In this document: one piece after another, positions 1 to 31,925 of the stretch
Layout of the letters: every line of letters begins with the position of its first letter
Position numbering within the stretch: position 1 is the first letter of the stretch
Made by a program: the position numbers and the translations under genes
Virus record (IMG/VR): IMGVR_UViG_3300009762_000027
Coordinates: 1 to 31,925 of that record
Direction: 5' to 3' (one strand)
Origin: a virus
DNA: 31,925 nucleotides
Notes under the pieces: generated by a model
Seen by the model: only the letters and a program-made list of their open reading frames with translations
Told to the model about the DNA's origin: nothing
Database searches by the model: none

Positions 1-1
1 G

Positions 2-538
2 CCTTCCTGTGACCTGATCTTGAATGCCAGCCTGTTTGAAGGCTATACGGTGCTGGTGGCAGAAGCGGTGTATTTGGGAGTCCCAGTATTGCTGCCCAGA
101 AAACGCTGGGCCCGTGCACTGGTGGGCGAAGAGTATCCGTTTTTCTATGGCTCGAAGGAGCAGATGTATGCCATGATCCGCCTGATTGCAGACGGCAAAG
201 TCAGTCGAGAGTGGATCGGCCGTTTTGAAAAGACCAGGGAGAAGTTGTCGCATGAACTTGCTTCAGACACCAGCGAGGGAGTTTACCAAGCTGCAGCTGA
301 AGAAGTTGCCAAAATAGATGCATTGGCAGCCAGGGAGCCCCATAGCCGTATCCTGGAGGCGATCTTCCGCCAGTGGGAGATTGGCACAGTCATGTCCCTG
401 CAGGAGATTGGCAAGATTTATCCCGGGACACGGTGTCGATCCAGAATGGGGGTTGATGGGTTCTTCATTTACAAGTATCTGAAGCCGTATTCTGAGCCGG
501 TAGATCCGCTGGCCGGTACGCTGAGGAGGCTTAGGTGA
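2..538 (+). CDS. Glycosyltransferase, GT4-like C-terminal part (5' end cut by window)
   Basis: The frame is open from the first bases of the window, so the N-terminal domain lies outside and the true start is not visible. The readable part opens with DLILNASLFEGYTVLVAEA followed by LGVPVLLP. This is the E-x7-E signature of the nucleotide-sugar donor site in the C-terminal Rossmann domain of GT-B glycosyltransferases (GT4-like). The rest is helical, with a less conserved tail after about residue 110. The enzyme would transfer a sugar from a nucleotide donor to an unknown acceptor. It overlaps the next gene by 4 bases and begins a coupled run with an SGNH hydrolase and two sugar epimerases, which supports a glycan role. 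The fold is fairly sure; donor and acceptor are unknown. Confidence 0.72.
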   Translation, partial: PSCDLILNASLFEGYTVLVAEAVYLGVPVLLPRKRWARALVGEEYPFFYGSKEQMYAMIRLIADGKVSREWIGRFEKTREKLSHELASDTSEGVYQAAAEEVAKIDALAAREPHSRILEAIFRQWEIGTVMSLQEIGKIYPGTRCRSRMGVDGFFIYKYLKPYSEPVDPLAGTLRRLR

Positions 539-1134
539 TTTACGGAACGATCATCTGTTTGGGGGACAGCCTGACAAACGGCGCCCGGGACGAACTGTAC
601 CGCGGCTATCCGGTTGAACTGGAGCTGCTGCTGTATGAAAGGTATGGCCAGAACTGGAACTGCGTCAATGCTGGGGTAAATGGGGAGATCAGCATCGACA
701 TTTACAAGCGGGCGTACAACGTCCTGAAGGCGCATCCGGAAGCCGCAGAAATGGTCTTGCTCTGTGGGACGAACGATGCTAAGGTGCAAGTCAGCACGCC
801 ACCAGATCGCTTTGCTGAGCATGTGGAGGCGATTCTACGCTGTGCCATGCGTTGGGGCAAGATTTCGTACCTGTGCACGATCCCAGACTTGAATGGATTT
901 GGAGCCCCTGATTTCTGCAGCTTTACGATGATTATGCAGTATAACGAAGAGATCGTCAGGCTGGCAGCTAAGTGGGGGGACCGCCTGGTGGATCTGCGTG
1001 GCATGCCCCCGGAGATGTATGCTGATGGCGTGCATTTGAATAACGCTGGCTATAAGGAAGTGGCCAAGCGTGTGGCTTCTGTCATAGCAGAGCATAGGGA
1101 GTATCCAGCTTGTAGAAGAGAGGAGAATCTGTGA
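535..1134 (+). CDS. SGNH/GDSL-family hydrolase (probable carbohydrate esterase)
   Basis: This 199-residue protein has the blocks of SGNH hydrolases: GDSLTNG at residues 10-16 with nucleophile Ser12, a VNAGVNGE block near 44-51 (Gly and Asn of the oxyanion hole), GTND at 78-81, and DGVHLNNAGY at 164-173 holding the catalytic Asp164 and His167. No signal peptide is seen, so it should act in the cytoplasm or on a virion. Members of this family remove or transfer acetyl and acyl groups on sugars and lipids. Placed between a glycosyltransferase and two nucleotide-sugar epimerases, a role in glycan acyl-group tailoring is likely but inferred. The GTG start at 535 overlaps the previous stop and has a GAGGAGG site just upstream. 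Confidence 0.85.
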   Translation: MIYGTIICLGDSLTNGARDELYRGYPVELELLLYERYGQNWNCVNAGVNGEISIDIYKRAYNVLKAHPEAAEMVLLCGTNDAKVQVSTPPDRFAEHVEAILRCAMRWGKISYLCTIPDLNGFGAPDFCSFTMIMQYNEEIVRLAAKWGDRLVDLRGMPPEMYADGVHLNNAGYKEVAKRVASVIAEHREYPACRREENL

Positions 1135-2174
1135 ACGTTCTGATTACTGGTGGAACTGGATTTGTGGGAAGTCACCTGTGCGAGAAGTTGCATCAGCGTG
1201 GCCATGAAGTCTGGGTGCTTGATATTGAGGATAACTGGATCAAGGAGATTGCAGCCTCGACTGGCCGTGTCACATGGTTCAAGGGAACGGTAGTAGACGA
1301 TGACCTGGTGAAAGGGGTCCTGCTGAATGCCAGGCCTGAGGAGATCGTGCACCTGGCCGGCGTCAGTCATACGGTGTCCTCGGCGCTGGGGCAACGCAGT
1401 GCGCTGGAGCCTGGAGTCATGGGGCTGGCGACGATTCAGGATGTGATCAGGCAGCTTTGTGAGCCTGGGCGCCTGTCTAAGCTGCAGGAGCCGCCTCGAA
1501 TTTCGATTGCCAGTTCCAGCCTATGTTCTGGCATGTTCGCAGCAGACAGGCAGCTGAAGAAAGGTTCTGGTTTCGTCTCAGGTGTGGCCAACGATGCCTC
1601 CAAGATAGATTTGAACGACTGCTACCACCAGTACGTCGATAACAAGCTGATGATGGAGATGCTCTGCCACAGCAACCGTTATCAGTTTGGTCAGCCGTTT
1701 ACGATTTTTCGCTTTGGTACGCTGTATGGCCCCCGCATGAATCCGAACGTGGTGACCTGGTATTTTATCCGCAATGCCCTGCTCAAGACGCCTATGATCG
1801 TTCACGGTGATGGCAAGCAGGTCCGGCAGCATTTTTATGTCGAAGATCTGGTTGATGGGATTGTCAAGATTCTGGAGAACCGGCAGAAGTTCCTGAATAA
1901 GACGGTCAGCATCGTCCCTGATCACATGTCGTCGGTGTGGGATATTGCCCAGGCGGTGACGAAGGCAGTTCCGGATGCCAGGATTGAGTGTGTTCAGTCC
2001 AGATCGATAGACGTCAAGGTGAAGCAGATAGCCATGCCTGACGATCTGGTGGAGCTTGGCTGGAGACCGAGATTCAGCCTGGAGGAGGGGATAGCCAAGA
2101 CAGTAGAGTTCTACCGAAACTGCATGGAGCTGGTGCGTGGCGGCGCTGACGAAAGGATCAAGGAGACGAACTGA
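1131..2174 (+). CDS. NAD-dependent sugar epimerase/dehydratase (extended SDR)
   Basis: This 347-residue protein begins with the NAD-binding loop TGGTGFVGSHL (residues 6-16), and Asp31 at the end of the second strand suggests NAD(H) preference. The catalytic pair is YVDNK (Tyr178, Lys182), preceded by a serine cluster IASSS at about 136-140. Its length matches extended short-chain dehydrogenases that act on nucleotide sugars. The RFGTLYGPRM stretch around 205 is typical of the substrate-binding part. It would oxidise a UDP-, GDP- or dTDP-sugar and epimerise or dehydrate it; the exact sugar cannot be read. The GTG start overlaps the upstream stop as GTGA and the stop overlaps the downstream ATG, so translation is coupled. 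Confidence 0.85.
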   Translation: MNVLITGGTGFVGSHLCEKLHQRGHEVWVLDIEDNWIKEIAASTGRVTWFKGTVVDDDLVKGVLLNARPEEIVHLAGVSHTVSSALGQRSALEPGVMGLATIQDVIRQLCEPGRLSKLQEPPRISIASSSLCSGMFAADRQLKKGSGFVSGVANDASKIDLNDCYHQYVDNKLMMEMLCHSNRYQFGQPFTIFRFGTLYGPRMNPNVVTWYFIRNALLKTPMIVHGDGKQVRQHFYVEDLVDGIVKILENRQKFLNKTVSIVPDHMSSVWDIAQAVTKAVPDARIECVQSRSIDVKVKQIAMPDDLVELGWRPRFSLEEGIAKTVEFYRNCMELVRGGADERIKETN

Positions 2175-3217
2175 TGATCCTGCTGATTGTCGGCACGAGG
2201 CCAGAGATTATTAAGCTGGCGCCGGTTGTCTGGGAGCTGGAACGACGCCAGATTCCGTATCGCGTCTTGTTCACGCACCAGTCGTTCTCGCCACAGATGG
2301 GAGCGGAGTTCCTGGAGGAGCTGAAGTACCAGGTGCTCAATGTGCTGTCTGATAGCAGAACGTACGCTGCCTGGGGTGTAGAGAAAGCTTTCTCGGAGAT
2401 GATTGGAGTCACGCAGCTGCTCAAGCCCAGGCTGATAGTTGCAGAAGGAGACACGCACTCGACCGGGCTGGCAGCCATGACTGCTGTAAGCATGGGGATC
2501 AAGTTCGCCCATGTGGAAGCTGGCCTTCGAAGTAACGATGGCACGATGCGCGAAGAGCAGTATCGCAGGATGGCAGACGAAGCTGCCCAGCTGTTGTTCC
2601 TGCCATGCGGGCGCCATTTGCATAACGTGGTTTTCTGCCTGGGTAAGAAGTTCATCGTAGGCAACACGATTGCCGATATGATGGCCTGGTGGACGAAGAA
2701 AATGCCCAAGCCGGACGTGCGACATGACCAAGTCCTGATCACGCTGCACCGCCAGGAGCTGATCACAGATGCGTCTCTGCTGCAGTTAGTTTTGCAAGCG
2801 CTTGCAAATGAGCTGAGCGCTCTTGGCCTGAAGGCGATTTTCCCGTGCCATCCGCATACGAAGAAGTTCCTGCCGCTGCATCTCGAAAACAGCGAATGCA
2901 TTGAAGTGGTTCAGCCGTTCTCGCAGAGGGTGTTTATCAAGAAGCTGCGTGAGTCTGCACTTGTCTTGACCGATTCTGGTGGAGTCCAGGAAGAAGCATG
3001 TATCCTGGGGATTCCAGCTGGGATAATTCGCCAGTCGAATGAACGGTGGGAGACGATTGAAATGAAGGCTGCTATTCTGATGACCCCGCAGATGGTGGCT
3101 GGTGGAGGAAGGCTCTGTCAGGAGGTGTTGACCTCGACCCGCAGAGCGTGGGAGCATCCGTATGGCAAAGATGTTGGTAAGAAGATAGCTGACGTCCTGG
3201 AGGAGCATCATGGTTGA
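2174..3217 (+). CDS. wecB-like: UDP-N-acetylglucosamine 2-epimerase (WecB-like)
   Basis: This 347-residue protein matches non-hydrolysing UDP-GlcNAc 2-epimerases, which interconvert UDP-GlcNAc and UDP-ManNAc. Visible signatures are GTRPEIIKLAPV at 7-18, EGDTHST at 91-97, HVEAGLRS at 113-120, GNTIADM at 163-169, ITLHRQE at 189-195 and DSGGVQEEA at 267-275. It is some 25 residues shorter than most WecB proteins, and several motifs are looser than usual: the Arg-Arg-Glu-Asn motif reads HRQEL. The substrate could therefore be a related UDP-sugar. Codons 208-213 contain one copy of the 18-bp palindrome (2791-2808). It is coupled to the epimerase upstream and overlaps the ParB-domain gene by 8 bases. 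Confidence 0.87.
   Translation: MILLIVGTRPEIIKLAPVVWELERRQIPYRVLFTHQSFSPQMGAEFLEELKYQVLNVLSDSRTYAAWGVEKAFSEMIGVTQLLKPRLIVAEGDTHSTGLAAMTAVSMGIKFAHVEAGLRSNDGTMREEQYRRMADEAAQLLFLPCGRHLHNVVFCLGKKFIVGNTIADMMAWWTKKMPKPDVRHDQVLITLHRQELITDASLLQLVLQALANELSALGLKAIFPCHPHTKKFLPLHLENSECIEVVQPFSQRVFIKKLRESALVLTDSGGVQEEACILGIPAGIIRQSNERWETIEMKAAILMTPQMVAGGGRLCQEVLTSTRRAWEHPYGKDVGKKIADVLEEHHG
2791..2808. repeat. Dispersed palindrome copy 1 (18 bp, inside the 2-epimerase gene)
   Basis: TTTGCAAGCGCTTGCAAA is a perfect 18-bp palindrome whose 14-bp core TGCAAGCGCTTGCA recurs seven times in the window. Here it encodes Leu-Gln-Ala-Leu-Ala within the epimerase. It fits the relaxed CcpA cre pattern TGNAANCGNTNNCA. 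Function is unknown. Confidence 0.85.
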
Positions 3218-4028
3218 AATTTTCGAAACAGTTATGATCCCGAAGAATAAGATCAGGCCGAATGAATGGAACCCGAATGTCATGACGGCTGACCTGTTCA
3301 ATGAGCTGACGGAGAACATTGAATCGTTAGGAGCTGTGCAGGATGTTGTAGTCGCTCCGTTGGCGCCAGAAGAACAGACTGACGGCTATGAATTTCGTAT
3401 CGTAGATGGCGAGCACCGTTTTGATGGCTTCAGCGTCCTGGACTTGGAGCTGATTCCCTGCAAGATTGTCGGCATCAGTGAGGACGATCAGAAGTTCCAG
3501 ACTGTTAAGTTGAACCGGCTGCGTGGAAAGTTTAACCAGAAGAAGTTTACTGCTCTGGTAAAAGACCTGATGAACCGCTACAGCCTGGAGGAAGTGGCCC
3601 AGCGGATGGCGTTTACCGATCCGACTGAACTGGAAGCCATGCTGGAGCATGCCCGGGAGTCCCTGCCGTCAGAAGAAATGCAGAATGAATTTGACAAGGC
3701 CAGGGGTGAGATCAAGACGGTGGACGATCTGTCCATGGTGCTGAACCGCTTGTTCACGAAGTATGGCGACACGTTGCCGTACAATTTTATGATCCTGGAT
3801 TTTGGTGGCAAGGAGCATATGTGGGTGCGCATGCATCCGCATGATCACCGTGCTATTCTGCATCAGGCCCGGGAGTGCGTAGCCCATGGCGTTACGTTTG
3901 ACTCAGTATTGGCTCGAATGATCAGCGTCATGTCAGTAAAGGAGTTTGTAGAAACGCACCGCGATTTCCTGAGGGAGCCCAGCCAAGAGACTGCCTCCCG
4001 CGGCTCGGTTGCCGCATTTGATGACTGA
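3210..4028 (+). CDS. ParB/Srx-fold domain protein
   Basis: The first ~120 of 272 residues form a ParB/sulfiredoxin-like domain: a KIRPNEWNPN entry motif at 14-23, a helix ELTENIESLGAVQDVVV, and the box VDGEHRF at 65-71. Domains of this fold are CTPases or nucleases in chromosome segregation proteins and occur as single-domain proteins in many phages, often beside the terminase. A helical stretch (residues 120-160, SLEEVAQRMAFTDPTELEAML) could be a weak helix-turn-helix. The C-terminal part is unrecognised. It overlaps the 2-epimerase by 8 bases and its stop overlaps the small terminase start, so it belongs to the packaging operon. Whether it binds the dispersed palindrome is an open question. 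Confidence 0.8.
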   Translation: MVEIFETVMIPKNKIRPNEWNPNVMTADLFNELTENIESLGAVQDVVVAPLAPEEQTDGYEFRIVDGEHRFDGFSVLDLELIPCKIVGISEDDQKFQTVKLNRLRGKFNQKKFTALVKDLMNRYSLEEVAQRMAFTDPTELEAMLEHARESLPSEEMQNEFDKARGEIKTVDDLSMVLNRLFTKYGDTLPYNFMILDFGGKEHMWVRMHPHDHRAILHQARECVAHGVTFDSVLARMISVMSVKEFVETHRDFLREPSQETASRGSVAAFDD

Positions 4029-4777
4029 TGGCTACGGATAAGCACCAGAGCATCCAGGATAATATCAGTCTGACCAGTGAGGAGCTGTTAGCGGCTCTCC
4101 GGAAGGCTGTAAGTCCGCCTGGAAAACGTGGCACCTGGCTGCAGAAGCTTTCGAATCGTCAGCTGGCAGAGGTGTATCACCGCCTGAAAATGGGCCAGTC
4201 GTCGTATAAGGTGGTGCAGATAGCCCAGCGCGATTGGAAAGTCGAAGTTGACAGTAGTGTCAAATCGCTGTGCCGCGCAGTGCGGGCGTTCAAGCTGAAA
4301 GTAATGGGAGACCTGCAGCTGATAAATGGCAGGGGGACGCAGCAAGGCAGGGAGATTTCAGCCAAGCTGCAAGAGAAAGCCGACCGCTTGATCGAAAAGT
4401 TGGATGCCATGGGCCGCATGCGCTGGCTGATAGAAGTCCAGACTGATCGCATTGAACTGTATCGCGAGAAAGAAACGACGACGCGGCTGCCGTTTAAGGC
4501 GACAGACCAGTCGATAAAAGTTCTGGGAGAATTGCTGACCCAGTTTGTGTGCATGCAAAGAGATTTGGGAGCCATTCCGCAGGTGCCAATGGAGATCAGT
4601 TTAACGACGAAAGGTAAGTTCGATGAAGTTATGCGAGGCCTGGGGCCCGATGGCATGCGGGTAGCCGATGCAGTTGGCAGATTCCTGGGATGGTCGGAGA
4701 CGCATGCAGTTAAGATGTTAATGGACGAAAAGACTGGAGTTTATGTTCCGGTAGGAGACAAAGATGCAGGTTCATGA
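4028..4777 (+). CDS. terS-like: Probable terminase small subunit
   Basis: No family motif is certain. The call rests on position and build. The gene ends 14 bases inside the large terminase, as small terminase genes often do. It has an N-terminal DNA-binding-like region (residues 41-90, LSNRQLAEVYHRLKMG then a second basic helix VKSLCRAVRAFKLK), followed by helices with coiled-coil character (110-145). At 249 residues it is longer than most small terminases. Such proteins recognise the packaging site and load the motor. It could instead be another DNA-binding regulator. The start ATG overlaps the upstream stop (TGATG). Confidence 0.55.
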   Translation: MATDKHQSIQDNISLTSEELLAALRKAVSPPGKRGTWLQKLSNRQLAEVYHRLKMGQSSYKVVQIAQRDWKVEVDSSVKSLCRAVRAFKLKVMGDLQLINGRGTQQGREISAKLQEKADRLIEKLDAMGRMRWLIEVQTDRIELYREKETTTRLPFKATDQSIKVLGELLTQFVCMQRDLGAIPQVPMEISLTTKGKFDEVMRGLGPDGMRVADAVGRFLGWSETHAVKMLMDEKTGVYVPVGDKDAGS

Positions 4778-6851
4778 ACGTTTGCAAAAGTTCGTCCCGC
4801 TGAATGCAGCCATGGATGCTGTGGTTATGTCGGCGGAAGAAGCTGGTCTGAAAGGTAGGTCGGCTGAAGTAGTTAAGACGTTACTGGAGTTCTGTGTGCC
4901 TGTGCCAGGTAAAGATGGCCCAGTGATCAGCTTGATGGATCTGCATGGCTTTATGAGCAACCTGCAGAAGGCGATTCAGACGCAAGATCACAGCTTCCTG
5001 TTTGAAAAGCGAGGTCTGAAAGTTGGCAGAGTAGTAGATGTTCAGGAGTTCACTGAAAGCCCGGAGTATATGGGGCAACGTGGCCACGTTCGTCCGGCCA
5101 TCATGTCAGAATTACGCCGCCTGTTTGATGAGCCAAATTACATAGAAGCAGTTCTGACAGGAGCCATCGGTATTGGGAAGAACTATTTTGCAGATATGGC
5201 GATGGCGTACATGCTGTACCTGCTTAGCGTGTACGTGAATCCGCAGGTGGAGTTTGATCTGGCGCCTGGCTCGTCCATCGTTTTTATCATGCAGTCGATG
5301 TCCCTGGCGCTTGCAAAGAAGGTAGCTTTTGGTCAGTTTGCCGATAGATTGCGAGTCAGTCCGTATTTTCATAAGTTTTTCCCGTTTGATACGAATTTTG
5401 TCTCTGAATTGCGGTTTCCGAATAATATCACGGTGTATCCGGCTGGTGGCAGCGATACGGCTGCCATTGGTATGAACGTCTTTGGTGGAGTCATCGATGA
5501 AATGAACTTCATGGCCAGAACCAGAGACAGCCAGTTTGTCAAGTTTACGCACGAACAGGAGTATGATCAGGCTGAACGCCTGTACACGACGTTGATCCGA
5601 CGCATGCAGTCCCGTTTTATGCAGCATGGCAGGCTGCCTGGCAAACTGATCATGATTTCGTCGGTGAATTACCCGGGTGATTTTACTGATCGCAAGATGG
5701 AAGAAGCCAGGGAGGAAATTAAGAAGCATGGCAAGACCACGATTTTTGTCATGAAGCTGTCAGCCTGGGAGTCCCTACCGAAAGACCGTTTTAGTGGTGA
5801 GACTTTCCTGGTAGAAGTAGGCAACGAACTGAAGATGTCCAGAATGATAGATTCGATGCCCGACGCAGTCGACGAAGAAGATGTCATTGAAGTGCCGATT
5901 GAGTACAAGTCGGTGTTTGAACGGGATCTGCCGGCAGCCTTGCGTGATATTGCAGGTGTTGCCACAGGATCGACGCATCCGTTCATCCCGTACCGCCACT
6001 TGATAAACCAGGCGCAGCTGAATTTTGGGGAAGTAATGAATGGGCGCCAGCTGTTCAAGCAAGAAAGCTGCATCCTGTCTCGAATAGTAGGAGATCCGTA
6101 CGATCCAGAATGGGAGCACCTGATAGATTTGGATTACGTAGAAGATTTTGTCCTGAACCGAGAGCAAGTCTTTGCAGCGCATATTGACGTGGGGATCACG
6201 CAGGACGCCTTGGGGATTGCTATCGGCCGTATTATCGGCGATAAGTTGCTGCCGTCAGCCAAGTATTATGATGAACGTTCCCAGGCGTTTATTGAAGTGA
6301 AAGATATGAGGGCGCCAATTTATCAGATAGATGGCCTGCTGCAAGTAACGCCGCCTCCGTCTGGTGAAATTGATCTGGAGTTAGCCCGTGATCTGATCCT
6401 GTTCCTGCGTAGCTTGTTCAACTTGCAGTGGGTGTCATTGGACAGCTACCAGTCAGTCATGTTGATCCAGTCGTTTAGAAAGATGCGGATCAGATCGGGT
6501 GTTCTGTCAGTTGATGTGGATATGACGCCATATGCAGAACTGAAGCAGGCGATTAAGGATGAACGCCTCCTGTTCCCGCCGCATATAGTCGCTGCCAGGG
6601 AGTTGCGGGAGATTGAAAAGAATCCGACGAAGAATAAGATTGATCACCCGCAAGGTGGCAGTAAAGATGTGGCAGACGCGATGGCCGGCTGTGTGTACAT
6701 TTTGAACCGGAAGGAAGGAGACCAGCGCAGGCAGTTTCGTCGTAGCAGATCTGATCTGTTTGCGTTGGCTGAAGCGTCAGGCAGTCAGCAGCAGGGTGTA
6801 CGCAAGATTCGTTTCAGGAATTCGCATTTGAGGGGTTCGCGGGAATTGTAG
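4764..6851 (+). CDS. terL: Terminase large subunit (packaging ATPase/nuclease)
   Basis: This 695-residue protein carries a Walker A-like loop GAIGIGKN at 133-140, a Walker B VFGGVIDEMNF at 239-249 with catalytic Glu246, and a coupling motif KLIMISSVNYPGD at 294-306. These form the ATPase that pumps DNA into the prohead. The C-terminal half looks like the RNase H-like nuclease: HIDVGITQDALGIAIG with Asp475, VSLDSYQS in the middle, and GGSKDVADAMAG near residue 650. It is longer than the usual 450-600 residues, with about 100 extra N-terminal residues before the ATPase. Capsid genes normally follow a large terminase closely, but here about 18 kb of accessory genes intervene. No portal gene follows. 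Confidence 0.88.
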   Translation: MQVHERLQKFVPLNAAMDAVVMSAEEAGLKGRSAEVVKTLLEFCVPVPGKDGPVISLMDLHGFMSNLQKAIQTQDHSFLFEKRGLKVGRVVDVQEFTESPEYMGQRGHVRPAIMSELRRLFDEPNYIEAVLTGAIGIGKNYFADMAMAYMLYLLSVYVNPQVEFDLAPGSSIVFIMQSMSLALAKKVAFGQFADRLRVSPYFHKFFPFDTNFVSELRFPNNITVYPAGGSDTAAIGMNVFGGVIDEMNFMARTRDSQFVKFTHEQEYDQAERLYTTLIRRMQSRFMQHGRLPGKLIMISSVNYPGDFTDRKMEEAREEIKKHGKTTIFVMKLSAWESLPKDRFSGETFLVEVGNELKMSRMIDSMPDAVDEEDVIEVPIEYKSVFERDLPAALRDIAGVATGSTHPFIPYRHLINQAQLNFGEVMNGRQLFKQESCILSRIVGDPYDPEWEHLIDLDYVEDFVLNREQVFAAHIDVGITQDALGIAIGRIIGDKLLPSAKYYDERSQAFIEVKDMRAPIYQIDGLLQVTPPPSGEIDLELARDLILFLRSLFNLQWVSLDSYQSVMLIQSFRKMRIRSGVLSVDVDMTPYAELKQAIKDERLLFPPHIVAARELREIEKNPTKNKIDHPQGGSKDVADAMAGCVYILNRKEGDQRRQFRRSRSDLFALAEASGSQQQGVRKIRFRNSHLRGSREL

Positions 6852-6873
6852 CTAAATGAAAAGGAGGTGTGTC

Positions 6874-7215
6874 ATGGCAGATCAGCAGGGTCCGGGGTAT
6901 GAGATTCTGACGGGGCCGAACCAGGCCAAAGTCAACCAGGTGGTGAATATCGTCCATGCTTTCCAGACGCAGGTGACGAAGGAGCTGCGCAGGCAGGCGC
7001 TTGATCTGCACCGCGCCGGCAAGCTGAATAAGATCGCAGATCCGACGCAGGAGAATTTGCTGGATCTGCGACGTGATCTGGTACAGGCGGTGAAAGAAGG
7101 TATGTTGGAGCGTAAAGACCAGGAAGTCAAGATTGGAGTCCTGGCAGCTCTGATCTGGTACACGCGCCTGGAAGAAGACCGACGTTTCAACGTGGAGCAT
7201 TACGGCACAGATTAA
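6874..7215 (+). CDS. Small helical protein of unknown function
   Basis: The likely start is ATG 6874, seven bases after a strong AAAGGAGGTG site. An in-frame ATG at 6856 lies upstream of that site and is less likely. The 113-residue product is almost all helix: residues 20-70 are amphipathic and charged, followed by QEVKIGVLAALIWYTRLEEDRRF. No cysteines, signal peptide or recognisable domain are seen. It is the first gene after the terminase, starts 22 bases beyond it and is probably on the same transcript. Function is unknown. Confidence 0.75.
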   Translation: MADQQGPGYEILTGPNQAKVNQVVNIVHAFQTQVTKELRRQALDLHRAGKLNKIADPTQENLLDLRRDLVQAVKEGMLERKDQEVKIGVLAALIWYTRLEEDRRFNVEHYGTD

Positions 7216-7285
7216 GGTGCTCTGGAGTGTGACAAGGTGGAGTGCTCTGGACGAATGCCGCCATTGCGCGGCACGAGGAGTAGCC

Positions 7286-7459
7286 ATGTTTTCATGGAAA
7301 TGGTGGGCAGTGTTCGGGGTGGAGTTTTTGGTCTTAGGTGTAGCGGCGAATATCGCTGCTTATCTGCTGATTGAGCATTATAGGCCGAAGCCGGCGCCAG
7401 TTGTTGTCAAGCCATGCCGGAGAACGGTGAAAAAGACTTCGCCGGAGGGGGCTGCATGA
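7286..7459 (+). CDS. Small single-pass membrane protein
   Basis: ATG 7286 follows a GAGGAG site. The 57-residue product begins with Trp-rich MFSWKWWAVFGVEF and continues into a hydrophobic helix (about residues 8-28, ending AAYLLIEHY). A proline- and lysine-rich tail follows (RPKPAPVVVKPCRR). This is a classic N-in single-pass topology with a basic tail. The stop overlaps the next ATG (ATGA). A lysis or superinfection role is possible for two adjacent tiny membrane proteins, but nothing proves it. Confidence 0.65.
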   Translation: MFSWKWWAVFGVEFLVLGVAANIAAYLLIEHYRPKPAPVVVKPCRRTVKKTSPEGAA

Positions 7460-7641
7460 GCACGCTGCAGAAAGCTCTGTTGTTAGCTGCTTGTGCGGTG
7501 GCCGCCATCGTCATCGTCAAGGGTGGGGCGTATGTATACGACCTGCTTTTCGGTAGTGAGCCTCTCGACCCGGATGAAGTGAAGGAAGTTGAAGGAGCGG
7601 TTGAAAAAGTTGCTGAAGTGGTCGTCGAAGTCCTGGTGTAA
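7456..7641 (+). CDS. Small membrane-anchored acidic protein
   Basis: This 61-residue protein begins MSTLQKALLLAACAVAAIVIVKGGAYVY, a hydrophobic N-terminal helix with an AAC that is too loose to call a lipobox. It ends in an acidic amphipathic helix (DPDEVKEVEGAVEKVAEVVV). The ATG overlaps the upstream stop, so it is coupled to the other small membrane protein. A holin- or spanin-like role cannot be excluded, since both small membrane genes lie together, but no known family is recognised. An in-frame ATG at 7414 would add a hydrophilic leader and is less likely. Confidence 0.65.
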   Translation: MSTLQKALLLAACAVAAIVIVKGGAYVYDLLFGSEPLDPDEVKEVEGAVEKVAEVVVEVLV

Positions 7642-7643
7642 GC

Positions 7644-7841
7644 ATGAACGATGATGGTTGCCAGTGGGTAGGCTGCGAGGCCGAAGCTGAATACCGCGTG
7701 TTGCCTGAGCCTGGTTCTGTAACGGATCAGCCGCTGGAGCTGTGTGCGGAGCATTATGACCACATGGTCAGAATGGGGATGATCGAGCCCGTTTATGATC
7801 TGAATCCGCCAGATCCCAGCTGCATTGATCCGACAGACTGA
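7644..7841 (+). CDS. Small zinc-finger-like protein
   Basis: The 65-residue product has CQWVGC near the N-terminus and CAEHYDH near residue 35. This C-x4-C...C-x2-H arrangement suits a single zinc site. The end is Pro- and Asp-rich. Many phages carry such tiny treble-clef or ribbon proteins of unknown role. It starts two bases after the previous stop, and its 3' end overlaps the candidate TTG start of the next gene. Confidence 0.6.
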   Translation: MNDDGCQWVGCEAEAEYRVLPEPGSVTDQPLELCAEHYDHMVRMGMIEPVYDLNPPDPSCIDPTD

Positions 7842-8022
7842 GGTTGGCAGCCAGGCGTGGTCGACCTGGAACGCAGAACGTTTGCGTGTAGCACGCCTGC
7901 ATGTAGAGCATCGCACGCTGAATCCGGGGGAGGTGCTGCCGAAATGCGTGCAAGCGCTTGCAAAAAGTCCGAAGAAAGTCACGCCAGGACTGCGTGTAAT
8001 CAGATTTTTGCCAAAGGAGTAA
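7825..8022 (+). CDS. Small protein ending in an RVIRFLPKE motif
   Basis: The frame runs from a TTG at 7825 and overlaps the previous gene by 17 bases. No other start is evident in frame, so the start is unsure. The C-terminus KKVTPGLRVIRFLPKE resembles KRKIPKGVRVIRFMPKE at the end of the unrelated-looking 254-residue protein at 17060-17824. That similarity supports this frame being coding. The palindrome copy at 7949-7962 lies inside and encodes Val-Gln-Ala-Leu-Ala. The final codons also provide the AAAGGAG site of the next gene. Confidence 0.5.
   Translation: MIRQTEVGSQAWSTWNAERLRVARLHVEHRTLNPGEVLPKCVQALAKSPKKVTPGLRVIRFLPKE
7949..7962. repeat. Dispersed palindrome copy 2 (14 bp)
   Basis: TGCAAGCGCTTGCA, a perfect palindrome preceded by G, lies inside the small gene at 7825-8022 in the frame that reads Val-Gln-Ala-Leu-Ala. 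It is identical to the core of the other six copies. Confidence 0.85.
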
Positions 8023-8025
8023 GCC

Positions 8026-8244
8026 ATGGATACCGTCGTGATCGAAGTTGCCATTGCTAAGTTGTCTCCGAAGCCTGGAGATGTAGTGTTCATCATGTCT
8101 GATCGCGGTGACCTGCCGCCTGACGACGTGGTCAAGGAGCTGCGGCGTGTGCTGCAGGCGCATTGCCCTGGAGTGCTGTTCATGTTTGCTCCGAAGGGGC
8201 TGGAGTTTAACGTTGTCAGCTCAGAGGGCGAGGAAGGCGCATGA
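8026..8244 (+). CDS. Small protein of unknown function
   Basis: ATG 8032 is preceded by AAAGGAGTAAGCC, but the frame's first ATG at 8026 is the better spaced one. The product has about 72 residues: MDTVVIEVAIAKLSPKPGDVVFIMSD, then an LPPDDVVKELRRVLQAHCPGV helix and a short strand. This alternating strand-helix-strand build suggests a compact alpha/beta fold. No signature residues are recognised. The stop is followed after one base by the next ATG. Confidence 0.6.
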   Translation: MDTVVIEVAIAKLSPKPGDVVFIMSDRGDLPPDDVVKELRRVLQAHCPGVLFMFAPKGLEFNVVSSEGEEGA

Positions 8245-8245
8245 T

Positions 8246-8458
8246 ATGGCTGACGTGGAACTGTACAGCTCAGATTGGCCAGTCATTTGTGCAGACTGCC
8301 AAGGTGAGTTCCAGCCAGGCGACGAGTTTCTGGTAGTGTACCGGGTGAAATTGCTGTCAACGTCGCGGACGGGGAATTTTATGAAGATCCTGGAGGAGAG
8401 GACTGTCTGCGTGCAGGATTGCCTTGGGAACGAATCGGAGGTGGAGGGAACGAAATGA
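8246..8458 (+). CDS. Small zinc-ribbon-like protein
   Basis: The 70-residue product has CADC at about residues 15-18 (IWPVICADC context) followed by FQPGDEFLVVYRV, and CVQDC near residue 55. The two cysteine pairs suit a zinc ribbon in a small beta-rich fold. An overlapping ATG at 8241 in another frame gives a 36-codon product without such features and was not chosen. The stop overlaps the next start (ATGA). Function is unknown. Confidence 0.6.
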   Translation: MADVELYSSDWPVICADCQGEFQPGDEFLVVYRVKLLSTSRTGNFMKILEERTVCVQDCLGNESEVEGTK

Positions 8459-8676
8459 AAGTGTGGCTCTGTGTCCAGTTGGTGCATATGTCAGGCCTGG
8501 GAGCCATAGTGAACGTCGTGGGAGTGTATGCCTCTCTGGACGATGGGCCTGATAGGGACGATGTGCGATACCTGCCATTTGAGTTAGGAAGGACGAGGCT
8601 GGGGCATGCAGACTTGTGGGAAGGAGCCCTGAGGTTAGACCATGCCAAGAGGTCTGCAAGTGCGTGGAAGGTGTGA
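8455..8676 (+). CDS. Small protein of unknown function
   Basis: The 73-residue product starts at an ATG overlapping the previous stop, after GGAGGGAACG. The first half is hydrophobic and beta-like (MKVWLCVQLVHMSGLGAIVNVVGVYASL). The second half is charged, with DDGPDRDDVRYLPFELGRTRLG. It is the last gene before a 1.2-kb non-coding region. No family is recognised. Confidence 0.55.
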   Translation: MKVWLCVQLVHMSGLGAIVNVVGVYASLDDGPDRDDVRYLPFELGRTRLGHADLWEGALRLDHAKRSASAWKV

Positions 8677-9129
8677 GCTAAAGCTATGTAGGCATGATAT
8701 GTCACATAGGCGGTCAAAAGGGTGGCGGATAGATCAGGTTGGGTGGAAGTCAGTGGTCAGGTATATCTGGGAGATATGCTAAGACGGAAGATAGAAAGAC
8801 AGGAGGAAGATGTGGTCAAGAAAGCAAGGAGCTGTATCGTAGAAAGTCAAGTATTGTCAGATAGTTAGCGTAGAAAGCCATCTCTTGATAAGTAGGTAGA
8901 AAGGCAGAAGACAAGCCTGACAGACAGGTAGCCCCGATAGGATGGTAGGAGATAGCCTCCCCAACGCCTCCCAGATAAGTTCGTAAGCCCCCGTAAGAAA
9001 AGTTTGTAAGCTAAGAAGTCCATCCCCGACCAACCCCAGCACCACTGCCGCGTCGATGCTGGTGCGTCTGGGCGTTGTTCCCGCCTGGTGCAGTTCGTGT
9101 CGAAGCTATCTCTTGGCAGTTCTGGCGTC

Positions 9130-9149
9130 AGTTAAGATGCATCTTAACT
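9130..9149. repeat. Perfect 20-bp palindrome
   Basis: AGTTAAGATGCATCTTAACT is fully self-complementary. Its flanks continue as an imperfect mirror: the 25 bases leftward, read on the opposite strand, match the 25 rightward at about 20 positions. It is therefore the centre of a longer dyad and the left boundary of the 12-bp array, whose units are AACT on the right and AGTT on the left. Confidence 0.85.
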
Positions 9150-9320
9150 CCCGTCAGAACTGACTTGACAGGGCATAACTCACGCCAGAACTGACATGCT
9201 CGCAACATAACTCACGTCGTAACTCACATCAGGACTGGCTTACGAACTGACATACAGGCACCATGACTGACTTACGAACTGGCTCCCTAACTGACGTCAA
9301 GACTGGCAGACATGCAAGCC
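9146..9320. repeat. Array of degenerate 12-bp units (consensus RACTSRCNTNNN)
   Basis: RACT tetramers begin at 9146, 9158, 9177, 9189, 9209, 9221, 9233, 9245, 9265, 9277, 9289 and 9301. The steps are 12, 19, 12, 20, 12, 12, 12, 20, 12, 12 and 12. Units resemble AACTGACTTACG. The long steps insert 7-8 bases, three of them ending in CAT. At both ends the unit appears inverted (AGTT..., around 9110-9135 and 9321-9340). This looks like an iteron-type array. Confidence 0.75.
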
Positions 9321-9508
9321 AGTTAGTCAGGATGTCAGTCCCAGACCTGGATGTCCCTGCTCCTCCGCCTACGTCAAGTTAAGCCGGCCTGAAGCAGCAT
9401 GACATGACAAGCGCGTCGGCGAAGGCACATATCTTGCCACCCCGACACCTCCTGGGAAGCGCTGGAGATCTTGCGCCGATTTCGCGCCCCGCCGCCCTCT
9501 GCGCTTGC

Positions 9509-9613
9509 AGAAACATAGGAAATTTTAGAATTCCCCGGCGTTAGCTGGGCAGAAACATAGGAAAATTTAGAATTTCCCGGTGGTAGAAGATAGAAAATTT
9601 TAGAATTTCCCGG
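9509..9613. repeat. Three 30-bp direct repeats with internal dyad
   Basis: Copies begin at 9509, 9551 and 9585 and share AGAAACATAGGAAAATTTAG followed by AATTTCCCGG; the third is more divergent at its left end. Each contains near-mirror arms GGAAATT and AATTTCC around TTAG, so each unit could bind a dimeric protein. Spacing is 42 and 34 bp. Confidence 0.8.
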
Positions 9614-9681
9614 AGTCTACTGGGAGATGACTGGGAGATGACAAGGTTAATGTCTCACTACGTTTTTCGCTCTGAAGTCTG

Positions 9682-9695
9682 TGCAAGCGCTTGCA
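9682..9695. repeat. Dispersed palindrome copy 3 (14 bp, intergenic)
   Basis: TGCAAGCGCTTGCA, preceded by G, lies 92 bp upstream of the -35 box of the promoter at 9787. It is identical to the other copies. Confidence 0.85.
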
Positions 9696-9786
9696 AAAGC
9701 ATACATGAAAGTAGGTTTACCAAGAATTTTATTGAAAAATTTTACAGTAAAGTAGATGAAAAAAATTTCGTAGGGTAGAAAAATTC

Positions 9787-9815
9787 TTGACAAAAATTAT
9801 TATTTATACTATCAT
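9787..9815 (+). promoter_or_regulatory. Sigma70-type promoter P1
   Basis: TTGACA (9787-9792), a 17-bp spacer and TATCAT (9810-9815). The spacer end TATTTATAC resembles TACCTATAC in the other three copies. It drives the block starting at 9850. Confidence 0.75.
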
Positions 9816-9849
9816 AAAATATAGGCATTAAAACCGAAGGAGCAAGAAA

Positions 9850-10023
9850 ATGAACGCACTGAATCCGCATAAGACGTTGCTTCCTGAACTGATCGTCCTG
9901 ACGGTGATCTGGATGGAGGCCCGGGATCGTGGGAAGCTGGCGACGGCGGCGCATGTCAAGCGGATGGCCAGGGATTTCGGGCGGAAGCGTCCGGACTGGA
10001 GGAAGGTGTGGCTATGGCGGTGA
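9850..10023 (+). CDS. Small basic protein of unknown function
   Basis: ATG 9850 follows a GAAGGAG site and lies 35 bp after promoter P1, so it is the first gene of this transcript. The 57-residue product starts MNALNPHKTLLPELIVLTVIWMEARDRG and ends strongly basic (KRMARDFGRKRPDWRKVWLWR). It could be a small nucleic-acid-binding protein. No family is recognised. Its last bases overlap the next start. Confidence 0.65.
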   Translation: MNALNPHKTLLPELIVLTVIWMEARDRGKLATAAHVKRMARDFGRKRPDWRKVWLWR

Positions 10024-10298
10024 TACACGTCGATTTTGGTGGCAAGATTGCTGACGAAGAAAAGCCTGATCCGTTTGAGTTCAGGTGTGATCCTGTTCCC
10101 AGCATGGGGTTGAGGGGTATGGAGAAGTGCCCTGAGTGTGGCAGAATGCACAGGCGGCGGAACGTTCAGCGGACGGAATGCTGGCAGAAGGCCGTGGCTC
10201 GACACCGGGGATTTGCGTTCCGGGACGAGGAGCTGTCGGAAGAGGATATGCGCAGGATGCAGGCGATGATGGAGTACGCCGGCAAGATTCCGTATTGA
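10014..10298 (+). CDS. Small zinc-finger-like protein
   Basis: ATG 10014 lies after GGAGGAAGG inside the 3' end of the previous gene. The 94-residue product contains KCPECGRMHRRRN and then TECW about 15 residues later, a short zinc-binding cluster in a basic context. The C-terminal half is a charged helix with EELSEEDMRRMQAMMEY. A nucleic-acid or protein contact role is plausible but unproven. Confidence 0.65.
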   Translation: MAVIHVDFGGKIADEEKPDPFEFRCDPVPSMGLRGMEKCPECGRMHRRRNVQRTECWQKAVARHRGFAFRDEELSEEDMRRMQAMMEYAGKIPY

Positions 10299-10308
10299 GG
10301 AGGTGGCT

Positions 10309-10377
10309 ATGGGTTACTACATGCACCAAGGAGAGTCGGCGTTTCGGATTCCGGCCGACAAGAAGGAGGCGAGATGA
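10309..10377 (+). CDS. 22-residue mini-protein, possible remnant of a GYYM family
   Basis: A GAGGAGGTGG site sits six bases before ATG 10309. The frame encodes MGYYMHQGESAFRIPADKK plus three residues, and the stop overlaps the next start (ATGA). From memory, an N-terminus of the form MGYYM...F.IPA..K..A opens longer conserved phage proteins. This may be the stump of such a gene or a leader peptide coupling translation to the next gene. Only the ribosome site and short frame are directly seen. Confidence 0.4.
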   Translation: MGYYMHQGESAFRIPADKKEAR

Positions 10378-10964
10378 GCACGAGAGGAGCGATTGTACGG
10401 CTGACGAATGGGGCCCTCGGTGCGGCGGAGTTCAAGGGGGTGTATCACCATTGGGACAGCTACCCGACCGGCCTGGGCAGAACGCTGTGGCACCTGTTCC
10501 AGGAGCACTTCAAGTTCGACCTGGATGCCATGCTGAAGACGCTGATCGACGACCATCCGGCCGGCTGGAGCACGATCGTCGGTGCAGACTTCATGCAGGT
10601 GCCCGGATGTGGCTACCCGGAAGGCTCGACGCAGGAGCAGATTGACAAGTGGCGGGAGAAGCCGCATCCGCAGTGTTACTGCCACGGTGCCCGCAGCGAG
10701 GAAGCTTGGGAAGTCACCGAAAAGAACGCGTCGGCCTCGGGGGTGGAGTGGGTCTATGCCTTCTCGCCTGGTGAAGGCGGCGGCTCCCCGATGATGACGA
10801 TCTTCTCGTCCTACTGTGCTGATGGCAGCAAGATGATCGGCATGTTTGGCATGGGTGACGAGAAAGCGTCCTGGCGCCGAGTGGCCGAGATTGCCCTGCT
10901 GCAGCTGCCGGAGCCTGATTGGGCAGCCATCGAAAATCCTGGCGGTGGGGAGGAAGAAGCCTGA
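10374..10964 (+). CDS. Conserved hypothetical protein (MSTRGAI / YHHWDSYPTGLG family)
   Basis: The 196-residue product opens MSTRGAIVRLTNGALGAAEF and then has GVYHHWDSYPTGLGRTLWHL and LIDDHPAGWSTIVGADF. From memory, these sequences recur in a widespread uncharacterised family found in phages and bacteria. Two cysteines with His (CYCHGARS) near residue 103 follow PGCGYPEG. No catalytic motif can be named. The start overlaps the mini-protein stop, preceded by AAGGAGGCGAG. The gene is clearly real: base composition is GC-rich and the third codon position is biased. Confidence 0.75.
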   Translation: MSTRGAIVRLTNGALGAAEFKGVYHHWDSYPTGLGRTLWHLFQEHFKFDLDAMLKTLIDDHPAGWSTIVGADFMQVPGCGYPEGSTQEQIDKWREKPHPQCYCHGARSEEAWEVTEKNASASGVEWVYAFSPGEGGGSPMMTIFSSYCADGSKMIGMFGMGDEKASWRRVAEIALLQLPEPDWAAIENPGGGEEEA

Positions 10965-11212
10965 GCTGGCTGAAAAGGTGGTGGCGACGCCGGAATCGGA
11001 AGATCTGCCATGGCGACATTAAGCTGATGAGCGACCCGTCGATCTTCGAGAACGAGATCACGTTTCCGCTCCCGGGCGGCTCGCATACGAAGTTCCTGCT
11101 CGCTCGCTGCGCCAGTTGTGGTGGGCTGGTGGGTTTTCCGCCTGCGAACCTGGAGCTGGCGCTGTCCTGCGGTGAGGAAGCGGATAAGCAGGCGCTGTTC
11201 GACAAGGAGTGA
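10961..11212 (+). CDS. Small zinc-site protein, start uncertain
   Basis: The reading frame is clear but the start is not. CTG at 10961 overlaps the previous stop, sits after GGGGAGGAAGAA and gives a product beginning (M)SWLKRWWRRRN. A TTG at 10919 would extend it upstream, and ATG 11027 lacks a good ribosome site. The product has a Trp/Arg-rich N-terminus, CASCGGLVGF near residue 50 and a further Cys near 67. This suggests a small zinc-stabilised domain. The function is unknown. Confidence 0.5.
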   Translation: MSWLKRWWRRRNRKICHGDIKLMSDPSIFENEITFPLPGGSHTKFLLARCASCGGLVGFPPANLELALSCGEEADKQALFDKE

Positions 11213-11222
11213 AGGAGGCGAT

Positions 11223-11495
11223 ATGCCAGAAGAGAAGAAGACGGTAGGAGGCTGGCTCATGCACGGCATCCGGATGTCGTGGCAGACGGAGACGATGGTG
11301 TTCTGCGACTGCCTGAATGACGTCCTGGTGGAGATGCTGCATGACGGCGTGCAGATGGATGCAGTTTTGGAGCACTTGCTGTCGATGGCCGACCAGTTCA
11401 TCGAGGTGGCCCAGGCGTTCAAGAAAGAATTTGGATCGCAGGCGCCAGTGCAAGCGCTTGCAACAGAGGAGGCACAGCATGATGGATCTGCATAA
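11223..11495 (+). CDS. Small helical protein of unknown function
   Basis: ATG 11223 follows GAAGGAGGCGAT. The 90-residue product is helix-rich: LMHGIRMSWQTETMVFCDCLNDVLVEMLHDG and then DAVLEHLLSMADQFIEVAQAF. The C-terminus contains the palindrome copy at 11449, read as Val-Gln-Ala-Leu-Ala. The gene overlaps the next by 17 bases. No known domain is recognised. Confidence 0.6.
   Translation: MPEEKKTVGGWLMHGIRMSWQTETMVFCDCLNDVLVEMLHDGVQMDAVLEHLLSMADQFIEVAQAFKKEFGSQAPVQALATEEAQHDGSA
11449..11462. repeat. Dispersed palindrome copy 4 (14 bp)
   Basis: TGCAAGCGCTTGCA, preceded by G, lies in the 3' end of the gene at 11223-11495 and encodes Val-Gln-Ala-Leu-Ala, as copy 2 does. It lies 277 bp upstream of promoter P2. 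Confidence 0.85.
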
Positions 11496-11682
11496 GTTTG
11501 GGTTGTTGATCTCGACGCTGCTGGAGGGCATGGCAATCCAGGCCGAGATTGCGGCGATGCACGCAGCGAACCAGTCGGCGGAGTGGCTGGGCGAGAAGCT
11601 GCCGTTCTGCGAGTCTGATTTCAGGGACAAGGCCGATCATGCCTGGGCATGTGCCCAGCAGGCCCGGATGCAGGTGCGGTAA
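11479..11682 (+). CDS. Small helical protein of unknown function
   Basis: The start is ATG 11479 (or 11482), 6-9 bases after AGAGGAGG. The 67-residue product is alanine- and methionine-rich and helical (LLISTLLEGMAIQAEIAAMHAANQ) and ends with a Trp/Cys-containing stretch (DHAWACAQQARMQ). It is the last gene before promoter P2. No family is recognised. Confidence 0.6.
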   Translation: MMDLHKFGLLISTLLEGMAIQAEIAAMHAANQSAEWLGEKLPFCESDFRDKADHAWACAQQARMQVR

Positions 11683-11725
11683 GTATGAAAAAAAGCAGCA
11701 GGCCAGGTAGTAGTGCATTTTTTTC

Positions 11726-11754
11726 TTGACAAAAAATTTTACCTATACTATCCT
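11726..11754 (+). promoter_or_regulatory. Sigma70-type promoter P2
   Basis: TTGACA (11726-11731), a 17-bp spacer ending TTTTACCTATAC, and TATCCT (11749-11754). The leader downstream shares ATCATCACAT and CAACT with the leader after P3. It drives the block from 11800. Confidence 0.78.
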
Positions 11755-11799
11755 TAATCCATCATCACATTTAACCAACTCAGATGGAGGGGTAGTCAG

Positions 11800-11991
11800 A
11801 TGGAGGACACGACGGACAGGCTGAGAAGGTTCGTCCTGAAAATGATGGACGAAGGCTTGGTGCCCCGGCTGGCTGAGGATAGCCCGGAGTTTGAGCAGAT
11901 GATCGAACAGGAAAGGCGGCTCTGTCAGGAAGTTGCCGCCGAGGTGTTGATGAACGATCTAACTGGCGTAATTCATGAGGTGGCGAAATGA
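11800..11991 (+). CDS. Small acidic helical protein
   Basis: ATG 11800 follows GGAGGGGTAGTCAG and is the first gene after promoter P2. The 63-residue product is charged and helical (LRRFVLKMMDEGLVPRL and PEFEQMIEQERRLCQEVAAEVLMN). No recognised domain. The stop overlaps the next start (ATGA). Confidence 0.65.
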   Translation: MEDTTDRLRRFVLKMMDEGLVPRLAEDSPEFEQMIEQERRLCQEVAAEVLMNDLTGVIHEVAK

Positions 11992-12182
11992 AGAAAGAAG
12001 CTCCGCATTGGGAAGGCTGGCAGGTGGGGTTGGCTCCGAGGGCGTTACCGGTCCTGCAGATGTCGAAGCATATCTGCTCGGAGTGCGGCGATGAATATGA
12101 GGTGGTGTTTTTCGACGCTGGCAAGTGCGACCGGTGCTTTGGGAAGGTGCAGGTGGTCGAGCCGGCCAGGAGGGTCAAGTAG
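11988..12182 (+). CDS. Small zinc-ribbon protein
   Basis: The 64-residue product contains HICSECGDEYEVVFFDAGKC and then DRCF, giving two CxxC pairs about 17 residues apart. This is a standard zinc-ribbon layout. The flanks are short and basic. Such ribbons often bind nucleic acid or partner proteins. The role here is unknown. It is coupled to the gene upstream by ATGA overlap. Confidence 0.68.
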   Translation: MKKEAPHWEGWQVGLAPRALPVLQMSKHICSECGDEYEVVFFDAGKCDRCFGKVQVVEPARRVK

Positions 12183-12218
12183 ATGCAGTTCGGCCAGCAT
12201 TCAAGCTGTTAAAAGAAG

Positions 12219-12388
12219 TGATTCAGCATGAACGGAGCGTGTTCGCTGTCTTCGAAGTTGGAGAGGAGCTGTACTTCGTGGAGTACGATCCCGGACTGCC
12301 GCATTTCCTGATCTTTGCTGCCAGAGATGGCTGGTTGCTGCGGCTGCATGAAGACGTGGTGCCCTGCTATCTGGCGGAGGTCGCATAG
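12219..12388 (+). CDS. Small protein of unknown function, start uncertain
   Basis: The coding frame is clear from about 12185 (DAVRPAFKLLKEVIQHERS...ELYFVEYDPGLPHFLIFAA) to the stop at 12388. The only usable in-frame starts are GTG 12219 or an ATG at 12125 well inside the previous gene. A strong AGGAGGG site at 12168 points to ATG 12183, which is one base out of frame and stops after nine codons. A lost base near the start is possible. The product looks like a small beta-rich fold ending HEDVVPCYLAEVA. Confidence 0.45.
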
Positions 12389-12568
12389 GTGGCTCTGGAG
12401 ATCAGACCCTTCGAGAAGACGTACCGGGCTGAGACGGTGACCGGCCGGGTGTACGAGGCCACGTTTGAGATGCATGGCCTGTTTGACGAAGACGGCAAGC
12501 GGCTGGCGTATTCCTGGAAGCGGGGCCCAGTGGAGCAGATGAAGAAAGAGATCGAGGAGGCTGGGTAG
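12389..12568 (+). CDS. Small beta-rich protein of unknown function
   Basis: GTG 12389 directly follows the previous stop and sits 8 bases after GGAGG. The 59-residue product reads MALEIRPFEKTYRAETVTGR, then VYEATFEMHGLFDEDGKRLAY and a charged C-terminal helix (VEQMKKEIEEAG). It resembles a small strand-rich domain with a terminal helix. Its stop is immediately followed by the next ATG, which shows operon packing. Confidence 0.6.
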   Translation: MALEIRPFEKTYRAETVTGRVYEATFEMHGLFDEDGKRLAYSWKRGPVEQMKKEIEEAG

Positions 12569-12940
12569 ATGGACAGCAACGGCCATCAGAAGAAGGCGCA
12601 TCTGGCCGAGTTGTATGTAGGCAACATGGATGTTTTCCTGTGTGAGATGGGGCTGGTGCCGATGTGCAGGGAGTATCGAGCGACGTACCTCACCGGGCTG
12701 AAGGAGAAGGTGACATGCAAAAGGTGCCTGGCGCTGATGGCGGAGCTTGAGCAGCGGCTAAAGCACTGGTACGAAATTGTCTATTATGCGTGGAGCAAGG
12801 AGTTGCGGAACAGAGTGATTCCGGATGGGTTCGTTCCACCTGCGATGCAGAAGTTGATACTGCAGCGGCAGCGGAAGGAAGCCAAGCAGCGTCAGAGGAA
12901 GGAAGCCGGTGGGACAGAGGTCCGGGCAGTATCTGATTGA
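12569..12940 (+). CDS. Helical protein with a cysteine cluster
   Basis: ATG 12569 directly follows the previous stop. The 123-residue product has Cys residues at FLCEMGLVPMC and TCKRC (residues about 25-52), possibly a zinc site. Long basic helices follow, ending in the repeated QRQRKEAKQRQRKEA, which is a direct duplication of QRQRKEA-like units. The basic tail suggests nucleic-acid contact. Function unknown. The 3' end overlaps the next gene by 32 bases. Confidence 0.6.
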   Translation: MDSNGHQKKAHLAELYVGNMDVFLCEMGLVPMCREYRATYLTGLKEKVTCKRCLALMAELEQRLKHWYEIVYYAWSKELRNRVIPDGFVPPAMQKLILQRQRKEAKQRQRKEAGGTEVRAVSD

Positions 12941-13184
12941 GAAGAATATCCCGATTCCGGATTGGCCGCCCGGGCACAAAGCAGAAGCGCCGCTGTATGG
13001 AGGCAAGTATCCGTTTCAGAAGCTGGATGTCATGGAGTCGTTCTTCGTGCCAAATAGAATTGGAGAGACTGTACAGCAGACGGCAAGGCGAGTTTTTCCG
13101 AGGGTGTCCAGAGAAAGCCGTGAGAAGAAGAAGTTCGTAGGCAGAAAATGCATGGACGGTGTAAGAATCTGGAGGGTGAAATGA
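12909..13184 (+). CDS. Conserved phage protein (KYPFxKL..ESFFVP ... GVRIWRV)
   Basis: The 91-residue product has GGKYPFQKLDVMESFFVPNR near residue 32 and ends KKFVGRKCMDGVRIWRVK. From memory, the pattern KYPF..L.VG.SFFVP with a final G.RVWR is a common small phage protein family of unknown function. Here Met replaces the usual Gly in VGES. It may bind nucleic acid: a short basic helix (ETVQQTARRVFPRVSRESREK) lies between the two motifs. The GTG start overlaps the previous gene by 32 bases, which is long but keeps the family start. Confidence 0.65.
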   Translation: MGQRSGQYLIEKNIPIPDWPPGHKAEAPLYGGKYPFQKLDVMESFFVPNRIGETVQQTARRVFPRVSRESREKKKFVGRKCMDGVRIWRVK

Positions 13185-13408
13185 AAGAACTGACGGAACA
13201 GCTGAGGGCGATGCTGAAGATCGAGGAGACCAAGACCGAAGTGCAAAGCACCAGCCCGATCCGGGTGTACGACATGGGCTGGTTCGTTATTGTCACGCAC
13301 GATCCGAAGGTGGATTTGAGCCGCCTGTTCTGCGATCTGAAGGCGAAGTTGCATCAGTTCAAGGTGGTGTGGGACAACGGCGATATCCTGATCAAGGAGC
13401 TGAAGTAA
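13181..13408 (+). CDS. Small protein of unknown function
   Basis: ATG 13181 overlaps the previous stop (ATGA) and follows GGAGGGTG. An in-frame ATG at 13148 is too early. The 75-residue product starts with a charged helix (KELTEQLRAMLKIEETK), followed by a strand-rich part: VYDMGWFVIVTHDPKVDLS, then KVVWDNGDILIKEL. No family is recognised, but the alternating strand pattern and neighbours argue for a real small domain. Confidence 0.6.
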   Translation: MKELTEQLRAMLKIEETKTEVQSTSPIRVYDMGWFVIVTHDPKVDLSRLFCDLKAKLHQFKVVWDNGDILIKELK

Positions 13409-13575
13409 TGGCGATTCACCCAGATAAGAAGCGTACGTTTGCCCAGAAGGAGCAGGATCGCACACGGAATCAGAAGCGGCAGTTGAAACGGCGTTCCCGG
13501 GCGGTCTGGTTCCAGAAGGAGATAGGTCCGCGGCAGCAGTATATTCTGACGGAGCCGAAGGAGGCAGTAAAATGA
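13408..13575 (+). CDS. Very basic small protein
   Basis: ATG 13408 overlaps the previous TAA. The 55-residue product is rich in Lys, Arg and Gln (IHPDKKRTFAQKEQDRTRNQ, KRQLKRRSR) and ends AVWFQKEIGPRQQYILTEPK. It looks like a nucleic-acid-binding or otherwise unstructured peptide. Its 3' end overlaps a possible, less likely, longer start of the next gene at 13572. Confidence 0.5.
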   Translation: MAIHPDKKRTFAQKEQDRTRNQKRQLKRRSRAVWFQKEIGPRQQYILTEPKEAVK

Positions 13576-13640
13576 AGAAGCCTGCAGGTAGCCTAACGGC
13601 AGTTCGGCAAAGGCGGGTTTCAGAAGAAGGTGCAGGCGTA

Positions 13641-13916
13641 ATGAAGCCATACGAGTTCACTTATGGTCACCACACCTTCATAATTCCTGAATATATGAGG
13701 GATGCCATTAAGTTGTATCTTGAGCGGGGAATTGAACCCGGCGATTTCCTTTCAGCGGTAATCTGCAATGACCTCAGAGAAGCAGTAGGTAGGGCAGATG
13801 ATGTAAACATCTATAATCTGCCCGCTTATGTCAACTTCTTCTACAATCACGCCCCGCACGGTTGCTGGGGCAGTCCAGAGAATATGAAAGCCTGGATGGA
13901 GAAATTTCATAAATGA
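13641..13916 (+). CDS. Conserved phage protein (IPEYM...PGDFL.AVICNDL)
   Basis: The 91-residue product matches a pattern I know from many phage genomes: IPEYMRDAIKLYLERGIEPG, DFLSAVICNDLREAVGRAD and PHGCWGSPENMKAWME. Its function is not known. ATG 13641 follows AGAAGG and opens the family-typical N-terminus MKPYEFTYGHHTF. An in-frame ATG at 13572 would add 23 atypical residues read from a stretch containing arms GCCTGCA/TGCAGGC. The gene is visibly more AT-rich than its neighbours, which suggests separate acquisition. Confidence 0.68.
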   Translation: MKPYEFTYGHHTFIIPEYMRDAIKLYLERGIEPGDFLSAVICNDLREAVGRADDVNIYNLPAYVNFFYNHAPHGCWGSPENMKAWMEKFHK

Positions 13917-14161
13917 CTACCCTCTGGCACCACCAGCAGCAGGCCCTCGATCTCCTGACCCCGCTCCGGGCCGGAGAATCTAACCCCGAGATCCCCCTGC
14001 TTAAGGCTCCGCTGAATCTGCTGGATGCCAGGCAGAAGGTGATCCGTGGACTGGTGGAGCTGAACAAGGTGAACGGCTGGACGGAGGACACGGCGGAGGC
14101 GGCACTGGAGCATGTCCAGAAGGCCATGGGGATGTACGGCGTAGTTTTCTACGAGCCATAA
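13913..14161 (+). CDS. Small helical protein of unknown function
   Basis: ATG 13913 overlaps the previous stop. The 82-residue product is helical: LWHHQQQALDLLTPL at the start, then LDARQKVIRGLVELNKVNGW and TAEAALEHVQKAMGMYGV. It has no cysteines or signal. No family is recognised. The stop lies 9 bases before the HD hydrolase gene, separated by a GGAG site, so the two are likely co-translated. Confidence 0.6.
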   Translation: MTTLWHHQQQALDLLTPLRAGESNPEIPLLKAPLNLLDARQKVIRGLVELNKVNGWTEDTAEAALEHVQKAMGMYGVVFYEP

Positions 14162-14170
14162 GGAGAAGAC

Positions 14171-14626
14171 GTGGACACGAACAGCATGCTGGAAGTAGCG
14201 ATCGAGTTTGCGATAATGGCGCATTCAGGCCAGCGGGATTTGGTAGGGGAGCCGTATGTCCTGCATCCGTTGCGGGTGATGCTGCAAATGCCTGATCCGG
14301 AGAGTAAGATCGTAGCGGTGCTGCACGATGTGCTTGAGGATGGGGACTTCACCCGGGAACGGTTGCTGCAGGCTGGAATTGGAGAACGCCTGGTAGCGAT
14401 CGTGGAGATGCTGACTCGCAGGCCCGATGAGAAGTATCCGGAGTACATCGAGCGAGTGGCGGCGCATGGGTGGGCCAGGGCAGTGAAGCTGGCAGACCTG
14501 AACGACAACCTTGACCCGAATCGAATCCATGCGCTGTATCAGTCCGAGAAGCATTCTCGCCGGTCGATTGAACGGCGGTTGGCGAAGTACCTGAAGGCGT
14601 GGTCTGCGCTGAAGGAGCACGAGTAA
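14171..14626 (+). CDS. RelA/SpoT-like HD-domain phosphohydrolase (small ppGpp hydrolase type)
   Basis: The 151-residue product has the full pattern of stand-alone (p)ppGpp or nucleotide 3'-pyrophosphohydrolases: HSGQRDLVGEPYVLHPLRV at 18-36 (His18, His32), LHDVLED at 51-57 with the HD pair at 52-53, and KLADLNDNLDP at 106-116. These residues bind Mn2+. The family removes the 3'-diphosphate from ppGpp or related nucleotides such as NADPH in the MESH1 relative. It lacks the synthetase, TGS and ACT domains. In a phage it could blunt the host's stringent response or a toxic-nucleotide defence, but this is inference. The start is GTG after AAGGAG. Confidence 0.85.
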   Translation: MDTNSMLEVAIEFAIMAHSGQRDLVGEPYVLHPLRVMLQMPDPESKIVAVLHDVLEDGDFTRERLLQAGIGERLVAIVEMLTRRPDEKYPEYIERVAAHGWARAVKLADLNDNLDPNRIHALYQSEKHSRRSIERRLAKYLKAWSALKEHE

Positions 14627-14636
14627 GGAGGAGGCG

Positions 14637-14984
14637 ATGAGACAGTGCGGTTACAGACTGATTGATGGCGAGCAGCGCAATGCTGAGCATCCGGGATCGT
14701 TCTGGATTCCGCCTCTGTGTGCCAGGCTGAAGGTAGCCGTAGGCGACATCGTCAAGGTCGGCTTCGAGACGATGACGGATCGACAGGCGAAGAGGGAGGG
14801 ATTTGGCGGCGAGCGACTGTGGGTGAAAGTAACTGGAGTTGGGGATTCCGGAGAGTTTGTTGGCGAAATTGACAATGAGCCGCTCCTGAGCCGACTGTAC
14901 CTGGGGCAGAAGGTGAAGTTCCAGCGCCGGCATGTGATCGATATCTTCGTGCCGGAGAAGCTGGCAGCTCAGGCTGTCCACTGA
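14637..14984 (+). CDS. DUF2314-like protein
   Basis: The 115-residue product has the layout of DUF2314 domains: FWIPPLCARLKVAVGDIVKV, then GERLWVKVTGVGDSGEFVGE, IDNEPLL, LGQKVKFQRRHVIDIFV. The protein is strand-rich and lacks a signal peptide. The family is found in bacteria and phages and its biochemical role is not established. ATG 14637 follows AAGGAGGAGGC. It lies between the HD hydrolase and two small paralogous genes, which gives no functional hint. Confidence 0.68.
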   Translation: MRQCGYRLIDGEQRNAEHPGSFWIPPLCARLKVAVGDIVKVGFETMTDRQAKREGFGGERLWVKVTGVGDSGEFVGEIDNEPLLSRLYLGQKVKFQRRHVIDIFVPEKLAAQAVH

Positions 14985-14997
14985 TGAGGGGTCAGTA

Positions 14998-15168
14998 ATG
15001 GCGATGAGCAGGAATAGAAAAAGGGCGATCAGGGCTCTGGGGGGCGCTTTCGTAAAGCTGACGGCAGCGGGACTGTATCTGATGATGGACGAGGCCGTCT
15101 CGCAGACGAAGGAGGCTGATAGACTGGCGAATGAAGTCGCTTTGCTGCTCAAGCAGATAAAGGAGTGA
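14998..15168 (+). CDS. Small helical protein A (paralogue of 15253-15456)
   Basis: ATG 14998 (or 15004) opens a 56-residue product: a basic start (MAMSRNRKRAIRALGG), then AFVKLTAAGLYLMMDEAVSQ and TKEADRLANEVALLLKQIKE. The second half is clearly related to protein B downstream (SAAGLAL..., EADRLANDTGVLLKKI). This shows a local gene duplication. The ribosome site is weak (GAGGGGTC). No function can be named; a single amphipathic helix pair is likely. Confidence 0.6.
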   Translation: MAMSRNRKRAIRALGGAFVKLTAAGLYLMMDEAVSQTKEADRLANEVALLLKQIKE

Positions 15169-15172
15169 GCCG

Positions 15173-15253
15173 ATGCACCGTTTGATGACGAATATCTGGG
15201 TTATCGTTGGTGGGGCTGTGATTCTGGCGCTGCTGGAGATTTGGAGGGGATGA
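15173..15253 (+). CDS. 26-residue membrane peptide
   Basis: ATG 15173 lies 5 bases after AAGGAGTGAGCC. The frame encodes MHRLMTNIWVIVGGAVILAL followed by LEIWRG, a single hydrophobic helix with a positive N-terminus. The stop overlaps the start of protein B (TGATG). Tiny membrane peptides between phage genes are common. The ribosome site and overlap argue that it is expressed. Confidence 0.5.
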   Translation: MHRLMTNIWVIVGGAVILALLEIWRG

Positions 15254-15456
15254 TGCCGACCAAGGAGATGCGGAAAGCACGAAAGGCCTTGCGGCAGGCG
15301 CTGATATGGCTGTCTGCTGCAGGTCTGGCTTTGGCCAGGGATGGGACGGTGTCTGAACTGGAGGAGGCAGACCGCCTGGCGAATGATACCGGAGTTCTGC
15401 TCAAGAAGATCGGAGGGCAAAATGAGAAAAGGCAAGATTCTGGCGTTCCACGGTAG
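15253..15456 (+). CDS. Small helical protein B (paralogue of 14998-15168)
   Basis: ATG 15253 (or 15250) overlaps the previous stop after GGAGGGG. The 67-residue product begins MPTKEMRKARKALRQALIWL, and continues SAAGLALARDGTVSELEEAD and RLANDTGVLLKKIGG. It aligns with protein A from the Lys/Arg-rich helix to the LLK(Q/K)I end. The last ~12 residues overlap the next gene by 35 bases. Its role is unknown, but duplication and retention of the RLAN core imply a selected function. Confidence 0.6.
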   Translation: MPTKEMRKARKALRQALIWLSAAGLALARDGTVSELEEADRLANDTGVLLKKIGGQNEKRQDSGVPR

Positions 15457-15784
15457 CTGGCAGTCCGGCCTGGCGCAGTTGGAGATTCAGGACTCGGAGA
15501 CCGGTGCCGTAGAACTGGCGCAGTTGGAGATTCAGGACTCGGAGACCGGTGCCGTAGAACTGGTGCCGTGTGACAACGCTCCGACCGTCCGAGCGCTGGC
15601 GTCAGCGTTTCCAGACGTGATTGGCTCCGGCCACACGGTGAACCAGAAGGCGATCGCTGGCAAGGAGATTTACTGGTCACTGGACGTCATGGGGCTGGTG
15701 TTGGGTGGGTTCACGCCGGTGAAGGGCGCTCCACGCAGGGTGACCTGGGCGTACAAGAACCAGCGGAAGGCGGCGGCGAGATGA
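15422..15784 (+). CDS. Protein of unknown function with a fresh 15-residue duplication
   Basis: ATG 15422 follows GGAGGGCAA. The 120-residue product starts MRKGKILAFHGSWQSG and then holds LAQLEIQDSETGAVE twice in tandem, encoded by two identical 45-bp copies. The remainder, VPCDNAPTVRALASAFPDVI...GKEIYWSLDVMGLVLGGFTP, looks like a compact alpha/beta domain. The un-duplicated form would be 105 residues. It overlaps protein B by 35 bases and its stop overlaps the next ATG. No family is recognised. Confidence 0.65.
   Translation: MRKGKILAFHGSWQSGLAQLEIQDSETGAVELAQLEIQDSETGAVELVPCDNAPTVRALASAFPDVIGSGHTVNQKAIAGKEIYWSLDVMGLVLGGFTPVKGAPRRVTWAYKNQRKAAAR
15470..15559 (+). repeat. Perfect 45-bp tandem duplication
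   Basis: Bases 15470-15514 and 15515-15559 are identical at all 45 positions (each starts CTGGCGCAGTTGG and ends GCCGTAGAA). A third partial copy starts CTGG at 15560 and then diverges. The duplication keeps frame. Identity at silent positions means it is recent. Confidence 0.95.
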
Positions 15785-16137
15785 GGAAAGGCTGGCTGGA
15801 CACGAGGCGGGCGACTCTGCAGGAAGTCTTCTTCGAGTTCAAGCGTCGGTTCCCGTTCATTGCAGCCGACAAAATGACTGGACAGCTCTGGCGCCAGGTG
15901 TTAGCCGGGGATCTGATCCCGATCAAGATGGGCGGCCGGCAGATGTTCGAACTGTGGCCCCGTGCAGACGTGTCGCAGCATTTGAAGGAGTGGAATGTTA
16001 GGGTTGCGACGGAGTGCCGGGTGATTCCACCCGTGAAGAATCCGGAGGACAAGGAAGAATTGAAGAAATTGGCGGATTCGCTGAATATTGCTGAACCGCT
16101 CGTGCTGGCTGGAGATGGGCCGCGCAAATTTGCATAG
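15781..16137 (+). CDS. Protein of unknown function
   Basis: ATG 15781 overlaps the previous stop (ATGA). The 118-residue product has an N-terminal part TRRATLQEVFFEFKRRFPFI followed by ADKMTGQLWRQVLAGDLIP and GGRQMFELWPRADVSQHLKE. This resembles a winged-helix or excisionase-like DNA-binding build, though no motif is decisive. The C-terminal third (NPEDKEELKKLADSLNIAEP) is helical. It could be a small DNA-binding regulator. Confidence 0.55.
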   Translation: MRKGWLDTRRATLQEVFFEFKRRFPFIAADKMTGQLWRQVLAGDLIPIKMGGRQMFELWPRADVSQHLKEWNVRVATECRVIPPVKNPEDKEELKKLADSLNIAEPLVLAGDGPRKFA

Positions 16138-16146
16138 GAGGGGAGG

Positions 16147-16461
16147 ATGGCAGAAAAGAATAAAGATTGGTGGTGGCAGATGGCGGAGCAGCTGGGGTTG
16201 CCGAGGGTAGAGGTAGATTATTCGTTTCAGAAGGTGGTGAAGACGAGCGGCCCGTACTGTCGTCAGATTTTGGGGTTGGCCGAAGATGCCAGGGACGGCC
16301 GGTGGGTGACGCTGTTCGAAGGTGGGCAGAACGTAGGGACGCTGCTCCACGAATTGGCGCATCAGATGCCGGGTGGTGGTGGGCACGGTGCGGTGTTTTT
16401 CGAAAATTACCGGAAGTTGGCGGAGTGGTGGAATCAGCGGCAGCAGAAGAAGGCGGCGTAG
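16147..16461 (+). CDS. Small zinc metallopeptidase-like protein (HExxH)
   Basis: The 104-residue product has TLLHELAHQMPGGGGHGAVF at about 65-84. It holds HExxH at 68-72 and a third His at 80, as in small phage zincins (SprT/WLM-like), with a later FFENY. The zinc ligands would be His68, His72 and His80, and Glu69 the catalytic base. The fold is short, with no signal peptide, so it would act in the cytoplasm or in the virion. Substrate is unknown. ATG 16147 follows GGAGGGGAGG. Confidence 0.75.
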   Translation: MAEKNKDWWWQMAEQLGLPRVEVDYSFQKVVKTSGPYCRQILGLAEDARDGRWVTLFEGGQNVGTLLHELAHQMPGGGGHGAVFFENYRKLAEWWNQRQQKKAA

Positions 16462-16470
16462 GAGGCGGTG

Positions 16471-16770
16471 GTGTCGAAAGAAAGAATGCACGGTCTTCGG
16501 GAGGCGAGGCAGGGGTTGATGGTGGACTTGCTGACTGAACGGCAGGGGCTGCCCAACGGTTTCAGAATGGCGTACGATCTGTACCAGTTGGGCGACAGCC
16601 TGGAAGTCCACGCCAAGAAATGCCGGAAGTGGTTCCAGGAGTGGAAGGCGACGCAGCCAGGGCGCCCCGATCAGATAGAACAGGTGCTGAAGGCGATGCT
16701 GTCCGCGGTCCACGAAATCCACGTGAAGGAAGTCAGGGCGCTGGTTCTGGACAGAGGGAGGGCGTTATGA
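16471..16770 (+). CDS. Helical protein of unknown function
   Basis: The start is GTG 16471 (GTG 16468 is in frame too), following TAGGAGGCG. The 99-residue product is helical throughout, with MHGLREARQGLMVDLLTERQ, LYQLGDSLEVHAKKCRKWFQ and a final EQVLKAMLSAVHEIHVKEVR helix. No cysteine cluster, signal or motif is recognised. The stop overlaps the next ATG. Confidence 0.55.
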   Translation: MSKERMHGLREARQGLMVDLLTERQGLPNGFRMAYDLYQLGDSLEVHAKKCRKWFQEWKATQPGRPDQIEQVLKAMLSAVHEIHVKEVRALVLDRGRAL

Positions 16771-16859
16771 AAAGGAAGCAGTTCCTGGAGATGGGATATC
16801 CGTTGCTGAGAGGAGGTGACGAACAGTGCCTTACGATGAGAGCAAGGACAAGTGCTTGA
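16767..16859 (+). CDS. 30-residue mini-protein
   Basis: ATG 16767 overlaps the previous stop after GAGGGAGGGCG. The product is MKRKQFLEMGYPLLRGGDEQ plus ten residues. It carries the ribosome site of the next gene (AGGAGGTGA) within its coding sequence and overlaps that gene by 34 bases. It may act mainly as a translational coupler. There is no recognisable domain. Confidence 0.4.
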   Translation: MKRKQFLEMGYPLLRGGDEQCLTMRARTSA

Positions 16860-17059
16860 AGGAGTGGATGTTGCCGAGCGACCTCTGCATCGGGGTTTAC
16901 CAGTATAACGGCGGCGAGAAGAAGATTCAAGTCGGTCCCCGGGTGATGAAGAAGAATGGCGGCGGCGAGATTTACGCTAAGGCCGGCCGGATGAGCGCAG
17001 CTGAACTGAAAGGTCTGACAGTTCTGGCGCCGGAGATTCTGGCGGTGATGGAGGGGTAG
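16826..17059 (+). CDS. Small protein of unknown function
   Basis: GTG 16826 lies nine bases after the strong AGGAGGTGA site. The 77-residue product begins MPYDESKDKCLKEWMLPSDL, then has a strand-rich middle (CIGVYQYNGGEKKIQVGPR) and ends AGRMSAAELKGLTVLAPEIL. The layout suggests a small beta-sheet domain with a C-terminal helix. No family is recognised. It is directly followed by the next ATG, with no gap. Confidence 0.6.
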   Translation: MPYDESKDKCLKEWMLPSDLCIGVYQYNGGEKKIQVGPRVMKKNGGGEIYAKAGRMSAAELKGLTVLAPEILAVMEG

Positions 17060-17824
17060 ATGCCGACAAGGGAAGCGCTGGATCACGAAGGTCATCGCTG
17101 GAGTTACATGACGTTCCAGCAGCTGAAGACACGCCTACGCAGGATTACGCTGGCATCGAAGCTGGAGGCGTTCCTGGATTTTGGGATGCGGGTGCTGATG
17201 AGGATGGGCCCACAGGTCCCGTTTTCGCAGCCCCAGGTACGACAGCTGGTGATGGCTGGGACTCGCCGGGCGCAAGAGTTAGGGTTTGCGTGGCTGGTGG
17301 CCAGGTATGAGGCGCTACTGCAGCAGAGCCAGCGTGACGACCGAAGCAGATTGCCTGTTGGTTTTAGCAGGGTGGAGGATGCAACTGAGGAGGACCCGGG
17401 GATCACTGTGAGAGGCGCCGATGCTGAGGGGATGCTGGGCTTGACCACGCAGAGCCGCTGGCCGATGGTGAACCGTGAGGTTTGGTTGGCGTATTTCGGA
17501 AGTCTTGGGAATGACGGCCAGAAGCGCCAGGCGCTGCAGTATCTGTACGGTGTTGGGATAGGCCGAAGCACGTCCAGGTGCATCAGCAAGGAGGAGGTGC
17601 CTCGGCTGCTGATGGAGGTTGTAGATATTCTGGCTGGGAGCGGCTCCCCGATTCTGATTCCTGCACGCAGTCTTGCCGCACGCCTGATGGAGTCTGCAGC
17701 ACCGAAGCGGAAGATTCCAAAAGGGGTGCGGGTGATCCGGTTCATGCCGAAGGAGAAGCCTCCGAAGCCGAAAGAAAGCGAGTGGACGATCGAAGAACTG
17801 TTGAATCTCGACGAGGAGAAGTAG
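17060..17824 (+). CDS. Protein of unknown function, 254 residues
   Basis: ATG 17060 directly follows the previous stop, and the GATGGAGGGG site serves it. The N-terminal half is helical (LKTRLRRITLASKLEAFLDF, VRQLVMAGTRRAQELGFAWL). The middle has a short acidic loop and WPMVNREVWLAYFGSLG. The end carries KRKIPKGVRVIRFMPKE, shared with the small gene at 7825-8022, then a Lys/Glu tail (PPKPKESEWTIEELLNLDEE). No enzyme motif is seen. The shared tail may be a protein-interaction peptide. Confidence 0.65.
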   Translation: MPTREALDHEGHRWSYMTFQQLKTRLRRITLASKLEAFLDFGMRVLMRMGPQVPFSQPQVRQLVMAGTRRAQELGFAWLVARYEALLQQSQRDDRSRLPVGFSRVEDATEEDPGITVRGADAEGMLGLTTQSRWPMVNREVWLAYFGSLGNDGQKRQALQYLYGVGIGRSTSRCISKEEVPRLLMEVVDILAGSGSPILIPARSLAARLMESAAPKRKIPKGVRVIRFMPKEKPPKPKESEWTIEELLNLDEEK

Positions 17825-18340
17825 ATGTACGAAATGTGGGAGTTGTTTACGCCTCAGGCGGTGGTGATGGCCTGCACGACTGACGAGGATGGCAAGCCAC
17901 GGTGCTCGCCGTTCTCCTGGCTGGTGCCGGTGAACAAGGGCAGGGCGTTCGCCATGATGGCCAGGCATGAGTCTGGGACGCTGAAGAATCTGCGCCGGGA
18001 TGGGACGTTTACGCTGGCCTGGGTGCATGCCACGCCTGAACTGGCGGAGGCTGTGCTGTACTCGAAGGCCCCGGAACCGAGGACCGTGGGTCTGTGGCTG
18101 GAGCGTCGCCGGGGGATGAGTCATGCCTACCCAGCTGCATGGGTCAGGCTGGCTGCGTGTGTAGTGCAGGAGTTCCTCAGCATGGCGATGCACCTGCCTG
18201 GTGCACCAGATACGCACACGATGGTGCTGGCGGAGGTGGATAGGGCTGTGATGAACGTCCTGTTACCGAAGCCGTGCCTGCTGCACATAGGCCGCAACGT
18301 GTTTGCCACGTACGATAAGATTGAAGTGCCACCGTACTGA
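17825..18340 (+). CDS. Flavin reductase-like / FMN-binding split-barrel protein
   Basis: The 171-residue product opens with PQAVVMACTTDEDGKPRCSP and then FSWLVPVNKGRAFAMM. This matches the start of flavin reductase-like split barrels, which bind FMN around the SP(F/N)S segment. A second typical stretch is ESGTLKNLRRDGTFTLAW (strand-helix-strand, in place of the usual ...KDTLRNI...F.vn). The C-terminal RNVFATYDKIEVPPY closes the barrel. It would reduce or carry FMN; the substrate is unknown. No phage function is established. It starts one base after the previous stop. Confidence 0.75.
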   Translation: MYEMWELFTPQAVVMACTTDEDGKPRCSPFSWLVPVNKGRAFAMMARHESGTLKNLRRDGTFTLAWVHATPELAEAVLYSKAPEPRTVGLWLERRRGMSHAYPAAWVRLAACVVQEFLSMAMHLPGAPDTHTMVLAEVDRAVMNVLLPKPCLLHIGRNVFATYDKIEVPPY

Positions 18341-18542
18341 TGCGTCTTGAGGACTTCGAAGTAAGGGCTGCTCGTAAGTGCTCGTCGGGACTCCGTTTCT
18401 GGAGAAAAGGAGCACATGATCCCCGTCAGTGCCTGAACCCAGAGCACTTAAACCACTTACCTTCATCTTGCCGATTAGTGCCTGTATGACCATGTCAAAG
18501 AGTCCGGAAACCCACACCAATTCTACGCATCGCGACTGCCAG

Positions 18543-18556
18543 TGCAAGCGCTTGCA
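18543..18556. repeat. Dispersed palindrome copy 5 (14 bp, intergenic)
   Basis: TGCAAGCGCTTGCA, preceded by G, lies 75 bp upstream of the -35 box of promoter P3. Confidence 0.85.
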
Positions 18557-18630
18557 GCAGTATGAGGCACGTAGCAAAATGTGAAAAAATTCAAAGGAGT
18601 GAAAAAAATTTGTAGAAAGTGAAAAAAAAC

Positions 18631-18659
18631 TTGACAAATAATCTTACCTATACTATCTT
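18631..18659 (+). promoter_or_regulatory. Sigma70-type promoter P3
   Basis: TTGACA (18631-18636), a 17-bp spacer ending CTTACCTATAC, and TATCTT (18654-18659). The leader repeats ATCATCACAT and CAACT found after P2. It drives the lipoprotein block. Confidence 0.78.
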
Positions 18660-18762
18660 ATAATCATCACATCAAATCAACTGGATGGCACGGGAGGAAC
18701 AGACGGTGGCAAGCAAGCGGATGCAAGATTGGGTGGAGGAACGGCTACAAGGAGCGGATGAG

Positions 18763-19026
18763 ATGAAGAAGACGCTAAAGGTGGCGACGTTGACGGCATT
18801 GTTACTGCTCGCAGGGTGTGCGAGAGGCATGATGGACGGTCTGCCACCAAACGTGGTAGCCAAGCTGACTGAGCAGTACAACACGACGATGGGGTATCCG
18901 GCAGGAACGCCGGTGCCGGGCGCACTGACTGGCCCGCAGTATTCGTCCTGGCAATTCGCCGGTCCATGCGGCTGGGGTTACTGCGGTGGCTGGGGTTGCG
19001 GCGGCTGGCATGGAGGTCACAGATGA
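18763..19026 (+). CDS. Small lipoprotein
   Basis: ATG 18763 follows AAGGAGCGGATGAG and encodes an 87-residue protein opening MKKTLKVATLTALLLLAGC. This is a clean lipoprotein signal with lipobox LAGC (Cys19), so the product should be exported and lipid-anchored. The mature part is short and ends Gly/Trp-rich (CGWGYCGGWGCGGWHGGH) with three cysteines. The frame is also open upstream from GTG 18706, which has a GGGAGG site and gives a 19-residue extension masking the signal. It overlaps the next gene by ATGA. A lysis or cell-surface role is possible for a phage lipoprotein next to a second exported protein. Confidence 0.72.
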   Translation: MKKTLKVATLTALLLLAGCARGMMDGLPPNVVAKLTEQYNTTMGYPAGTPVPGALTGPQYSSWQFAGPCGWGYCGGWGCGGWHGGHR

Positions 19027-19361
19027 AAAAGATTGCGAGAATTCTGGTGCTGGGGACGGTGCTGGCGCTTGGACCGATTCAAGTTGGGCAGGCGAATGCC
19101 TGGACCGAGCAAGAATCGGCGGTGCTGCGGGGGCTGGTAGATGCAGATCGAAATGCCCGGAAAAATGAAGAGTTGGCCCTGTATGGTCTTCCGCCCCGCT
19201 ATGGCCAGGCGGCCAGTACGCCAATGCCAATGCCTGTCGGCCCCTGGTGGGCGCAGCTTCTGGTGTGGATTGTAGTGTCAGCCTTTGTTGTCAAGCTGGT
19301 GAAGGTGCATACAGCGAAGGAGAAAAAGTGGAAGGAAGAAAATGAGAGATCTGCGGAATGA
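19023..19361 (+). CDS. Exported protein with signal peptide and C-terminal membrane helix
   Basis: ATG 19023 overlaps the lipoprotein stop. The 112-residue product begins MKKIARILVLGTVLALGPIQ followed by VGQANA, a good signal peptide with cleavage after Ala26. A charged linker and the helix WWAQLLVWIVVSAFVVKLV near residues 78-96 follow, then a basic Lys/Glu tail. Mature topology would be outside-linker, one membrane pass, inside tail. With the lipoprotein before it, a spanin-like or envelope-acting pair is conceivable, but neither protein matches a family I know. The C-terminus overlaps the ligase start by 20 bases. Confidence 0.65.
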   Translation: MKKIARILVLGTVLALGPIQVGQANAWTEQESAVLRGLVDADRNARKNEELALYGLPPRYGQAASTPMPMPVGPWWAQLLVWIVVSAFVVKLVKVHTAKEKKWKEENERSAE

Positions 19362-20379
19362 GATGAATCTGGAAGCCCCCAGGTGTCGTGGGGGTTACTT
19401 AGAGGATGCCCCGGAGGAGATCTGGGAAAATTCTGAGTGGGTGGTCGAACCGAAGATGGACGGCCAGCGGATCACGATGCAGATTGGCGCCGAAGGCAGC
19501 CTGCTGGTAGGCCGCAACCGGGAAGATTTCCTGAAGGGCGTGGCCCGGGCGAAAGGTTTTCGAGTGCAGAACGAGGTCAATCCGGAGATGGCTGCGATAG
19601 CCTGCCCAGATCTCGACGACACGGTGCTGGACGGCGAGTTGACGGATGTACGCAAGCAGGACGGCAGCCAGGATAAGATGACGCTGCGCCGACTGGAGAT
19701 CGGAGAATTCGTCGGCTATGCGGTCTGGGGTGCCCTGGTAGTGAGGGGCATGGACGTTAGGCATCTGCCGGACGAAAGACGCCGGGATATCGCCGGCCGG
19801 GTGATCGATTTCCTGTATCAGAACTGCCCGGGGGCGTACGACAAGATCAAGCTGATCGAGAGGTATCCGGCGACGAAGCGGCAGGTGGAGAAGTTTCTGG
19901 ATGCCGGCCTCGAAGGTGCCATAGCCAAGAATCAGACGAAGCCGATCCCGATGGGCCAGAGAACGAATTCGTGGTGGTGGAAGATAAAAGCTGATCAGAA
20001 CAGAACTGTGGATGCGTTTATCTTTGATGCAACGGAAGCGGCTGATGGAGGCTCTGGTCTGACCGATACTCCGAGAAAGCCAAATGGGAAGTTGGCTTCG
20101 TTTGTCATGGCTATGCTGAATTCCGAAGGTGTAAAAATAGAAGTAGCCAAATGCCACCATGGGAATATGGACCAGGAAGTTGTCGACCGTGGATGGCAGT
20201 TTATAGATGAGTATAAAGGTAAAGTAATAGAGATGCAGGTCTCTGGTTGGGATGGCAAAGCTTTTCGGTGGCCACGTTTTGTAAGATGGCGCATGGATAA
20301 GGGCCCTGAGGATTGCAGATTTGAAGAGCAGGTAGGAAAGGAGGCTGGAGGTGCAAGAGCGCTTCTGGTCAAAAGTTGA
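19342..20379 (+). CDS. ATP-dependent polynucleotide ligase
   Basis: The 345-residue product has the nucleotidyltransferase motifs: EPKMDGQR at 36-43 with the AMP-accepting Lys38 (KxDG), VLDGEL at 95-100, EGAIAKN at 191-197 and WWWKIKADQ at 211-219. A C-terminal OB-like part holds KVIEMQVSGWDGKAF and RWPRFVRWRMDK. It would seal nicks in DNA using ATP and acts in replication or repair with the polymerase X further on. The ATG follows GGAAGAAAAT and overlaps the previous gene. From about base 19980 the gene becomes more AT-rich, and this extends into the HNH gene that overlaps its end by 29 bases. Confidence 0.85.
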   Translation: MRDLRNEMNLEAPRCRGGYLEDAPEEIWENSEWVVEPKMDGQRITMQIGAEGSLLVGRNREDFLKGVARAKGFRVQNEVNPEMAAIACPDLDDTVLDGELTDVRKQDGSQDKMTLRRLEIGEFVGYAVWGALVVRGMDVRHLPDERRRDIAGRVIDFLYQNCPGAYDKIKLIERYPATKRQVEKFLDAGLEGAIAKNQTKPIPMGQRTNSWWWKIKADQNRTVDAFIFDATEAADGGSGLTDTPRKPNGKLASFVMAMLNSEGVKIEVAKCHHGNMDQEVVDRGWQFIDEYKGKVIEMQVSGWDGKAFRWPRFVRWRMDKGPEDCRFEEQVGKEAGGARALLVKS

Positions 20380-20809
20380 AATAGGCGCGCCCGATAGCTG
20401 TTGGCTGTGGACTGGTGCCACAAATGGGGTACGGTATGGCTATGGGCAGTTTTATGTAAGCAAGGAGCGAGGAAAGCAGCGTGCTCACCGAGTAGCATGG
20501 GAACTGACGTATGGACCTGTCCCGGCTGGTATGAAGGTGTTGCATACCTGTGATGTTAGACTCTGCGTGAATCCTGATCATTTGTTCCTTGGTTCGCAGG
20601 CAGAGAATCTTCAGGATGCTATGGAGAAGGGCAGAACAGGCCGCCCGTCGAACAGAGGAGAAAGCAGTAATTTAAGCAAACTCACTGCCGAGAAGGTTCT
20701 GCAGATAAGGGCTGATAGTCGTTCCCACAGGGTTATTTGCAAAGACCATGGAATAGACCAGTCGACGGTGAGTGATATCAAAAGAAGAAAAAGCTGGAAG
20801 TATATCTAA
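20351..20809 (+). CDS. HNH homing-type endonuclease
   Basis: The 152-residue product has AHRVAWE at 45-51, HTCD at 65-68 and CVNPDHL at 72-78. This is the HNH arrangement with a Cys-rich zinc site. An N-terminal CWLWTGATNGVRYGYGQFYV is typical of phage HNH homing enzymes. The C-terminal half (NLSKLTAEKVLQIRADSRSH and IDQSTVSDIKRRKSWKYI) looks like a helix-turn-helix DNA-recognition part. It overlaps the ligase end and is more AT-rich than its neighbours, consistent with recent insertion. It would cut a specific site in a related genome and spread with its flanks. GTG start follows GGAGG. Confidence 0.85.
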   Translation: MQERFWSKVEIGAPDSCWLWTGATNGVRYGYGQFYVSKERGKQRAHRVAWELTYGPVPAGMKVLHTCDVRLCVNPDHLFLGSQAENLQDAMEKGRTGRPSNRGESSNLSKLTAEKVLQIRADSRSHRVICKDHGIDQSTVSDIKRRKSWKYI

Positions 20810-20821
20810 GGAGGCAGGATT

Positions 20822-21211
20822 ATGAGAAAGACGGGAAAGTTGCAGTTCCCACAGACGATCCATGCTGTGGCCCAGTTGGAGGGGTTGGCATCAGCGGTCG
20901 TACCGGAAGAGGGTTTCTCCAGGCAGCGGCTCGGTGGCTGGTCCAGACAGTTACGGAAGCGTGGGTTCCAGCTGGAGAATCGGAAGGTCGAGGGTAAGAT
21001 GGTGACGCTGGTGGTTGGCCACGAGGCGATCGAAAGCATTGAATCCCCGACGATGGATACGGTGCGGGAGCTGCTGGAGAAGCTGTATACCTGCATCGAA
21101 GCAATGCACCGCAAGCTGGAGGAGAATCAGGAACGGATCATGCAGCTGGAAGCCATCAAGCTGCCGCCCCCGCCTCCGATAGTCAGCGCCTGCCTGGTGC
21201 AGTATGGCTAG
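20822..21211 (+). CDS. Protein of unknown function with Pro-rich tail
   Basis: ATG 20822 follows AAGGAGGCAGG. The 129-residue product has an N-terminal strand-helix part (AVAQLEGLASAVVPEEGFSR), a basic middle (RQLRKRGFQLENRKVEGKM), a coiled-coil-like helix (MHRKLEENQERIMQLEAIK) and a PPPPPP run near the end. The build suggests a scaffold or interaction protein. No family is recognised. It resumes the GC-rich base use of the block after the AT-rich HNH gene. Confidence 0.6.
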   Translation: MRKTGKLQFPQTIHAVAQLEGLASAVVPEEGFSRQRLGGWSRQLRKRGFQLENRKVEGKMVTLVVGHEAIESIESPTMDTVRELLEKLYTCIEAMHRKLEENQERIMQLEAIKLPPPPPIVSACLVQYG

Positions 21212-21231
21212 ATCTCGAAGGAACGCGAGGT

Positions 21232-21385
21232 ATGATCGTCAAAATTCAGCGAACGCTGGGTGGACGATCCCGAGAGTCAGGAGCTGCTGCGCATGATGGG
21301 CGACAGGCCGAAGATTTACGTTAGGGCGCGTCTGCGTGATGGGCAGCTGGTAGTGATTGAAGAAGTTGAGGCGCAAGACTGGTAA
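21232..21385 (+). pseudogene. Frameshifted small gene (50 residues if one A is removed)
   Basis: ATG 21232 follows a CGAGGT site and reads MIVKI..., hitting a stop after 30 codons. If one A of the AAAA run at 21241-21244 is skipped, the frame becomes MIVKFSERWVDDPESQELLR, then MMGDRPKIYVRARLRDGQLV and VIEEVEAQDW, ending at 21385. The second reading is well composed and ends just before the next gene's AAGGAGG site. The single-base excess may be a sequencing error, a real mutation or a +1 frameshift site. No family is recognised. Confidence 0.65.
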
Positions 21386-21394
21386 GGAGGAAGC

Positions 21395-21766
21395 ATGCCG
21401 AATTTGACCAAGGAGCAGCTGGAGTCCATGACCCAGGACGATCTGGACGAGATGGTCCATGATCTGAAAGGCGAAGAGGCGGCCAGGATCAACAACGACG
21501 GAAAGTGCGCGCAGATCGATTACATCATGGGCGCCAGTCCGGTGCTGGTGATCGTGGTGGAAGGTGGCCTGGTTCGAAATGTCCTGACCAGCCAGGAGGT
21601 GCCGTTGCAGCTTTTCGTGCTGGATCACGACGTGCAGGAGGTTACCGGCCACAAGCTGGACGGCAAGGACGTTAATTTTTACGAAGAGGAAGCCCAGATC
21701 GACTACGCCGAAGTCCAGCGGATTGTTGTAGATGCTGGCTCAGATCGGCGGAAGGCGAAGAAATGA
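21395..21766 (+). CDS. Acidic protein of unknown function
   Basis: ATG 21395 follows AAGGAGGAAG. The 123-residue product starts with an acidic helical region (LTKEQLESMTQDDLDEMVHD and LKGEEAARINNDG). It continues with a beta-rich domain (YIMGASPVLVIVVEGGLVRN, VLTSQEVPLQLFVLDHDVQE), and ends in a short acidic and basic tail. No motif is recognised. The alternation of hydrophobic strands suggests a compact fold, possibly a binding module. Confidence 0.6.
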   Translation: MPNLTKEQLESMTQDDLDEMVHDLKGEEAARINNDGKCAQIDYIMGASPVLVIVVEGGLVRNVLTSQEVPLQLFVLDHDVQEVTGHKLDGKDVNFYEEEAQIDYAEVQRIVVDAGSDRRKAKK

Positions 21767-21775
21767 GGAGGAGCC

Positions 21776-22057
21776 ATGCCAGACAGAGTCTGTGAGTTGA
21801 GAGTGACCCGGAGCAGAAGGGCTGCACGCACTGCTCTCCTTGAGCAGTCGGCGTTAGCGGAAGGTGCCAGGAGGGAGTATGCCCGCAGGATGGTGGTCCA
21901 TTTAAGCACGGCTCAGGGCAGATTGGAGTCGTTCCTGATGGACGCAGCGGAGGTGGCGACTGATACGCTGACGATCAGAACTCAGGAGCTGATCCAACAA
22001 GTCCAGAGCCTGCGGGCCGATCTGTTGGCTGAGATAGTGCAGCGGATTGCCCGATGA
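21776..22057 (+). CDS. Helical, coiled-coil-like protein
   Basis: ATG 21776 follows GAGGAGCC. The 93-residue product is nearly all helix: RRAARTALLEQSALAEGARR, then EYARRMVVHLSTAQGRLESF and IQQVQSLRADLLAEIVQRIA. Heptad-like hydrophobic spacing suggests a coiled coil and an oligomer. The N-terminus (MPDRVCELRVTRSRR) is basic. Function unknown. Confidence 0.55.
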   Translation: MPDRVCELRVTRSRRAARTALLEQSALAEGARREYARRMVVHLSTAQGRLESFLMDAAEVATDTLTIRTQELIQQVQSLRADLLAEIVQRIAR

Positions 22058-22075
22058 AGCTGCAGTGCAGAAGGA

Positions 22076-22276
22076 GTGATCAGACCGAGTGAGTTCGCTG
22101 CAATGGTGCGGAAGAAGGCTGGAGTTGCTGCTCCGGTGCCAGTTGGAGTAGAGTTCACGAAGGCTGATGGATGTCCGGCCTGTGGCCAGAAAAAGGAGGA
22201 GTCACATGATCAAGCAGGAGCGGAGGAAGTATCGTCTGACGTTGACCGAGAATCTGCTGGGGACGATCCCGACTAA
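22076..22276 (+). CDS. Possible small zinc-site protein, doubtful start
   Basis: The frame starts at GTG 22076 (or ATG 22103) with poor ribosome sites. It encodes IRPSEFAAMVRKKAGVAAPV, PVGVEFTKADGCPACGQKKE and then an acidic stretch lying inside the next gene for 71 bases. The CPACG pair is the only feature. Long overlap and weak start make this uncertain. It could be a remnant whose end was replaced by the downstream gene. Confidence 0.35.
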   Translation: MIRPSEFAAMVRKKAGVAAPVPVGVEFTKADGCPACGQKKEESHDQAGAEEVSSDVDRESAGDDPD

Positions 22277-22829
22277 GAAGGATCTGTTCACAGCCCACGT
22301 GGCCAGTGAGGAGACTGGGGAAGACGAGCCGGTGAAAGATCTGGAGGGTGGGGAGGCAGGTTACACCACTTTCTTGCAGGACGCCGATGGTGTCTACCTG
22401 TTCGATTACCACGTGAAGGGCTTCCTGAAGGAGGCCGGCAACGTCCTCAAGGAGCAGGTGGAAACGACCAAGCAGAAGAAGGGCGGCGAGCCCTCGGAGC
22501 GTGAAGCTCAGACGGGTGTCCGAGCGCTGAAGTCGAAGCTTGACAACTACGTGTTCGTGTTCCCTCGGCGAATTTTCCTGAAGGACAAGGTGGACGGAGT
22601 GTTCGAACGGCCGCTTCGGGCGATGACGGCGATGGGGCCCCGGGTTGCCCTGGCGAAGAGTGACTTCATTGCCGCGGGAACACAGTTCATGGTGGAGATC
22701 GCCCTGTTGCCTCACAAGGAGCTGACCTGGCAGATGATCGAGGGGCTGATGGATTATGGCCAGCTGAAAGGTCTGGGCCAGTTCCGAAATGGCTCGTATG
22801 GCCGCTTCACCTGGGAGCGTGTTGGCTGA
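22206..22829 (+). CDS. Conserved phage protein (LLGT..., PLRAMTAMGPRVALA, GLGQFRNGSYGRF)
   Basis: ATG 22206 follows AAAGGAGGAG. The 207-residue product opens MIKQERRKYRLTLTENLLGT and has FDYHVKGFLKEAG, YVFVFPRRIFL, RPLRAMTAMGPRVALAKSDF and a final LKGLGQFRNGSYGRFTW. From memory, this is a widespread phage family of unknown function, usually ending in GLGQWRN..YGRF. The glycine-rich end loop recalls RAMP/RRM-fold RNA-binding proteins, but that is only a resemblance. The gene ends where the pentamer repeat array begins, so a functional tie to that DNA is possible. Confidence 0.72.
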   Translation: MIKQERRKYRLTLTENLLGTIPTKKDLFTAHVASEETGEDEPVKDLEGGEAGYTTFLQDADGVYLFDYHVKGFLKEAGNVLKEQVETTKQKKGGEPSEREAQTGVRALKSKLDNYVFVFPRRIFLKDKVDGVFERPLRAMTAMGPRVALAKSDFIAAGTQFMVEIALLPHKELTWQMIEGLMDYGQLKGLGQFRNGSYGRFTWERVG

Positions 22830-23740
22830 GGCTTGGCTGGGTCAAGCTGTGCGAAGCATAGGCGTGGCCTGGCGAATCTGGGCGTAGCGATAGCGTGGCG
22901 CAGCTAAGGCATAGCGCAGTCAGGATTGCTCGGCATAGGTGTTGCAGAGTCATGCGAAGCTTGGGCATGGAGAAGAAAAGTCGAGCGAAGCATGGGCACA
23001 GCGCTCCAACGCATGGTGAAGCTCCGGCAACGCCTGTCATTGAAAAGCATTGGCGCTGCTATTTGCAGCACGGTATGGCGCCGGCACTGTTTGGCGGGGC
23101 CTCGGCAAGGCCCAGCAACGCCCGGCCCGGGCGATTCAGCGCACAGCAACGAGAAGGCAAGGCGAGGTCTGCAAAGCATGGTAAAGCGGTGGCAAGACGA
23201 GGCGTGGCACTGGGCCGGCGTAGCACTGCCGCGTTCAGCATATGCTAAGCAGCGTAATGTACGCAGAGCACAGGAAAAGCAAGGTCACGCTCAGCAAGTG
23301 CAGTGCTAAGCTCCGCGCACCTGAGGCAGAGAAAAGCTCCGCGCTGCTGGGGCAAAGCGTGGTGAAGTTAAGCAAGGTAAAGCGACAGCACGGCGAAGCA
23401 GCGGCACGGCGAAGCAGCGGCTTGGAACAGCTCTGCACAGGCGTAGCTCGGTGCACAGCAGCGCAGCAGAGGAAAAGCAGCGTAATGCTTGACGTCGCAG
23501 AGGTATGGCCTTTCGCGGCTTCGCAGCGGAAAAGTGTGGCGAAGCGTCGGTAATGCAAAGCATGGTTTGCGTCGCATTGGCAACCCATTGCAAGGCGCGG
23601 GCACCGCACGGAGAGCACAGCATGGGCGTGGCAGAGCAGAGCGTGACTTGGTGCCGCCCTGCGTCGGTAATGTGTCGAAGGCAAAGGCATTGTGTGGCGA
23701 GGTCAAGCATTGGCGAAGGTGATGGCCAGTCCCAGGTGTA
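22830..23740. repeat. 0.9-kb array of degenerate GCNNN pentamers, non-coding
   Basis: GC dinucleotides recur every 5 bp with regular one-base slips. At the left end they begin at 22831, 22836, 22846, 22851, 22856, 22862, 22867, 22872, 22882, 22887, 22893, 22898, 22903, 22909 and 22914, a mean of about 5.2 bp. Around 23352-23446 the mean is also about 5.2. Open frames exist on both strands, but none has a ribosome site or family match, and the period of 5 is not a codon multiple. The strand shown carries mostly A and G between the GC steps. Function is unknown. Confidence 0.72.
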
Positions 23741-23768
23741 GGCTGTTTCAGCTGATATCCGGGACTGG
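23726..23768. repeat. Inverted repeat at the end of the pentamer array
   Basis: CCAGTCCC at 23726-23733 and GGGACTGG at 23761-23768 are perfect 8-bp arms around a 27-base loop. No T-run follows, so it is not a clear terminator. It lies 30 bp before promoter P4 and may mark the boundary of the array or bind a protein. Confidence 0.6.
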
Positions 23769-23797
23769 TCATGTTACCTGAGTTAGTGATTTTTCCC

Positions 23798-23826
23798 TTG
23801 ACAAAAATTTTTACCTATTCTATAAT
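23798..23826 (+). promoter_or_regulatory. Sigma70-type promoter P4 (consensus boxes)
   Basis: TTGACA (23798-23803), a 17-bp spacer containing TTTTTACCTATTC and TATAAT (23821-23826), both boxes at full consensus. It drives the polymerase X gene 34 bp further on. Confidence 0.82.
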
Positions 23827-23859
23827 TTCACCATCTAAAAACTTTTTGGGAGCCAGGCA

Positions 23860-24411
23860 GTGAGCAAGAATGGAAGCAGGATGCCGATGGAACAGGCCAG
23901 GAAGCTGGCGGAGGAACTGTCGGCGAAGCTGACTGTAGCAGGCGTCATGAATGAGGTCTGTGGCTCGATCAGGCGTGGCACGAAGGAGACGGTCGGAGAT
24001 CTCGACGTGATAGTGTCGGATCTGCACCGGGCGTACATGGTGCTGGCGCCAGGAGAGGGTCTGTTTGAAGTGCCGAAACCGCTGACGCCGGCAGCAAAAG
24101 GGAGGATCAGACGCTCGGCGGACGTGGAATTCGGAGGCCTGACGGTGAATCTGTATCTGGCGTTCCAGGATGAATGGGGAGCGATGAAGGTGTTTCTGAC
24201 TGGCAATGGGGTTTTCAATGTCCAGATGCGTGGGTTTGCCAAAGGGAAGGGGTATAAGCTGAATCAGTACGGCCTGTTCCATGGAGAAGATAAGATTGCC
24301 GGCCGGGACGAATTTCACGTTTTCTATGCGCTGGGACTTAGGTGGATAGAGCCGAACGAACGGGAGTTTCAGCACAGAGTAGATAAGATCCACGATTACC
24401 GGGAGGTATAG
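23860..24411 (+). CDS. polX-like: Family X DNA polymerase, catalytic part only
   Basis: The 183-residue product has GSIRRGTKETVGDLDVIV at 35-52: the GS nucleotide-binding loop and the first two catalytic Asp residues (47 and 49). It also has FLTGNGVFNVQMRGFAKGKG and YKLNQYGLF from the thumb, and the end ALGLRWIEPNERE of family X. It lacks the N-terminal lyase domain, as do compact phage forms. At the third catalytic position, expected Asp, it has Asn97 (TVNLYLAF). It would fill short gaps in repair, perhaps with the ligase, if active. The GTG start is preceded by GGGAGCC. Confidence 0.82.
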   Translation: MSKNGSRMPMEQARKLAEELSAKLTVAGVMNEVCGSIRRGTKETVGDLDVIVSDLHRAYMVLAPGEGLFEVPKPLTPAAKGRIRRSADVEFGGLTVNLYLAFQDEWGAMKVFLTGNGVFNVQMRGFAKGKGYKLNQYGLFHGEDKIAGRDEFHVFYALGLRWIEPNEREFQHRVDKIHDYREV

Positions 24412-24573
24412 ATGCCGAAGTGGACGGTGATTATGCTGACTCCGTCGCTGGAGTGGGAAGGGGTAGAGGCTGACGTCCTCATTGCCTGTGTGGCGGAGGA
24501 TCGGAAAGGAGGGACGGAGGACACGATTAAGAAGTTTCAGAAATTGGGGAAGACGCAGCTCATCCTGGTATAG
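24412..24573 (+). CDS. Small protein of unknown function
   Basis: ATG 24412 follows GGGAGGTATAG, directly after the polymerase stop. The 53-residue product reads MPKWTVIMLTPSLEWEGVEA, DVLIACVAEDRKGGTEDTIK and KFQKLGKTQLILV, a strand-helix-strand pattern. No family is recognised. The gap to the next gene carries GGAGGGGAG. Confidence 0.6.
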   Translation: MPKWTVIMLTPSLEWEGVEADVLIACVAEDRKGGTEDTIKKFQKLGKTQLILV

Positions 24574-24584
24574 GAGGGGAGTAG

Positions 24585-25094
24585 ATGGCAAAAGCTGGAG
24601 TTAGGCAGAAAGAGGCGGCCAGTGGACCGCCGCCTGGTGTGGCTACGAAGTCCAGGAAGCCGGAGGAGCTGATTGAACTGTGGCTCGAAGCGGAGTCCCT
24701 GGAGTCCCTCGGCACCGTTACGACGGAAGAGTTGTACGCCATGATTGATTTTGGTGCCGAAGTGGACGAGCGTCGCAAGGCCATGGAGGCGGAAGTAAAG
24801 AAGAAGGTGGAGCCGCTGAAGAAGCTGCTGTTGAAAATGGCTGAACGGGATAAGTGGCGACACAAGGTCGGCAAGTATGGCAAGTGTGATGTTACTCGGG
24901 GCAGCAAGACGATAATGGGGACGCCCACCGAACTTGCCAGGCTGCTGAAGAAGGAAGGGAAGATCAACCTGTTCGACGCGCTGGTTGGAGTGAAAGTCTC
25001 GGAGACCAAAAAGTACATAGGGGAGGATGCCCTGAAGGGCTTCATGCAGGTGGAGCCCGTCGAGTATGGGTCTGTATCCCTGAAAAAGTTGTAG
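24585..25094 (+). CDS. Coiled-coil-rich protein of unknown function
   Basis: ATG 24585 follows AGGAGGGGAG. The 169-residue product has a hydrophilic Pro/Ala start, a long charged helical region (ELIELWLEAESLESLGTVT, FGAEVDERRKAMEAEVKKKV, EPLKKLLLKMAERDK), and a folded end (LFDALVGVKVSETKKYIGED, ALKGFMQVEPVEYGSVSLKK). The helix-then-domain layout recalls small nuclease-protecting or DNA-end-binding phage proteins, but no motif decides. It is the last gene before the terminator. Confidence 0.6.
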   Translation: MAKAGVRQKEAASGPPPGVATKSRKPEELIELWLEAESLESLGTVTTEELYAMIDFGAEVDERRKAMEAEVKKKVEPLKKLLLKMAERDKWRHKVGKYGKCDVTRGSKTIMGTPTELARLLKKEGKINLFDALVGVKVSETKKYIGEDALKGFMQVEPVEYGSVSLKKL

Positions 25095-25129
25095 GCTGCT
25101 TTCCCGCCACCTTAAGCAGACTACGGCAA

Positions 25130-25186
25130 GGCAGGTGATCCTTAGCCTGGAAGCATTTCCGGGTGGGATGGCCTGCCTATTTTTTT
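25130..25186 (+). terminator. Rho-independent terminator
   Basis: GGCAGG (25130-25135) pairs with CCTGCC (25172-25177), with ATCC/GGAT pairs and a GGAA/TTCC hairpin inside, followed by seven T (25180-25186). It lies just after the gene ending at 25094 and separates the accessory block from the head module. Confidence 0.75.
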
Positions 25187-25230
25187 GTTGTTTAGTCCCC
25201 ACCGCAGTTTGAAAAAGCGTACCCTCGTAA

Positions 25231-25248
25231 TTTGCAAGCGCTTGCAAA
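25231..25248. repeat. Dispersed palindrome copy 6 (18 bp, intergenic)
   Basis: TTTGCAAGCGCTTGCAAA is identical in all 18 bases to copy 1 at 2791. It lies between the terminator and the first head gene, about 75 bp upstream of ATG 25323. A weak promoter-like TTGACC at 25253 has no good -10 box. Confidence 0.85.
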
Positions 25249-25322
25249 ATAATTGACCCCTGCAGCCATGTATATAAGGTAGATGAAGTATTTTTAGTAT
25301 TATAAGTGGCTGCCGGGGAAGT

Positions 25323-25925
25323 ATGTCGCACATCGTCATAAAATCTGAAGCCGAGAGGCTGGTCTACGGTGAGGTTTATGCACCGTTCCAGGTTGATACT
25401 GACGGCGAAGCTATGACGCCGGAAGATATCAAGAAGATGGCGCACGATTTTCTGGCGAAGGGCAGAGTTAATAAGATTGACGTGCAGCATAACCTGGAGC
25501 CATCAGGCTGCCTGACGGTTGAATCGTTCCTGGCCCGCAAGGACGATCCCGATGGATTCTTGGAAGGCTCCTGGGTTTTAGGTGTGAAGGTGTTTCCCGA
25601 TGAGCTGTGGGCCATGGTGCTCAAAGGGGAACTGAACGGCTTCAGCTTTTTTGGTCCAGTCACCCCGGTCCCTGTGCAGGCGACGGTGCAGCTTACGAGG
25701 CGGCTCGTTGGTGAGACCGAAAAGTCCGCAGAGGACCTCCTGCCTCCGCATGATCATTCCTTGGATTTGAAGTTCAACGCAGAGGGAAATGTCATTCCGT
25801 CGATGACGGGCATGATGTTGGGGCACAAGCACGTTGTCATGCGGACGACTGCGACTGAGATCGAGATGGAGCATGCGCACCGGATGATCCTGATAGACAA
25901 CGAAGAGATCAAGGAGGCTGCCTGA
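25323..25925 (+). CDS. XkdF-type capsid maturation protease
   Basis: The 200-residue product has the pattern of XkdF-like (Peptidase S78_2) head proteases: RLVYGEVYAPFQVDTDGEAM, TPEDIKKMAHDFLAKGRVNK, the histidine motif VQHN at 58-61, GCLTVESFLARKDDPDGFLE with candidate catalytic Ser67 or Ser69, and GSWVLGVKV followed by ELNGFSFFGPV. It would cut scaffold and capsid proteins during head maturation. A C-terminal extension rich in His, Glu and Met (HKHVVMRTTATEIEMEHAHR) follows. It is the first head gene here. In related phages the portal gene lies just upstream, but none is present. Confidence 0.78.
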   Translation: MSHIVIKSEAERLVYGEVYAPFQVDTDGEAMTPEDIKKMAHDFLAKGRVNKIDVQHNLEPSGCLTVESFLARKDDPDGFLEGSWVLGVKVFPDELWAMVLKGELNGFSFFGPVTPVPVQATVQLTRRLVGETEKSAEDLLPPHDHSLDLKFNAEGNVIPSMTGMMLGHKHVVMRTTATEIEMEHAHRMILIDNEEIKEAA

Positions 25926-26324
25926 TGGCTAAGACAGTGAATCCTGTTGTGGTAGCGAGGGAAGTCATTCTGCCAGCCCCACCCGGAGTAGACCGTGAGG
26001 TTATCGTCGAACGAGTGGTAAAGTGGAGCAACATTCAGCAAGGCGATACCTGCGCAGAATTTGATGGGATGTGCGCCTACCGAAATGCCTACGGTGATGG
26101 CCACCGGCACTTTTGGCGGAGGCGGAGCGTCCATCGGCCTGCAGGGACGCCATAACCGGTCAGTAGCTGTATTTGCGGCAGTAAAGAATTTGGCCGGAGT
26201 GACGATTGCTCTCACAGCGTCTGGGCAGGCGGCCAGGATGCTTGAAATGCTTTCCACGCTGCAGCCGGTGCTCACTGGAGGGGACGGCACGACCAGCATC
26301 GAAGTGACAGTTCTGCTGGTGTAA
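25925..26324 (+). pseudogene. Frameshifted virion protein gene (probable head decoration-like)
   Basis: ATG 25925 overlaps the previous stop. The first frame reads MAKTVNPVVVAREVILPAPP up to QQGDTCAEFDG. It then fails, and the second frame (+1) continues APTEMPTVMATGTFGGGGAS, IGLQGRHNRSVAVFAAVKNL, and PVLTGGDGTTSIEVTVLLV. Removing one G of GGG at 26068-26070 joins them as CAEFDGCAPTEMPTV, about 132 residues. From memory, GTFG...GSNDG...GGDGTTS is a known small beta-sandwich virion family. The shift could be a sequencing error, a real break or a +1 frameshift. The call of family is moderate. Confidence 0.65.
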
Positions 26325-26339
26325 GACAGGAGGTGACGC

Positions 26340-27695
26340 ATGTCCGTCAAAATCGTGACAGAGCAGGTGGAAAAGGACGTGACGATGATGACACAGCCGG
26401 AGGCGCATTTTGTCTCGCTGGTGAAGCATGGAGCGAATCGCATGCCGTTCCGAGTCATCAAGTCCCAGAAAGGAGGTGAGGATCTGAGCATGAGCATGGT
26501 GGTTCAGAGTATCTTGGTCCCGAAAGGGAGTGTGGGGCCGAAGGGTGCAGAACTGGAGAAGCTGATCGGCCTGAAGGGCAACGAGTGGCTTGCAGAAGCC
26601 AGCGTGGAAAAAGCTCAGGCGCATGAGGATTATGTCCGTTTGGAGCAAGTACCGGCTGCCAAGATGGACTCGTCCTCGATGCAGATGATCCGCTTGCCTG
26701 GTGGAGCCCTGGCCCTGGTGGGAAAGCTGCAGCCAGATTCCGGTGTCAAAAATGCCCTTACGGTGAACACGCAGCAGGTCCAGAAGGACGGCGACGCAGT
26801 TCCGGCCGCGCCCTTCCACGCCCCGCTGCAGGTGGAAGACCAGATCGCTGGAGGCTCCGACGACATGCAGCTGTTTGCGCAGGCGCTGGGCCCGACCTTC
26901 GCAGACCTGTTTTTCAGCGAGCTGGATTCCATGGTGGACATTGTCATCGGAAGCATGAAGCAGTCGGCAGGGGATATCAAAAGCCGCAAGAAGACGATCC
27001 TGGCAGCAGTGGACGCCTTCCGGCAGTTCCTGGCCACAAGCCTGGATATCCTGTCCCCTGAGGCTGCGAAGAGCGTTGCAGAGAAGTTTGAACCGCTAAC
27101 CCGGGCGCTGAAGTCCGTGAAGTGCTACGGGGCTTTGCCGCCCGAAGAAAAGGGAAAGAAAAAGGGAGGTACTGAAGACATGGCAATGTTTGAGTCCAAA
27201 GAGGAGTTCCTGGCCGCCGTTAAGGGCGTCGTGAAGGGTGAGATCGATGCCTTCAAGGCCGAACTGGCCCAGAAGGCCAAGAAGCCGCCCGTCAATGACG
27301 ACGATAACGACCTGGGCGCCGGCGCCGACGCTGCTGCGGGTGGTAACGGCAAGGAGAAGGGTGGCAAGAAGCCGAAGGCCGAAGGCGACCCGATCATTTC
27401 CGACCCGAACGTGGCGCCGACCGACACCATGATGCCCAACAAGGAGAAGCTGGAGCGGGCCCTGGTCCAGCTGCAGGAAGGGCTCAATGCCCTGAAGACC
27501 GAGGTGGCAGCCATCGCCTCCAAGACCGAGAAGTTGGGCGAGGCGCTGACCTCCGAGCGGCCCGGAGCCGGAGAAGATCCGCCCGAGGGCGCCCGGAAGG
27601 ACGTCAAGAAGGACGAACGGCGCAGTATTTTCCGGGGGTTGTTGACTGGTGAGACTCTGGACCGTGAGGGCGTCCGCCAGCAGTTCGGTGCTTAG
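26340..27695 (+). CDS. Head scaffold-type protein with nested internal starts
   Basis: ATG 26340 follows GGAGGTGACGC. The 451-residue product opens with TMMTQPEAHFVSLVKHGANR and MPFRVIKSQKGG, the segment seen in XkdF-linked head proteins. An alpha/beta middle part follows and then, from residue 281, a highly charged helical, Ala/Lys/Glu-rich scaffold-like C-terminus. The frame contains GGGAGG at 27164-27169 with ATG 27180, which would make a separate 171-residue scaffold. A second internal site, AAAGGAGGTGA at 26469 with ATG 26490, has longer spacing. It lies between the protease and the major capsid protein, where assembly scaffolds are encoded. It becomes more GC-rich towards its end. Confidence 0.72.
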   Translation: MSVKIVTEQVEKDVTMMTQPEAHFVSLVKHGANRMPFRVIKSQKGGEDLSMSMVVQSILVPKGSVGPKGAELEKLIGLKGNEWLAEASVEKAQAHEDYVRLEQVPAAKMDSSSMQMIRLPGGALALVGKLQPDSGVKNALTVNTQQVQKDGDAVPAAPFHAPLQVEDQIAGGSDDMQLFAQALGPTFADLFFSELDSMVDIVIGSMKQSAGDIKSRKKTILAAVDAFRQFLATSLDILSPEAAKSVAEKFEPLTRALKSVKCYGALPPEEKGKKKGGTEDMAMFESKEEFLAAVKGVVKGEIDAFKAELAQKAKKPPVNDDDNDLGAGADAAAGGNGKEKGGKKPKAEGDPIISDPNVAPTDTMMPNKEKLERALVQLQEGLNALKTEVAAIASKTEKLGEALTSERPGAGEDPPEGARKDVKKDERRSIFRGLLTGETLDREGVRQQFGA

Positions 27696-27738
27696 CGCCA
27701 AGCAGCACATCACAGATTAATAGGGAGGTATAAGATCG

Positions 27739-28686
27739 ATGAAGCCTGGAAACCGTTCCATCGTCGAGAAGGCGGATATTGCCGTCAGTAATCTTGCGTC
27801 TGGCGGTTATTTGAACCCTGAACAGGCGAATACGTTCATTCGGTTGGTGATCAATCAGCCGACCATTGTGAACGACCTGCGCGTCGTTCCCATGAATGCT
27901 CCGAAGATGCAGATCAACCGTATCGGTTTCGGGACGCGGATTCTCCGCAAGGCCCCGGCCACCGGTACTGCGCTTTCGGCAACCGACCGGTCTGCGCCCA
28001 CCACCGACCAGGTCAACCTCATGACGGAAGAGGTGATCGCAGAGGTGCACATCCCGTACGATGTCCTGGAAGACAACATCGAGCGGGGCAATCTGGAAGA
28101 TACCATCATGTCCATGATTGCGGAGCGCGCCAGCCTCGACATCGAGGAGCTGGTAATCCTCGGCGACACCACGAACGAAGGAGACACGTTCCTGGGCCTG
28201 ATGGAAGGAATCCTGGCTGGAGCGTCCAGCCATGTGGTCAATTTCTCCAGTCCCGTTGCCGTAACCAGGGCCGTCTTCAAAGCCGGCACCCTGGCCATGC
28301 CGCCCAAGTTCATGAGGAACCGTGCAGCTCTGCGGTTCTATGTGAGCCCCGCGTCGGAAATTGCCTACGCCGACACCCTGGCGAACCGTTGGTCCATCCT
28401 CGGTGATCAGAAAACCACCGAATGGGTGCCCAACGTCGCCTTCGGCATCCCGGTGGTTCCGGCCGCCTTGATGCCCGACACGAACTTCATCCTGACTTAC
28501 CCGAAGAACATCATCATGGGCGTTCAGCGGCAGATCATGGTTGAGACAGACCGTGATATCCGCGCCCGGGTTCTCATCGTGGTGCTGACCATGCGGTTGG
28601 CCCTGGCCTATGAGACCGAGGATGCCGTGGTGAAGTGCGTCGGACTGAACCCGCAGCTGACGACCTCGTCCACCATCGGCGGGTAA
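27739..28686 (+). CDS. Major capsid protein (HK97 fold)
   Basis: The 315-residue product has the features of an HK97-fold coat protein. There is an N-terminal helical arm (SIVEKADIAVSNLASGGYLN), VLEDNIERGNLEDTIMSMIA from the spine helix, ELVILGDTTNEGD, and a strand-rich end (VETDRDIRARVLIVVLTMRL followed by a basic/acidic edge). It follows the protease and scaffold and has a GGAGGTATAAG site. Its codons are GC-biased and regular, as expected for a highly expressed gene. It would form the capsid lattice. Confidence 0.85.
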   Translation: MKPGNRSIVEKADIAVSNLASGGYLNPEQANTFIRLVINQPTIVNDLRVVPMNAPKMQINRIGFGTRILRKAPATGTALSATDRSAPTTDQVNLMTEEVIAEVHIPYDVLEDNIERGNLEDTIMSMIAERASLDIEELVILGDTTNEGDTFLGLMEGILAGASSHVVNFSSPVAVTRAVFKAGTLAMPPKFMRNRAALRFYVSPASEIAYADTLANRWSILGDQKTTEWVPNVAFGIPVVPAALMPDTNFILTYPKNIIMGVQRQIMVETDRDIRARVLIVVLTMRLALAYETEDAVVKCVGLNPQLTTSSTIGG

Positions 28687-28715
28687 GCATCCAACCGAAC
28701 TGGAGGTGAGTTAGC

Positions 28716-28997
28716 ATGCCGAAAGTAACACTGCTCGGGAACCCGGGAAAGACGTATATTTACTACCAAGGGAAGGGTGAATTCTCCTTTTCCTCCGGGG
28801 TGCCAGCAGATGTGCCTGTGGCAGTTGCGTTGGAGCTGCAGAAGCTGAAGGGTAAGAAAGGCCACCCGCTGTTTCTGGTCGAGGAAATGCCCTCGATTGT
28901 GTCTCCGGCCGAAAAGGCACCTGGTCCCTCGGGGCAGAATGTTGCCGGTAAGCCTCGTCAGAGGAGGTTTGAGACATGGCCCTCCTCACAGCCGTAG
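28716..28997 (+). CDS. Small head-region protein of unknown function
   Basis: ATG 28716 follows GGAGGTGAG. The 93-residue product begins MPKVTLLGNPGKTYIYYQGK and continues GEFSFSSGVPADVPVAVALE, then a Lys-rich helix and a Pro/Gly-rich tail. Small proteins in this place after the coat gene are often head completion or decoration proteins, but no motif proves it. It overlaps the next gene by 22 bases. Confidence 0.6.
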   Translation: MPKVTLLGNPGKTYIYYQGKGEFSFSSGVPADVPVAVALELQKLKGKKGHPLFLVEEMPSIVSPAEKAPGPSGQNVAGKPRQRRFETWPSSQP

Positions 28998-29806
28998 GCG
29001 GCAGAGAGTCGAACAGCTACATCCAGGCTGCAGAAGCAGATGCTATCCTCACCGCTTTTTCGGAAGCGTCGGGGATACCGATAACAGACTGGACGTCGCT
29101 GAGCCAGCAGCAGAAAGAGTATCGACTCCTGATGGCCGTGGCCATAATGGCGTATTTCCCGTGGAGGGGAAGACGTATCTATTGTGGCCAGGCGCTGCAG
29201 TTTCCGCGTGATTTGGAGGAGACCCGGATTGTCACGAATCCGAGTTTTGACATGGAGCTGACGGGCCAGACCCGGATCTCGTTTTTCGTTCCGGATATCG
29301 TGAAGGAGGCCCAGGCACAGATAGCTTACAATGTGGTCCACAAGGCGCTGGTAGCCAGGCCGACTCTGGAAGCCGAGAACCTTCCAGCCAATGCCCGAGT
29401 GACCCAGGTTGCGCTTAGTGGAATCCTCACGGTGCAGGTCTCTGGAGATCCTGCCAAGAAGGGGTCGATCCTCGATCTCGTCTGTCAGTCGCTACAGTGG
29501 CCGACGTATTTTGCGCTGATGAAGTTTACCAGCCAGATACGTGGTGGGACGATCGAGGGAATGTCGCCCCAGTGGCATTACCGGCAGGAATGGTGGCGCC
29601 GGATGAGCATGGGCTACCTGTCCTACTGGGGCTACAGCAGCAATGGGGTGTACCGCGGTGGTTATCCGAGTTTCTGGCCATGGGAGCGAGATCCCTGCTT
29701 GACGACTACGACGACCACCACCGTTTCCACGTCCAGCACCAGCTCGACGCCCGCCCCCAGTACGACGACCAGCGTAACAGAACCTGGCACCACGACTACG
29801 ACGTAA
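28976..29806 (+). CDS. Head-tail connector-like protein with Thr-rich tail
   Basis: The 276-residue product opens SNSYIQAAEADAILTAFSEA and has IMAYFPWRGRRIYCGQALQF and PRDLEETRIV, the pattern of neck proteins that begin ...SNSYI..AEAD and contain W.G....LxFPR. Middle and later parts (EAQAQIAYNVVHKALV, SILDLVCQSLQW) are helical. From about residue 242 it ends in a Thr/Ser-rich tail with runs of TTTTTTT. It should join portal and tail. ATG 28976 follows CAGAGGAGG. The tail is shared with two other virion proteins. Confidence 0.7.
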   Translation: MALLTAVGGRESNSYIQAAEADAILTAFSEASGIPITDWTSLSQQQKEYRLLMAVAIMAYFPWRGRRIYCGQALQFPRDLEETRIVTNPSFDMELTGQTRISFFVPDIVKEAQAQIAYNVVHKALVARPTLEAENLPANARVTQVALSGILTVQVSGDPAKKGSILDLVCQSLQWPTYFALMKFTSQIRGGTIEGMSPQWHYRQEWWRRMSMGYLSYWGYSSNGVYRGGYPSFWPWERDPCLTTTTTTTVSTSSTSSTPAPSTTTSVTEPGTTTTT

Positions 29807-29820
29807 AGGAGGTCTGAAGC

Positions 29821-30081
29821 ATGACCATCGGAAGCTCGGGAAAGATGGGTAATGTTGGAGGCGGTAAGCAGGCCGGCGCCATCGGGAAGCGTAAAGCTAT
29901 CTATGGCTCGGCGCTGACCCTCGACCAGAACCGAACGAAGGTCGCGTATCCCACGACCACCACGACAACCAGCACTTCGACCACGACCAGCACGTCGACG
30001 ACCACCACGCATACCACGACCACGTCGAGCACGACCACCACGTCGAGCACGACCACCACGCATACCACGACCACGACCTAA
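29821..30081 (+). CDS. Small protein made half of a Thr/Ser/His-rich tail
   Basis: ATG 29821 follows AAAGGAGG. The 86-residue product has a 43-residue basic, Gly-rich head (MTIGSSGKMGNVGGGKQAGA and KRKAIYGSALTLDQ) and then an almost pure Thr/Ser tail with TTTTH units. The DNA of the tail contains the same 26-bp stretch twice (29999-30024 and 30050-30075). It sits among neck genes, so it is likely a virion protein, perhaps a decoration or fibre component. No family is recognised for the head. Confidence 0.6.
   Translation: MTIGSSGKMGNVGGGKQAGAIGKRKAIYGSALTLDQNRTKVAYPTTTTTTSTSTTTSTSTTTTHTTTTSSTTTTSSTTTTHTTTTT
29999..30075 (+). repeat. Direct repeat in the Thr-tail coding DNA
   Basis: A 26-bp stretch containing CCACGCATACCACG occurs at 29999-30024 and 30050-30075, 51 bp (17 codons) apart and in frame. 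The stretch between them holds GTCGAGCACGACCACCAC units. The tract reads mostly ACC and ACG codons and could expand or shrink by slippage. Confidence 0.85.
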
Positions 30082-30099
30082 GGTTGTGCATAGGAGGTC

Positions 30100-30492
30100 A
30101 TGGTGGGAATTGCCGAGGCTGGGCTCCTGATCGCTGGCGCTGCACTCCGGACGCTGTTGGACGATACCGGGGTGCGGGAGCTGATAACGTACCGCCAGTG
30201 GATTAGGCAGGCGTTCGATCCGACGAAGGGTCATAATGTCGATTCGTACGCTGATGCCATTGGAGTTAAAGCCCTGCGGGTAGTCGCAGATGAAAAAATC
30301 GCCCGAACGACGGCGATGTTTGCAGGCATGTCCGCAGGAGATGTAGTTTTTGTTCTGGAAGGAGCAACGGTTCCAGTAGGAGCGTCCCAGAAGGATCAGA
30401 TCGTAGATGCTTCGGGCGTGATTTTCAAGGTACTGGAGCTTCGCCACCTCTACGAGGTTGCTACTGCTTTCCGGGTAGAGGGTGCCACCTGA
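30100..30492 (+). CDS. Neck/head-closure-like protein
   Basis: ATG 30100 follows AGGAGGTC. The 130-residue product starts MVGIAEAGLLIAGAALRTLL and has RELITYRQWIRQAFDPTKGH, DSYADAIGVKALRVVADEKI and VLELRHLYEVATAFRVEGA. The length and place between the connector-like protein and the tail-completion genes fit a head-closure or stopper protein, but sequence alone does not name it. The stop overlaps the next start. Confidence 0.6.
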   Translation: MVGIAEAGLLIAGAALRTLLDDTGVRELITYRQWIRQAFDPTKGHNVDSYADAIGVKALRVVADEKIARTTAMFAGMSAGDVVFVLEGATVPVGASQKDQIVDASGVIFKVLELRHLYEVATAFRVEGAT

Positions 30493-30911
30493 TGGATGTG
30501 ACTGTTCAGGTAGATACGACCCAGAAGATCGTTGATGCCTTGGGTCGAGTCCCTGCCGCAGCTCGGGCTGGAGTTCTGGATGCCTTGAACAGCCTGCGGG
30601 ATCTGGTACGGGGCAGGACTCCGTATAAGTCCGGGCATCTGAAAGGCTCCTGGTCGAACGTGGAGTTCCTGGATGGTGGCCTCAGTTATTCAGGAGAGTT
30701 TGGCACCGGAGTGGATTATGCGGAGATTCTGGAGCATGGGCTGTATCCCCGGGTCGGGCAGCGCACGATTGAATCTGGCGGAAGAATTTATTCCCGCCAG
30801 GCGCCTGGAGGCATGATAGAACCGATCCTGGAGAATCCAGCGCTGGTGGATGCAGCCATCGACCTGGTGCTGAACCAGATCATCAGGGGGCTCGAAAGTG
30901 CTGGAGCGTGA
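30492..30911 (+). CDS. HK97 gp10-like neck protein
   Basis: The 139-residue product has the pattern of gp10-like tail-completion/neck proteins: an amphipathic start helix (VPAAARAGVLDALNSLRDLV), RTPYKSGHLKGSW at about 37-49, the YSGEFGTGVDYAEILEHGLY segment near 65-85, and a final helix (LVDAAIDLVLNQIIRGLE). It would help close or join head and tail. The start overlaps the previous stop (TGATG), and the end overlaps the next gene by 14 bases. Confidence 0.78.
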   Translation: MDVTVQVDTTQKIVDALGRVPAAARAGVLDALNSLRDLVRGRTPYKSGHLKGSWSNVEFLDGGLSYSGEFGTGVDYAEILEHGLYPRVGQRTIESGGRIYSRQAPGGMIEPILENPALVDAAIDLVLNQIIRGLESAGA

Positions 30912-31338
30912 ACGCATAATGCAGGAGCTGTGGATGAGGATGGCTTCTGTGGCAGGAGTGGTGTACACCGCCCGGAATCCGAAGGCGGAGCCTGGTGTTG
31001 GGAATTTGCCGGCGATCCAGTTCTTCGAGCTGGAAGATCCGGTGACGCAAATCTCGATGCGAGGCGATTATCCGAACTATCGGCGCAAGATGAAGGTGGT
31101 GATCGAGGCCTTCATTGCTGCAACGACGGAAGCTTCGTCGTCCCAGGAGCTGGGAGCTTTTCTGGAGCAGGTGAAGAAGTCGCTGTATGGGCCGGGTAAT
31201 ACGTTTGGTCCGGAGTCTGCTTTCCATGAGGTTGAGACCAGCCGGATGCTGCGTCCGCCAACTGGCAATAACACGATCGGAATTGGGATCGTCCTGGAGA
31301 TTCAGTACGTCGAGAATACTGCTACCTTAATGCAGTAG
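30898..31338 (+). CDS. Tail terminator/completion-like protein
   Basis: GTG 30898 overlaps the previous gene. The 146-residue product starts with a helix (LERERIMQELWMRMASVAG) and has VYTARNPKAEPGVGNLPAIQ, FFELEDPVTQISMRGDYPN and RRKMKVVIEAFIAATTEASS, then a beta-rich end (NTIGIGIVLEIQYVENTATL). Tail terminator proteins with this build follow gp10-like genes in many siphophages. The next gene is the tail tube, which supports this reading. No definite motif. Confidence 0.62.
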   Translation: MLERERIMQELWMRMASVAGVVYTARNPKAEPGVGNLPAIQFFELEDPVTQISMRGDYPNYRRKMKVVIEAFIAATTEASSSQELGAFLEQVKKSLYGPGNTFGPESAFHEVETSRMLRPPTGNNTIGIGIVLEIQYVENTATLMQ

Positions 31339-31352
31339 TGCAAGCGCTTGCA
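31339..31352. repeat. Dispersed palindrome copy 7 (14 bp, between genes)
   Basis: TGCAAGCGCTTGCA, preceded by G, begins right after the stop codon of the tail-terminator-like gene and ends 24 bp before the tail tube start. It thus sits in the only gap within the neck-tail operon. Confidence 0.85.
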
Positions 31353-31376
31353 AATTGACCGAAGGAGGTAAGCAAC

Positions 31377-31925
31377 ATGCCGTACGTAAGCCCGAATCCT
31401 GCCAACTACACCTTGGGACGTGGGGTGTTGTCCGTTGGTCGATGGACTGGAGTGACGCCGCCCTCCATGGCTGCCCTCATCGATCTGGGCAACTGCCCCA
31501 AGTGTGAGGTGGAGGTCACAGAGACGAAGTTGGAGCATTACCTGTCCAGAGCCATGACCAAGCTCAAAGACAAGGTGGTGACGCTGGAAAGCGGCTACAA
31601 CCTGAACTTTGAGCTGGACGAACTCAGCATGAATAACCTGCAGATCTTCCTCCGTGCCTCGGTGGAAGCGGGGGTCATCCTGGGCATCGCCGTCCCGGAC
31701 CAGGAGTACGCTTTCAAGTTCGTGTCGAATAACCCGGTGGGCCCGAACGATGTCTGGCTGTTCTGGCGTTGCCGACTTGCCCCGGGAGCTGCCTTGGGCT
31801 TGATCGCCGATACCTGGCAGACCCTGCAGTTCAAGGGTGAGGGCCTGGCGGATATCGCCAATCACCCGACGACTCCGTGGTTCAACGTCAGTTTTGCGAC
31901 CACGACCACGACAACCACGACCAGC
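31377..31925 (+). CDS. Tail tube-like protein with Thr-rich tail (3' end cut by window)
   Basis: ATG 31377 follows GAAGGAGGTAAG and the frame stays open to the window end (183 codons). The product has YTLGRGVLSVGRWTG, GNCPKCEVEVTETKLEHYLS and LKDKVVTLESGYNLNFELDE. This is the conserved N-terminal half of siphophage-type tail tube proteins. It continues with EYAFKFVSNNPVGPNDVWLF and DTWQTLQFKGEGLAD, then enters a Thr run TTTTTTTTS at the edge. The remainder of the tail lies outside the window. The gene is highly expressed in such phages, fitting the good ribosome site. Confidence 0.78.
   Translation, partial: MPYVSPNPANYTLGRGVLSVGRWTGVTPPSMAALIDLGNCPKCEVEVTETKLEHYLSRAMTKLKDKVVTLESGYNLNFELDELSMNNLQIFLRASVEAGVILGIAVPDQEYAFKFVSNNPVGPNDVWLFWRCRLAPGAALGLIADTWQTLQFKGEGLADIANHPTTPWFNVSFATTTTTTTTS

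Follow-up and report, generated by a model that had tools for sequence, protein, structure and literature searches.

RAMP proteins polymerise on CRISPR RNA and make up the RNA-holding backbone of CRISPR complexes. The described system that matches a RAMP gene lying next to a pentamer array is VIPR (Viral Interference Programmable Repeat), first described in 2026 and proposed to be an ancestor of CRISPR (PMC13142463, doi 10.64898/2026.04.26.720920). This preprint describes Vipr as a phage RAMP protein whose guide RNAs are composed of GGY/NN pentamers, and VIPR as a means of silencing rival phages and satellites. For phage SUSP1, whose system is type II, it reports experimentally that the guides pair with DNA through their variable bases, with one base being skipped. 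The published vrRNAs consist of 9-16 repeats, those of type II having an invariant structured 3' tail, and an accessory gene, vap, is described there as typical but not universal. According to the preprint there are seven VIPR types, some of them with ‘a related consensus’ or with ‘staggered arrays with overlapping vrRNAs’ (PMC13142463). In the SUSP1 record KT454805.2, the vipr gene was assigned by the arrays on both of its flanks, following the preprint's description (PMC13142463). It specifies a 195-aa Vipr (ALH47069.1, phrog_4652), is accompanied by an accessory gene of 146 aa and has pentamer guides, of period 5, on both sides.

The window analysed here is a 31.9-kb phage fragment from IMG/VR (31,925 nucleotides), which encodes HNH endonuclease, DNA ligase, head protease, capsid and connector genes according to Pfam and PHROG matches. 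Within it, a long rhythmic region lies directly behind a small gene (Table 1). This region is very likely a guide-RNA array of a VIPR-type system, variant in its motif (RGYNN) and in its register shift. The array is real, strongly conserved and functional; by analogy, its mechanism is probably that of VIPR.

Table 1. Features of the array locus (positions in the window)
Feature	Position	Strand	Details
Vipr-like RAMP protein gene	22206..22829	+	207 aa; ATG at 22206, preceded by AAAAAGGAGG; longest ORF from 22167
Phased R-G-Y-N-N array	22830..23706	+	units average 5.17 nt; some 140 of them in 22830-23560, with a weaker signal beyond
Long hairpin closing the array	23707..23788	+	-48.5 kcal/mol, z -5.6; 0/200 shuffles as stable
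Sigma-70 promoter for the next gene, TTGACA-17-TATAAT	23798..23826	+	12/12 consensus bases

An initial annotation of the window had pointed to GC dinucleotides recurring at about 5.2 bp, and this rhythm is confirmed. Fourier analysis and autocorrelation show the GC steps of 22830-23740 repeating every 5.15-5.17 nt, with 142 steps counted against 80 predicted from base composition. Autocorrelation maxima fall at lags 5, 10/11, 16, 21, 26 and 31 (z = 6-8 at lags 5, 16, 21, 26 and 31), and the Fourier power of 21 at 5.15 is far above the 8.6 that is the highest value, at any period, in 60 dinucleotide shuffles; within 22801-23400 the power is 39.5. The annotation had also proposed that the slips preserve the phase. 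A phase-lock test bears this out: with the gaps in their true order R is 31, whereas gap-shuffled controls average 8 and never exceed 20. Since shuffling the order of the same gaps abolishes the peak, the phase is held over hundreds of bases. The rhythm peaks in strength between 22830 and about 23560, then fades. One correction to the annotation is that the pattern is not confined to GC steps, with GG, AG, CA and AA likewise periodic at 5.16 on the + strand. The pattern is also strand-specific, GG being periodic and CC not. An HMM of the array matches the window at 22767-23756 on the + strand (59 bits). In a scan of the window outside the array, a GC-rhythm power of 11.6 was reached only at 18601. 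The segment concerned, 18601-19200, has a weaker GC rhythm at 5.2, is missed by the array HMM and overlaps a stretch of the repeated words GGCTGGGGTT and GGCGGCT.

The rhythm is built of pentamers with an occasional extra base. The unit HMM gives the window array the unit R (.75) G (.92) Y (.91) N N, in which GC is commonest, and divides it into 111 units of 5 nt, 27 of 6 nt and three of 4 nt, in agreement with the earlier claim that the slips are nearly all +1. In the pooled arrays, the HMM unit is R-G-(C/A)-N-N, with a length of 5 nt in 4216 cases and of 6 nt in 895. The 6-nt units bear the motif GC[A/G]ANGG (423 seen, 45 expected), which is spaced at 31, 26, 36, 41 and 62 nt (5n+1), so the register moves by +1 base at this motif every 5-8 pentamers. 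The period of 5.17 is thus 31/6, since some six pentamers are followed by a single added base at the junction motif. The possibility that this super-period is an artefact of the HMM was rejected: sequences simulated from the HMM have a geometric spacing of 6-nt units and lack a junction consensus, and a motif count made without any HMM reproduces the junction spacing. By analogy with the GGCAGGC of SUSP1-like arrays (see below), GC[A/G]ANGG is probably a punctuation between guide segments. The array also contains, at 23385-23416 (+), local near-perfect 16-nt tandem copies, GCACGGCGAAGCAGCG (TRF rows 23380-23416 and 23388-23421).

The array begins at the stop codon of the RAMP gene (22829), and the hairpin at its other end is followed by a T run at 23788-23792. 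Hairpin and T run together are probably the 3' end or terminator of the predicted array transcript. Because the perfect promoter beyond them serves the next gene, the array probably belongs to its own transcription unit or to that of the RAMP gene. The gene behind this promoter, at 23860-24411, encodes DNA polymerase beta (family X) palm and thumb domains, which are unusual in a phage. One of the three suggestions of the initial annotation, an RNA with repeated structure, comes close to the guide-RNA array favoured here. The array itself is predicted to fold no more stably than shuffles (z -0.8 to +1.4). An Rfam search in and around the arrays returned no hammerhead ribozymes or known RNAs, its only hits being tRNAs located elsewhere, and a CRISPR-DR match in the array stayed below threshold (22 bits against a gathering score of 35). 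Array DNA gave no blastn match in phage records. Elsewhere in the window there are short tandem repeats rich in CCACGACCACCACG (29951-30075) and a perfect 45-nt duplication (15470-15563).

The 207-aa protein has no match in Pfam, PHROG or NCBIfam. Its AlphaFold model, made from a 65-sequence alignment (pLDDT 86, pTM 0.81), has as its top Foldseek match in the PDB a type VII CRISPR Cas7 (E=3e-10), with many Csm3 chains also found, and the family profile matches PDB entries for Cas7 (E 6e-5) and Csm4 (E 2e-3) over a C-terminal Gly-rich loop. Judged by predicted fold and profile, the protein is a RAMP protein. Profile comparison further makes it a distant homologue of phage SUSP1 Vipr, hhalign of the family against ALH47069.1 giving a probability of 92 and an E of 7e-7 over 178 columns at about 15% identity. 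The CRISPR Cas7 backbone proteins (type VII Cas7, Csm3), its best structural matches, share the RRM fold and the Gly-rich loop. However, the array here is made of pentamers and not of repeats and spacers, no other cas genes were found, and the neighbouring genes give Pfam and PHROG matches to phage genes rather than to a CRISPR-Cas locus.

Relatives were drawn from 74 IMG/VR loci, 67 loci on bacterial and archaeal contigs and additional phage records, and the conservation counts rest on 139 non-duplicate loci from phages and prophages. In 123 of the 139, an HMM detects the array near the gene. Of the 16 others, at least five carry near the gene an array of like period, written in other letters; several of those remaining end at a contig edge, and one, L144, is without an array. 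In the arrays of L012, L037, L101 and L131, GC is replaced by GT, and in that of L141 by GA, with periods of 5.145-5.2. The period therefore stays near 5.17 despite changed sequence, which is the outcome that the initial annotation had named as a check. By contig bin, the family reaches Lokiarchaeota (L144), Omnitrophota (L101) and Endomicrobiellum (L141). All arrays lie on the coding strand of the RAMP gene, either running from its stop codon or reaching to just before its start, and sometimes both; among 40 arrays, the median period is 5.159 (sd 0.021). In 322 phage loci fetched via unrelated genes, such arrays occur only in contigs that encode this RAMP family, the other strong matches being pentapeptide-repeat genes or GGYNN arrays beside SUSP1-like vipr genes. 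The pentapeptide-repeat genes, which mimic the array in 5-nt scans, lie at L164:1036-1356, L173:6538-6936 and L194:5278-5709, and the 5-nt rhythm there is a coding one.

Five array pairs from close phages can be aligned, and in these the lattice G is mismatched at 11 of 376 positions (2.9%). The base after it is mismatched at 46 of 366 (12.6%) and the next three at 41 of 379 (10.8%), 73 of 380 (19.2%) and 46 of 380 (12.1%). Purifying selection acts on the lattice G while the letters between change. L152 carries a second, orphan array (15015-15442, +) between dUTPase and DNA methyltransferase genes, about 8 kb from the contig's vipr-like gene, which by analogy may represent guides encoded away from their protein. 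In a deep-branching member (L080:1301-1751, and L081) the vipr-like gene is directly followed by a G lattice of 4.98 nt, and a rhythm of 6.0 nt lies far upstream of it.

The likeness to VIPR of the SUSP1 kind extends to protein, array and layout. Both have a small phage RAMP protein of about 20 kDa with an RRM fold and a C-terminal Gly-rich loop, both have an adjacent non-coding pentamer array in which a fixed G-Y core is combined with variable bases, and in both the array is on the gene's strand and may be on either side of the gene. There are also differences. The core here is R-G-Y (or A), in RGYNN units, whereas that of SUSP1 is a strict GGY, in GGYNN units. Here there is one continuous array, of about 0.3-1.6 kb in the family, where SUSP1 has discrete guides, each some 100 nt long, and the +1 shift at the junction motif is a feature unlike SUSP1 VIPR. 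The protein lies outside phrog_4652, the PHROG family of SUSP1 Vipr. A recurring 3' tail was sought across the arrays and none is conserved, although the window array ends in a hairpin, while the SUSP1 vrRNAs have their tail; and besides the RAMP gene no family is common to more than about a third of the 139 loci, whereas SUSP1 has an accessory gene. Without a common tail or a widely shared accessory gene, the family differs from SUSP1-type VIPR. Because the strict GGY core and the tail are absent and DNA targeting is predicted by analogy, it is taken here as a variant of VIPR rather than as a confirmed member, though it may already be among the seven types that the preprint mentions (PMC13142463).

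The two kinds of system share the phage niche and sometimes one genome. L018 and L072/L312 are phages that each carry both this RAMP family and a SUSP1-like Vipr (phrog_4652), each family with its own style of array (L072:186-1202, 2819-3076 and 3703-4002, equal to L312; L018:592-980). The SUSP1-like Vipr genes of L018, L072/L312 and L268 also adjoin a long pentamer array, but one of GGYNN units, cut by GGCAGGC every 44-84 nt, or 9-17 pentamers. In these arrays, GGCAGGC marks a shift of -1 (5n-1 spacing), and the period is 4.86-4.96. The 9-17 pentamers per segment match the 9-16 repeats per published vrRNA (PMC13142463).

The initial annotation had explained the rhythm by the geometry of double-stranded DNA, with GC steps on alternate faces of the helix forming a bendable or protein-wrapping segment. 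Its appeal is that 5.17 is near half of 10.3-10.5 bp and that phase coherence is long, but it is now highly improbable. In pooled spectra of 40 arrays, none of the dinucleotides tested shows power at 10.33, power at 31 being likewise absent, so that the 10.3-bp component expected of half-turn phasing and curvature is missing. The signal belongs to one strand, GG but not CC, and always to the gene's strand. The suggested loading site for recombination or packaging proteins is likewise unsupported. Its spacing is five exact nucleotides plus an occasional one at the junction motif, and GT- and GA-type arrays would bend otherwise yet keep the period. With 4.86-4.96 in the sister arrays and 5 in the SUSP1 guides, 5.17 is no helical constant. 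An origin in coding or composition, such as a repeat protein or a codon effect, can be set aside almost entirely. Several reading frames do stay open across 22830-23740, and pentapeptide-repeat genes give a similar 5-nt signal at other loci; against this, the mean period is 5.17 and not 5 or 15, Fourier analysis of 22830-23740 finds no 3-nt signal, no frame would survive the register shifts, the conserved position is the lattice G and not a codon position, and shuffles of the same dinucleotide content are without the signal. The stretch of some 900 bases is non-coding, as the initial annotation had thought likely from a period other than 3, and it very probably acts as an RNA.

Another possibility is that the array RNA is a scaffold on which the RAMP protein polymerises, or a decoy that soaks up a host protein, and that its variable bases hold no target information. 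The conservation of the RAMP protein and the lattice G while the letters between drift would suit this, as would arrays of up to about 1.6 kb without a conserved tail. The lack of a DNA target in the search made here also speaks for it. Decoding covered 22 rule sets that differed in which bases pair, in the step and in how 6-nt units are treated, and under the published rule, by which two bases pair and one is skipped, there was no excess over permuted units on either strand of 12.5 Mb of phage-rich sequence, a set from which the target genomes may be absent. A small excess for this rule in 7.8 Mb was gone in the 12.5 Mb, and a perfect match between L130 and a target in L099 was discarded, the site being in an AT-rich flank outside the array. 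However, the published homologue is described as pairing with DNA through its variable bases (PMC13142463), and the regular junction motifs every 26-41 nt suggest separate segments and not a uniform scaffold. A scaffold or decoy is therefore considered unlikely.

For the guide-RNA array, the following mechanism can be proposed. The RAMP gene and the array would be co-transcribed from left to right, probably ending at the hairpin. RAMP protein molecules would assemble side by side along the array RNA, with every molecule holding the conserved R-G-Y of a single pentamer and leaving its two variable bases free to pair with a DNA target, as described for SUSP1 Vipr (PMC13142463). The one-base register move at GC[A/G]ANGG would separate the guide segments, and the phage may use the guides of the array to silence rival phages or satellites. 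A broader proposal, which is plausible but tentative, is that these phage RAMP systems form a subfamily whose guide arrays are read as short segments, with a change of register by one base built in between them: +1 at GC[A/G]ANGG here and, for the sister family, -1 at GGCAGGC. This change would either mark guide boundaries or fit one turn of the RAMP filament, and 5.17 would then be a structural signature of the complex.

The register-shift junctions provide a clue to guide cutting or to the turn of the protein filament. Long arrays of this kind can be detected by their rhythm alone, even where their letters have changed. As a variant of VIPR, the family would extend this type of system to phages that infect Clostridia of the gut and rumen, and to others.
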